DNA of 64,000 bases, from assembly GCF_900105735.1 (NCBI RefSeq), contig NZ_LT629793.1, positions 5,890,001-5,954,000 on the forward strand, given 5' to 3'. The stretch's first letter is position 1. Each line of letters opens with the position of its first letter. Shown here piece after piece: positions 1 through 64,000 of this stretch. The notes below the pieces were generated by a model. The model made no database searches, was not told the DNA's origin, and saw nothing but the letters and a program-made list of their open reading frames with translations. Position numbers and translations under genes: made by a program. Source of the stretch: Pseudomonas yamanorum. GTDB lineage: Bacteria; Pseudomonadota; Gammaproteobacteria; Pseudomonadales; Pseudomonadaceae.

Positions 1-1
1 C

Positions 2-1192
2 CTCGCCTCCGGAGAAGGCCGGATCCTGCACTTCGTCGCGCCGGTGGAATCGGTGCTGGTAGCCGAGCCGGGGATTGCCGACCTACAAGTGGTGTCGCCC
101 GGTGTGATCTACATCTTCGGCAAGGCCCCGGGCAATACCAGCCTGATTGCCCTCGGCAGCGACGGCAAACAGCTTGCCAGCCTGAGCCTGGCGGTCAGTA
201 GCGCGTCCCAGGCAGTGACCGCGCCGATGCAGGAATTGCATCCCGGCAATGGCGCGCAGATCAGCGGCGCCGGCAACCGCTTGATCGCCAAGGGCACGGT
301 GCGCAGCGTGGGCGAGGCGACGGATTTGAATGCCTTGCTCAACCCCCAGGGCCAGGGTTTTCAGAGTGCGGTCAACACCACTGAATATGCCGGTGCGGCC
401 CAGGTCAATTTGCGGGTGCGGTTCGCTGAAGTGTCCCGCTCGGAGCTGTTGCACTACGGCGTGAACTGGAACGCCATGTTCAGCAACGGCACGTTTTCCT
501 TCGGCCTGATCACCGGTGGGCCGCTGGCAGCGGCGACTGCGGGTGGACTGGCAGCGGCGGGCAGCGGTTCGGGCAACACCAATATCGACGGCATGCTCGA
601 TGCGTTGCAGGCCAACGGGATTCTGCAAATTCTGGCCGAGCCGAATATCACCGCCATGACCGGGCAGACCGCGAGCTTCCTGGCGGGCGGCGAAGTGGCG
701 ATTCCGGTACCGGTGAATCGGGATCTGGTGGGGATTGAATACAAGTCGTTCGGCGTGTCGCTGCTGTTCAATCCGACCCTGCTGCCCAACGGCCGGATCG
801 CCCTGCAAGTGCGCCCGGAGGTCAGCAGTGTGGTGAGTGGCGGAACGGTGGATTTCGGCAATTTCCATGTGCCGTCGTTCAGCGTGCGCCGCGCCGATAC
901 GCGGGTGGAAGTGGGCAGCGGGCAGACGTTTGCGATTGCCGGGCTGTTCCAGCGTGAGAGCAGCCAGGACATCGAGAAGCTGCCGTTGCTGGGGGATCTG
1001 CCGATCCTGGGCAACCTGTTTCGCTCCAAGCGTTTCCAGCGCAATGAAACCGAATTGGTGATTTTGATCACGCCGTACCTGGTGGAGCCGGTGCGCAGTC
1101 GCACCCTGGCCACGCCGCTGGATGCACAGCCCGCAACCGCCGCAGCGGCGGGGCCGCGCAGTGGTGGGGCGTTTGGTTTCTACATGAATTGA
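2..1192 (+). CDS. rhcC2: T3SS secretin, RhcC2-like (5' end outside window)
   Basis: Outer-membrane secretin subunit, C-terminal part of the split secretin of rhizobial-type T3SS. The frame is open from the left edge, so the start is missing. The first visible residues form a pilus-secretin N-terminal (T2SS-T3SS_pil_N-like) segment ending near SPGVIYIFGKAPGNTS. The secretin core follows, with AEPNITAMTGQTASFLAGGE, a VPxF segment, and the typical end LPLLGDLPILGNLFRSK followed by ETELVILITPYLVEP. Seen alone, the protein would be called a CpaC/RcpA-type (Tad pilus) secretin. The RhcC1 gene at 3.0 kb and the Sct operon make the T3SS assignment preferable. The next gene starts 14 bases downstream. 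Family is near certain; the choice of machine is inferred from context. Confidence 0.8.
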   Translation, partial: LASGEGRILHFVAPVESVLVAEPGIADLQVVSPGVIYIFGKAPGNTSLIALGSDGKQLASLSLAVSSASQAVTAPMQELHPGNGAQISGAGNRLIAKGTVRSVGEATDLNALLNPQGQGFQSAVNTTEYAGAAQVNLRVRFAEVSRSELLHYGVNWNAMFSNGTFSFGLITGGPLAAATAGGLAAAGSGSGNTNIDGMLDALQANGILQILAEPNITAMTGQTASFLAGGEVAIPVPVNRDLVGIEYKSFGVSLLFNPTLLPNGRIALQVRPEVSSVVSGGTVDFGNFHVPSFSVRRADTRVEVGSGQTFAIAGLFQRESSQDIEKLPLLGDLPILGNLFRSKRFQRNETELVILITPYLVEPVRSRTLATPLDAQPATAAAAGPRSGGAFGFYMN

Positions 1193-1206
1193 TGAGGGGG
1201 CATGGC

Positions 1207-1587
1207 ATGAAAGTTTCGCGTTTGTTGATGTGTTTGCCCCTGTTGGTGGTGGGGTGCAAGACGCATCTGGCGCCGGTGTATTACTCACCGCAGTATCAGG
1301 CGGACGGGTTGCCGAGCCAGTGCCAGCAGCCGCCGGCCAAGGATGAGATTGGGTTGGATGAGGATTTCAAGGCGACCTTGCCGTTGGGGTGTGCCAACAA
1401 TTTGAATTTGATGCAGATGGTGGAGCAGCGGCAGGATTTGAATCAGGGGCGGGCCACCGGCCCGGCGATGGCGGCGCCGGTTGGGCGGGCGGCGCAGGTG
1501 TATATCGAGGGGTTTGATCGGGAGCAGTTGCAGCGGCGTCAGGCTCAGCAAGAGGCCAAGGCGGGCGCTCCGGGAGCGGAGAAATGA
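1207..1587 (+). CDS. small lipoprotein next to secretin (CpaD/Y4xK-like position)
   Basis: Predicted 126-residue outer-membrane lipoprotein. The start at 1207 is chosen because GAGGGGG lies 6 bases upstream and gives a classical lipoprotein signal (MKVSRLLMCLPLLVVGC) with the lipobox cysteine at residue 17. The mature part is short, Gln/Pro-rich and ends in a charged helix (EQLQRRQAQQEAKAG). It holds a LGCANNLNLMQMVEQ stretch resembling the CpaD family of Tad pilus lipoproteins. Placed directly after the secretin, it probably assists secretin assembly or outer-membrane anchoring, as the equivalent small lipoprotein after rhcC2 in rhizobia may do. Function is inferred from position and the lipobox. 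Confidence 0.6.
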   Translation: MKVSRLLMCLPLLVVGCKTHLAPVYYSPQYQADGLPSQCQQPPAKDEIGLDEDFKATLPLGCANNLNLMQMVEQRQDLNQGRATGPAMAAPVGRAAQVYIEGFDREQLQRRQAQQEAKAGAPGAEK

Positions 1588-1610
1588 TCCGTCATGCACA
1601 TTCCCCCTTT

Positions 1611-1855
1611 GGGAGCTGGCTTGACTGCGATAGCAGTATTCCAGCCCCAGCAGATCTATCTGTCACACCACAGTCCAACTGTGGGAGCTGGCTTGCCTGC
1701 GATAGCAGTATCCCAGCCCCAGAAGATCCATCTGCCACACCACCGACCCAATGTGGGAGCTGGCTTGCCTGCGATAGCGGTATTCCAGACCCAGCAGATC
1801 CATCTGCCACACCACCATCCAAATGTGGGAGCGGGCTTGCTCGCGAAAGCGGACT
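1611..1855. repeat. tandem 72-bp REP-containing repeat, four copies
   Basis: Copies of GGGAGCTGGCTTG occur at 1611, 1683, 1755 and 1827, an exact 72-bp period. Each unit has a Pseudomonas REP core followed by a spacer (CCAGCCCCAGCAGATC-like). The last copy diverges to GGGAGCGGGCTTGCTCGCG. The period is a multiple of three and no stop codon interrupts the forward frame. The array follows the secretin/lipoprotein gene pair immediately. Confidence 0.85.
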
Positions 1856-1887
1856 GATAGGCGACCAGGATCTTGAAGCTTACCGCG

Positions 1888-2190
1888 TACATATCCATTC
1901 CTGCGGTAACGGCCACTTAGGGTTCCGCTCTTACAGCGGGTCACTTTTGGCAAACGCCCCAAAAGTAACCAAAAGGTCTTTGCCCCACCACTCGGTGCCT
2001 CGCCTAGGCTCGGCATGCCCGCACTCCGGCCCGGCTCCGCGGGTCGCTGCGATGGGCCATCCCTGGCCCAGCGCAGCTAAACCGGCATCCTTGCCGGTTT
2101 ACCCGCTCCACCGTGCCTGCTTGCGGCCATCGTGGTTAACGGGGCCTGATAGATCAAAAGCAAGATCAAAAGCAGGGCAACAGCAAGGTT
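1888..2190. repeat. single arm of the long intergenic repeat
   Basis: About 300 bp beginning CATATCC, then TTCCGCTCTTACAGCG, AAAAGTAACCAAAAGG and GCCCCACCACTCGG, several small hairpins (for example AAACCGGCAT / GCCGGTTT), and an AATCAAAAGC-like A-rich tail. The same arm recurs in both orientations at 20.98-22.89, 30.91-31.74 and 40.73-41.46 kb. Here only one arm is present. It separates the secretin/lipoprotein pair from the convergent TPR gene. Apparent reading frames inside it are not considered genes. Confidence 0.85.
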
Positions 2191-2195
2191 ACCCT

Positions 2196-2960
2196 TTAGT
2201 GCGTATCCACCAGCCCCAACTCGCGCGCTTGCGCAACCGGGTCGCTGATGCCTTTGATGCGGTTGGCTTCGGTGATCAGGCGTGCGCGCTCAGCGGCCGG
2301 AATATCGTCCAGCGGCAAGCTGGCCACTCGCTGTTCGTATCCCGCCAATACCAGCACCAACAACTCATTACGTTGATGCCGTGGCAACGCGCGGGGCGAT
2401 TGGGTGACGGGGGCGATGGTGTCCAACGCCTGTTGGGACTGGCCGCCAAGGGCGTAGGCCAGGGCCAGGTTGCAGCGGCTGTCGAGGTCGTCGGGTTGCA
2501 GGCTCAGGGCTTTGGCGAAGGCGGTTTGTGCCGTCACCGCCTGGCCGTTCAGCACGTGGGCGATGCCCAGTCGGGTGTACGCGACCGGCGATTGGCTGGC
2601 GTCTGCGGCCTGGCCCAGGGCGGTCACGGCGCGTTGGGTTTTGCCCAGTCGCAGTTGCGCGGTGCCCAGGCCCAGCAAGGCTTCGGCGTTGTGCGCCTGG
2701 AGGCCGAGGGCTTGTTGGAAGGCGCGTTCGGCACCGGGCGCGTCGTTGCCGTCGAGCCGTGCCTGGCCGAGTTTGAGCCACAAATCGATGCCGGCGCCCG
2801 GTTGCTGGGCCGCACGTTCGTACAGCGCCGCCGCGCTGGCGTAGTCGCCGCGTTTGTTCAGGTCGTTGGCCAGCTTTACCGAGCGGTCGGAATCGCTCGG
2901 CACAGTACTGGAACAGGCGGCCAGCAACAGGCTGCCGGCAAGCAAAAAGTGTTTGGTCAT
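2196..2960 (-). CDS. TadD-like TPR lipoprotein of the T3SS locus
   Basis: 254-residue lipoprotein with tetratricopeptide repeats. The start at 2960 gives a lipoprotein signal (MTKHFLLAGSLLLAACSS, lipobox LAAC). An alternative ATG 33 bases upstream would spoil the signal. At least four TPR helix pairs follow (for example GDYASAAALYERAAQQP, AERAFQQALGLQAHNAEALL, QTAFAKALSLQPDDLDSRC). TadD proteins of Tad pili share this build and act in secretin localisation. It lies between the two secretin genes, on the opposite strand and divergent from rhcC1 (48 bp apart). A TPR gene between the split secretin genes is also known from rhizobial-like T3SS loci of P. syringae. Likely role: secretin pilotin or assembly factor (inferred). 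Confidence 0.7.
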   Translation of the reverse strand: MTKHFLLAGSLLLAACSSTVPSDSDRSVKLANDLNKRGDYASAAALYERAAQQPGAGIDLWLKLGQARLDGNDAPGAERAFQQALGLQAHNAEALLGLGTAQLRLGKTQRAVTALGQAADASQSPVAYTRLGIAHVLNGQAVTAQTAFAKALSLQPDDLDSRCNLALAYALGGQSQQALDTIAPVTQSPRALPRHQRNELLVLVLAGYEQRVASLPLDDIPAAERARLITEANRIKGISDPVAQARELGLVDTH

Positions 2961-3008
2961 CGTCACAACTCGTTGGGCGAAGGCGGACGTCATGTAAGCA
3001 TATTTTCC

Positions 3009-3575
3009 ATGGCGCTCCTATGTCTGTCGGTGCTGTTTGGCGCCTCGATCGCCCACGCCGACGAAGAGCCCGAATGGTTTGCCAAACCCTACGCCTACGT
3101 TCTGGTGGACCAGGACGTACGCGCCGCCCTCGAAGAGTTCGGCCACAACCTCGACATCCCGCTGGTGCTCTCGGACAAGGTGCGTGGCAAGGCCCGCAGC
3201 ACCGTGCGCGCAGCCACCGCCGGGGAGTTTCTGCAGACGTTGTGCAGCACCAACGGCCTGACCTGGTACTTCGACGGCAACCTGCTGTACCTCAATGCCA
3301 GCGACGAAATCACCACTAAGCTGTTCAAGGCCAACGCCCTGAACCTGGACCAGTTGCAGGCGTATTTGAACAACCTCGATGTGTTCGGCCAGCAGTTGTC
3401 GATGCGCAATGGTCCCGAGGGCGATGAAGTCTTTGTGTCCGGGCCGCCGCCGTACCTGGCGCTGGTCCAGCAGCATGTGGATCACCTGCAACCCAAGGCC
3501 AACCCGCCTGTCGTGGCGCGCGAGCACGGCGTGCGGGTATTTCGCGGTGCCCAGGTGAGCACCGAAACCCCTTGA
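3009..3575 (+). CDS. rhcC1: T3SS secretin N-terminal component RhcC1/NolW
   Basis: 188-residue periplasmic or outer-membrane protein equal to the N-terminal N0/N1 domains of a T3SS secretin, without any pore domain. A signal peptide (MALLCLSVLFGASIAHA) is followed by mature DEEPEWF. The segment up to about residue 95 holds the N0-type fold (VDQDVRAALEEFGHNLDIPLV, LTWYFDGNLLYLNASDE). The next part (LDQLQAYLNNLDVFGQ ... VFVSGPPPYLALVQQHVD) is the N1-type fold. A free-standing secretin N-domain protein is the hallmark of the rhizobial T3SS (NolW/RhcC1), with the pore on RhcC2. The signal has a short uncharged n-region and no clear ribosome site, and the frame is open further upstream, so the exact start is uncertain. 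Confidence 0.85.
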   Translation: MALLCLSVLFGASIAHADEEPEWFAKPYAYVLVDQDVRAALEEFGHNLDIPLVLSDKVRGKARSTVRAATAGEFLQTLCSTNGLTWYFDGNLLYLNASDEITTKLFKANALNLDQLQAYLNNLDVFGQQLSMRNGPEGDEVFVSGPPPYLALVQQHVDHLQPKANPPVVAREHGVRVFRGAQVSTETP

Positions 3576-3606
3576 TTCACCCCAACCCCAGTAAAGGAGC
3601 ATGACC

Positions 3607-3837
3607 ATGTCCGTAACCGCCGTAGACAGCAACCTCGCCCCCGGTGGCGCCAGCCCTGAAGCCAAGTTCAACGCCGCGGTGGATAACGCCAAGAGCGCCG
3701 ACAAACCGGAGATGACCGATGCCGAATTCACCGATGCCCTGATCACCCAGGCGGTCACCATCGGCGGTCAATTCATCATCATGCCCAAGGCGCAGGAAAT
3801 GCTGAATGACGCCATGTCCGATGACGACGAAGAGTAG
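3607..3837 (+). CDS. small acidic protein between RhcC1 and SctI; needle-subunit candidate
   Basis: 76-residue protein ending in a run of acidic residues (MSDDDEE). Two ATGs lie 6 bases apart. AAGGAG ends 7 bases before the second (3607) but only 1 base before the first (3601), so 3607 is chosen. It has no signal peptide, membrane segment or cysteine. The middle is helical (AEFTDALITQAVTIGG). T3SS needle subunits (SctF) are small helical proteins of 70-90 residues commonly encoded next to SctI. Length and position fit, but the usual needle C-terminus is not recognisable. Function is therefore unassigned. It lies 25 bases after rhcC1 and 9 bases before sctI, clearly in the operon. Confidence 0.7.
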   Translation: MSVTAVDSNLAPGGASPEAKFNAAVDNAKSADKPEMTDAEFTDALITQAVTIGGQFIIMPKAQEMLNDAMSDDDEE

Positions 3838-3846
3838 GGCGCACCC

Positions 3847-4284
3847 ATGACCATCAGTCTCGCTGCCAGCGCCACGGCCTTGCCGCCGTCCGCCGGCGCG
3901 GGGCCCGCCGGGGCCTCGCAGAATCTGTTCGAGCACATGGCCAATACGGCCAAGGGCATGCCCGAGGGCGCCAGCCCCCATCAGATCGGCTCGGGCCTGA
4001 TGGAGCGCCTGAACAGTTTTATCGACCGCTCCCGGACCTTTTCCGAGCGCGCCGATTTACTTACCAATAACCCGTCGGCGCCGCCCCAAGTGGCCGCTGC
4101 GGATATTCGCACCACGGGTGCCTCTCCCTCCGCAGAGCCGGGCAAGAAAGTCGCCGAGCAGCAGGTCGACCAGATCGTCCATTCACTGGGCAAGATGTTC
4201 GACTACTCCATCGAAACCCAGATGGTGGTGCGCGGTGCGACGCAGATTTCCGGTTCCGCCAACACGCTGCTCAAGGGTCAATAA
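3847..4284 (+). CDS. sctI: T3SS inner rod protein SctI (NolB/YscI-type)
   Basis: 145-residue secreted/periplasmic rod component linking the SctJ ring to the needle. The N-terminal half is low-complexity, Ala/Pro/Gly-rich. The C-terminal approximately 40 residues carry the conserved feature of the YscI/HrpB/PrgJ family: an amphipathic helix (DQIVHSLGKMFDYSIETQMV) and the terminal motif SANTLLKGQ. In rhizobia NolB/NopB occupies this same place between NolW and SctJ. The start at 3847 follows the previous stop by 9 bases, and sctJ begins 4 bases after its stop. A confident call from C-terminal motif plus gene order. Confidence 0.8.
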   Translation: MTISLAASATALPPSAGAGPAGASQNLFEHMANTAKGMPEGASPHQIGSGLMERLNSFIDRSRTFSERADLLTNNPSAPPQVAAADIRTTGASPSAEPGKKVAEQQVDQIVHSLGKMFDYSIETQMVVRGATQISGSANTLLKGQ

Positions 4285-4288
4285 CGCC

Positions 4289-5071
4289 ATGCCAAGCCCG
4301 AATCGTGCCCTGCGCCTGCTGCTGATCGGCCTGCTCGCCAGCCTCTTGCAGGCCTGCGACATGGACCTCTACACCAACCTCAGCGAGCGCGACGCCAACG
4401 CCATGGTCGCGGTGCTGCTGCGCGACGGCATCCCGGCGACGCGCAAGGTGCAGGACAACGGCCAGTTGAAAGTGGTGGTCGACGAACAACGCTTCGCCGA
4501 AGCCATGACGCTGCTGGACAACGCCGGCCTGCCGCAGCAGAGCTTTTCCAACATGGGCGAGGTGTTCAAGGGCAACGGCCTGGTGTCGTCGCCGGTGCAG
4601 GAGCGGGCTCAGATGATCTATGCCTTGAGCGAAGAACTGTCCCACTCGGTGTCGCAGATCGACGGCATCGTCTCGGCGCGGGTGCATGTGGTGTTGCCGG
4701 ACAATGACCTGCTCAAGCGGGTGATTTCGCCGTCGTCAGCCTCGGTGCTGGTGCGCTACGACCCGGGCACCGATATCAATACGTTGATCCCGCAGATCAA
4801 GACCCTGGTGGCCAACGGTATTTCCGGGCTGAGCTATGACGGCGTGTCGGTGACGGCGATCAAGGCCGCCGTGTCCATCAGCCAGAACCCGGCGCAACCG
4901 CGATTGACGCGCTTCATGGGCCTGTGGCTGTTGGAAGACAACCTCAATCAGGCGCGGTTGCTGTTCGGCGGTTTGCTGCTGGTCGCCATCGGCGCGTGCG
5001 GTGTGTTGGCCCGCCAGCAATGGGCGCGGCGCCAGTCCCAGGCGTTGTATGTGCTCAAGGAGGGTGAATGA
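4289..5071 (+). CDS. sctJ: T3SS inner-membrane ring lipoprotein SctJ (RhcJ/NolT)
   Basis: 260-residue lipoprotein forming the periplasmic side of the inner-membrane ring. Signal peptide with lipobox LLQAC. Then the standard YscJ/FliF core: LYTNLSERDANAMVAVLL, a first ring-building motif, FSNMGEVFKGNGLVSSPVQE, ELSHSVSQIDGIVSARVHVV, and VLVRYDPGTDINTLIPQIK. A single transmembrane helix near residues 220-240 (LLFGGLLLVAIGACGVLA) and a short basic tail complete it. Length and features are complete for the family. The last 4 bases overlap the start of nolU/sctK (ATGA), indicating translational coupling. Confidence 0.95.
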   Translation: MPSPNRALRLLLIGLLASLLQACDMDLYTNLSERDANAMVAVLLRDGIPATRKVQDNGQLKVVVDEQRFAEAMTLLDNAGLPQQSFSNMGEVFKGNGLVSSPVQERAQMIYALSEELSHSVSQIDGIVSARVHVVLPDNDLLKRVISPSSASVLVRYDPGTDINTLIPQIKTLVANGISGLSYDGVSVTAIKAAVSISQNPAQPRLTRFMGLWLLEDNLNQARLLFGGLLLVAIGACGVLARQQWARRQSQALYVLKEGE

Positions 5072-5685
5072 GCCTGGTGGAGCGTTGGCAGGGCCTGATC
5101 GCCCAGCCGTTGAAGTTTGTGCGCGAGCAAAGCCTCGGCGAATGTTTTGGCGAAGGCCTGCCCGCCGAGGTGCTGCAAGCCTTGCACGGGCAGCCGCGTT
5201 TTCGGTCGCGCCTGGAGCAGTTGCTGGCCAGTCATTATCAGTTGGCGCCGCTGGCGCATCTGGTTACGCCACCCGCCGCCGATTTGCCGGTGTTGCTGCT
5301 GAGCCCGGGGCAATTTGAGCGATTGCCCAGGCTGTGTGGCGCGATCTGGCATGCCTCGACCTTGAGCCGGGAGATCCGCCGCGAAGTGGTCAATGAACTG
5401 CGCGAAGGCCTCGGTCAGGAAGCCTTTGCCCTGGCCCTGGCGAACCGGCAGTTGGGCGGCGCGGCCGACCTGCTGCGCGAGCCCGCCGAGTTGATCGACG
5501 CCATCGACCGCGATGGCCTCACCTGTGTCGCCGCCTGGCTGCAGGCCCAGCCCGCCGAGTTGCAAGGCTGGTTGCCCCTGCGTTTTGTCGCACCCAAAGG
5601 CTATAGCGGGCGCCTGCCCCGCGACCTGGAAATTGTCCAGACCGTCGCCGCCCGGTTGCTCGCCGAGGAGCTTGCTCATGAGTGA
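5068..5685 (+). CDS. nolU: T3SS sorting-platform protein NolU/SctK
   Basis: 205-residue cytoplasmic protein of the NolU/HrpD/SctK group, which connects the cytosolic sorting platform to the basal body. No signal or membrane segment. Identification rests on position between SctJ and SctL (order nolT-nolU-nolV in rhizobia), size, and a C-terminal segment (RFVAPKGYSGRLPRDLEIVQ) of the family type. The start overlaps sctJ by ATGA. The end overlaps sctL by 8 bases. Confidence 0.8.
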   Translation: MSLVERWQGLIAQPLKFVREQSLGECFGEGLPAEVLQALHGQPRFRSRLEQLLASHYQLAPLAHLVTPPAADLPVLLLSPGQFERLPRLCGAIWHASTLSREIRREVVNELREGLGQEAFALALANRQLGGAADLLREPAELIDAIDRDGLTCVAAWLQAQPAELQGWLPLRFVAPKGYSGRLPRDLEIVQTVAARLLAEELAHE

Positions 5686-6256
5686 ATTACCCAACCGTCC
5701 CGCCGCCCGGATTTTGCGTGCCGACGAAGCGGCCTTGTGGACCGATGGTTTCGCCTTCGTGCAAGCTGCCAAGGAACACGCCGAGCAGATCAAGGCCGAC
5801 AGCGACCAGTGGCTGCACACCGCACGTGCCGAAGGCTTTGAGAGCGCCCGCCGGGAAGGCGCCGAACAGGTCGCGCAGCTGCTGCTGGAGACCCAGGCCA
5901 AGGTCCAGCATTACCTGGCCGGGCTTGAGGCGTCGCTGGCGGACCTGGCCCTGGGCATCGTGCGTGAAGTGCTCGGCGAGCTGGACGACACCGACCGCGT
6001 GGTGCGTTGTACACGCCAGGCGTTGAGCGCGTTTCGCCAAGGCCAGGCGCTGACCTTGTGGGTGCCGCCGGCCGAAGTGAATGCCCTGCGCCCACAGTTG
6101 CTGAAGGACGGCATCGCCGTGGAGGCCGATGCGCAACTGGGCGCCGGCCAGGCCCGCCTCAGCAGCCCCGCGGGCTCGGTTGAGTTGGGGCTGGAAGCGC
6201 AGCTGCAAACCCTGCGCCGCAGCTTGCTGCCCTTTGCTGAAGAGGGCGTGGCATGA
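5678..6256 (+). CDS. sctL: T3SS stator protein SctL (RhcL/NolV)
   Basis: 192-residue ATPase regulator/stator related to FliH and YscL. The ATG at 5678 overlaps the end of nolU and is chosen over upstream in-frame options lying inside that gene. The N-terminal part is a long charged helix (EHAEQIKADSDQWLHTARAEGFESARREGAEQ), and the C-terminal part is the globular FliH/HrpE fold (LADLALGIVREVLGELDD, VNALRPQLLKDGI, SVELGLEAQLQTLRRSL). It binds SctN and SctQ in the sorting platform. It overlaps sctN by 4 bases. Confidence 0.9.
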   Translation: MSELPNRPAARILRADEAALWTDGFAFVQAAKEHAEQIKADSDQWLHTARAEGFESARREGAEQVAQLLLETQAKVQHYLAGLEASLADLALGIVREVLGELDDTDRVVRCTRQALSAFRQGQALTLWVPPAEVNALRPQLLKDGIAVEADAQLGAGQARLSSPAGSVELGLEAQLQTLRRSLLPFAEEGVA

Positions 6257-7575
6257 ACCTCAATCAACTGCTGCCGCGCCTGACCGAGCGGCTGTCCCAG
6301 GCCCGTTTGCGTCCGATGCAAGGCACGGTGCTGAGTATTCGCGGGGTGTTGCTGCGGGCCAGCGTAGCGGGGGCGAGCATCGGCGAGCTGTGCCACCTGC
6401 GCGACCCGGTGAGTGGCCGCAGCCTCAGTGCCGAAGTGATTGGGTTTGATGGTGATGAAGCGATCCTGTCGCCCATCGGTTCCATGGAAGGCCTGTCGAC
6501 CCGTACGCAAATCATCGCCACCGGCGAAAGCCTCGGTGTGGCGGTAGGCGATGCGCAACTGGGGCGGGTGATCAACCCCATGGGCGAGTTTCTTGATGGT
6601 GACGGTGTACCGCCGACCTTGAACTTGCAGACTTACCCCTTGCACGCCGAGCCGCCGGCGCCGTTCTCACGGCAACTGATCGTACGCTCCATGGCGTTGG
6701 GCATTCGCTCCATCGATGGGTTGCTGACCCTTGCCCAGGGCCAGCGTATGGGCATCTTCGGTGAGCCCGGTGTGGGCAAATCTTCGTTGTTGGCGAGCAT
6801 CATCCGCAACAGCGAGGCCGATGTGATTGTCATCGGTTTGATCGGCGAGCGGGGCAGGGAAGTGCGCGAACTGCTGGACGTGCAACTGGACGCCAGGGCC
6901 CGCGCACGCACCGTTGCTGTCGTCGCCACCTCCGACCGCCCGGCGGCCGAGCGGGTGCGTGCGGCGTTTGTCGCCACCACCCTGGCTGAGTACCACCGCG
7001 ACCAGGGCCGTAACGTATTGCTGTTGATGGACAGCCTCACACGATTCGCCCGGGCCCAGCGTGAGATCGGCTTGGCCGTGGGTGAGCCACCGACACGTCG
7101 CGGCTATCCACCGTCGTTTTTCGCCACCTTGCCCAAGTTGCTGGAACGCGCCGGCCCGGGGCCCACCGGCAGTATCACCGCGCTGTACACCGTGCTTACC
7201 GAAGGCGACGCCGCCAGCGATCCGGTTGCCGAAGAAGCGCGTTCGATCCTCGACGGGCACATCGCCCTCAGTGCCGAACTGGCCCAGCGCAACTACTTCC
7301 CGGCGGTGGACGTGCTGCGCAGTCGCAGCCGGTTGATGGAGCAGGTGGCGGGTGAGGAACATAAACGTCTGGCAATGCGTATCCGAGAACTGATGGCGCG
7401 TTACGGCGAAATCGAAATGCTGATCCGCGTCGGCGAGTACTCCGCCGGCAGCGACCCCCTGGCCGACGAAGCAATCACCCGTCATGGCGCGATTGAAGCC
7501 TTCCTGCGCCAGAACGCCGACGAACCCAGCAGCCCCGAACACACCTTGACCCGCATGCGCCAGGTGCTCGCATGA
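6253..7575 (+). CDS. sctN: T3SS ATPase SctN (RhcN)
   Basis: 440-residue cytoplasmic hexameric ATPase that unfolds substrates and detaches chaperones. Walker A GEPGVGKS is at residues 170-177, the family motif GLIGERGREVRELL follows, and the Walker B strand NVLLLMDS has Asp260. PPTRRGYPPSFFATLPKLLERAG is the conserved substrate-channel region (residues split here for readability: PPTRRGYPP then PKLLERAG). Full length for the family, no frameshift. The stop overlaps a downstream ATG (ATGA at 7572). Its last approximately 35 bases are copied in every unit of the 183-bp array that follows. Confidence 0.97.
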   Translation: MNLNQLLPRLTERLSQARLRPMQGTVLSIRGVLLRASVAGASIGELCHLRDPVSGRSLSAEVIGFDGDEAILSPIGSMEGLSTRTQIIATGESLGVAVGDAQLGRVINPMGEFLDGDGVPPTLNLQTYPLHAEPPAPFSRQLIVRSMALGIRSIDGLLTLAQGQRMGIFGEPGVGKSSLLASIIRNSEADVIVIGLIGERGREVRELLDVQLDARARARTVAVVATSDRPAAERVRAAFVATTLAEYHRDQGRNVLLLMDSLTRFARAQREIGLAVGEPPTRRGYPPSFFATLPKLLERAGPGPTGSITALYTVLTEGDAASDPVAEEARSILDGHIALSAELAQRNYFPAVDVLRSRSRLMEQVAGEEHKRLAMRIRELMARYGEIEMLIRVGEYSAGSDPLADEAITRHGAIEAFLRQNADEPSSPEHTLTRMRQVLA

Positions 7576-8675
7576 GCCCGAAAGCACAGCAAGATCCAGT
7601 GTGGGAGCTGTCGAGCTTCAGCGAGGCTGCGATGGCGGCAGCACTGCCGACATCGATGTTGCCTGACCCACCGCTATCGCAGCCTCGCCGGGGCTCGACA
7701 GCTCCCACATTTGATCTTCATACACTCCTTAAACCGCATGGGTCAGGTGCTGGCATGAACCTGAAAGCGCAGCGCGATCCAGTGTGGGAGCTGTCGAGCT
7801 TCAGCGAGGCTGCGATGGCGTCAGCACAGCCGACATCAATGTTGCCTGACCCACCGCTTTCGCAGCCTCGCCGGGGCTCGACAGCTCCCACATTTGATCT
7901 TCATGTACCCCTTGACCCGCATGGGCCCGATGCTTGCACGAGCCCGAAAGCGCAGCGCGATCCCGTGTGGGAGCTATCGAGCTGCAGCGAGGCTGCGATG
8001 GCTTCAGCACAGCCAACATCAATGTTGCCTGACCCACCGCTATCGCAGCCTCGCCGGGGCTCGACAGCTCCCACATTTGATCTGCATGCACACCGTGACC
8101 CGCATGCGCCAGGTGCTCGCATGAGCCTGAAAGCACAGCAAGGTCCAGTGTGGGAGCTGTCGAGCTTTAGCGAGGCTGCGATGGCGGCAGCACTGCCAAC
8201 ATCGATGTTGCCTGACCCACCGCTTTCGCAGCCTCGCCGGGGCTCGACAGCTCCCACATTTGATCTGCATGCACACCTTGACCCGCATGCGCCAGGTGCT
8301 CGCATGAGCCTGAAAGCACAGCAAGATCCAGTGTGGGAGCTGTCGAGCTTTAGCGAGGCTGCGATGGCGGCAGCACGGCCAACATCGATGTTGCCTGACC
8401 CACCGCTTTCGCAGCCTCGCCGGGGCTCGACAGCTCCCACATTTGATCTTCATGCACTCCTTGATCCGCATGCGGCAGGTGCTGGCATGAGCCCGAAAGC
8501 GCAGCAAGGTCCAGTGTGGGAGCTGTCGAGCTTCAGCGAGGCTGCGATGGCGGCAGCACTGCTGACATCGATGTTGCAGTGTTGCCGGGGCTCGACAGCT
8601 CCCACATTCGATCTTCATGCACTCAGTGAGTGCGCTGTTGGTATGACGATGGAGAAAAGAACCGATGAAGACTGA
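7572..8675 (+). other. uninterrupted frame through the REPIN array, coupled to sctN and sctO
   Basis: From an ATG overlapping the sctN stop (ATGA) the forward frame stays open for 367 codons and stops 11 bases inside sctO. It would encode about six 61-residue repeats (each with WELSSFSEAAMA, SMLPDPPLSQPRRGS and FDLHA-like blocks). The content is entirely the REPIN tandem array and is also partly open on the other strand, so a functional protein is doubtful. The frame may nevertheless be translated and keep ribosomes moving across the array, sparing sctO-sctU from polarity. It is reported as a frame, not as a confident gene. Confidence 0.3.
7601..8605. repeat. 183-bp tandem REPIN array inside the T3SS operon, six units
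   Basis: The sequence GTGGGAGCTGTCGAGC begins at 7601, 7784, 7967 (one base changed in the arm), 8150, 8333 and 8516, a constant 183-bp period. Each unit holds this arm and its inverted partner about 92 bp further on (7693-7708 in unit 1), together a REPIN. A duplicate of the sctN 3' end follows (ACCCGCATGCGCCAGGTGCT-like, then CATGAGCC). The last unit has lost part of the REPIN interior. Units differ at only a few positions. The period equals 61 codons. Confidence 0.95.
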
Positions 8676-9114
8676 ACAACTGCGCACCTTGCAAACCCTG
8701 CGGGTGCTGCGGGAACAACGGGCGGCGAGCCAGTTGGCGGCGCAACAGCAACGTTGCGCGCAAACCCACGGCGCCCTGACTGATGCCAAGGAGCAATTGC
8801 GCTTGCACCGTGAAGCCGTTGCCCGTGAAGCCGGCGAGATTTACGCCTCACTCACAGAGGGCTTGTCGGTGGCCAGTTGGCAGGCCGCCCAGGATCGCCT
8901 GCGGGGCTTGTCCGATGATGAGCGCTTGCTTGAGGGTGACGTCAGCCACGTCTCCAGCACCCTGCAAACCCAGGAGCGCGAGCGTGAGCTGTTTCGCCAG
9001 GAGCGCCTGAGCCGCCAGCGCCAGTCCGACGCCTGGCAAAGCCTGCTGGACGGGCGCGAAAGCTGCGAGCGGGTCGCCGGTGAGTTGCTTGAAGAACAAG
9101 GACTCGGCACATGA
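8665..9114 (+). CDS. sctO: T3SS central stalk protein SctO (YscO/FliJ-like)
   Basis: 149-residue, highly charged, almost entirely helical protein (LREQRAASQLAAQQQRCAQ ... QTQERERELFRQERLSRQR), as expected for the coiled-coil stalk that inserts into the SctN hexamer. There is little sequence conservation in this family. The call rests on coiled-coil character, length of about 150 residues and position between SctN and SctQ. GGAG lies 10 bases upstream of the ATG. The end overlaps sctQ by 4 bases (ATGA). Confidence 0.85.
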   Translation: MKTEQLRTLQTLRVLREQRAASQLAAQQQRCAQTHGALTDAKEQLRLHREAVAREAGEIYASLTEGLSVASWQAAQDRLRGLSDDERLLEGDVSHVSSTLQTQERERELFRQERLSRQRQSDAWQSLLDGRESCERVAGELLEEQGLGT

Positions 9115-10112
9115 TCGTGGCCCTTGCCGACCCCTTGGCACCCTGGCTTGAACACTTCGACCCGGCGCTGCTCACGGTGCATAACCAACTGCACCGCCGG
9201 CGCCATGCGTGGCAGGGCCGTTGTGCCGGGCAGGACTTGAGTGTCGCCTGGGCCGCCGATCCCCAGCCGCTGAAATCGCCTCGGGATGTGCAGCTGCTGC
9301 TCGGGCAATCACCGGTGCGCCTGCGTCTGTCCGCCGCCGCTGTGGAGCAAGTGCTGGTGCCGCTGGCGTTGCAGTTCGATGCGCAGGTGCTGCCGTCATT
9401 GCCGCGTTCGCTGCTGCTGGAACTGGCCGTGCTGGATCTGATTGAGCGCCTCGAACCGTTGCTCGGCCACCCCGTGCAGTTGCTCGAAGCCAGTGACGAT
9501 GCGCGGTCTTACCCCGTGCACCTGGCGCTCACATTGACCTTCGGCAACACCCCGCCAATGGCCGCCCAACTGGACCTGAGTGAAAGCGCCGCGCTCCTGG
9601 TGGCGCAGTTGTTGGAGCAACACGGCCGGGTCCAAGCCGACCCATTACCCGCGTTGCGCCAGACACTCTCGGTGCTCACGGGACAGCAATGGCTGAGCCT
9701 CGGCGAGTTGCGCAGCCTGCGGCCCGGCGACGTGTTGATGCTCGAGCCCGGCAGCGGCCTGCTGCTGGACCTTGAGGGCCGTCTGCAAGCTCGCTGCCAG
9801 CGCGACGGCTCATCGCTGCAGCTGCAGGAACCTTTGAAATCGCCCCTTTTGGACATGGAGAACACAATGACTGATGTCGATGCCGCTGCGGCCCTGGACG
9901 ATTTACCCCTCAAGCTGGTGTGCCAGGTCGGCAGCCTGGAACTGACCCTGGCGCAGTTGCGGGAGCTGGGGGCGGGCAGCCTGCTGCAACTGAATACGCC
10001 GACGGTGGATGGCGTGGACCTGATGGTCAACGGCCGCCGCGTCGGCCAGGGCCAACTGGTGAAGATCGGTGATGGCCTGGGCGTACGCCTGCTGAGTTTC
10101 GCCACCCCATGA
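9111..10112 (+). CDS. sctQ: T3SS sorting-platform (C-ring) protein SctQ (RhcQ)
   Basis: 333-residue cytoplasmic protein of the FliM/FliN-related SctQ family. The C-terminal 80 residues form the SpoA (surface presentation) domain: LPLKLVCQVGSLELTLAQL, LGAGSLLQLNTPTVDGVDL, VNGRRVGQGQLVKIGDGLG. The N-terminal part contains a second, weaker SpoA-like region before residue 250. An in-frame ATG at 9867 (residue 253) is preceded by GGAG with 6-base spacing. It would yield an 81-residue SpoA-only product, as known for YscQ and SpaO. The stop overlaps sctR (ATGA). Confidence 0.93.
   Translation: MIVALADPLAPWLEHFDPALLTVHNQLHRRRHAWQGRCAGQDLSVAWAADPQPLKSPRDVQLLLGQSPVRLRLSAAAVEQVLVPLALQFDAQVLPSLPRSLLLELAVLDLIERLEPLLGHPVQLLEASDDARSYPVHLALTLTFGNTPPMAAQLDLSESAALLVAQLLEQHGRVQADPLPALRQTLSVLTGQQWLSLGELRSLRPGDVLMLEPGSGLLLDLEGRLQARCQRDGSSLQLQEPLKSPLLDMENTMTDVDAAAALDDLPLKLVCQVGSLELTLAQLRELGAGSLLQLNTPTVDGVDLMVNGRRVGQGQLVKIGDGLGVRLLSFATP
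9867..10112 (+). CDS. probable internally initiated SctQ C-terminal product
   Basis: In-frame ATG at 9867 with GGAG at 9857-9860 (spacing 6) inside sctQ. It would produce an 81-residue protein, starting MTDVDAAAALDDLPLKLV, that spans exactly the SpoA domain. Several T3SS SctQ genes are known to make such a short form, which joins the full-length protein in the sorting platform. What is seen is the ribosome site, start and domain fit; expression is inferred. Confidence 0.5.
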   Translation: MTDVDAAAALDDLPLKLVCQVGSLELTLAQLRELGAGSLLQLNTPTVDGVDLMVNGRRVGQGQLVKIGDGLGVRLLSFATP

Positions 10113-10762
10113 CCGGTTATCAGCCGAACCTGATCGAGATCATCCTGGTGGTTGCCACCATCGGGTTGATCCCGCTGGCGGTGGTGACCCTCACCGGCTT
10201 CATGAAAATCTCGGTGGTGCTGTTCCTGATCCGCAACGCCCTGGGGGTGCAGCAAACGCCGCCGAACCTGGTGCTGTACGGCATCGCGCTGATTCTCTCG
10301 GTGTACGTCACCACGCCGTTGATTGGCGACATGTACCGCCAGGTGGAAGGGCGCGACCTGAACATCGAGCACGTCGAGCAACTCAAGGACCTCGGCGACG
10401 CCTTGCGCCCGCCTCTACAGGCGCACCTGGCGCGGTTTGCCAATGAGTCCGAGCGCGGCTTTTTCGTGCAGGCCACCGAGACCATCTGGTCGCCGGAAGC
10501 CCGTGCCGACCTGCGGGATGACGACCTGGTGGTGCTGATTCCGGCGTTCGTAAGCTCGGAACTGACCCGGGCCTTCGAGATCGGGTTCCTGCTGTACATC
10601 CCGTTCCTGGTGGTGGACTTGCTGGTGTCCAACGTGCTGATGGCGATGGGCATGTCGATGGTCTCGCCGAACCTGATTTCGATCCCGCTGAAAATCTTCC
10701 TGTTCGTGTCGTTGAGCGGCTGGTCGCGCCTGATGCACGGTTTGATTCTGAGTTACGGCTGA
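10109..10762 (+). CDS. sctR: T3SS export apparatus protein SctR (RhcR)
   Basis: 217-residue polytopic membrane protein of the FliP/SctR family, five copies of which form the export gate pore with SctS and SctT. Hydrophobic segments lie at about 8-28, 43-63, 153-173 and 184-206. Conserved family stretches include LTGFMKISVVLFLIRNALG near residue 28 and FLLYIPFLVVDLLVSNVLMA near 155. Overlaps sctQ by 4 bases; sctS follows 10 bases after the stop. Confidence 0.97.
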   Translation: MTGYQPNLIEIILVVATIGLIPLAVVTLTGFMKISVVLFLIRNALGVQQTPPNLVLYGIALILSVYVTTPLIGDMYRQVEGRDLNIEHVEQLKDLGDALRPPLQAHLARFANESERGFFVQATETIWSPEARADLRDDDLVVLIPAFVSSELTRAFEIGFLLYIPFLVVDLLVSNVLMAMGMSMVSPNLISIPLKIFLFVSLSGWSRLMHGLILSYG

Positions 10763-10772
10763 GGCACGACCC

Positions 10773-11042
10773 ATGGGCCAGGACGTTTTCCTGTCATTGA
10801 TGAAACAGGCACTGATGACGGTGCTGATGCTCTCCGCGCCGGCGCTGGGGGTGGCGATTATCGTCGGCTTGAGCGTGGGTCTGTTCCAGGCGTTGACCCA
10901 GATCCAGGACCAGACCTTGCCCCAGGTAGTGAAGCTGGTGGCGGTGCTACTGACCATCGTGTTCCTGGGGCCGGTGCTGGCCGGGCAAGTGGCGGAACTC
11001 GGCAGCCAGGTGCTGGACAACTTCCCGCTGTGGACGCGCTGA
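10773..11042 (+). CDS. sctS: T3SS export apparatus protein SctS (RhcS)
   Basis: 89-residue FliQ/SctS family membrane protein with two transmembrane helices (about 13-37 and 48-73) joined by a conserved loop (QALTQIQDQTLPQVVKL). Normal length for the family. It sits between sctR and sctT with gaps of 10 and 6 bases. Confidence 0.97.
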   Translation: MGQDVFLSLMKQALMTVLMLSAPALGVAIIVGLSVGLFQALTQIQDQTLPQVVKLVAVLLTIVFLGPVLAGQVAELGSQVLDNFPLWTR

Positions 11043-11048
11043 CCCCCC

Positions 11049-11861
11049 ATGGATGCCAGCCTTACCGCACAGTTTCTCGAAGTCGCCTACCCGGTGATCA
11101 GCTCGGCCTCGCTGGCGGCCTGCCGGGCCATGGGCGTGGTGGTGATCACCCCGGCGTTCAACCGCCTCGGGCTCACCGGGATGATTCGCGGCTGCGTGGC
11201 CGTGGCGATTTCGATCCCGATGTTCATGCCGGTGTTCGACGCCATGACCTCGATGCCGAACCACGGCAGCCTGTTTATCGCCGGGTTGCTGATCAAGGAA
11301 TTCCTGATCGGCATCCTGATCGGCCTGTTGTTCGGCATCCCGTTCTGGGCGGCGGAAGTGGCGGGGGAGTTGATCGACCTGCAGCGCGGTTCGACCATGG
11401 CGCAACTGGTGGACCCGTTGTCCACCGGGGAGTCGAGTGTGATGTCGACCTTGCTGACGGTGATGTTGATCACGCTGTTCTTCATGTCCGGCGGTTTTAT
11501 CCTGATGGTCGACGGCTATTACCACAGCTACCAATTGTGGCCAGTGACCGCGTTCACCCCGGTGTTTGCCAGCTCGGCGTTGCTGGCGGTGCTGTCGATC
11601 CTTGACCAGATCATGCGCGTCGGGGTGCTGATGGTCTCACCGCTGATCATCTCGCTGCTGGTCACTGACCTGATGCTCGCGTACCTGTCGCGCATGGCGC
11701 CGAACCTGCACATTTTTGACCTGTCGTTGCCAGTGAAAAACCTGTTTTTCTCGATCCTGATGGTGATCTACATCGGCTTCCTGATTCCGCTGATGCTGGA
11801 CCAACTGGCAGAGTTTCGCGGCACCGTGGAGCTGCTGAAAACCCTGGCGGGCATGGAGTAG
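11049..11861 (+). CDS. sctT: T3SS export apparatus protein SctT (RhcT)
   Basis: 270-residue FliR/SctT family membrane protein with about six hydrophobic segments. Visible family features: IKEFLIGILIGLLFGIPFWA near residue 80, then AGELIDLQRGSTMA, and PLIISLLVTDLMLAYLSRM near 197 with APNLHIFDLSLPVKNL after it. Completes the R-S-T gate. Six bases after sctS and 3 bases before sctU. Confidence 0.97.
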   Translation: MDASLTAQFLEVAYPVISSASLAACRAMGVVVITPAFNRLGLTGMIRGCVAVAISIPMFMPVFDAMTSMPNHGSLFIAGLLIKEFLIGILIGLLFGIPFWAAEVAGELIDLQRGSTMAQLVDPLSTGESSVMSTLLTVMLITLFFMSGGFILMVDGYYHSYQLWPVTAFTPVFASSALLAVLSILDQIMRVGVLMVSPLIISLLVTDLMLAYLSRMAPNLHIFDLSLPVKNLFFSILMVIYIGFLIPLMLDQLAEFRGTVELLKTLAGME

Positions 11862-11864
11862 CGC

Positions 11865-12911
11865 ATGGGCGATACCAGCGAAGAAAAATCCCAGCCGGCC
11901 ACGGACAAAAAGCTCAAGGACGCACGCAAGAAAGGCCAGGTCGCTAAGAGCCAGGACCTGGTCTCGGGCATGGTCATCCTGTTTTGCACCCTGTGCATTT
12001 CCATCCTCGCACCCCGGGCCCAGGCCCAGGTCAGCGCGCTGATCGACCTGACCGCGCAGATCTACATCGAACCCTTCGCCACTGTGTGGCCACGGGTGCT
12101 GGACCACGCCGAGCAACTGGTGATCGGCATCACCTTGCCGGTGATGGCGGTGACCACCGGGGTGGTGATCCTGACCAATATCATCACCATGCGCGGCTTT
12201 GTGTTTTCCGTGGAGCCGATCAAGCCGGAGTTCAAGCGCATCAACCCGGCGGAAGGCTTCAAGAAGCTGTTCGCCTTGCGCAATTTTTTGGAGTTCATCA
12301 AGGGCCTGATCAAGGTGCACGTGCTGGCCGTGGCGTTCTACGTGGTGGGGCGGCACGCGTTGCAGGCATTGATGGAGTCGTCGCGGTGTGGCGCGGGGTG
12401 TATTGAGTCGACGTTTTTCCTGGTGCTCAAGCCGCTGGTGTTTACCGTACTGGCGGCTTTTATCCTGGTGGGCGGGGTGGATGTGTTGATGCAACGCTGG
12501 CTGTTTGGCCGGGACATGAAAATGACTCGTAGCGAAACCAAGCGCGAGCGCAAGGACATTGATGGTGACCCGCTGATCAAGAGCGAGCGACGGCGTCAGC
12601 GCCAGGAGATGCAGGCGCTGGCCACCAAGCTGGGGCTGGGCCGGGCGTCGATGATGATCGGCACCACCGACGGCTGGGTGATTGGCGTGCGCTATGTGCG
12701 TGGAGAAACGCCGGTGCCGGTGGTGGTGTGCCGGGCTTCGCCAGAGGAGGCGTTGGGGATGTTGCAGGAGGCGTTTGACCTGGGCATCCCGCAGGCACCG
12801 GACAACAACCTGGCGCAGGCGATTGCCAGGAAGACCGTGCCGGGAGATCCGGTACCGGATGCGTCGTTTCAGGCGGTGGCGGACTGGTTGGTGGCGGCAC
12901 GGTTGATCTGA
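11865..12911 (+). CDS. sctU: T3SS substrate-switch protein SctU (RhcU), NPTH motif missing
   Basis: 348-residue FlhB/SctU family protein. The N-terminus is typical (EEKSQPATDKKLKDARKKGQ), followed by four transmembrane segments up to about residue 215 and a cytoplasmic domain (DGDPLIKSERRRQRQEMQ). In most SctU/FlhB proteins an NPTH loop self-cleaves and sets substrate specificity. Here the corresponding place, after LGRASMMI, reads GTTDGW (from residue 266), so the Asn-Pro cleavage site is absent. The rest of the domain (VIGVRYVRGETPVPVVVCRA) aligns normally and there is no frameshift. Last gene of the operon. Confidence 0.95.
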   Translation: MGDTSEEKSQPATDKKLKDARKKGQVAKSQDLVSGMVILFCTLCISILAPRAQAQVSALIDLTAQIYIEPFATVWPRVLDHAEQLVIGITLPVMAVTTGVVILTNIITMRGFVFSVEPIKPEFKRINPAEGFKKLFALRNFLEFIKGLIKVHVLAVAFYVVGRHALQALMESSRCGAGCIESTFFLVLKPLVFTVLAAFILVGGVDVLMQRWLFGRDMKMTRSETKRERKDIDGDPLIKSERRRQRQEMQALATKLGLGRASMMIGTTDGWVIGVRYVRGETPVPVVVCRASPEEALGMLQEAFDLGIPQAPDNNLAQAIARKTVPGDPVPDASFQAVADWLVAARLI

Positions 12912-12928
12912 GGCCGGCGGGCAGCGCT

Positions 12929-12957
12929 GGAACCGATGCCGTCCGCTGCGCCACAGA
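12929..12957 (+). promoter_or_regulatory. hrp box (HrpL-type ECF sigma promoter)
   Basis: GGAACC at 12929-12934, exactly 16 bases, then CCACAGA at 12951-12957. This is a full match to the HrpL promoter consensus GGAACC-N16-CCACNNA of plant-associated Pseudomonas. It lies 75 bases before the start of the next gene (13033) on the same strand, a normal promoter distance. It implies control by a HrpL-like sigma factor encoded outside the window. Confidence 0.8.
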
Positions 12958-13032
12958 GCAACAGTCTGCCGCTACTCCGTTTTCCGACGGCATGCAGGGC
13001 AGGTATGTCGAACAGACCAGGAAAATTCAATC

Positions 13033-13785
13033 ATGACGCTAACCCATTCATTCAGTGCACCTCACACACAGCACTCGTATCTCAACGGTCACTCCCAGCA
13101 CGCGCATCGCCCCTCTGGCAACGCCTATGCCCGGCATTCAGACGCGGCCCTGGCCCTGGCGTTTGACAAGAACTTCGATGCCTTCAGGCCGTCGGGTTCA
13201 AGCAATGCGACACAAGGAAAAATTCGCGAGGTTGCCGAGCGGCCACTGACGGGATACCCGCAGCGGGACAACCTGACGATGCTGGCCAGGGAGGTACTCA
13301 AGCGCGATAACGTGATGAATGAGCTGGACTCGGTGGACCACGGCGGTCATCGGGACGGCATTATTGGCCGGAATAATCCGAAGAACGCGGCCAACAAGTT
13401 ATCGGACTGCCCGCCGCCTGACCCTTGCTACTCACAACCCTGCCGCCCGCAACCTGGCAGGCCAAACCCATACGGTTCTTCGCCGCTCAATATTTATCGC
13501 AGTATGTCGGACTCCAGCGTGGCGCTGGCGTTTGGCAATAACTACAAGGAGTTCGGCAACCCGCAAAGAAATGGTGTGGCAGACCTTGGGCAGATCTTCA
13601 AAATGGCGGGGCGCGAGATGAGCGGCAACTGGGCGCAGGACAACATGACGTTGCTTGCCCGAGAAATCGTCAAGCGGCCTCATGTGAGCCACGCATTGGA
13701 TTCCATCGATGACAACGGCAGGCAGGACGGCATTATCGGTTATCGCAACGCACAGCTGGCATCCGCTCACCTGGCGCGCCGCTAA
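13033..13785 (+). CDS. two-repeat protein, candidate type III secreted protein
   Basis: 250-residue soluble protein of unknown function, first gene behind the hrp box. Start 13033 has AGGAAAA about 9 bases upstream. It holds two similar blocks, about residues 36-123 and 158-246, each with ALAFxxN(F/Y)xxF, DN(L/M)T(M/L)LARE(V/I)xKR, LDS(V/I)D and a DGIIG motif. The D-x-x-D-x-x-G-x-x-D-G-I spacing is reminiscent of Ca-binding loops in HrpF/NolX N-terminal repeats. A Pro/Cys-rich linker (CPPPDPCYSQPCRPQPGRP) joins them. The N-terminus is Ser/His/Gln-rich without signal peptide, compatible with type III secretion. Effector or accessory translocator is inferred from promoter and location. Confidence 0.75.
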   Translation: MTLTHSFSAPHTQHSYLNGHSQHAHRPSGNAYARHSDAALALAFDKNFDAFRPSGSSNATQGKIREVAERPLTGYPQRDNLTMLAREVLKRDNVMNELDSVDHGGHRDGIIGRNNPKNAANKLSDCPPPDPCYSQPCRPQPGRPNPYGSSPLNIYRSMSDSSVALAFGNNYKEFGNPQRNGVADLGQIFKMAGREMSGNWAQDNMTLLAREIVKRPHVSHALDSIDDNGRQDGIIGYRNAQLASAHLARR

Positions 13786-13804
13786 GCACACCCCCCCGAT
13801 CCTG

Positions 13805-13837
13805 AACCCTGTGGGAGCCGGTCGGCCACACAGGGTT
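13805..13837. terminator. bidirectional hairpin between convergent genes
   Basis: Perfect 9-bp inverted repeat, AACCCTGTG at 13805-13813 and CACAGGGTT at 13829-13837, with a 15-base loop containing a second short dyad (GCCGGTCGGC). It lies between the 13033 gene and the convergent translocator gene and can serve both. No long T-run on the forward side beyond TTT. Confidence 0.6.
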
Positions 13838-13857
13838 TCTACGGGGGGGCGGGGCAC

Positions 13858-16800
13858 TCAGGGCTTGTCTACATCGTGATACTCACCGCCATATCCATCT
13901 CCCACCCGCCAGACGATGTCGTGGTTTTCATTGGTCCATTCCGACGGTTTCAGCGAGTACTTGTAGTCCTCTGAGTTACGGTTATTCCCGTCGCCGATAA
14001 AGTCCGGATGGTCCCGCCGATGGTCGCCACCACGAATACTGGAGCGGGCATCCCACTCTTCCTTGCGGAAATCAAAAATACTCTGGTCCTGCGGCGCATC
14101 CCGCTGGCCCCAGTCGGACAGATACGTCTGCAACCACACATATGCCTCATCCCCGTTGGGCTTGAGCAATCCGTCCTGCTTGAAGTCCTGGATCTGGTTC
14201 CAGTTCTGCATCGAAATCTTGTGCAGCTTGTGGGACTGCACCGTGCTCAGGATCGCCCCGACAAACGACAACGCGCCGGAGATCAAAAAGCCCACCGGAC
14301 CCAGGAACGGAATGATTCGCCCGGTCACCCCCAGCGTGGTGAGTACGCCGCCGCCAGCCGCCACCAGGCTGCTGACGCCGCCGGCCATGGACAGTGAGCC
14401 GGAGGCGATTTTTACCGGGTCTTTCTCGCGCACGCCATCACGCAAGGTAAACGCCGCCTGGACCACACTGATCACACCGCCCGCCACGTCGGTGGCCATG
14501 CCGATCACCTTGATCGCGCTGCTGGCGAACTTCGCGCCAAAGCCTGCACCGGCCACGCCACCGCGGCTGGCGATGCCTTTTTCGATCCCTTCCTGGACCT
14601 TCTTCGCACCTTCGTCGCTCCAGCCGCCGCTGTTGAGGGCCTTGCCCACGTCCTTGCCGTCGTCCATGGCCTGGTCGACGATGTCGAAGTACTTCTTCTG
14701 CACCGCCTCGGCGTCCTTGGGCAGCGCGTGGTAACCCTCGCCGGGCTTGGCCCACAGGTCGGGCAGGGAACGGTCGAAGCCCATCAGTTTGTAGGCGTTG
14801 GTGCCGCGCAGCTTGTCGTAGACCTTCAAGCCCAGCGTGGCGAAGTGTGAGCCGGTGCCGAGGAAGCCAAGGAAGTCGTTGGCGATGCCCAGGCGCTTCA
14901 TCGGCGTATCGGCGAGCTTGCCGCCCTGGCCCGCGAGTTGGTAGACGATCCGGCCCATCCCGATTGCGCCGCCCACCGAGCCGAGTACGCCGTTGTCCTT
15001 GAGGAAGTTGAGGTTCTTCACGAAGGCACTGCGGTTCTCATCGCTGAGGCCCGGCATGATTTCCTTGCTCACCGCCTTGTCGATGTCGCTGAAGCTGATC
15101 ACGCCGTTTTTCTGCCAGGTATCGCCGAGGGAAATCATCGCCTTGCCGAAGTCGGCGGCGGCGTTTTTGTCCTTGAGCAACTGGTCGACGAACTTCGAAT
15201 ACACCCCCAGCGCCTGGCGCGGCAGGCCGTCGGCGCCGCCCTTGAGCATCGACAGGATCGCCATGGTGTTGTCGGTGGTGGCCAGGGCGGTGTTGTCGTC
15301 GGAGATTTTGGTCGGGTCGTCCATCAGCTTTTCAACGGCGTCGGTGTAGCCGTCGATCTGCAGGTTTTGCAGGAAGGTGTCGGCCTTGGCCGGGTCGATA
15401 TCGGCCAGGGCGGTGTAGGCGGTCTGGATTTCCTGGGTGGCCAGTTCGGTCTTGCCACTGTCTTGCAGGGACTTGATGTATTGGGTGAAGTTCTCCGAGG
15501 AGGTGCTGTCGATCAGGCGCTGCCTGGTCTCGTCGACTTTCGGCTGGCCGCCGTCGACCTTGCCCAGGGCCGCGTCGTGGTTGGCCTTGATGTCGTGCTG
15601 GATGGTCGAGTCGCCGAGCAGGTCGTTGAGGGTCTGGTCGATGGCCTTGGTATCGAAGATGTTGTCGCGCACGTCCCGCGAGGTCACGTCGATGGGTGTG
15701 GTGGCAATGCCCTGGTTGCCGAACCCGTGCTCGGGAATGATCGACATGCCATTGTCGGCCATGCTTCGGGCTTCCACCGCCCGCAGGAACTTGGCGCGTG
15801 GGTCGTCCTTGCCGATGCTGCCGTCCTTGACCCCGGCGCGGTAGCTGTCCACCAGGGTTTTCATCGACAGGTCCTTCACCGACAGTGGGTTGCCGCTTTC
15901 GTCTTTCTCGGTGGTGGTCAGGTTGTCGACGGACACATCCTTGAGGGGCGGCAGGCCGTTGTCGGTGCGCAGCTTGTCGACGTCGGTGGTCTGCGCGGCA
16001 ATGTCGCTGCGGTAGCTGGAAATCTGCTCGAACAGCTGTGGGTTGCTGTCTTCCGACACCACGATTTTCTCTTCGCTGCCCCCCGGCTTGTGCTGGGTGA
16101 ACGCGATCAGGCCGGGGCCATAATCTCCGGCACCGCCAACGCTCATGATGTCTTCGGTGGAGGGCAGGTACGCCTCCGGAGCGGCGAGGGTGTAGCCGTC
16201 GCCCTTGGCCTTTTCGATGCCGGCCAGGGTCTGGCCCTTGGTGGTGTAGGTGGCGAAGGCTTCGGGGGTGATGTCCTTGGACACCACCAGCAATTTGCCG
16301 TCGGCCTGGTTGACCACGAGGATGCCGTCCATGGGTGTGTCGACCTTGCTGATGTCCCCCAGCTTCAGGCTGGCTTCGTCCTTGCGCAGCAGTGCCTGGC
16401 CGGGCAGGGACTGGGCGTTCTTGATGTAGTCGAAGGCCTGCGAGCCTTCGCTGGCGTGCACGGCGTGGAGGAAGTTGTAGAAGGTGCCGCCCGCATTGGG
16501 GTTGGGATTACTGAGATCGGCGCCGGGTTGCGGCAGGTCGGCTTCGGACTTGCTGATCATGTACTTGTGGCCCTGGTGTTCAAACAGGATCACCCCGGCG
16601 CTGCTGTCTTCGGACACCACTTTCAACTGACTGAAATCGAGGTCTCCCGGCAGGCTGGTGACTGCTTCATAACCCTTGGCTTTGCCGTCATTCAGCGCCT
16701 CCTTGGTCACCCCGGCCTGGGTGTAGGTGCTGAAAGCCTGGGGCGTGAGCAATTCGGAGATGACCAGGGTCTGGCCGTTTTCCAGGGTCACCTTGAGGAT

Positions 16801-17328
16801 GCCGTCTTCGGCCTTGCCCACGGATTTGATATTGGCCAGGCGTACGCCGTCGTCGTCCTCGCGCAGCAGTTGCTGGTCGGGATTCTTCAGGCTTTCGACG
16901 ATGGCCTTGCCGGCCGGGGTGCCCTGGGTTTCGGCCAGGGTCTGGAGGAAGGTGTACAGCGGCGTGCCTTCGTCGGGCCCGCCCTGGTTGACCGGGGCCA
17001 CGGCATGGCCGAAGCGCAGGTTTTTCAATACGTCGAAACCGTCCTGGGCGTTGGCTGCACCCTTGGCACTGATCTTGTATTTGGCGCCGTCCTGTTCGAA
17101 GTAGATCACCCCGGCGTCTTTGTCCTGGGAGATGACCTTGAGCTTGTCGATGTCGAGCTTGGCCGGGAGGGCGGTAACTTCCTTGTAGTCCTCGGGCTTA
17201 AGGGTTTTGTCGCCCGGCCCGGTGCTGGCCAGGACTTTGGCTTTGTTCAGGACGGCGTCGAAAACCCGCTCGGGAGCGTTGGGTTGATCGACGCGGGGGG
17301 AGGCGGATTTTTCGGGACGGGTGATCAT
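13858..17328 (-). CDS. NolX/HrpF-like T3SS translocator candidate, 1156 residues
   Basis: Large protein without signal peptide. The ATG at 17328 is chosen; a TTG 51 bases upstream is possible. The N-terminal third has about three diverged repeats built from LP..LD...LKV(I/V)S.D..AGVI.FE..G.KY.IS and DGIL.V...G..LV(I/V)S...TP.AF.TYT. A long polar middle region follows. The C-terminal quarter has glycine-rich hydrophobic segments (about 920-950 and 970-1035, including IIPFLGPVGFLISGALSF) and a polar tail. Hydrophobic C-terminus plus N-terminal repeats is the build of HrpF/NolX/PopF translocon proteins, although this one is longer than the usual 600-800 residues. Convergent with the T3SS operon. 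The family assignment is inference from build and context. Confidence 0.6.
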   Translation of the reverse strand: MITRPEKSASPRVDQPNAPERVFDAVLNKAKVLASTGPGDKTLKPEDYKEVTALPAKLDIDKLKVISQDKDAGVIYFEQDGAKYKISAKGAANAQDGFDVLKNLRFGHAVAPVNQGGPDEGTPLYTFLQTLAETQGTPAGKAIVESLKNPDQQLLREDDDGVRLANIKSVGKAEDGILKVTLENGQTLVISELLTPQAFSTYTQAGVTKEALNDGKAKGYEAVTSLPGDLDFSQLKVVSEDSSAGVILFEHQGHKYMISKSEADLPQPGADLSNPNPNAGGTFYNFLHAVHASEGSQAFDYIKNAQSLPGQALLRKDEASLKLGDISKVDTPMDGILVVNQADGKLLVVSKDITPEAFATYTTKGQTLAGIEKAKGDGYTLAAPEAYLPSTEDIMSVGGAGDYGPGLIAFTQHKPGGSEEKIVVSEDSNPQLFEQISSYRSDIAAQTTDVDKLRTDNGLPPLKDVSVDNLTTTEKDESGNPLSVKDLSMKTLVDSYRAGVKDGSIGKDDPRAKFLRAVEARSMADNGMSIIPEHGFGNQGIATTPIDVTSRDVRDNIFDTKAIDQTLNDLLGDSTIQHDIKANHDAALGKVDGGQPKVDETRQRLIDSTSSENFTQYIKSLQDSGKTELATQEIQTAYTALADIDPAKADTFLQNLQIDGYTDAVEKLMDDPTKISDDNTALATTDNTMAILSMLKGGADGLPRQALGVYSKFVDQLLKDKNAAADFGKAMISLGDTWQKNGVISFSDIDKAVSKEIMPGLSDENRSAFVKNLNFLKDNGVLGSVGGAIGMGRIVYQLAGQGGKLADTPMKRLGIANDFLGFLGTGSHFATLGLKVYDKLRGTNAYKLMGFDRSLPDLWAKPGEGYHALPKDAEAVQKKYFDIVDQAMDDGKDVGKALNSGGWSDEGAKKVQEGIEKGIASRGGVAGAGFGAKFASSAIKVIGMATDVAGGVISVVQAAFTLRDGVREKDPVKIASGSLSMAGGVSSLVAAGGGVLTTLGVTGRIIPFLGPVGFLISGALSFVGAILSTVQSHKLHKISMQNWNQIQDFKQDGLLKPNGDEAYVWLQTYLSDWGQRDAPQDQSIFDFRKEEWDARSSIRGGDHRRDHPDFIGDGNNRNSEDYKYSLKPSEWTNENHDIVWRVGDGYGGEYHDVDKP

Positions 17329-17452
17329 TGGTTCAGTCCATGTGAGGGGCGCACGAGGACTCGATACTAGGGTCTGCAAGTGGGTAAAAGCGGGTTTGTT
17401 GGCAACAAGTCACAAGCTTTCACGGGTGTGAAATTCACCGGACCTGCCGGGT

Positions 17453-17482
17453 GGATATCCGTTACCGAGGCAACGGATATCC
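17453..17482. terminator. hairpin downstream of the DUF1835-like gene
   Basis: Perfect 11-bp inverted repeat GGATATCCGTT (17453-17463) / AACGGATATCC (17472-17482) with an 8-base loop. It sits 10 bases beyond the stop of the 17493 gene on the minus strand and may terminate it. No T-run follows. The stem resembles the termini of the long intergenic repeats (ATATCCGTT). The rest of the 17329-17492 gap must hold the translocator promoter, but no hrp box is recognisable there. Confidence 0.45.
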
Positions 17483-17492
17483 CCGGCTTTCG

Positions 17493-18707
17493 TTAGAGAG
17501 GCCGGAGCTTGTAGGCGGGAACGAGATCCTCGTCAATCGTCCAGTGATCCTCGCCAGGCCGGATGCAAACACCGCCGATCCAGCGTTCCTGGGTGGCATG
17601 GTCCGGCCAGTAAGCCGTACCGCTTAGAACCTGACGACCCAACGCAGTCAGCGCCAACAAACGTTGAGGCCACGGCAGTTGAGTCTCGGACTCGATCAGC
17701 AACGGATTAGCACCGTCAATCAGTGGCCGCATCAGCGCATGGAACATCATGTCCCCCAGGTACGGCAGCGGTTCGCGCTTGCCCATCAACTCGGCAAACA
17801 CCCTGCCAAACGCCACAGGCCCGGCCTCATCCACGTAGTGCAGGGACAGGCGCTCGGTCAGTGACAAACCGTCCCGCACACCCGGTAACTCCTGCAACTG
17901 TCGACGCAACGCCGGGGCCAGGAAGGGCAGGGCTGTGTGGTTGCCCTGGGCCAGTTCCGCCAGCTTGACCGGCGAACTGTCGCAGTACGCCAGCCAGGCC
18001 TGCCGCGCCAGCTTCAGCATGTCCTCATCGACCCGCCGACGCTGTGGCCACAGCCACGCCAACACTTCAGGCGCCAGTTGGCCAATGCCGATAAAGCGTT
18101 GCACGCCGGGGATACGGTCGACCTCGATCAGCTCGAGCTTTTCAGGCAATTGCTCAAGCCCCGCCAGTGCACGAATCAGGAACAACTGATCGTAAGCATC
18201 CGCCTCACACCACAACACGCTATGACCGGCGTTGCCCAGTTGCTCAAGATGCTTGTATTCGTCTGCATGCCGGCGGGACACTTCGGGCTCGTCCATTGCA
18301 AAAACCTGGCTGATATAGCGGCTGCGAACGGCTTGGTATTGCTCGGCCGGAAGGTCCTGGACCGGGCCCATGCACAGCGGATCAATCAGCATCCGAAAGT
18401 GGCCCTTGAACCCCGCCACGCCCAGGCTGTGGGCAATGTCACTGCCGCAGCGCCAGTGGGTGGTGCGGGCTTCATCGCTCGCTTCGAAACCCGGATGGCG
18501 GGCGGCAAAATCCACTGCATCAACGTGAGCTTTAAGCTTGGGCCAGCTGGGGAACCCGAGTTCCTTGGCGATCAGCCATTGAGCCTCGGACAAGGTGGGC
18601 GTAGCAGCGGCATCGGCGCTTTTCAGGCGCAGCAAAAGCTCCTTGGCGCGCTTGCGTTGCTGCTCAAGGTTGATACGGCCGTTAGCGGACGAGAATGATT
18701 GCGACAT
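17493..18707 (-). CDS. DUF1835-like domain protein
   Basis: 404-residue cytoplasmic protein. Start 18707 has AAGGAGA 6-7 bases upstream. The N-terminal 70 residues (LEQQRKRAKELLLRLKSADA, AQWLIAKELGFPSWPKLKAHV) are an ankyrin-leader-like helical segment seen in many bacterial proteins. The rest (residues about 90-404: GSDIAHSLGVAGFKGHF, DPLCMGPVQDLP, HSVLWCEADAYDQLFLIRAL) matches the DUF1835 family pattern. Molecular function is unknown. Transcribed divergently from the phosphodiesterase gene; not part of the T3SS. Confidence 0.75.
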   Translation of the reverse strand: MSQSFSSANGRINLEQQRKRAKELLLRLKSADAAATPTLSEAQWLIAKELGFPSWPKLKAHVDAVDFAARHPGFEASDEARTTHWRCGSDIAHSLGVAGFKGHFRMLIDPLCMGPVQDLPAEQYQAVRSRYISQVFAMDEPEVSRRHADEYKHLEQLGNAGHSVLWCEADAYDQLFLIRALAGLEQLPEKLELIEVDRIPGVQRFIGIGQLAPEVLAWLWPQRRRVDEDMLKLARQAWLAYCDSSPVKLAELAQGNHTALPFLAPALRRQLQELPGVRDGLSLTERLSLHYVDEAGPVAFGRVFAELMGKREPLPYLGDMMFHALMRPLIDGANPLLIESETQLPWPQRLLALTALGRQVLSGTAYWPDHATQERWIGGVCIRPGEDHWTIDEDLVPAYKLRPL

Positions 18708-18899
18708 ACGATCTCCTTGCACAAACCTTGTCCGCTTTAAGGTTGGGAGTCGTAGAAATGTGATATTCAGTCAAGGTCTTGGGCGCAGCCCTTTCCGCGG
18801 ATGGTGGCGTAGATGGCGCCAGGCGGGAAATATAGGCAGTGCAATGATTGATTGCAAGCCGCCCGGCGTTGAGCGCCGGTGTTTGCACAGGAGACTTTC

Positions 18900-19364
18900 A
18901 TGAAAGTTGGTGTGATTTCCGATACCCACGGCTTGCTCCGCGCCGAGGCCCTGGCGGCCCTGGAAGGCTGCGAGCAGATTGTTCACGCCGGGGATATTGG
19001 CAGCCCGGAAATTCTTGAGTTGCTTGCCTCGATCGCGCCGTTGCATGTGGTGCGGGGCAATAACGACTTGGACGCGGCCTGGGCAGAGCACCTGGCTGAC
19101 CGTCTGGATTTCGAGCTGAATGGCTGGCGGGCGCTGCTGGTGCATGACATCGCCGATGTGCCGAAGGCGCTGGATCCGGGCATCCGGCTGGTGATTACCG
19201 GACACTCTCACAAGCCACTGATTGAGTGGCGCGGCGACCGGCTGTTTCTCAACCCCGGCAGTGCAGGGCGGCGCCGCTTCAAATTGCCGGTGACCCTGGC
19301 GCTGCTTGAGGTGCAGGAGAAATCCCTCAAGCCGCGGCTGGTGTCGCTTGAGCCCAAGCGCTGA
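18900..19364 (+). CDS. YfcE/MJ0936-type metallophosphodiesterase
   Basis: 154-residue calcineurin-like phosphoesterase. Start at 18900 with AGGAG 7 bases upstream. Metal-ligand motifs are in the standard order: SDTHG (residues 7-11), HAGDIG, RGNND, VHDIAD, and TGHSHKP followed by NPGSAGRRR. The family hydrolyses phosphodiesters with Mn2+, and the physiological substrate is generally unknown. Single gene, followed by a REP hairpin. Confidence 0.9.
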   Translation: MKVGVISDTHGLLRAEALAALEGCEQIVHAGDIGSPEILELLASIAPLHVVRGNNDLDAAWAEHLADRLDFELNGWRALLVHDIADVPKALDPGIRLVITGHSHKPLIEWRGDRLFLNPGSAGRRRFKLPVTLALLEVQEKSLKPRLVSLEPKR

Positions 19365-19389
19365 AGCATTTGTGGCGAGGTGGCTTGTT

Positions 19390-19417
19390 GTGGCGAGGGA
19401 GCTTGCTCCCTCGCCAC
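19390..19417. repeat. REP hairpin (GTGGCGAGGGAGC type)
   Basis: Near-perfect palindrome GTGGCGAGGGAGC-TT-GCTCCCTCGCCAC, preceded by a degenerate half copy from 19371. Same type as at 26547. Lies between the phosphodiesterase gene and fetA and may act as a transcription stop. Confidence 0.85.
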
Positions 19418-19475
19418 GGGGGACGTGCCCTGTCTTACCATTGCGTCTAAATCAGGAACAGGGATCATCAAGTCC

Positions 19476-20153
19476 ATGAGCGTATTAGTAGAAACCCGGG
19501 CGCTCACGCGTATGGACGAGCGCCGTCAGCTTCAACTGCTGCACCCTACGGATTTCCAGTTGCACCGCGCCGACCGTATCTCCATCACCGGCTCATCCGG
19601 CTCCGGCAAAAGCGTATTCCTGCGGGCACTTGCCTTGCTCGACGCGCCCAGTTCAGGGGAAATCCTCTGGCACGGCCAACCCATCGCCAACGCGCAAATC
19701 CCCCAGTACCGCAGCCATATCAGCTATCTCGCCCAACGCCCGGCGCTGATCGAGGGCACCGTGGAAGACAACCTGCGTTTCCCCTACAGCCTCAAGGCCT
19801 TGCACCACCTCAGTTTCGATGCGGAGGCCGTCAAGGCACTGCTGGCCCACGCGGGGAAAGAATCGGGCTTCCTGGCAAAAAACGCCGGGGACTTGTCCGG
19901 CGGTGAGTCCCAGGTGGTTTCGCTGATCCGTACCCTGCAACTCAATCCCGATGTGTTGCTGCTGGACGAACCCACCGCCGCTCTCGACCCGGCGTCATCC
20001 CGGGAAGTCGAGGCGCTGATCAACGCCTGGGTCGAAGCGGATCACGACCACGCCTATATCTGGGTGTCCCACGACCTTGAGCAGGCACAACGCATGAGCA
20101 CCACCCGCCTGCATATGGACGCCGGCGTGCTGACGAGGGCCGTGCAGCCATGA
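19476..20153 (+). CDS. fetA: ABC exporter ATPase, FetA/YbbL family
   Basis: 225-residue ATP-binding protein. Walker A GSSGSGKS at 39-46, signature LSGGESQ, Walker B VLLLDEPTAALD, H-loop SHDLEQAQ. Together with the downstream permease it matches the FetAB (YbbLM) transporter, described in E. coli as an iron exporter that raises oxidative-stress resistance. Length equals E. coli FetA. The stop overlaps fetB by 4 bases (ATGA). Confidence 0.88.
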   Translation: MSVLVETRALTRMDERRQLQLLHPTDFQLHRADRISITGSSGSGKSVFLRALALLDAPSSGEILWHGQPIANAQIPQYRSHISYLAQRPALIEGTVEDNLRFPYSLKALHHLSFDAEAVKALLAHAGKESGFLAKNAGDLSGGESQVVSLIRTLQLNPDVLLLDEPTAALDPASSREVEALINAWVEADHDHAYIWVSHDLEQAQRMSTTRLHMDAGVLTRAVQP

Positions 20154-20944
20154 ATTATCACGACCTCACGGCACTGGACATGGCCATCGCCGCCTCGCTG
20201 ATCCTGGTCAACGGCGCGCTGTCACTGCTGTTGCGCCTGGGCCTGGAGCGCCAGCTGTTCTGGGCCGCCGTGCGCACGGTGGTGCAGTTGCTGGCGATTG
20301 GTTACCTGCTGGGCTGGGTGTTCGAGTTCGCCTACTGGTACGTGGTGTTGCCGCTGATGTGCCTGATGACCCTGATCGCCGGGCTCTCGGCTGCCGGGCG
20401 TGGCAAGCGCACCTATGCCGGCCAGCGGGCTGACAGCATTGTGTCGGTGTGGGGCAGTTCGTGGTTGGTGACGGCTGTCGGCCTGTTCGCGATCATCCGG
20501 ATTCACCCGTGGTACGAGCCGCAGTATGCGATTCCGATCCTCGGGATGATTCTTGGTAATACCCTCACTGGTGTGTCCCTGGGGATTGAGCGCATGACCC
20601 AGGAACTGACCTCGGGGCGCAACACCATCGAGATGGTCCTGGCCCTCGGCGGTTCACGCTGGGAGGCGGCGCAGGATGCGATTCGCCAGGCGGTCAGGGC
20701 GGGGATGATCCCGACGCTGAACCAGATGACGGTGGTGGGGATAGTCAGCCTGCCGGGGATGATGACTGGTCAGGTGCTGGCGGGAGAAAGCCCGGTGGAC
20801 GCGGTGCGTTATCAGATCGTGATTATGTTTTTGATCGCTGCGGCGTCGGCGCTGGGCACGGTAGGTGCGGTGTTGCTTACCTACCGGCGGTTGTTTTCTC
20901 CGGGGCATCGGTTTTTGCGCTACCGGCTTGAAGAGCGGGTGTGA
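20150..20944 (+). CDS. fetB: ABC exporter permease, FetB/YbbM family
   Basis: 264-residue inner-membrane permease (UPF0014) with about seven hydrophobic segments. Characteristic stretches: GMILGNTLTGVSLGIERM, LALGGSRWEAAQDAIRQAVR, and TVVGIVSLPGMMTGQVLAG. Forms the membrane part of the FetAB exporter. Translationally coupled to fetA. A long composite repeat begins 38 bases after the stop. Confidence 0.9.
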   Translation: MNYHDLTALDMAIAASLILVNGALSLLLRLGLERQLFWAAVRTVVQLLAIGYLLGWVFEFAYWYVVLPLMCLMTLIAGLSAAGRGKRTYAGQRADSIVSVWGSSWLVTAVGLFAIIRIHPWYEPQYAIPILGMILGNTLTGVSLGIERMTQELTSGRNTIEMVLALGGSRWEAAQDAIRQAVRAGMIPTLNQMTVVGIVSLPGMMTGQVLAGESPVDAVRYQIVIMFLIAAASALGTVGAVLLTYRRLFSPGHRFLRYRLEERV

Positions 20945-21352
20945 CCCTGAGGGGGTAGGTTTTCTTGGGAGGCTCTATTGTGTACATATCCGTTTCTTCG
21001 GTCACGGCGGCTTATGGTTCCGCTCTTACAGCGGCTCACTTTGGAAAAGCCCCAAAGTAAGCAAAGGGCTCTGCCCCGCCTGTCGGCGCCTCGCTAGGGC
21101 TCGGCGTTCCCTCACTCCGGCATTGCTCCGCGGGCCGCCGCGACGGGCCATCCATGGCCCGGCGCGGCTAAACCGGCGTCCTGCCGGTTTACCCGCTCCG
21201 CAATACCTGCGTTCGGCCTCGGGCTTATTGGGGCAGTCAGATCAAGATCAAAAGCAAGAGCACAGCGGCCTACCGGCCGGCTTGAGTGTTAAAAGCAAAG
21301 GCGAGATCCAGAGCGAAAGCCAAATCTGAAGCTGATGCAACTCTGCTTTTCT

Positions 21353-21437
21353 GTGGGAGCTGGCTTGCCTGCGATGCAGACAACTCGGTTTTTCAGATAC
21401 ACCGAGGTGATGCCATCGCAGGCAAGCCAGCTCCCAC
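21353..21437. repeat. REP pair (REPIN) at the centre of the composite repeat
   Basis: Perfect 24-bp inverted repeat, 21353-21376 and 21414-21437, beginning GTGGGAGCTGGCTTGCC and ending with its complement, around a spacer with an inner dyad (CTCGGT / ACCGAGG). Confidence 0.9.
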
Positions 21438-21665
21438 ATTTGACCGTGCCCGCTTTTGATTTGGCTTTTGCTTTTGCTCTTCAACACTCAAGCCGGCCGG
21501 TAGGCTGCTGTGCCCTTGCTTTTGATCTTGATCTTGATCTTAGGCGCCCCGTTAAACCACGCTGGCCGAACGCAGGCTTTGGACCGTGGGCCGCCGTCCT
21601 GGGCCAGGGATGGCCCATGACGGCGGCCCACGGTCCAAAGCCGGAGTGAGCAACCGTGTCGAATC

Positions 21666-22763
<1,098 letters not shown>

Positions 22764-22898
22764 GGCACACCGAGCCTAAGCGAGGTGCCGAGTGGTGGGG
22801 CAAGAGCGTTTTGCTTACTTTTGCGCTGTTCAAAAGTGAGCCGCTGTAAGAGCGGAACCATAGGCGGCCGTTACCCAAATAACGGATATACACCCGGT

Positions 22899-23945
22899 TC
22901 AATCACCCACACCGAAATCCAGCATCACCTTCATCGCCCGGCTCTTGTCCGCCGCCAGTTCAAACGCCTTCACCGCCTCGCTGAACGGCACGGTGTGGGA
23001 GATCACCGGGCGCACATCAATCACCTGGCGATTCAGCAAATCCACCGCCTGGGCGAACTCCGAATGGAATCGGAAGGTGCCTCGCAGGTCGATTTCACGG
23101 CTTACCAAAAGGTTAAGCGGCAGCGAGACTTCGCCACCCAGGCCGACGGTCACCAGTACGCTGCGCGGGGCCATGCACTCCAGGCCGTTGCGCAGGGCCT
23201 GAGCGCTGCCGGAGACTTCGAACATCACCTCGAAGTAGCCTTTTTCGGCGGTGTAGGGCCTCAACGCGTCGGCGTCTTCCGCCAGATTATGGGTACGGCT
23301 GGCGCCCATTTTCTCGGCGCAGGCCAACGGCCCGGCGGCCAGGTCCACGGCGACAATTTCCCCCGCACCGGCGGCCCGCAGGCTGCCGATCAACAGGTTG
23401 CCGATAGGGCCGCAGCCGGTCACCAGCACTCGCTTGCCGAAGATCGCCCCGGCGCGCTGGATCGCATGCAAACCCACAGACAAGGGTTCGGCCATCGCAC
23501 CTTCGGCGAGGCTGACATGATCGGCCAGCAGGTGCGCCTGGTGCGTTTCGATCACCAGGGACTGTTGAAACGCGCCTTGCACGTGGGGGAAGGGCATCGC
23601 ACTGCCGTAGAAGCGCATGTTCAGGCAATGGTTCGGCAGCCCTTGATGGCAATAACGGCAACCCCCGCAAGGCCGCGACGGCGAGACCGACAAGCGTTGG
23701 CCGACTTTGAACGGGCCACCCTCGCTGCCCACGGCATCGATCACCGCCGACACTTCATGGCCCAGCACCATCGGCTCGCGCAGGCGTACGGTGCCGAAGC
23801 CGCCGTGCTGGTAGTAATGCAGGTCCGAGCCGCAAATTCCGCCCCGGGCAATGCGCACCCTCAGCTGGTCGGGGCCGAGGGTGTGAGGTTCGGTTTGCGG
23901 TTCTACCCGCAGGTCCTTCGAGGCATGGCAGACAATCGCGTGCAT
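22899..23945 (-). CDS. L-idonate 5-dehydrogenase-like zinc alcohol dehydrogenase
   Basis: 348-residue medium-chain, zinc-dependent dehydrogenase. Start 23945 has CGGAGAA upstream. Catalytic zinc residues: Cys38 (GGICGSDLHYY) and His63-Glu64 (GHEV). A structural-zinc cysteine cluster follows (CGGCRYCHQGLPNHC). NAD-binding motif VTGCGPIGNL. The GSDLHYYQHGG start region is typical of IdnD. Paired with the SDR gene upstream, it would interconvert L-idonate and 5-ketogluconate. Both genes share one strand (13 bp apart), with a LysR regulator divergent. Confidence 0.8.
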   Translation of the reverse strand: MHAIVCHASKDLRVEPQTEPHTLGPDQLRVRIARGGICGSDLHYYQHGGFGTVRLREPMVLGHEVSAVIDAVGSEGGPFKVGQRLSVSPSRPCGGCRYCHQGLPNHCLNMRFYGSAMPFPHVQGAFQQSLVIETHQAHLLADHVSLAEGAMAEPLSVGLHAIQRAGAIFGKRVLVTGCGPIGNLLIGSLRAAGAGEIVAVDLAAGPLACAEKMGASRTHNLAEDADALRPYTAEKGYFEVMFEVSGSAQALRNGLECMAPRSVLVTVGLGGEVSLPLNLLVSREIDLRGTFRFHSEFAQAVDLLNRQVIDVRPVISHTVPFSEAVKAFELAADKSRAMKVMLDFGVGD

Positions 23946-23958
23946 GAAATTCTCCGGG

Positions 23959-24732
23959 TTACAACGAGGCGGTGATGCCACCGTCCACGTACAGGATATG
24001 ACCGTTGACGAAACTCGCCGCATCGCTGGCAAGGAACACCGCAGCGCCCGCCAGTTCGGCGACGTCACCCCAGCGCCGGCTCGGCGTGCGTTGCACCAGC
24101 CAGTCACTGAACTCGGGGTTGGCCACCAGGTTGGCGTTCAGTTCGGTCTTGAAGTAGCCGGGACCGATGCCATTGACCGTCAGGCCGTGTGGGCCCCAAT
24201 CAATGGCCATGCCTTTGGTGAGCATCTTCAGCGCGCCTTTGCTGGCGGCATACGGCGCAATACCCGGGCGGCCCAGTTCGCTCTGTACCGAGCAGATATT
24301 GATGATGCGCCCACGCTTGCGCGGGATCATCGCCCGGGCCACGGCTTGGCCGACAAGGAAGGCGCTGTCGAGGTTGGTGCTCATCAACTCGCGCCAGTGG
24401 GTTTCGCTGTAATCCTCAAGTGGGCCGCGCCGCTGCATGCCGGCGTTGTTCACGAGGATGTCCAGCGGGCCCAGGCGCTCTTCGATATCTGCCACGGCGG
24501 CCAACACCGCTGCGCCATCGGTGACGTCGAACCCCTGGGTATGGACTTCCAGGCCTTCCGCCGCCAGCAACGCGGCACTGTCACGCAAGGTGCTGCGATT
24601 ACGCCCGTTGAGCACCACCCGCGCGCCGGCCTGGGCCAGGCCACGGGCGATAGCCAGACCGATACCGGCGCTGGAACCGGTAATCAAGGCCAGGCGGCCA
24701 TCCAGGCGGAAGTTGTCTAAAACGCTTTGCAT
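23959..24732 (-). CDS. gluconate 5-dehydrogenase-like SDR
   Basis: 257-residue short-chain dehydrogenase. NAD(P)-binding TGSSAGIG at 18-25, NNAG at 95-98, catalytic Ser148, Tyr161 and Lys165 (YAASK). The family of gluconate 5-dehydrogenases (Gno/IdnO) reduces 5-ketogluconate to gluconate. The pairing with an IdnD-like dehydrogenase supports an L-idonate to gluconate route. First gene of a two-gene minus-strand operon. Confidence 0.8.
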   Translation of the reverse strand: MQSVLDNFRLDGRLALITGSSAGIGLAIARGLAQAGARVVLNGRNRSTLRDSAALLAAEGLEVHTQGFDVTDGAAVLAAVADIEERLGPLDILVNNAGMQRRGPLEDYSETHWRELMSTNLDSAFLVGQAVARAMIPRKRGRIINICSVQSELGRPGIAPYAASKGALKMLTKGMAIDWGPHGLTVNGIGPGYFKTELNANLVANPEFSDWLVQRTPSRRWGDVAELAGAAVFLASDAASFVNGHILYVDGGITASL

Positions 24733-24922
24733 GGAGAGATTTCCCGAGGCTGAAACAGGTGATCAACACTAACAATCCGAGTGCGAGGTGCCGTCCTTAT
24801 TGTTATAGGCCAAACCCTGTCATATCGTGCATGACGGACCTAACTTCACCGCAGCCCGGGTTCAGCGTCCAATTTTCATTTGTGATCCAGTGATCAAAAA
24901 CGGTGATAACCGGAGCCTCATG
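24733..24922. promoter_or_regulatory. divergent promoter region, SDR gene / LysR gene
   Basis: 190-bp gap between the diverging starts. It is AT-richer than its surroundings (CTTATTGTTATAGGCC, CATATCGTGCATGACGG). Typical placement for LysR binding, but no operator was identified with confidence. Confidence 0.4.
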
Positions 24923-25795
24923 ATGGAACTCAAACACCTGCGCGCCTTTGTCGTGCTAGCCCAGGAACTGCATTTCGGCCGGGCGGCGGCGCAGCTGTCG
25001 ATCGTGCAACCGGCGCTGAGCATGCAGATCAAACTGCTCGAAAGCGGCCTGGGCGTGCGCCTGCTCGACCGCAACCGGCACTCGGTGACGCTGACCGAAG
25101 CCGGGCGCGTGTTTCTCCCCGAGGCCCAGGCCACCCTGCACCAGGCCACTCGCGCCGCCGATGCCGCCCGTGCTTCAAACCGTGGGGAAATCGGCCGGGT
25201 GCGCCTGGGATTTGTCTCGTCAGTCTTGCCTGAATTGCTGCCGGGATTGATTCGCGCGATGCATCAGCGCTACCCGCGAATTGAACTGGAACTTAAGGAC
25301 ATGCCCGGCCCGGATCAGGCGACGGCGCTGAAAAACGGTCAGTTGGATTTCGGCCTGATGCGTTTGCCGGCGGCCTATCCCGGCGTGCAGACCCGCGCGG
25401 TGTTGCAGGAAAGCTTTGTGGTTGCCTTGCCCATTGATCATCCGTTGGCGGCTCAGACAGCCATTCAGCCGGCCGACTTGCTTAAGGTCCCGGTGTTCAT
25501 CCTGGCCCGACGGTATGCCCCAGGGTTCTACGACGAGTTCGTCCAGGCCGTGGGCGCGCCCCTGGAGATCGCCTCTGAACTCGGAGAGTTCACCACCATG
25601 CTGGCGCTGGTCTCGGCCGGGTTGGGTGTGGGGGTGTTGCCGCAGCAGGCGGCTCGGGCGTTGCCGGCCAATTGTGTATCCAGGCACTTGGAGTTGGGGG
25701 CGTTCCGGGCCAGGACCGGCCTGGCCTGGACCGAACTCGACAGCGCAGTGAAAGCCACCGTGTTCAACCTGATCGACGAGTTGTTTGGCGAGTGA
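24923..25795 (+). CDS. LysR-family regulator (probable regulator of idonate genes)
   Basis: 290-residue LysR regulator. Of two adjacent ATGs (24920, 24923) the second is 7 bases from GGAG and gives MELKHLRAF. Helix-turn-helix at about 18-37 (FGRAAAQLSIVQPALSMQIK), then the substrate-binding domain (RLGFVSSVLPELLPGLIRAM, LDFGLMRLP, LVSAGLGVGVLPQQAAR). Divergent from the idonate/gluconate dehydrogenase pair, so it probably controls it. The ligand is unknown. Confidence 0.85.
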   Translation: MELKHLRAFVVLAQELHFGRAAAQLSIVQPALSMQIKLLESGLGVRLLDRNRHSVTLTEAGRVFLPEAQATLHQATRAADAARASNRGEIGRVRLGFVSSVLPELLPGLIRAMHQRYPRIELELKDMPGPDQATALKNGQLDFGLMRLPAAYPGVQTRAVLQESFVVALPIDHPLAAQTAIQPADLLKVPVFILARRYAPGFYDEFVQAVGAPLEIASELGEFTTMLALVSAGLGVGVLPQQAARALPANCVSRHLELGAFRARTGLAWTELDSAVKATVFNLIDELFGE

Positions 25796-25920
25796 TTATT
25801 TCATCTTGTGAAATGCTGGATTGTAAAAACTGGCTATTCTGCTGCGTGCCGTAGCGGTGGAAGATAAGTGCCATCGACACGATCACCGGGTCGAGTCCCT
25901 GGCACATCGCGGAGCCTGTC

Positions 25921-26541
25921 ATGATCAAACTGTACCGTTACCCCTTGTCTGGCCATTCCCACCGGGTCGAGTTGATGCTGTCGCTGCTGGGCGTACCCGC
26001 CGAGCTGGTACTGGTGGACCTGAAGCAAGGCGCCCACAAAACCTCCGAGTTCCTGACCACCCTCAACAGCTTCGGCCAGGTGCCGGTGATCGATGACAAC
26101 GGTGTGGTGCTGGCGGACTCCAATGCAATCCTGGTGTACCTCGCCGGCCAATATGGCAACACCCAGTGGCTGCCGACCGAGCCTTTGGCCCAGGCCCGTG
26201 TACAGCGTTGGCTCTCGGCAGCGGCGGGGCCGCTGCACACCGGTCCGGCTGCGGCTCGATTGATCACCGTGTTCGGTGCCGCACTGGATGCCGAGGCGAC
26301 CATCAGCCGTTCCCATGGGTTCCTCAGCGTGGTGGAGCAACAGTTGGGGCAGAGCCGTTTTCTCTCCGGTGACCTGCCGACGATTGCCGATATCGCGCAC
26401 TACACCTACATCGCCCATGCCCCGGAAGGTAACGTCTCGTTGAGCGACTATCCGCAGGTTCGCGCCTGGCTGGGCAGTATCGAGGCGCTGCCGGGTTTTG
26501 TCGGTATGCAACGCACCGCCGTGGGCCTGGCGAAGGCTTGA
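25921..26541 (+). CDS. glutathione S-transferase family protein
   Basis: 206-residue cytosolic GST. The N-terminal thioredoxin-like domain has [11 protein letters not shown] (active-site region), [11 protein letters not shown] and the glutathione-binding [10 protein letters not shown]. The C-terminal domain is helical ([18 protein letters not shown]). GGAG lies 7 bases before the start. Followed by a REP hairpin and two LysR genes. Substrate unknown. Confidence 0.9.
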
Positions 26542-26546
26542 AGATT

Positions 26547-26578
26547 TTGTGGCGAGGGAGCTTGCTCCCTCGCCACAA
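26547..26578. repeat. REP hairpin, perfect palindrome
   Basis: TTGTGGCGAGGGAGC-TT-GCTCCCTCGCCACAA, 15-bp arms and 2-base loop. Same family as 19390. Directly behind the GST stop; probable terminator. Confidence 0.9.
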
Positions 26579-26627
26579 CCGCTCCCAAGCCACTGGTTTG
26601 GTGGACTACATTCGATTAAGGGGGCTC

Positions 26628-27548
26628 ATGGACCGTTTCCAGGAAATGCAGATTTTCCTCGCCGTCGCCGAAGAACAGGGCTTTGCCGCGGCGGCCCGGC
26701 GCCTGAAAATCTCGCCCCCCAGCGTGACCCGTGCGATTGCTGCGATGGAGGCGCGTATCGGCACGCAGTTGCTCTCGCGCACCACCCGCAGCCTGCACCT
26801 GAGCGAGGCTGGCCAGCGTTATCTGGATGATTGCCGGCGCATTCTCGCGGAGCTGGTTGAGGCCGAAGAAGCAGCAGCCGGTAGCTTCTCGATCCCATGG
26901 GGGCACTTGACGGTCACCGCGCCTGTGTTGTTCGGCGAATTGTTCGTCGCGCCGATCCTGGGGGAGTACCTGGACCAATTTGCCCAGGTCAGCATCAACG
27001 CCTTGCTGGTGGACCGTGTGGTCAATATGACCGACGAAGGCGTCGACGTGGCCGTGCGCATCGGGCATTTGCAGGAAAACGGCCAGCAGGCGATCAAGGT
27101 CGGTGAAGTGCGCCGCGTGGTATGCGCCGCGCCGGCTTACCTTGAGCGGCACGGCCGGCCACTGCACCCCGGGCAACTGCGGGAGGCGAAGATTGTCACC
27201 TCGTCCTCCAGCCAGTTGGTCAGCGAATGGCAGTTCATGGAAGGCGGCCAGCCATTGAACGTGCCCGTTGAGCCACGTCTGGTGGTCACGGCCAACAACG
27301 CCGCCATCAACCTGGCGCGCCTGGGCTGGGGCGTCACGCGGGTGTTGTCTTATCAGGTGGCCAGCGATGTGCGTGCAGGCGCGCTGGAAATCATCCTGCA
27401 AGACTTCGAGCCGCCTGCGTTGCCGATCCATGTGGTGTTCCAGAACAGCGCCCGGGTACCGGCGAAGGTCAACACGTTCGTGGATTTTTTGGTCAGCCGG
27501 CTGGGGCAAGATGCTGCGCTCAACCCGTCGATGCAGCGGCCGGCCTGA
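26628..27548 (+). CDS. LysR-family regulator (first of an overlapping pair)
   Basis: 306-residue regulator. Start 26628 follows AAGGGGG. N-terminal HTH (MDRFQEMQIFLAVAEEQGF, ARRLKISPPSVTRAIAAME). Effector domain of the CrgA-like subgroup (DEGVDVAVRIGHL, RRVVCAAPAYLERHG, ARLGWGVTRVLSYQV). Its stop overlaps the start of the next LysR gene (TGATG). The target genes may be the adjacent GST and PNPOx-fold genes. Confidence 0.85.
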   Translation: MDRFQEMQIFLAVAEEQGFAAAARRLKISPPSVTRAIAAMEARIGTQLLSRTTRSLHLSEAGQRYLDDCRRILAELVEAEEAAAGSFSIPWGHLTVTAPVLFGELFVAPILGEYLDQFAQVSINALLVDRVVNMTDEGVDVAVRIGHLQENGQQAIKVGEVRRVVCAAPAYLERHGRPLHPGQLREAKIVTSSSSQLVSEWQFMEGGQPLNVPVEPRLVVTANNAAINLARLGWGVTRVLSYQVASDVRAGALEIILQDFEPPALPIHVVFQNSARVPAKVNTFVDFLVSRLGQDAALNPSMQRPA

Positions 27549-28447
27549 TGGACCGCTATCGCGACATGCAGATTTTCCAGACGCTGTCCCGGCAGCCGAG
27601 CCTGGCTGCGGCTGCCCGCTGCCTGGGCATCTCGGGGCCCACTGTGATCCGCGCGATTGACCGGCTGGAGACTCGCTTGCGCGTGCAGTTACTGGAGCGC
27701 AACACCCGGGGCATTCGCCTCACCGAAGCCGGGGCGAGGTTTTTGGCGGACTGTTCACGCATCTTTGATGGCGTGAGCGCCGCCGAAGCATCTGCCCAGG
27801 GCGCGCATGCGCAGGCCGAGGGGAATCTGCGGGTGTTTTTTCCGTTTCTGTTCAGCCGGTATGTGATGGCGCCGCTGTTGGCCGACTACCTGGAGCGCTA
27901 TCCCGGCGTCCGGATGTTTGCCCATTACCACGATCATTATCCGAACCTGAATGAAGACGGCCTGGACGTGGCGGTCCTGGTGGGAGAACTGCCCGGGTCA
28001 TCCCTGATTGCGCGGCCTGTGGGCCATGTGCGCAACATCGTGTGCGCCAGCCCTGGCTACCTGGAAACCCATGGCGAGCCACTGCAACCCGAGGCGCTCA
28101 AGCGACATCGACTGGTCGCCAGCCAGGCCTATTCGGACGGGGTGCAATGGGATTTCCTGGCCTCCAGCATCAAGGCCCGGGCGCGCCTCGGTTGCACCAC
28201 CGTGCAGGGCGCGATCAATGCGGCAGTGCAGGGCGCAGGGTTGATCCGGTGCCTGAGTTACCCGGTCCACGAGCACTTGGCAAACGGCGAACTGCGCCGG
28301 GTATTGCAGGCCCATGAACCGCCGCCGCTGCCGGTGCATGTGGTCTACCGCGAGGGGCGCAACGCTTCGATGCGGGTGCGCAGTTTTGTTGATTTCACGG
28401 TGGCGGCTTTGCGTGAACATCCGGCGTTTCATCCACTGAGGGCTTGA
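27548..28447 (+). CDS. LysR-family regulator (second of an overlapping pair)
   Basis: 299-residue paralogue of the preceding gene with the same start pattern (MDRYRDMQIFQTLSRQPS) and CrgA-like effector domain (VAVLVGELPG, RNIVCASPGYLETHG, GAGLIRCLSYPV). Translation is coupled to the first LysR gene by TGATG. The stop lies 2 bases before the PNPOx-fold gene. Two LysR proteins from one message suggests joint or hetero-oligomeric control (inference). Confidence 0.85.
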   Translation: MDRYRDMQIFQTLSRQPSLAAAARCLGISGPTVIRAIDRLETRLRVQLLERNTRGIRLTEAGARFLADCSRIFDGVSAAEASAQGAHAQAEGNLRVFFPFLFSRYVMAPLLADYLERYPGVRMFAHYHDHYPNLNEDGLDVAVLVGELPGSSLIARPVGHVRNIVCASPGYLETHGEPLQPEALKRHRLVASQAYSDGVQWDFLASSIKARARLGCTTVQGAINAAVQGAGLIRCLSYPVHEHLANGELRRVLQAHEPPPLPVHVVYREGRNASMRVRSFVDFTVAALREHPAFHPLRA

Positions 28448-28449
28448 TC

Positions 28450-29415
28450 ATGAACCACCAAGACGCGTCCCCCGTCTCGCCATGGCATGCCGGCGAGCGG
28501 CAATTGCAGCAAAGTGCCGGCGTGGCTGAGCGCATGGAGGTGATCGGCGCGAAGGTCATACGGGATCATTTGCCGGAGCAGCATCGGGCGTTTTATGAGT
28601 TGTTGCCCTATCTGGTGGTGGGCGCCGTGGATGATCAGGGGCTTCCGTGGGCCACGCTGCTGGAGGGGGCGCCGGGCTTTGTGTATTCGCCTGACCCCTA
28701 CAGCTTGCGTATCGACAGCCTGCCTGCGGTGGATGATCCCGCCGGGGCGGGTTTGAAAAAAGGCGCGGCGGTGGGGCTGTTGGGCATTGATCTGAATACG
28801 CGGCGGCGCAACCGTATGAATGGGGTTGTGGGTACGGCTGGCGCTGATGGTTTTGCGGTGGATGTGGTGCACACCTTTGGCAATTGTCCGAAGTACATCC
28901 AGTTGCGTGCAGTGGACCCGGATGCTCGGGGGCAGCGTTCTGCTGAAGGCGCGGTGCAGCGCGCCAACTCGCTCGATGAGTCTGCCCGGACGCTGATTCG
29001 TAGCGCGGATACGTTCTTCGTCGCCAGTTATGTGGACCTGGAGGGGGATGTGGCCAAGCGTTCGGTGGACGTTTCGCACCGGGGTGGCGACCGTGGGTTT
29101 GTGCGGGTGGACGGTGATGTACTGACGATTCCCGACTTTACCGGCAACTCGTTTTTCAACACCTTGGGCAATTTGCAGCTCAACCCGGTGGCGGGATTGT
29201 TGTTTGTGGATTTTGCTACGGGTGATGTGTTGCAGGTTGTCGGGCGGGCCGAGGTGATTCTTGAAGGGCCCGAGGTGGCGGGGTTCCAGGGCGCCGAGCG
29301 GTTATGGCGGGTGACGGTGGAGCATGTGGTTCGGCGGGAGGCGGCGCTGGCGTTGCGTTGGCAGTTCGAAGCGTTTTCTCCCTACAGCCTGTCATTGGGG
29401 CCATGGAGGGTCTGA
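28450..29415 (+). CDS. PNPOx-fold flavin-binding family protein
   Basis: 321-residue protein of the pyridoxamine 5'-phosphate-oxidase-like split-barrel superfamily. Features: YLVVGAVDDQGLPWATLL, a FGNCPKYIQLRAV segment, TFFVASYVDLEG and DVSHRGGDRGFVRVDGD, then TIPDFTGNSFFNTLGNL. Such proteins bind flavin and are often joined to oxidoreductase domains; here the barrel stands alone. The reaction is unknown. In line with the LysR pair and probably co-transcribed. Confidence 0.75.
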   Translation: MNHQDASPVSPWHAGERQLQQSAGVAERMEVIGAKVIRDHLPEQHRAFYELLPYLVVGAVDDQGLPWATLLEGAPGFVYSPDPYSLRIDSLPAVDDPAGAGLKKGAAVGLLGIDLNTRRRNRMNGVVGTAGADGFAVDVVHTFGNCPKYIQLRAVDPDARGQRSAEGAVQRANSLDESARTLIRSADTFFVASYVDLEGDVAKRSVDVSHRGGDRGFVRVDGDVLTIPDFTGNSFFNTLGNLQLNPVAGLLFVDFATGDVLQVVGRAEVILEGPEVAGFQGAERLWRVTVEHVVRREAALALRWQFEAFSPYSLSLGPWRV

Positions 29416-29550
29416 GGGACGCTGTCGAACACACTCGTGCGACTGAGTTAAAACTCAATTGCGCGGGAGGCGGTGTTTGGTGCCGGGGAATGACGCAATA
29501 CTCCGTCGGGATTTTGCCTGCCCAATGATGGGCTGTCCCGAGGTTTTCCA

Positions 29551-30891
29551 ATGAATGCACCAAGCCGCCTTGCGCTGCTGATCACCGCCACTGCTGCCCT
29601 GAGCGCCTGTGGTGAATCCTCCAAATTGCCGTTTCAGGCCGGTGTTGGGCCGAGCCCGCAACTGCCCGAACCTACGGCCTCGCTGATCCCGACACTCAAG
29701 GTGTCCAAGGCTGTCGGTTGGCCAGGCGACGCCCAACCGACGGCTCCGGAAGGGTTTGCGGTGACGGCGTTGGCCGAGAACCTTGACCATCCACGTTGGG
29801 TGTACACCTTGCCCAATGGCGACGTATTGGTCGCCGAGAGTAACCATCCGCCCATGCCTGAAGGCGCCACGGATGGCGGCACCGGCTTGCTTGCCTGGGC
29901 GCGTCGTACGGCGATGGGGTTTGTGATGGGGCGGGTGGGTGCCGATACGCCGAGCGCGGACCGTATTACCCTGCTGCGGGACGCTGATGGTGATGGGCAT
30001 GCCGAGGTGAAGAGCGTGTTTCTGACTGGGCTGACGTCGCCGTTTGGCATGGCGTTGGTGGGGGATGCGTTGTATATCGGCAATGCCGATGCGGTGGTCA
30101 AGGTGCCTTATGTTCCGGGCCAGACTCACATCGATGCCACGCCGGTGAAGGTCACCGATCTGCCGGCCGGGATCAATCATCACTGGACCAAGAACGTTCT
30201 GGCCAATCCTGAGGGCACCAAGCTTTACGTGACGGTCGGGTCCAACAGCAATGTGGGTGAGAACGGGCTTGCAGCCGAGGACGGGCGTGCGGCGATCTGG
30301 GAGTTGGATCTTGCCAGTGGGCAGAAGCGTCTGTTCGCCAGTGGGTTGCGCAATCCCAATGGGCTGGCGTGGAAGCCTGGGTCCTCGCAACTGTGGACGG
30401 TGGTTAATGAGCGCGATGAGATTGGCAGTGACCTGGTGCCGGATTACCTGACTTCGGTGCGGGAGGGTGCTTTTTACGGTTGGCCGTGGAGTTATTACGG
30501 GGCTCATGTTGATACGCGGGTGCAGCCGTTGCGTCCGGACAAGGTTGCCCAAGCTATTGCGCCAGACTACGCGCTGGGGACTCACGTGGCGCCGTTGGGG
30601 TTGACCTTTTCTGATGCGCGGGGGATGCCGGCGGGATTCGCCGATGGGGTGTTTGTGGGGGAGCATGGGTCCTGGAATCGTAATCCGCAGGCGGGGTACA
30701 AGGTGGTGTTTGTTCCGTTCCGGGATGGTAAGCCTTCGGGTCAGCCTGTTGACTTTCTGACTGGTTTTTTGAACGGCGATGGGGAGGCTCAGGGTAGGCC
30801 GGTGGGTGTGACGCTGGACGGGCAGGGGGCGTTGCTGGTGGCGGATGATGTGGGGAACAAGGTGTGGCGCGTGGCGTGGGTGAGGCCTTAA
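29551..30891 (+). CDS. sorbosone dehydrogenase-like lipoprotein (PQQ-type beta-propeller)
   Basis: 446-residue lipoprotein (lipobox LSAC, Cys20) with a six-bladed propeller of the glucose/sorbosone dehydrogenase family. Motifs: [79 protein letters not shown] and [11 protein letters not shown]. Members oxidise aldoses or sorbosone in the periplasm, usually with PQQ. The actual substrate here is not known. GAGG precedes the start by 8 bases. The last 800 bases show G-ending codons more often than neighbouring genes. Confidence 0.8.
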
Positions 30892-30912
30892 GGGGGTTGC
30901 TGATGTTGGGGG

Positions 30913-31738
30913 CATATCCGTTATTTGGGTGATGGCTTGTATTGGTTCCGCTCTTACAGCGGCTCACTTTTGAAAAGCGCAAAAGTAAGCAAAACGCTCT
31001 TGCCCCACCACTCGGCACCTCGCCCAGGCTCGGTGTGCCCTCACTCCGGCTTTGGACCGTGGGCCGCCGCGATGGGCCATCCTTGGCCCAGCGCGGCTAA
31101 CCCGGCGTCCTGCCGGGTTACCCACGCTCCAAAGCCTGCGTTCGGCCAGCGTGGTTTAACGGGGCGCCTAAGATCAAGATCAAAAGCAGATCAAAGGCAC
31201 AGCGGCCTCCCGGCCGGCTTGAGTGTTTAGAAGCAAAATCAAAAGCTAAAGCGGGCACGGTTCAAATGTGGGAGCTGGCTTGCCTGCGATGGCATCACCT
31301 CGGTGTGTCTGATGCACCGAGGTGTCTGCATCGCAGGCAAGCCAGCTCCCACAGAAAAGCAGAGCTGCATCAGCTTCAGATTTGGCTTTCGCTCTGGATC
31401 TTGCCTTTGCTTTTAACACTCAAGCCGGCCGGTAGGCCGCTGTGCTCTGGCTTTTGATCTGCTTTTGATTTTGATCTGCGGGCCCCGTCAACCACGATGG
31501 CCGCAAGTAGGCACGGTGGAGCGGGTAAATCGGCAAGGATGCCGATTTAGCCGCGCTGGGCCAGGGATGGCCCATCGCGGCGACCCGCGGAGGCGTGCCG
31601 GAGTGCGGGCATGCCGAGCCTAGGCGAGGCACCGAGTGGTGGGGCAAAGACCTTTTGGTTACTTTTGGGGCGTTTGCCAAAAGTGACCCGCTGTAAGAGC
31701 GGAACCATAGGCGGCCGTTACCGAAGAAACGGATATGC
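30913..31738. repeat. long composite inverted repeat, intact copy
   Basis: Second complete copy of the two-armed element (826 bp). It starts CATATCCGTTATTTGG and ends CGAAGAAACGGATATG, with a REP pair at 31268-31352 in the centre (24-bp arms; the centre is in reverse orientation compared with the copy at 21.0 kb). The right end lies inside the 3' end of the NodT-type gene, whose stop is at 31659. Confidence 0.88.
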
Positions 31739-33149
31739 CCCCGACCCCAACCCCAACCCCCGCGGAACCCAAATCCCACCCCCCACCCAACGCCGTATAC
31801 AAATTCACCTCCGCCACCAACTGCGCCAACCGATCCACAATCAACGCCTGCTGTGAACTGAACAACGACCGCTGCGCATCCAGGAACACCAGATTACTGT
31901 CCACCCCACTGCGATACCGGTGCTGCGCCAAGTCGTAATACTTCTGGTTGGCCCGCACAAAATCCCGCTGCGCCGCCAGTTGCTCGTTATACGTCTGGCG
32001 CGCCGCCAGCCCATTCGAGACCTCCTGAAACGCCGTCTGAATCGACTTCTCATACTGCGCGACAAAGATGTTCTTCTGAATCTTCGCGTAATCCAGACTC
32101 GCCCTCAGACTCCCCGCATTAAAGATCGGCAGATTGATCTGCGGCTGAAACGCCCAACTCCCCGACCCCCCCTGGAACAATCCCGACAGATCCTTGCTGG
32201 AGGTCCCCGCATTGGCCGTCAGCGTAACCGAAGGAAAAAACGCCGCCCGCGCCGCGCCAATATTGGCGTTGGCCGCCTGAAGCTGATACTCGGCCTGGAC
32301 AATATCCGGCCGCCGTTGCAGCAGGTCCGAGGGCAACCCGGCCGGCACGCGCGCCACCAGGTCGGCGGACAGCGGCTGTGCCGGCAGAGAATCCGGCACC
32401 GGGCCACCCACCAGCAACGCCAGGCTGTTGAGGTCCTGGGCCACCTGGCGCTGGTAGCGTGCAATGCTTGCTCGCGTACTCTCGACGCTGGTCTGGGCCT
32501 GGATCACATCAATCGACGACGCCTTGCCCGCCGTTTTGCTGCGGGAGGTCAGGCGCAGGCTGTGTTCGTCCGAAGCCAGCGTCTGCTGGGCCAGGGCCAG
32601 CAATTCCTGATCGGCGCGCCAGGTCAGGTAGGCGTTGGCCACGTTGGCCACCAGGCTCAGTTGTGCACTGCGCCGGGCTTCTTCGGTGGCCAGGTATTGC
32701 AGCATTGCCTGTTCGCTGAGGCTGCGCACGCGGCCGAAAAAATCCAGCTCATAGGCACTCACGCCCAGCGTTGCGGAGTAGGTGGAGGTGATCGCCGATT
32801 TGCCGGTGCCCGTGGCACGCCGTGGGACTTTCTGCCGGTTTTCGGCACCCGTGGCAGACACCGCCGGGAACAGGTCCGCGCGCTGGATGCGGTATTGCGC
32901 CTGGAACGCTTCGACATTCAGCGCCGCCACCCGCAGGTCACGGTTATTCACCAGTGCCTGGCCAATCAACTGCCGCATCACCGGGTCGCGGAACAACTGT
33001 TGCCAGTCAGGCCCGGCGGCCGAGGGGCCTACCTTGTCCGCGTTGTACACCGGGTATTGTGCAGGCGTTGGCGCCTCGGGGCGCTGATAGTCCGGGATCA
33101 GCGAACACCCGCCAAGCACACACGCCACGCCGAGCATCAGTTTTTTCAT
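31659..33149 (-). CDS. NodT-type outer-membrane efflux lipoprotein (lipopeptide export candidate)
   Basis: 496-residue TolC/OprM-like lipoprotein. Start 33149 gives [15 protein letters not shown] (lipobox). Two OEP repeats are present ([82 protein letters not shown]). Proteins of this type stand beside lipopeptide synthetases in Pseudomonas and are thought to work with a MacAB-type pump. The ATG overlaps the stop of the luxR gene (TGATG). After the usual family end LYTALGGGW, about 38 extra residues are translated from the composite repeat, so the natural C-terminus was probably replaced. Confidence 0.85.
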
Positions 33150-33949
33150 CACGCGCCAACCATCCATTTGGCCAGGCCATGGCGGCCACTCACGCCCAGT
33201 TTGGCCGCCGCGCGCTTGAGGTAGGTTTCGATGGAGCTGTTTTTTACGCTGAGTTTCTCGGCCATCTGCGGCACGGTTCCGCCGGTCAACAATCCCAGGC
33301 ACACTTCCTGTTCCCGCGCCGATAAGGTGATGTCACTGAGTGACAGGCGTTTATAGAATTCGCGCTGCAATTGCGACTGCTCCAACAGGGTTTTAGAGGG
33401 CTCGGGCGCCACCACCGCTGCCTGTCGATTGATCTGCGCATGGCGCTCGATCAACGGCAGCAAGGTTTCCGAAAGGCTCTTGAGAAACGACAACTCCGCC
33501 AGGGAGAAGGCGCGTTGGGTGTGGGGCCGATAAAACGAAATCACGCACCGCCGATTCGCCTGGCGCGAGACCAGGTTGCACTGATGGGACGTGCCCCGGG
33601 CATGGGTGCTGTTGGCCTTGGCATTCATCTGGATCAACAGTGGGTCGTTCATGCCGAGCATTTTTTTCAGCAACGGATGGTCGTCGCGGTGATGCAGGGT
33701 GCGCGGTGGCGGCAAGTCCTGCTTCAACCCATCGCTGCCGAGTAACTTGATATCGAGCACGCAGGCCTGGTGCTCGTCGAGGGTCCATTCACTGAGGTCC
33801 ACCAGGTGAACCGGTACCAGCTTGTTGACCAGTTGCAGCATGTTCGCTGCGAAGTGTTCAGTGCCTGTGCTGGAAATCAATTCCCCCAACTCGAAATAAA
33901 AATGCGGACTTTCCATATTTCGAATACTGCTGGTCAGACTCATAGCCAT
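33149..33949 (-). CDS. LuxR-family regulator of the lipopeptide locus
   Basis: 266-residue regulator with a C-terminal LuxR/FixJ-type helix-turn-helix ([38 protein letters not shown]). The N-terminal 200 residues show no autoinducer-binding motif that I recognise, as is usual for LuxR regulators flanking Pseudomonas lipopeptide genes. Start 33949 follows AAGGA. Divergent from the first synthetase gene and coupled to the NodT-type gene, which fits a dedicated activator of biosynthesis and export. Confidence 0.85.
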
Positions 33950-34430
33950 CTCATCCTTGATGTCGAAAACCGTCGACGGTTGCCCCCGTCCGTTTGCAGG
34001 CCTCCCGTTCTCCTTGAACCTGGGTCGGTGCTCGAGGCTTCATTTAGCCACGGGGATTTGTCCTACGTATGTAGCGGAAACGAGGGACACAACCTGCCAT
34101 AAAAAACGCGCCATTATTTCGTCATTTCTGACGGACAAATAAGGTGGGGCCGCACAGGAAGGGTGTTTTAGAGTTTGTTAACTAGTTGATATAAAACGTT
34201 TTTATTGATTTATATGAAAATGCTTAGCTGTCAGGCAGCGGCCAGGGATAGCCAATTTCCTACACCCATTTAATCGATTCAGCACTGAACCATCAGCCAA
34301 CCCCGGCGCGGTAGCTGGCTGTCCGGGTTTCGGGTGACATACGGTCCGCCGGGGCGATGCTTAAATCCCGTTGATTTCACCTCAATGGGGCGTTGTGCGC
34401 CTTATCGACACCTCACATGAGAAGGATCTT
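33950..34430. promoter_or_regulatory. divergent control region, luxR / first NRPS gene
   Basis: 481 bp without a gene. It contains an AT-rich block (34170-34230, with GTTAACTAGTTGATATAAAA) unlike its GC-rich surroundings, including a possible -35 hexamer TTGATA at 34186. AAGGA precedes the NRPS start at 34431. It must hold the promoters for both directions and the LuxR binding site, but no operator can be named by eye. Confidence 0.55.
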
Positions 34431-40712
<6,282 letters not shown>

Positions 40713-40728
40713 GTGGTGGTGTGGTGTG

Positions 40729-41462
40729 CATATCCGTTTCTTCGGTAACGGCGGCTTATGGTTTCGCTCTTACAGCGAGTCACTTTGGAAAAGCCCCAAA
40801 GTAACCAAAGGGCTCTGCCCCGCCTGTCGGCGCCTCGCTAGGGCTCGGCGTTCCCTCACTCCGGCATTGCTCCGCGGGCCGCCGCGACGGGCCATCCATG
40901 GCCCGGCGCGGCTAAACCGGCGTCCTGCCGGTTTACCCGCTCCGCAATACCTGCGTTCGGCCTCGGGCTTATTGGGGCAGTCAGATCAAGATCAAAAGCA
41001 AAAGCAAAAGCACAGCGGCCTCCCGGCCGGCTTGAGTGTTAAAAGCAAAGGCAAGATCCAGAGCGAAAGCCAAATCTGAAGCTGATGCAGCTCTGCTTTT
41101 CTGTGGGAGCTGGCTATGCCCGCTTTTGATTTGGCTTTTGCTCTTCAACACTCAAGCCGGCCGGTAGGCCGCTGTGCTCTTGATCTGCTTTTGATCTTGA
41201 TCTTAGGCGCCCCGTTAAACCACGCTGGCCGAACGCAGGCTTTGGAGCGTGGGTAACCCGGCAGGACGCCGGGTTAGCCGTCCTGGGCCAAGGATGGCCC
41301 ATGACGGCGGCCCACGGTCCAAAGCCGGAGTGAGGGCACACCGAGCCTAGGCGAGGTGCCGAGTGGTGGGGCAAGAGCGTTTTGCTTACTTTTGCGCTTT
41401 TCAAAAGTGAGCCGCTGTAAGAGCGGAACCAATACAAGCCATCACCCAAATAACGGATATGC
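40729..41462. repeat. long composite inverted repeat between NRPS A and NRPS B
   Basis: Third two-armed copy (734 bp), from CATATCCGTTTC to AACGGATATG. The central REP pair is reduced to one partial REP (CTGTGGGAGCTGGCTATGCC at 41101-41120), so a deletion has joined the two inner halves. This copy supplies the uninterrupted sequence at 41.32-41.36 kb that defines the IS110 target in the copy at 21 kb. It separates the first two synthetase genes. Confidence 0.88.
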
Positions 41463-41684
41463 CCCCCCTCCAACAAATACGAAAGTTCCCCAACGCCAGC
41501 CGCTTTGTCCCCGCTTCCCATGTCACCCCCCACCCCCCGAATCCTCTAATTTCCCAACCCTGCGGGAAGCCACCCGATCCTCGACCGCGCCCGCGCTTTA
41601 ACCCAGGCCTCCCAGGCACTTACGCGACAGCTGAAAACGGACTTTCTCCTCAACCGTATCCGACTCAAAAAAGCAGGTTACCCC
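41463..41684 (+). promoter_or_regulatory. leader region of NRPS B
   Basis: 222 bp after the composite repeat and before the NRPS B start. C-rich on the plus strand, no gene. Since NRPS B is separated from NRPS A by nearly 1 kb, a promoter of its own may lie here. No clear -35/-10 pair was found. Confidence 0.3.
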
Positions 41685-54601
<12,917 letters not shown>

Positions 54602-54605
<4 letters not shown>

Positions 54606-57600
54606 GCATCATTGAACTGTTGGCGGCACTCAAGGCCAAGGATGTACAACTGGCGCTCAAGGGCGACCAGTTGTCGGTGCAGGGCAATAAACAGGCCCTG
54701 AGTGACCCGGCATTGGTGGCCTCGCTACGGGAACACAAGCCGGCGCTGATCGAGCTGATCAAGGCTGGGGAATACGCGGCCACCAAGGCCGGTGAAGTCG
54801 AGGTGCCGGCCAATGGCATTCCCGCAGGTGCCCAGCGGATTACCCCAGCGATGCTGACGCTGTCGAGCCTGAGCCAGGCCTCGATTGACCGCATCATCGA
54901 GACCGTCGACGGCGGCGCGGCCAACGTGCAGGACATCTACCCCCTGGCCCCGCTGCAGGAAGGCATTCTTTATCACCATGTGAGTGCCGAACACGGCGAC
55001 CCCTACGTCATGCAGTCGCAGTTCGCCTTCGACAGCCTTGAGCGCTTCAAGGGGTTTGCCCAGGCGTTGCAGGGCGTGATGGACCGCCATGACATCCTGC
55101 GCACCGCCGTGATCTGGGAGGGCCTGGAAGAGCCTTCGCAAGTGGTATGGCGCGCGGCGCGATTGCCGGTGCAACTGATTGAACTGAACCCCGCCGACGG
55201 GGATATCGCGACCCAGTTGCATGGCCTGTTTGATGGCCGTCACTACCGGCTGGATGTCACCCGTGCACCGCTGGTGCGCCTGGTAGGCGCCTGGGACGAA
55301 GCCCGGCAGCGCATGGTTGCCTTGCTGCTGTTCCACCACATGGCCCTGGACCACAGCGCGCTCGACGTGGTGCGCCACGAAATGCAGGCCTACTTGCAGG
55401 GCCACGGGGATCAGTTGGGCCAGGCCGTGCCGTTTCGCAACTACGTGGCCCAGGCACGCCTGGGGATCAGCGAGCAGCAACACGAAGCGTTCTTTCGCGA
55501 AATGCTCGGGGACATCACTGAGCCGACCTTGCCGTTTGGTTTGCAGGATGTGCAGGGCGACGGCCAGGAGATTGCCGAAGTCGACTGGCCGTTGCCGCCA
55601 GCGCTCAATCAGCGCTTGCGGGCCCAGGCACGGCAGTTGGGGGTGAGTGCCGCCAGCCTGTTCCATATGGGCTGGGCGCAGGTATTGAGTGCCCTGGCAG
55701 GCAAGGCGCAGGTGGTGTTCGGCACCGTCTTGATGGGCCGCATGCAGGGGGGGCACGCCACGGACCGGGCCCTGGGGATTTTCATCAATACCTTGCCGTT
55801 TCGCGTGGATGTCGGCGCCGAGACGGTGCGTGCCGGGGTCAAGGCCACGCACGCCCGGCTGACCACCTTGCTGCGTCATGAACACGCCGCCTTGGCCCTG
55901 GCCCAGCGTTGCAGCGGGGTGGCGGCGCCGACGCCGCTGTTCAGCGCGTTGCTCAACTATCGCCACAGTGGCTCGGGCACCAGTACCGACGCGGCGGCGG
56001 CCTGGCAGGGCATCGAGATCTTGAGCTCCGAGGAGCGCACCAACTACCCGCTGACCCTGAGTGTCGATGACCTGGGGGACGGATTTATCCTGCGCTTACT
56101 GGCGAGTACCCAGGTCGATCCGCAGGCTGTTTGTGGTTATGTGCAAACGGCCCTGGAAAACCTGGTACAGGCGCTGGAGCAGGCGCCCGACACCCCGTTG
56201 AATCTTCTGTCGGTACTGCCAGAGGCTGAGCAGCGACACCTGCTGGCGCACTTTAACGCGACAGCGGCCGACTTCCCCCAAGGCACCACCCTGCACGGGC
56301 GTATCGAAGCGCAAACGTTGCTTACCCCGGACGCGGTGGCTGCGGTGTATCAAGGCCGTCAGCTGACCTACGGCGAATTGAACCAACAAGCCAACCTGCT
56401 GGCCCATCACCTGCTGGCCCTGGGGGTAAAACCCGACGACCGTGTGGCCATCGTCGCCCGGCGTGGGCTGGACACCCTGGCCGGATTGCTGGCGATCCTC
56501 AAGGCCGGTGCCTGCTACGTACCGGTGGACCCGTCGCACCCGGCCGAGCGCCTGAGCTACCTGCTCAGCGACAGCGCCCCGGTCGCGGTGCTGACGCAAC
56601 ACGCCCTGCTGGAGCGCCTGCCCGCGCTCGACGTGCCGGTGATCAACCTGGACCGTTTTACCTGGCATCACCATACGGCCAGCAACCCCCAAGTTTCCGT
56701 CACACCGTCTAACCTGGCCTACGTGATCTACACCTCCGGCTCCACCGGCCTGCCCAAAGGCGTGATGGTGGAACACCACACCGTGGCCAACCTGGTGGAC
56801 TGGCATTGCACCGCGTTTGACCTGTGCGCCGGCCGACATACCGCCAGCGTTGCCGGTTTTGGCTTTGATGCGATGGCCTGGGAAGTCTGGCCGGCCCTGT
56901 GTGTGGGCGCGACCTTGCACTTGCCGCCGGCCCACGACGGCGCGGAAGATATCGATGCGCTGCTGGACTGGTGGCGTGCGCAACCGCTGGACGTGTGTTT
57001 CCTGCCCACGCCGGTGGCCGAATATGCGTTCAGCCAGAACATCGAACACCCGACCCTGCGCACCTTGCTGATTGGCGGCGACCGCCTGCGCCAGTTCACC
57101 CGGGCCCAACGTTTCGAGGTGATCAACAACTACGGTCCCACCGAAGCTACGGTGGTCGCCACCTCCGGGCGGATTGAGCCCGGTCAGCCGTTGCACATCG
57201 GCAAGCCCATCGCCAATGCCACGGTTTACCTGCTGGACGAACAGCAGCGCCCGGTGCCCTTGGGGGTTGCCGGTGAACTGTATGTGGGCGGCAAGGGCGT
57301 GGCGCGGGGTTATCTGAACCGTCCGGAAATGACTGCCGAACGCTTTCTGGATGACCCATTCAATCCGGGCCGTATGTACCGTACCGGCGACCTCGCGCGC
57401 TGGTTGCCGGACGGGAACATCGAGTACCTGGGCCGCAACGACGACCAGGTGAAAATCCGTGGCGTGCGCATCGAACTGGGAGAAATCGAAACCCGCCTCA
57501 ACCAGTTGCCCGGTCTCCAGGAAGTGGTGGTGCTGGCCCGGGAAGACCAGCCCGGCCAGCCCCGGCTGGTGGCTTACTTCACCGAAAACCCGCAGTTCGA

Positions 57601-60600
57601 TGCCCTCGATGTGGGCGATATTCGCGCGCATCTGGTGGCGCACCTGCCTGACTACATGGTCCCGGTGGCCTACGTAAAACTCGATGCATTGCCCCTGACC
57701 GCCAACGGCAAGCTGGACCGCAAGGCCCTGCCAAAGCCGGACCTGGCCGCCGTCTTCACTCGCGAGTACGAAGCGCCTCATGGCGATATCGAAACCGTCC
57801 TCGCGCAAATCTGGGCCGATGTGCTGCAAGTGGAGCGCGTGGGGCGCCAGGATCATTTCTTTGAGTTGGGCGGCCATTCGTTGCTGGCCATGCGCATGGT
57901 GTCCCAGGTTCGCCAGCGCCTTGGGGTTGATCTGGCGCTGGGGGAACTGTTCGCCAATGCCGAACTGGCCGCCGTGGCGCAGGTGCTTGCCCAGGCCGGG
58001 CGCAGCACCTTGCCGGATATCCTGCCGGCGGCGCGGGACACGGCGTTGCCGTTGTCGTTTGCCCAGCAGCGCTTGTGGTTTCTGGCGCTGATGGAAGGTG
58101 CCAACACCGCCTATAACATTCCTATCGGCCTGCGTTTGCGTGGGCAGTTGCACGTCGATGCGCTGCAACGGGCCCTGGCGCGGATCGTCGCGCGGCATGA
58201 AACCTTGCGCAGCCGTTTCGCCCAGCAGGATGACGACGCCCAGGTGCTGATCGTGCCGCCTGAAGAGGTGATGCCCCTGCAAGTGCAGGACCTGCGCCGC
58301 CACCCCGAAGCACAGCAGGTGCTGGACGCGTTGATCCAGGGCGAAGCTTCGGCGCCTTTCGATTTGCAGCGCGGCCCGTTGCTGCGCGGGCGCCTGGTGA
58401 TCATGGCCGATGATCATCACGTGTTGCTGCTGACTATCCACCACATCGTGTCCGATGGCTGGTCCATGGGCGTGCTGACCCGTGAGCTGATGGCGTTGTA
58501 CCAAGCCTTCAGCCGTGGTGAGGCTGACCCATTGCCGCCATTGCCGATCCAGTACAGCGACTTCGCCGTGTGGCAGCGCCTGTGGCTCAGCGGCGAAGTG
58601 CTGCATCGCCAGAGCAGCTATTGGCAGCAAACCCTGGCCGGTGCGCCGGCGTTGCTGATGTTGCCGACCGACCGCCCGCGTCCGGCCCAACAGGACTACG
58701 CCGGCAGCAGCGTCGACGTGCGCCTGGATGAACGCCTGACCGCCGGGCTCAAGGCCCTCAGCCAGCGCCACGGCACCACGCTGTACATGGTGATGATGAC
58801 GGCGTGGGCCTCGTTGCTCGCGCGTTTGGCCGGGCAGGAGGAAGTGGTGATCGGTTCCCCCGTCGCCAACCGCCAGCGGGCCGAGGTGGAAGGCTTGATC
58901 GGGTTGTTCGTCAACACCCTGGCGGTGCGCATCGATACCTCGGGCGAGCTGAGTGCCGAGTCGCTGCTGGCGCGGGTCAAGGGGCTGGCCCTGGACGCCC
59001 AGGCTCATCAGGACCTGCCGTTTGAGCAGGTGGTGGAAATCACCCGGCCATTGCGCAGCCTGGCCCATAGCCCGCTGTTCCAGACGATGTTGACCTGGCA
59101 GGACAGCGATGCGCCGGTCTTGGCCCTGGGCGACCTGAGCCTTGAAGGGATTGTGGAGGACAGTCACTTTGCCAAGTTCGACCTGTCCCTGAACCTCGGC
59201 GAGACCCGGGGCGAAATTCGCGGCACCCTGGAATATGCCATCGCGTTGTTCGACGAGTCGACGCTGCAACGCTATGTCGGCTATTTCACCCGCGTGCTGC
59301 AGGCCATGGTGGATAACGATCAGGCGGTGCTGGAACAGGCTGACTTGCTGGACGATCAGGAGCGCCAGCGTCTGCTGTTCGACTTCAACGACACCGCCGT
59401 GGATTACAACCTCGACCAGACGCTGCACGGTATGTTCGAAGCTCAGGTTGCACGAACGCCTGATGCGCTGGCGGTGAAGGCAGGCTCGGAGTGCCTGAGC
59501 TATCGCGAGCTGAACGAACGGGCCAATCAGTTGGCGCACCATCTGCGGGAGCTGGGTGTACAGCCGGATTCGCGGGTGGCGATTTGCGTCGAGCGCGGCC
59601 TGGAGATGGTGATTGGCCTGTTCGCAATCCTCAAGGCGGGCGGCGGTTATGTGCCGCTGGACCCGGCGTATCCGCTGGAGCGTATCGCCTACATGCTCAA
59701 GGACAGCGCACCGGCCGCCGTGCTGGTGCAGGGCGAAACCCGTTCACTGCTGGGCGACGTGACGGTGCCGGTGGTGGACCTGGACCGGAACACCTGGCAG
59801 CACCAACCAACGTCCAACCCACGAGTGGATGGGCTGACCGCGCAGCATCAGGCCTACGTGATCTACACCTCGGGTTCTACCGGCCAACCGAAAGGCGTGA
59901 TCAACGAGCACGCGGGTGTGGTCAACCGCCTGCTGTGGATGCAGGACGAGTACGGTCTTACCGCCCAGGACAGGGTGCTGCAGAAAACCCCGTTCAGCTT
60001 CGACGTGTCGGTGTGGGAGTTTTTCTGGCCGCTGTTCAGCGGCGCCCGGTTGGTCATGGCGCGTCCTGGCGGGCATAAAGACCCGGCCTACCTGTGTGAT
60101 GTGATCGAGTCCGAGCAGATCACCACACTGCACTTTGTGCCTTCGATGCTGGACGTGTTCCTGGCCCATGGCGATGTCAGCCAGAGCGCCGGGCTGGTAC
60201 GGGTGATGTGCAGCGGTGAAGCGTTGCCCGGCAGCCTGGTGCGCCGTTTCAAACAGCAGTTGCCGGGCATCGGTTTGTACAACCTCTACGGCCCGACTGA
60301 AGCGGCGGTGGACGTGACGGCGTGGGATTGCGCCGGACCTGTCACGCCGGACAACACCCCCATCGGCAAGCCGATCGCCAACACCCGCATGTACCTGCTG
60401 GACGGGCAGTTGCAGCCCGTGCCATTGGGCGTGGTGGGCGAGCTGTTCATCGGTGGCGTGCAAGTGGCGCGGGGTTACCTGCACCGTCCTGAGCTGACGG
60501 CCGAACGCTTCCTCAAGGACCCGTTCAGCGCAGGCCGGATGTACCGCACCGGCGACGTCGGGCGCTACTTGCCGGACGGCACTATCGAGTATTTGGGCCG

Positions 60601-63600
60601 CAACGATGACCAGGTGAAAATCCGTGGCCTGCGTATCGAACTGGGTGAGATTCAGGCGCGACTGCTGCAATACCCGCAGATCAACGAAGCCGCCGTGGTG
60701 GCCCGTGACTCACGGCTGGTGGCTTACTACACCGGTGTGCAGGCCGACATCGATGCCCTGCGCAGCCACCTGCTGGAGCAACTGCCGGACTACATGGTGC
60801 CGGCGATCTTCATGCACCTGGAGGCCTTGCCTCTGAGTCCCAACGGCAAGCTCGACCGCAAGGCATTGCCGGTACCGGGCCTGGAATCGGTGATCGCCCG
60901 GGAATACGTCGCGCCTGTGGGTGAAACCGAAATCACCCTGGCCGGCCTCTGGGCTGATTTGCTCAAGGTGGAGCGGGTCGGTCGGCATGACAATTTCTTC
61001 GAGCTGGGCGGCCACTCGCTGCTGGCCGCCAGCCTGATTGGCCGCATGCGCCGGGTCGGGTTGTCGGCGGATGTGAAAGTGCTGTTTGGTCAACCCACCC
61101 TTGCAGCCTTGGCGGCTGCCGTGGGTGGTGGTCGCGAAGTGATGGTGCCGGCCAATGGGATTGCTGCGGATTGCACGCGGATCACCCCGGACATGCTGAC
61201 GCTGGTGAACCTGGAGCAACCCGTCATCGACCGCCTTGTCGCGAGCATTCCCGGCGGCGCGGCCAACGTGCAGGACATCTACCCGCTGGCGCCGTTGCAG
61301 GCCGGGATCCTGTATCACCATCGTGCAGTACAACAGGGTGACGCGTACCTGTTACAGGCGCAGTTTGCCTTCGCCAGCGTCGAGCGCCTTGAAGCGTTTG
61401 CCCAGGCGTTGCAAGCGGTGATCGAGCGGCAGGATATCCTGCGCTCGTCGATGCACTGGGACGGGCTGGAAGAGCCGGTGCAAGTGGTGTGGCGCCGGGC
61501 GTCGTTGCAGGTCGAGGCGATTCAGGCGACGGGCGATGTGCTGGAGCACTTGCAGGCGCGCTTCCATCAGCACCGCCTGGACCTGGGGCAGGCACCGTTG
61601 ATGCGCCTGGTGTACGCCGAAGATCCGGCCAACCAACGGGTGGTTGCGTTGTTGCTGTTCCATCATTTGGTGATGGATCACGTGGCGCTGGAAGTATTGC
61701 AGCACGAGATGCAAGCCTGTCTGTTGGGCCGTCGCGAGCAGTTGGGGGCGGCGGTGCCGTATCGCAACTATGTGGCGCAGACGCGCTTGGGCATGCGTCA
61801 GGACGAGCACGAAGCCTTCTTCCGCGAGATGCTCGGGGAGATCGATGAGCCGACGCTGGCACTGAATTCACCCGATGAAGCGCAACAGGCACGCCTGAGC
61901 GTTGACCCGCTGCTGAGCGGGCGCCTGCGCACCCTGGCGCGTCACCTTGGGGTCAGTGCGGCGAGCCTGATGCACCTGGCTTGGGCGCAGGTATTGGGCA
62001 AGGTTTCCGGCCGTGAGCAGGTGGTGTTCGGCACCGTGTTGCTGGGCCGGTTGCAAGGCGGTGAAGGCGCCGAGCGCGCATTGGGGGTGTTCATCAATAC
62101 CTTGCCGCTGCGGATCGACCTGGGTGAGCGCACGGTGCACGCGGCGCTGATGGGGACCCATGCCAGCCTGACCCAACTGCTCAGTCACGAGCATGCGCCA
62201 CTGGCCCTGGCCCAACGTTGCAGCGGGTTGCCGGCCAATACACCGCTGTTCAGCGTGCTGTTCAACTATCGCCACAGTGCGCCGCACGCTGGTGGGGTGG
62301 CTGAAGCCTGGCAGGGCATGCAAGTGCTCAAGGCCGAGGAACGCACCAACTTTGCACTGTCCCTGAGTGTCGATGACCTGGGTGACGGGTTTGGCTTTGA
62401 TGTCATGGGGCAGGGCGCGGCACGCCTCTGTGAGTACCTGCATGTCGCCCTGGAACACCTGGTGCAGGCCCTGGAGCAAAATGCAGCGGGCCCAATCAGC
62501 CAACTGTCGATTCTGCCGCCGGCGGAGCGTGAAAAGCTACGGGTGGCGTTCAACGCCACCCAACGGGAGTTCCCTCGTGAACATACCGTGCAGCGCCTGT
62601 TCGAAGCCCAGGCCCAGGCGCGCCCGAACGCCATCGCTGTGGCGCATGGCGAGGACACCCTGAGTTACGGCGCGCTGAACACCCGCGCCAACCAACTGGC
62701 CCATCACCTGCGCACCCTGGGCGTGCAGCCCGGCGACCATGTGGCGATCCTGCTGCCGCGCTCGATTGACCTGCTGCTCAGTCAACTGGCAATCCTGAAA
62801 TGCGCGGCGGCCTACGTGCCGCTGGACGTCAACGCCCCGGCCGAGCGCCAGGCCTTTATGGTGCAGGACAGCGGCGCGGTCTGGCTGCTGACCCACAGCA
62901 GCGAGTCCGTCGAGTACCCGGCCCGGCGCATCGACCTCGATACCCTGGCGCTGGACCCGCAACCGAGCCACAACCCGGACCTGTCGCAGACCTCGGAGCG
63001 GGTGGCGTACATCATGTATACCTCCGGCTCCACCGGCACCCCCAAAGGCGTGCTGGTACCGCACCGGGGCATTACGCGGCTGGTGATCAATAACGGCTAC
63101 GCCGATTTCAACGCCCACGACCGCGTGGCGTTCGCCTCCAACCCGGCGTTCGACGCGAGCACCATGGACGTGTGGGGGCCGTTGCTCAACGGCGGCCAGG
63201 TGCTGGTGATCGACCATGCCACCTTGCTCGACCCGGGTGCGTTTGGTCGTGCATTGAAGGCGGGCGAGGCTACGGTCCTGTTCGTCACCACCGCGCTGTT
63301 CAACCAGTACGTGCAGCTGATTCCTGACGCGTTGGCCGGGCTGCGCATCCTGTTGTGCGGCGGCGAACGGGCGGACCCGGCGGCATTCCGCAGCCTGCTG
63401 GCCCGGGCGCCGGCGTTGCGCCTGGTGCACTGCTATGGCCCGACGGAAACCACCACCTACGCCACCACCTATGAGGTGCAGGCGATCGCCGCCGATGCTG
63501 AAAGCGTGCCGATCGGCAGGCCGATTTCCAACACGCAAATCCATGTGCTGGATGCGCACTTGCAGCCGGTGCCGCTGGGTGTAGTCGGGGAAATCTGTAT

Positions 63601-64000
63601 TGGCGGGCACGGTGTGGCCAAGGGGTATCTGAACCGGCCGGAGCTGACGGCTGAAAAATTTGTCGATGATCCATTTGGCGATGGTTTGCTGTACCGCACC
63701 GGCGACCTTGGGCGCTGGTCGGCGGACGGGCTGCTGGAGTGCGTCGGTCGTAATGACGACCAGGTGAAGATCCGTGGCTTCCGCATCGAGTTGGGTGAAA
63801 TCGAAGCGCGCCTGGCGACCTGCAACGGCATCAAGGATGTGGTGGTGCTTGCGCGGGAAGATGCGCCTGGCGATAAGCGCCTGGTGGCGTACTACACCGG
63901 CGAGCCGCTCGCCACCGACGTGTTGCGCAGCCATCTGCTGCAGCATTTGCCGGACTACATGGTGCCCTCGGCCTATGTGCCGCTGGAAAAAATGCCCCTG
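54602..64000 (+). CDS. NRPS C, viscosin-family lipopeptide synthetase, modules 7-9 (3' end outside window)
   Basis: At least 3133 residues, open at the right edge. GTG start inside the stop of NRPS B, so the two are translationally coupled. TubC_N-like docking domain (1-58, [20 protein letters not shown]), then dual C7 - A7 - T7 (Ser1093), C8 - A8 - T8 (Ser2139), dual C9 - A9 (TSGSTG near 2807). C8 is the only conventional LCL domain of the system ([18 protein letters not shown] at 1280), predicting L-configuration of residue 7. Signatures: A7 DAWFLGNVV (Leu), A8 DVWHMSLVD (Ser), A9 D-A-M-F-L-G-C-T-Y (Ile/Val). In viscosin synthetases the missing end carries T9 and tandem thioesterases. Confidence 0.95.

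What the first reader, a model, noticed from the sequence alone, without database searches (positions are those of the whole stretch)
7601..8605. 183-bp REPIN tandem array inside the T3SS operon, in frame and coupled at both ends
Six near-identical units, each a REPIN plus a duplicate of the sctN 3' end, separate sctN from sctO. The period is exactly 61 codons, and the frame starting in the sctN stop (ATGA) is open to within sctO. Expansion or contraction by whole units would therefore preserve the frame, ribosome flow and spacing. The array could be a phase-variable or attenuating element that tunes the ratio of SctN to SctO-SctU, or simply a tolerated expansion.
Basis: partly seen in the sequence, partly recalled or inferred. 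Interest (0 to 1): 0.8.

Follow-up and report, generated by a model that had tools for sequence, protein, structure and literature searches.

The report
Repeat array bridging two secretion genes
Between two genes of a bacterial type III secretion operon lies a six-copy array of a mobile hairpin repeat, and comparison with related bacteria suggests that repeats persist there only if they leave an open reading frame linking the two genes, so that ribosomes can probably pass from one to the next.

Summary
The array is real: five 183-bp units plus one shortened by 18 bp, between sctN and sctO. Each unit is a REPIN (a hairpin made of two REP repeats) plus a copy of the sctN 3' end. The frame starting in the sctN stop (ATGA, 7572) is open to 8675, inside sctO. 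Tandem REPIN arrays are known, so the array alone is ordinary.

The junction is not. In all 13 that carry REP insertions (gaps 171-1089 bp) the ATGA frame is open to within 50 nt of the sctO start; the two other frames manage it in 1 of 13 each. The same REPIN at 29 other sites here leaves 22 of 174 frames open. Periods read from DNA at this junction are 183, 198 and 192 bp, all whole codons; of 17 control spacings 4 are. Substitutions show no codon-position bias, so translation rather than the peptide seems selected.

Best reading: a length-plastic translated bridge preserving coupling, resembling mycobacterial MIRUs. Copy number varies between strains, but phase variation and ratio tuning are untested, and the relatives are not independent.

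The parts
6253..7575 (+). sctN, T3SS ATPase
   Evidence: NCBIfam SctN models E 3.6e-176 (PRK06936, 586 bits, cut-off 657) and 9e-176 (TIGR02546, 585 bits, cut-off 605), both below cut-off; FliI/YscN subfamily TIGR01026 above its cut-off
7562..7575 (+). SD-like AGGTG plus ATGA: sctN stop overlapping the start of the bridge frame
   Evidence: sequence; sctN ends in ATGA (TTGA in L051 and L069) in the 33 junctions examined
7572..8675 (+). bridge frame: 367 codons, from the sctN stop to 11 nt inside sctO
   Evidence: conserved openness in relatives
7572..7754 (+). unit 1 (183 bp), hairpin 7595-7716
7755..7937 (+). unit 2 (183 bp), hairpin 7778-7899; starts with ATGA, AGGTG at 7745
7938..8120 (+). 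unit 3 (183 bp), hairpin 7961-8082; its ATG is mutated to ACG
8121..8303 (+). unit 4 (183 bp), hairpin 8144-8265; ATGA with AGGTG at 8111
8304..8486 (+). unit 5 (183 bp), hairpin 8327-8448; ATGA with AGGTG at 8294
8487..8664 (+). unit 6 with an 18-bp in-frame deletion, hairpin 8510-8613, then the tail to sctO; ATGA with AGGTG at 8477
8637..8646 (+). degenerate last copy of the sctN 3' end (GTTGGTATGA), right edge of the insertion
   Evidence: by comparison with the 16-nt gap relatives
8651..8654 (+). GGAG, SD-like element of sctO
   Evidence: sequence; a GGAG- or GGA-bearing element at a similar place in most relatives
8665..9114 (+). sctO (YscO/HrpB7-like)
   Evidence: Pfam YscO E 1.9e-4, 21.9 bits, below the gathering cut-off of 28.8; no NCBIfam match; position in the operon

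Best explanation
The sctN-sctO junction is a translational-coupling site. In relatives without repeats the sctN stop overlaps the sctO start (ATGA) or, most often, lies 16 nt before it. REPINs have inserted at this junction, in most cases with a second, short and often degenerate copy of the sctN 3' end on the far side, and in some lineages the insert was amplified in tandem. Only inserts and amplifications that kept the ATGA frame open up to sctO persisted, because ribosomes that finish sctN restart at the ATGA and translate through the hairpins to sctO. This keeps sctO supplied with ribosomes and the mRNA covered, which should limit Rho-dependent polarity and nuclease attack on the hairpins. 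The array is thus mobile filler turned into a length-plastic translated bridge. Shown: the array, copy-number differences between strains, frame conservation, whole-codon periods, and no codon-position bias. Inferred: translation, reinitiation, and the reason for selection.
For: Frame 0 reaches within 50 nt of the sctO ATG in 13 of 13 complete REP-bearing junctions (first stop ends between -31 and +50), against 1 of 13 for each other frame. It also does so in the other 20 of 33 junctions, where gaps are short (102 nt or less) and the evidence weak; in two of these the frame is sctO itself. Same REPIN family at 29 other sites of this genome, +/-35 nt: 22 of 174 frames open. At 10 other REPIN sites between co-directional genes 1 of 10 has an open path, and that one reads on into the downstream gene; 4 of the 10 have no start codon near the upstream stop. 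If one ancestral insertion is assumed, neutral substitution alone would leave 1.9-2.6 of 8 tips open on average, P(all) 0.002-0.010. Tandem spacings here: 183 x5, 198 x2, 192 x1, whole codons in 8 of 8; in four control arrays 4 of 17 (173 x6; 174,174,173,174,175; 203,193,204,203; 394,394). Gap runs inside the window-clade unit alignment are 18, 27, 30, 18 and 18 nt, plus two 2-nt runs at its 3' end, where unit ends and sctO-proximal tails meet. Variable columns by codon position 24/30/29. Of the operon's 8 other junctions from sctJ to sctU, 4 are 4-nt ATGA overlaps (sctJ/K, sctL/N, sctO/Q, sctQ/R) and none leaves more than 10 nt (sctL start placed by me).
Against: sctO has its own SD-like GGAG, so coupling may not be needed. 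L038 stops at -17, and L048 loses the frame and stops at -31; a 1-nt and an 88-nt length difference occur outside the window clade. The relatives are not independent; by my reading at least three insertion events are involved, not 13. In this same window another REP array (1610-1840) follows an ATGA with an open frame (1584-3575) although the next gene is on the other strand, so one open frame can be chance. P0029 seems to carry a frameshift in its last unit and P0005 ends differently. No expression data.
Confidence: 0.68

Rival explanations
1. Plain tolerated REPIN expansion: the frame is open by luck and is neither translated nor selected; sctO initiates from its own SD.
For: Tandem REPIN clusters with flanks are common in SBW25, with a 184-bp spacing peak (PMC3116915, passages and section 11). 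The REPIN is abundant here and forms other arrays. sctO has GGAG at 8651. A second REP array in the window has an open frame without a coupling context.
Against: 13 of 13 against 1 of 13 and 1 of 13 for the frames; controls; whole-codon periods in what look like separate amplifications.
Confidence: 0.2
2. Copy-number-variable tuner: unit gain or loss changes the yield of SctO-SctU relative to SctN, within a population or between strains.
For: Copy numbers 1 (L035, L036, L062), 3 (L034) and 6 (window) in close relatives; 4-unit ORFs in P0002 and P0006; long near-identical units favour recombination (general knowledge); 4 of the 5 later units keep their own AGGTG...ATGA restart site.
Against: Between-strain differences only; no expression or population data; the frame is kept at every copy number seen at DNA level, as plain tolerance with frame filtering also predicts.
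Confidence: 0.1
3. The bridge encodes a functional small protein between SctN and SctO.
For: An open frame at every junction examined; databases list it as a hypothetical protein in several strains.
Against: No third-position bias (24/30/29); length from 7 to 367 codons and unrelated sequences in different lineages; no NCBIfam match at E 0.01.
Confidence: 0.02

Closest known systems
MIRUs (mycobacterial interspersed repetitive units; Supply et al. 1997, not seen itself, only as described in the review PMC12548453, passages)
   Different: Unrelated sequence and host; the repeat here is a REPIN hairpin that happens to be open in one frame; the left overlap belongs to sctN and is copied into each 183-bp unit; no sign that REPINs in this genome generally sit at such overlaps.
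Tandem REPIN clusters of P. fluorescens SBW25 (Bertels and Rainey 2011, PMC3116915; passages and one section seen)
   Same: Head-to-tail REPINs with flanks, a spacing peak at 184 bp, several clusters per genome.
   Different: SBW25's largest has four REPINs plus one REP; this one has six, lies inside an operon, and keeps a reading frame.
REPs near stop codons that stall ribosomes (Liang, Rudd and Deutscher 2015, not seen itself, only as cited in PMC12306157, passages)
   Same: A REP hairpin downstream of an operon gene with a possible effect on translation.
   [quoted passage not shown] in the window 24 nt lie between the sctN stop and the first REP (9 nt in G061). The role proposed here is passage, not stalling.

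Membership tests
Tandem REPIN cluster | Two inverted REPs forming one hairpin per unit | tested here: met
   Six hairpins, -69.6 to -88.3 kcal/mol
Tandem REPIN cluster | Repeated family dispersed in the same genome | tested here: met
   126 matches, both strands and the array itself included
Tandem REPIN cluster | Head-to-tail units that include flanking sequence | tested here: met
   183-bp units carry the sctN 3' end
Tandem REPIN cluster | Cognate RAYT transposase in the genome | not tested
   No RAYT search was run
MIRU | MIRU sequence family in mycobacteria | tested here: not met
   Pseudomonas relatives and a REPIN family dispersed in this genome; no MIRU sequence was compared; not filed as a MIRU
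MIRU | Internal ORF joined to a flanking gene by start/stop overlap | tested here: met
   Left ATGA overlap; right end 11 nt inside sctO here and exactly 4 nt in 6 of 13 complete REP-bearing junctions
MIRU | Repeat inserts preferentially at such overlaps | tested here: inconclusive
   27 other REPIN sites: 16 convergent, 10 co-directional, 1 divergent; no general preference seen, yet several lineages carry REPs at this junction
Phase-variable repeat | Length variants within one strain that switch expression | not testable with these tools
   No reads or expression data

The most novel reading that the evidence does not exclude
A REPIN array has become a translated, expandable coupling module inside an operon: most units carry a restart site and a very stable hairpin, so copy number sets how many ribosomes and transcripts pass from the sctN side to sctO-sctU. 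This would be a MIRU-like device evolved separately in Pseudomonas.
Probability: 0.12. Interest if true: 0.8.

Novelty: new variant of a known kind. Interest (0 to 1): 0.56.

Why it matters
REPINs are usually discussed as extragenic elements. This junction offers a natural experiment in which REP insertions at one operon site seem filtered by reading frame, a readable signature of selection for ribosome continuity. It suggests how mobile repeats can enter tightly coupled operons, gives a second and unrelated case like that reported for MIRUs, and provides a simple comparative test (the frame at REP-bearing operon junctions) usable in other genomes.

Tried and rejected
Rfam: 31 matches, all below gathering score, 27 of 31 to microRNA precursor models that fit long hairpins: taken as artefact. 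Promoter and intrinsic terminator scan of 7400-8800: none found, 0.3 and 0.8 expected. Plasmid collection: no match. Peptide function: rejected for lack of codon-position bias. Widening the species sample: a second genus draw returned the same hit genomes and a third added one.

Paper searches with 0 papers: REPIN with translational coupling, MIRU with DTGA, MIRU with senX3, translational coupling and intergenic, and REP with translational coupling and operon. REPIN with type III secretion, Pseudomonas and intergenic gave 3 papers; of these I saw 12 of 22 passages of PMC3390384, which did not mention this junction. That I know of no earlier report rests on these searches only.

Rows left out: of 36 genomes with a hit among 398, G093 and the four with the weakest hits (G039, G063, G177, G368) were not examined; G061 and G219 are split at the repeat and are not in the 13 or 33. 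L061, L063, L064 and L065 were taken as duplicates of G-handle genomes because contig lengths agree. Of 49 database proteins found I opened 34 and assigned 14 to this junction by their motifs; 11 of 14 have the expected tail, 2 end differently and 1 is cut off. They are selected for being open and were not counted as frame evidence.

Full report
Observation. The window lies in a 7,087,425-bp single-contig genome; the named genomes with the most similar SctO include Pseudomonas sp. ATCC PTA-122608 (99%) and P. yamanorum (93%). A T3SS operon runs sctJ-K-L-N-O-Q-R-S-T-U (sctK and sctO are named from position and weak or no matches). Of its 8 junctions other than sctN/O, 4 are 4-nt ATGA overlaps (sctJ/K, sctL/N, sctO/Q, sctQ/R) and the rest overlap or lie within 10 nt (sctL start placed by me). 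Between sctN (ends 7575) and sctO (starts 8665) lie 1089 bp of tandem repeat with period 183 (TRF 7540-8577) and a last unit 18 bp shorter. Each unit folds into one long hairpin and carries a copy of the sctN 3' end. The frame from the ATG in the sctN stop is open for 367 codons and ends 11 nt inside sctO.

What the array is made of. A 131-bp query from unit 1 has 126 matches in the genome, counting both strands and the array itself, so this is a dispersed REPIN family. Four other tandem arrays of it were examined, with spacings 173 (six times), 174/174/173/174/175, 203/193/204/203 and 394/394; in each, all six frames contain stops. Bertels and Rainey described 16 ordered tandem REPIN clusters in SBW25 and a 184-bp spacing peak (PMC3116915, passages and section 11). 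The form is known.

History at this junction. SctO was sought in 398 genus genomes; 36 had a match. With three named contigs and one further genome, 33 complete junctions were read: 13 with REP insertions, 11 with a 16-nt gap, 2 with the ATGA overlap, and 7 with other short gaps (31-102 nt). Window-clade relatives carry one REPIN (G274, G072, IPO3778), three (G296) or six (window). In most REP-bearing junctions a second, often degenerate copy of the sctN 3' end follows the REPIN, then a short SD-bearing spacer like that of the empty site, as if the insertion came with a duplication of the target region; in L038 it is hardly recognisable. The tree puts L040 (241 bp, a different REP type) beside the 16-nt-gap rows L042 and L041. 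L048/L067 (444/544 bp) carry an extra element, though L067 also has a REPIN-like right part that aligns with L043. The remaining REPINs could be one ancestral insertion with later losses, or several. I read this as at least three insertion events.

The amplifications look separate too. The window period is 183 bp with about 35 bp of sctN. G296 has 198 bp with a longer sctN piece. P. yamanorum IPO3780 has 192 bp, one spacing read from a contig end. All three are whole codons. Database ORFs show 61-, 66- and 64-residue periods, with one 57, in other strains; these are selected for openness and are not counted.

The frame test. In 13 of 13 complete REP-bearing junctions the first frame-0 stop ends between -31 and +50 of the sctO ATG; frames 1 and 2 reach -50 in 1 of 13 each. 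The two split genomes do not contradict it: G219 reads open to 4 nt inside sctO with the phase taken from the contig overlap; G061 reads open in the left piece and one of the three frames of its right piece ends in the expected tail, but the phase across the missing middle is unknown. Controls: the same REPIN family at 29 other sites, +/-35 nt, has 22 of 174 frames open (35 of 174 at 20 nt, 13 of 174 at 50 nt). At 27 REPIN sites with flanking genes called by a simple codon-usage caller of mine, 16 are convergent, 1 divergent and 10 co-directional. Of those 10, 1 has an open path (it reads into the downstream gene itself), 5 have starts near the upstream stop whose frames close 87 nt or more before the next gene, and 4 have no such start. 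Shuffled inserts are open to -31 with P 0.0965 (L040), 0.0145 (L048) and 0.0075 (L067). Assuming one ancestral insertion and substitutions only, 8 one-copy tips would all stay open with P 0.002-0.010. Expected new stops were 3.8, 3.7 and 0.5 in three groups, against 0, 1 (L038, near the end) and none by substitution in L067, while L048 stops at -31 after a frame change. Variation is spread evenly over codon positions (24/30/29), so the peptide does not seem to be what is conserved.

Results against. sctO has its own SD-like GGAG (8651-8654). L038 stops at -17, and L048 leaves the frame and stops at -31. P0029 looks frameshifted in its last unit and P0005 ends differently (both read from protein letters only). 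Some control spacings are whole codons too (174 three times, 204 once, 4 of 17). In this window a 72-bp REP array (1610-1840) also follows an ATGA with an open frame to 3575, although the next gene (2196-2993) is on the other strand; one open frame therefore proves little. Tree relations make the 13 rows non-independent.

How it most likely works. Ribosomes ending sctN restart at the overlapping ATG, helped by AGGTG 5 nt before it, translate through the hairpins, and stop next to the sctO start, where they restart or free its SD. In the window 4 of the 5 later units repeat the restart site. Translation through the array would keep about 1 kb of otherwise bare, hairpin-rich RNA covered; Rho polarity on untranslated RNA is described in PMC12548453 (passages), while nuclease attack on long hairpins is my own knowledge. 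These steps are inferred. The same review describes MIRUs as repeats whose ORF becomes coupled at the insertion site; this junction works like that but is not a MIRU.

Verdict. Observation confirmed. The array is an ordinary kind of element in an unusual place; the filtered reading frame is the finding. Phase variation or ratio tuning remains open.

Noticed in passing
window 1584-3575, array 1610-1840: A 72-bp, 3.2-copy REP array right after a gene (1189-1587, weak CpaD match below cut-off) that ends in ATGA; the ATGA frame is open to 3575 although the next gene (2196-2993, TPR) is on the other strand.
   Followed up: partly
window 3012-3575: SctC-like ORF: the 187 aa tested match only the T3SS secretin N0 domain (PF21304), no secretin core, so the gene may be split or truncated.
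   Followed up: no
L018, L021, L010, L020 (G000:C1 around 6767177-6768497, 108274-109259, 1060449-1061364, 4324550-4325462): Other tandem REPIN arrays of the same family, spacings 173, 173-175, 193-204 and 394; three of the four lie between convergent genes by my gene caller.
   Followed up: partly
L048 and L067 sctN-sctO gap; window roughly 1900-2200: Similar stretches (translated PKVTKRS...HHSVPRLGSACPHSG) sit beside REPs in two different places, suggesting a further repeat element.
   Followed up: no
window 7595-8613: Rfam microRNA precursor models match the hairpins below threshold, an artefact of near-perfect inverted repeats.
   Followed up: yes
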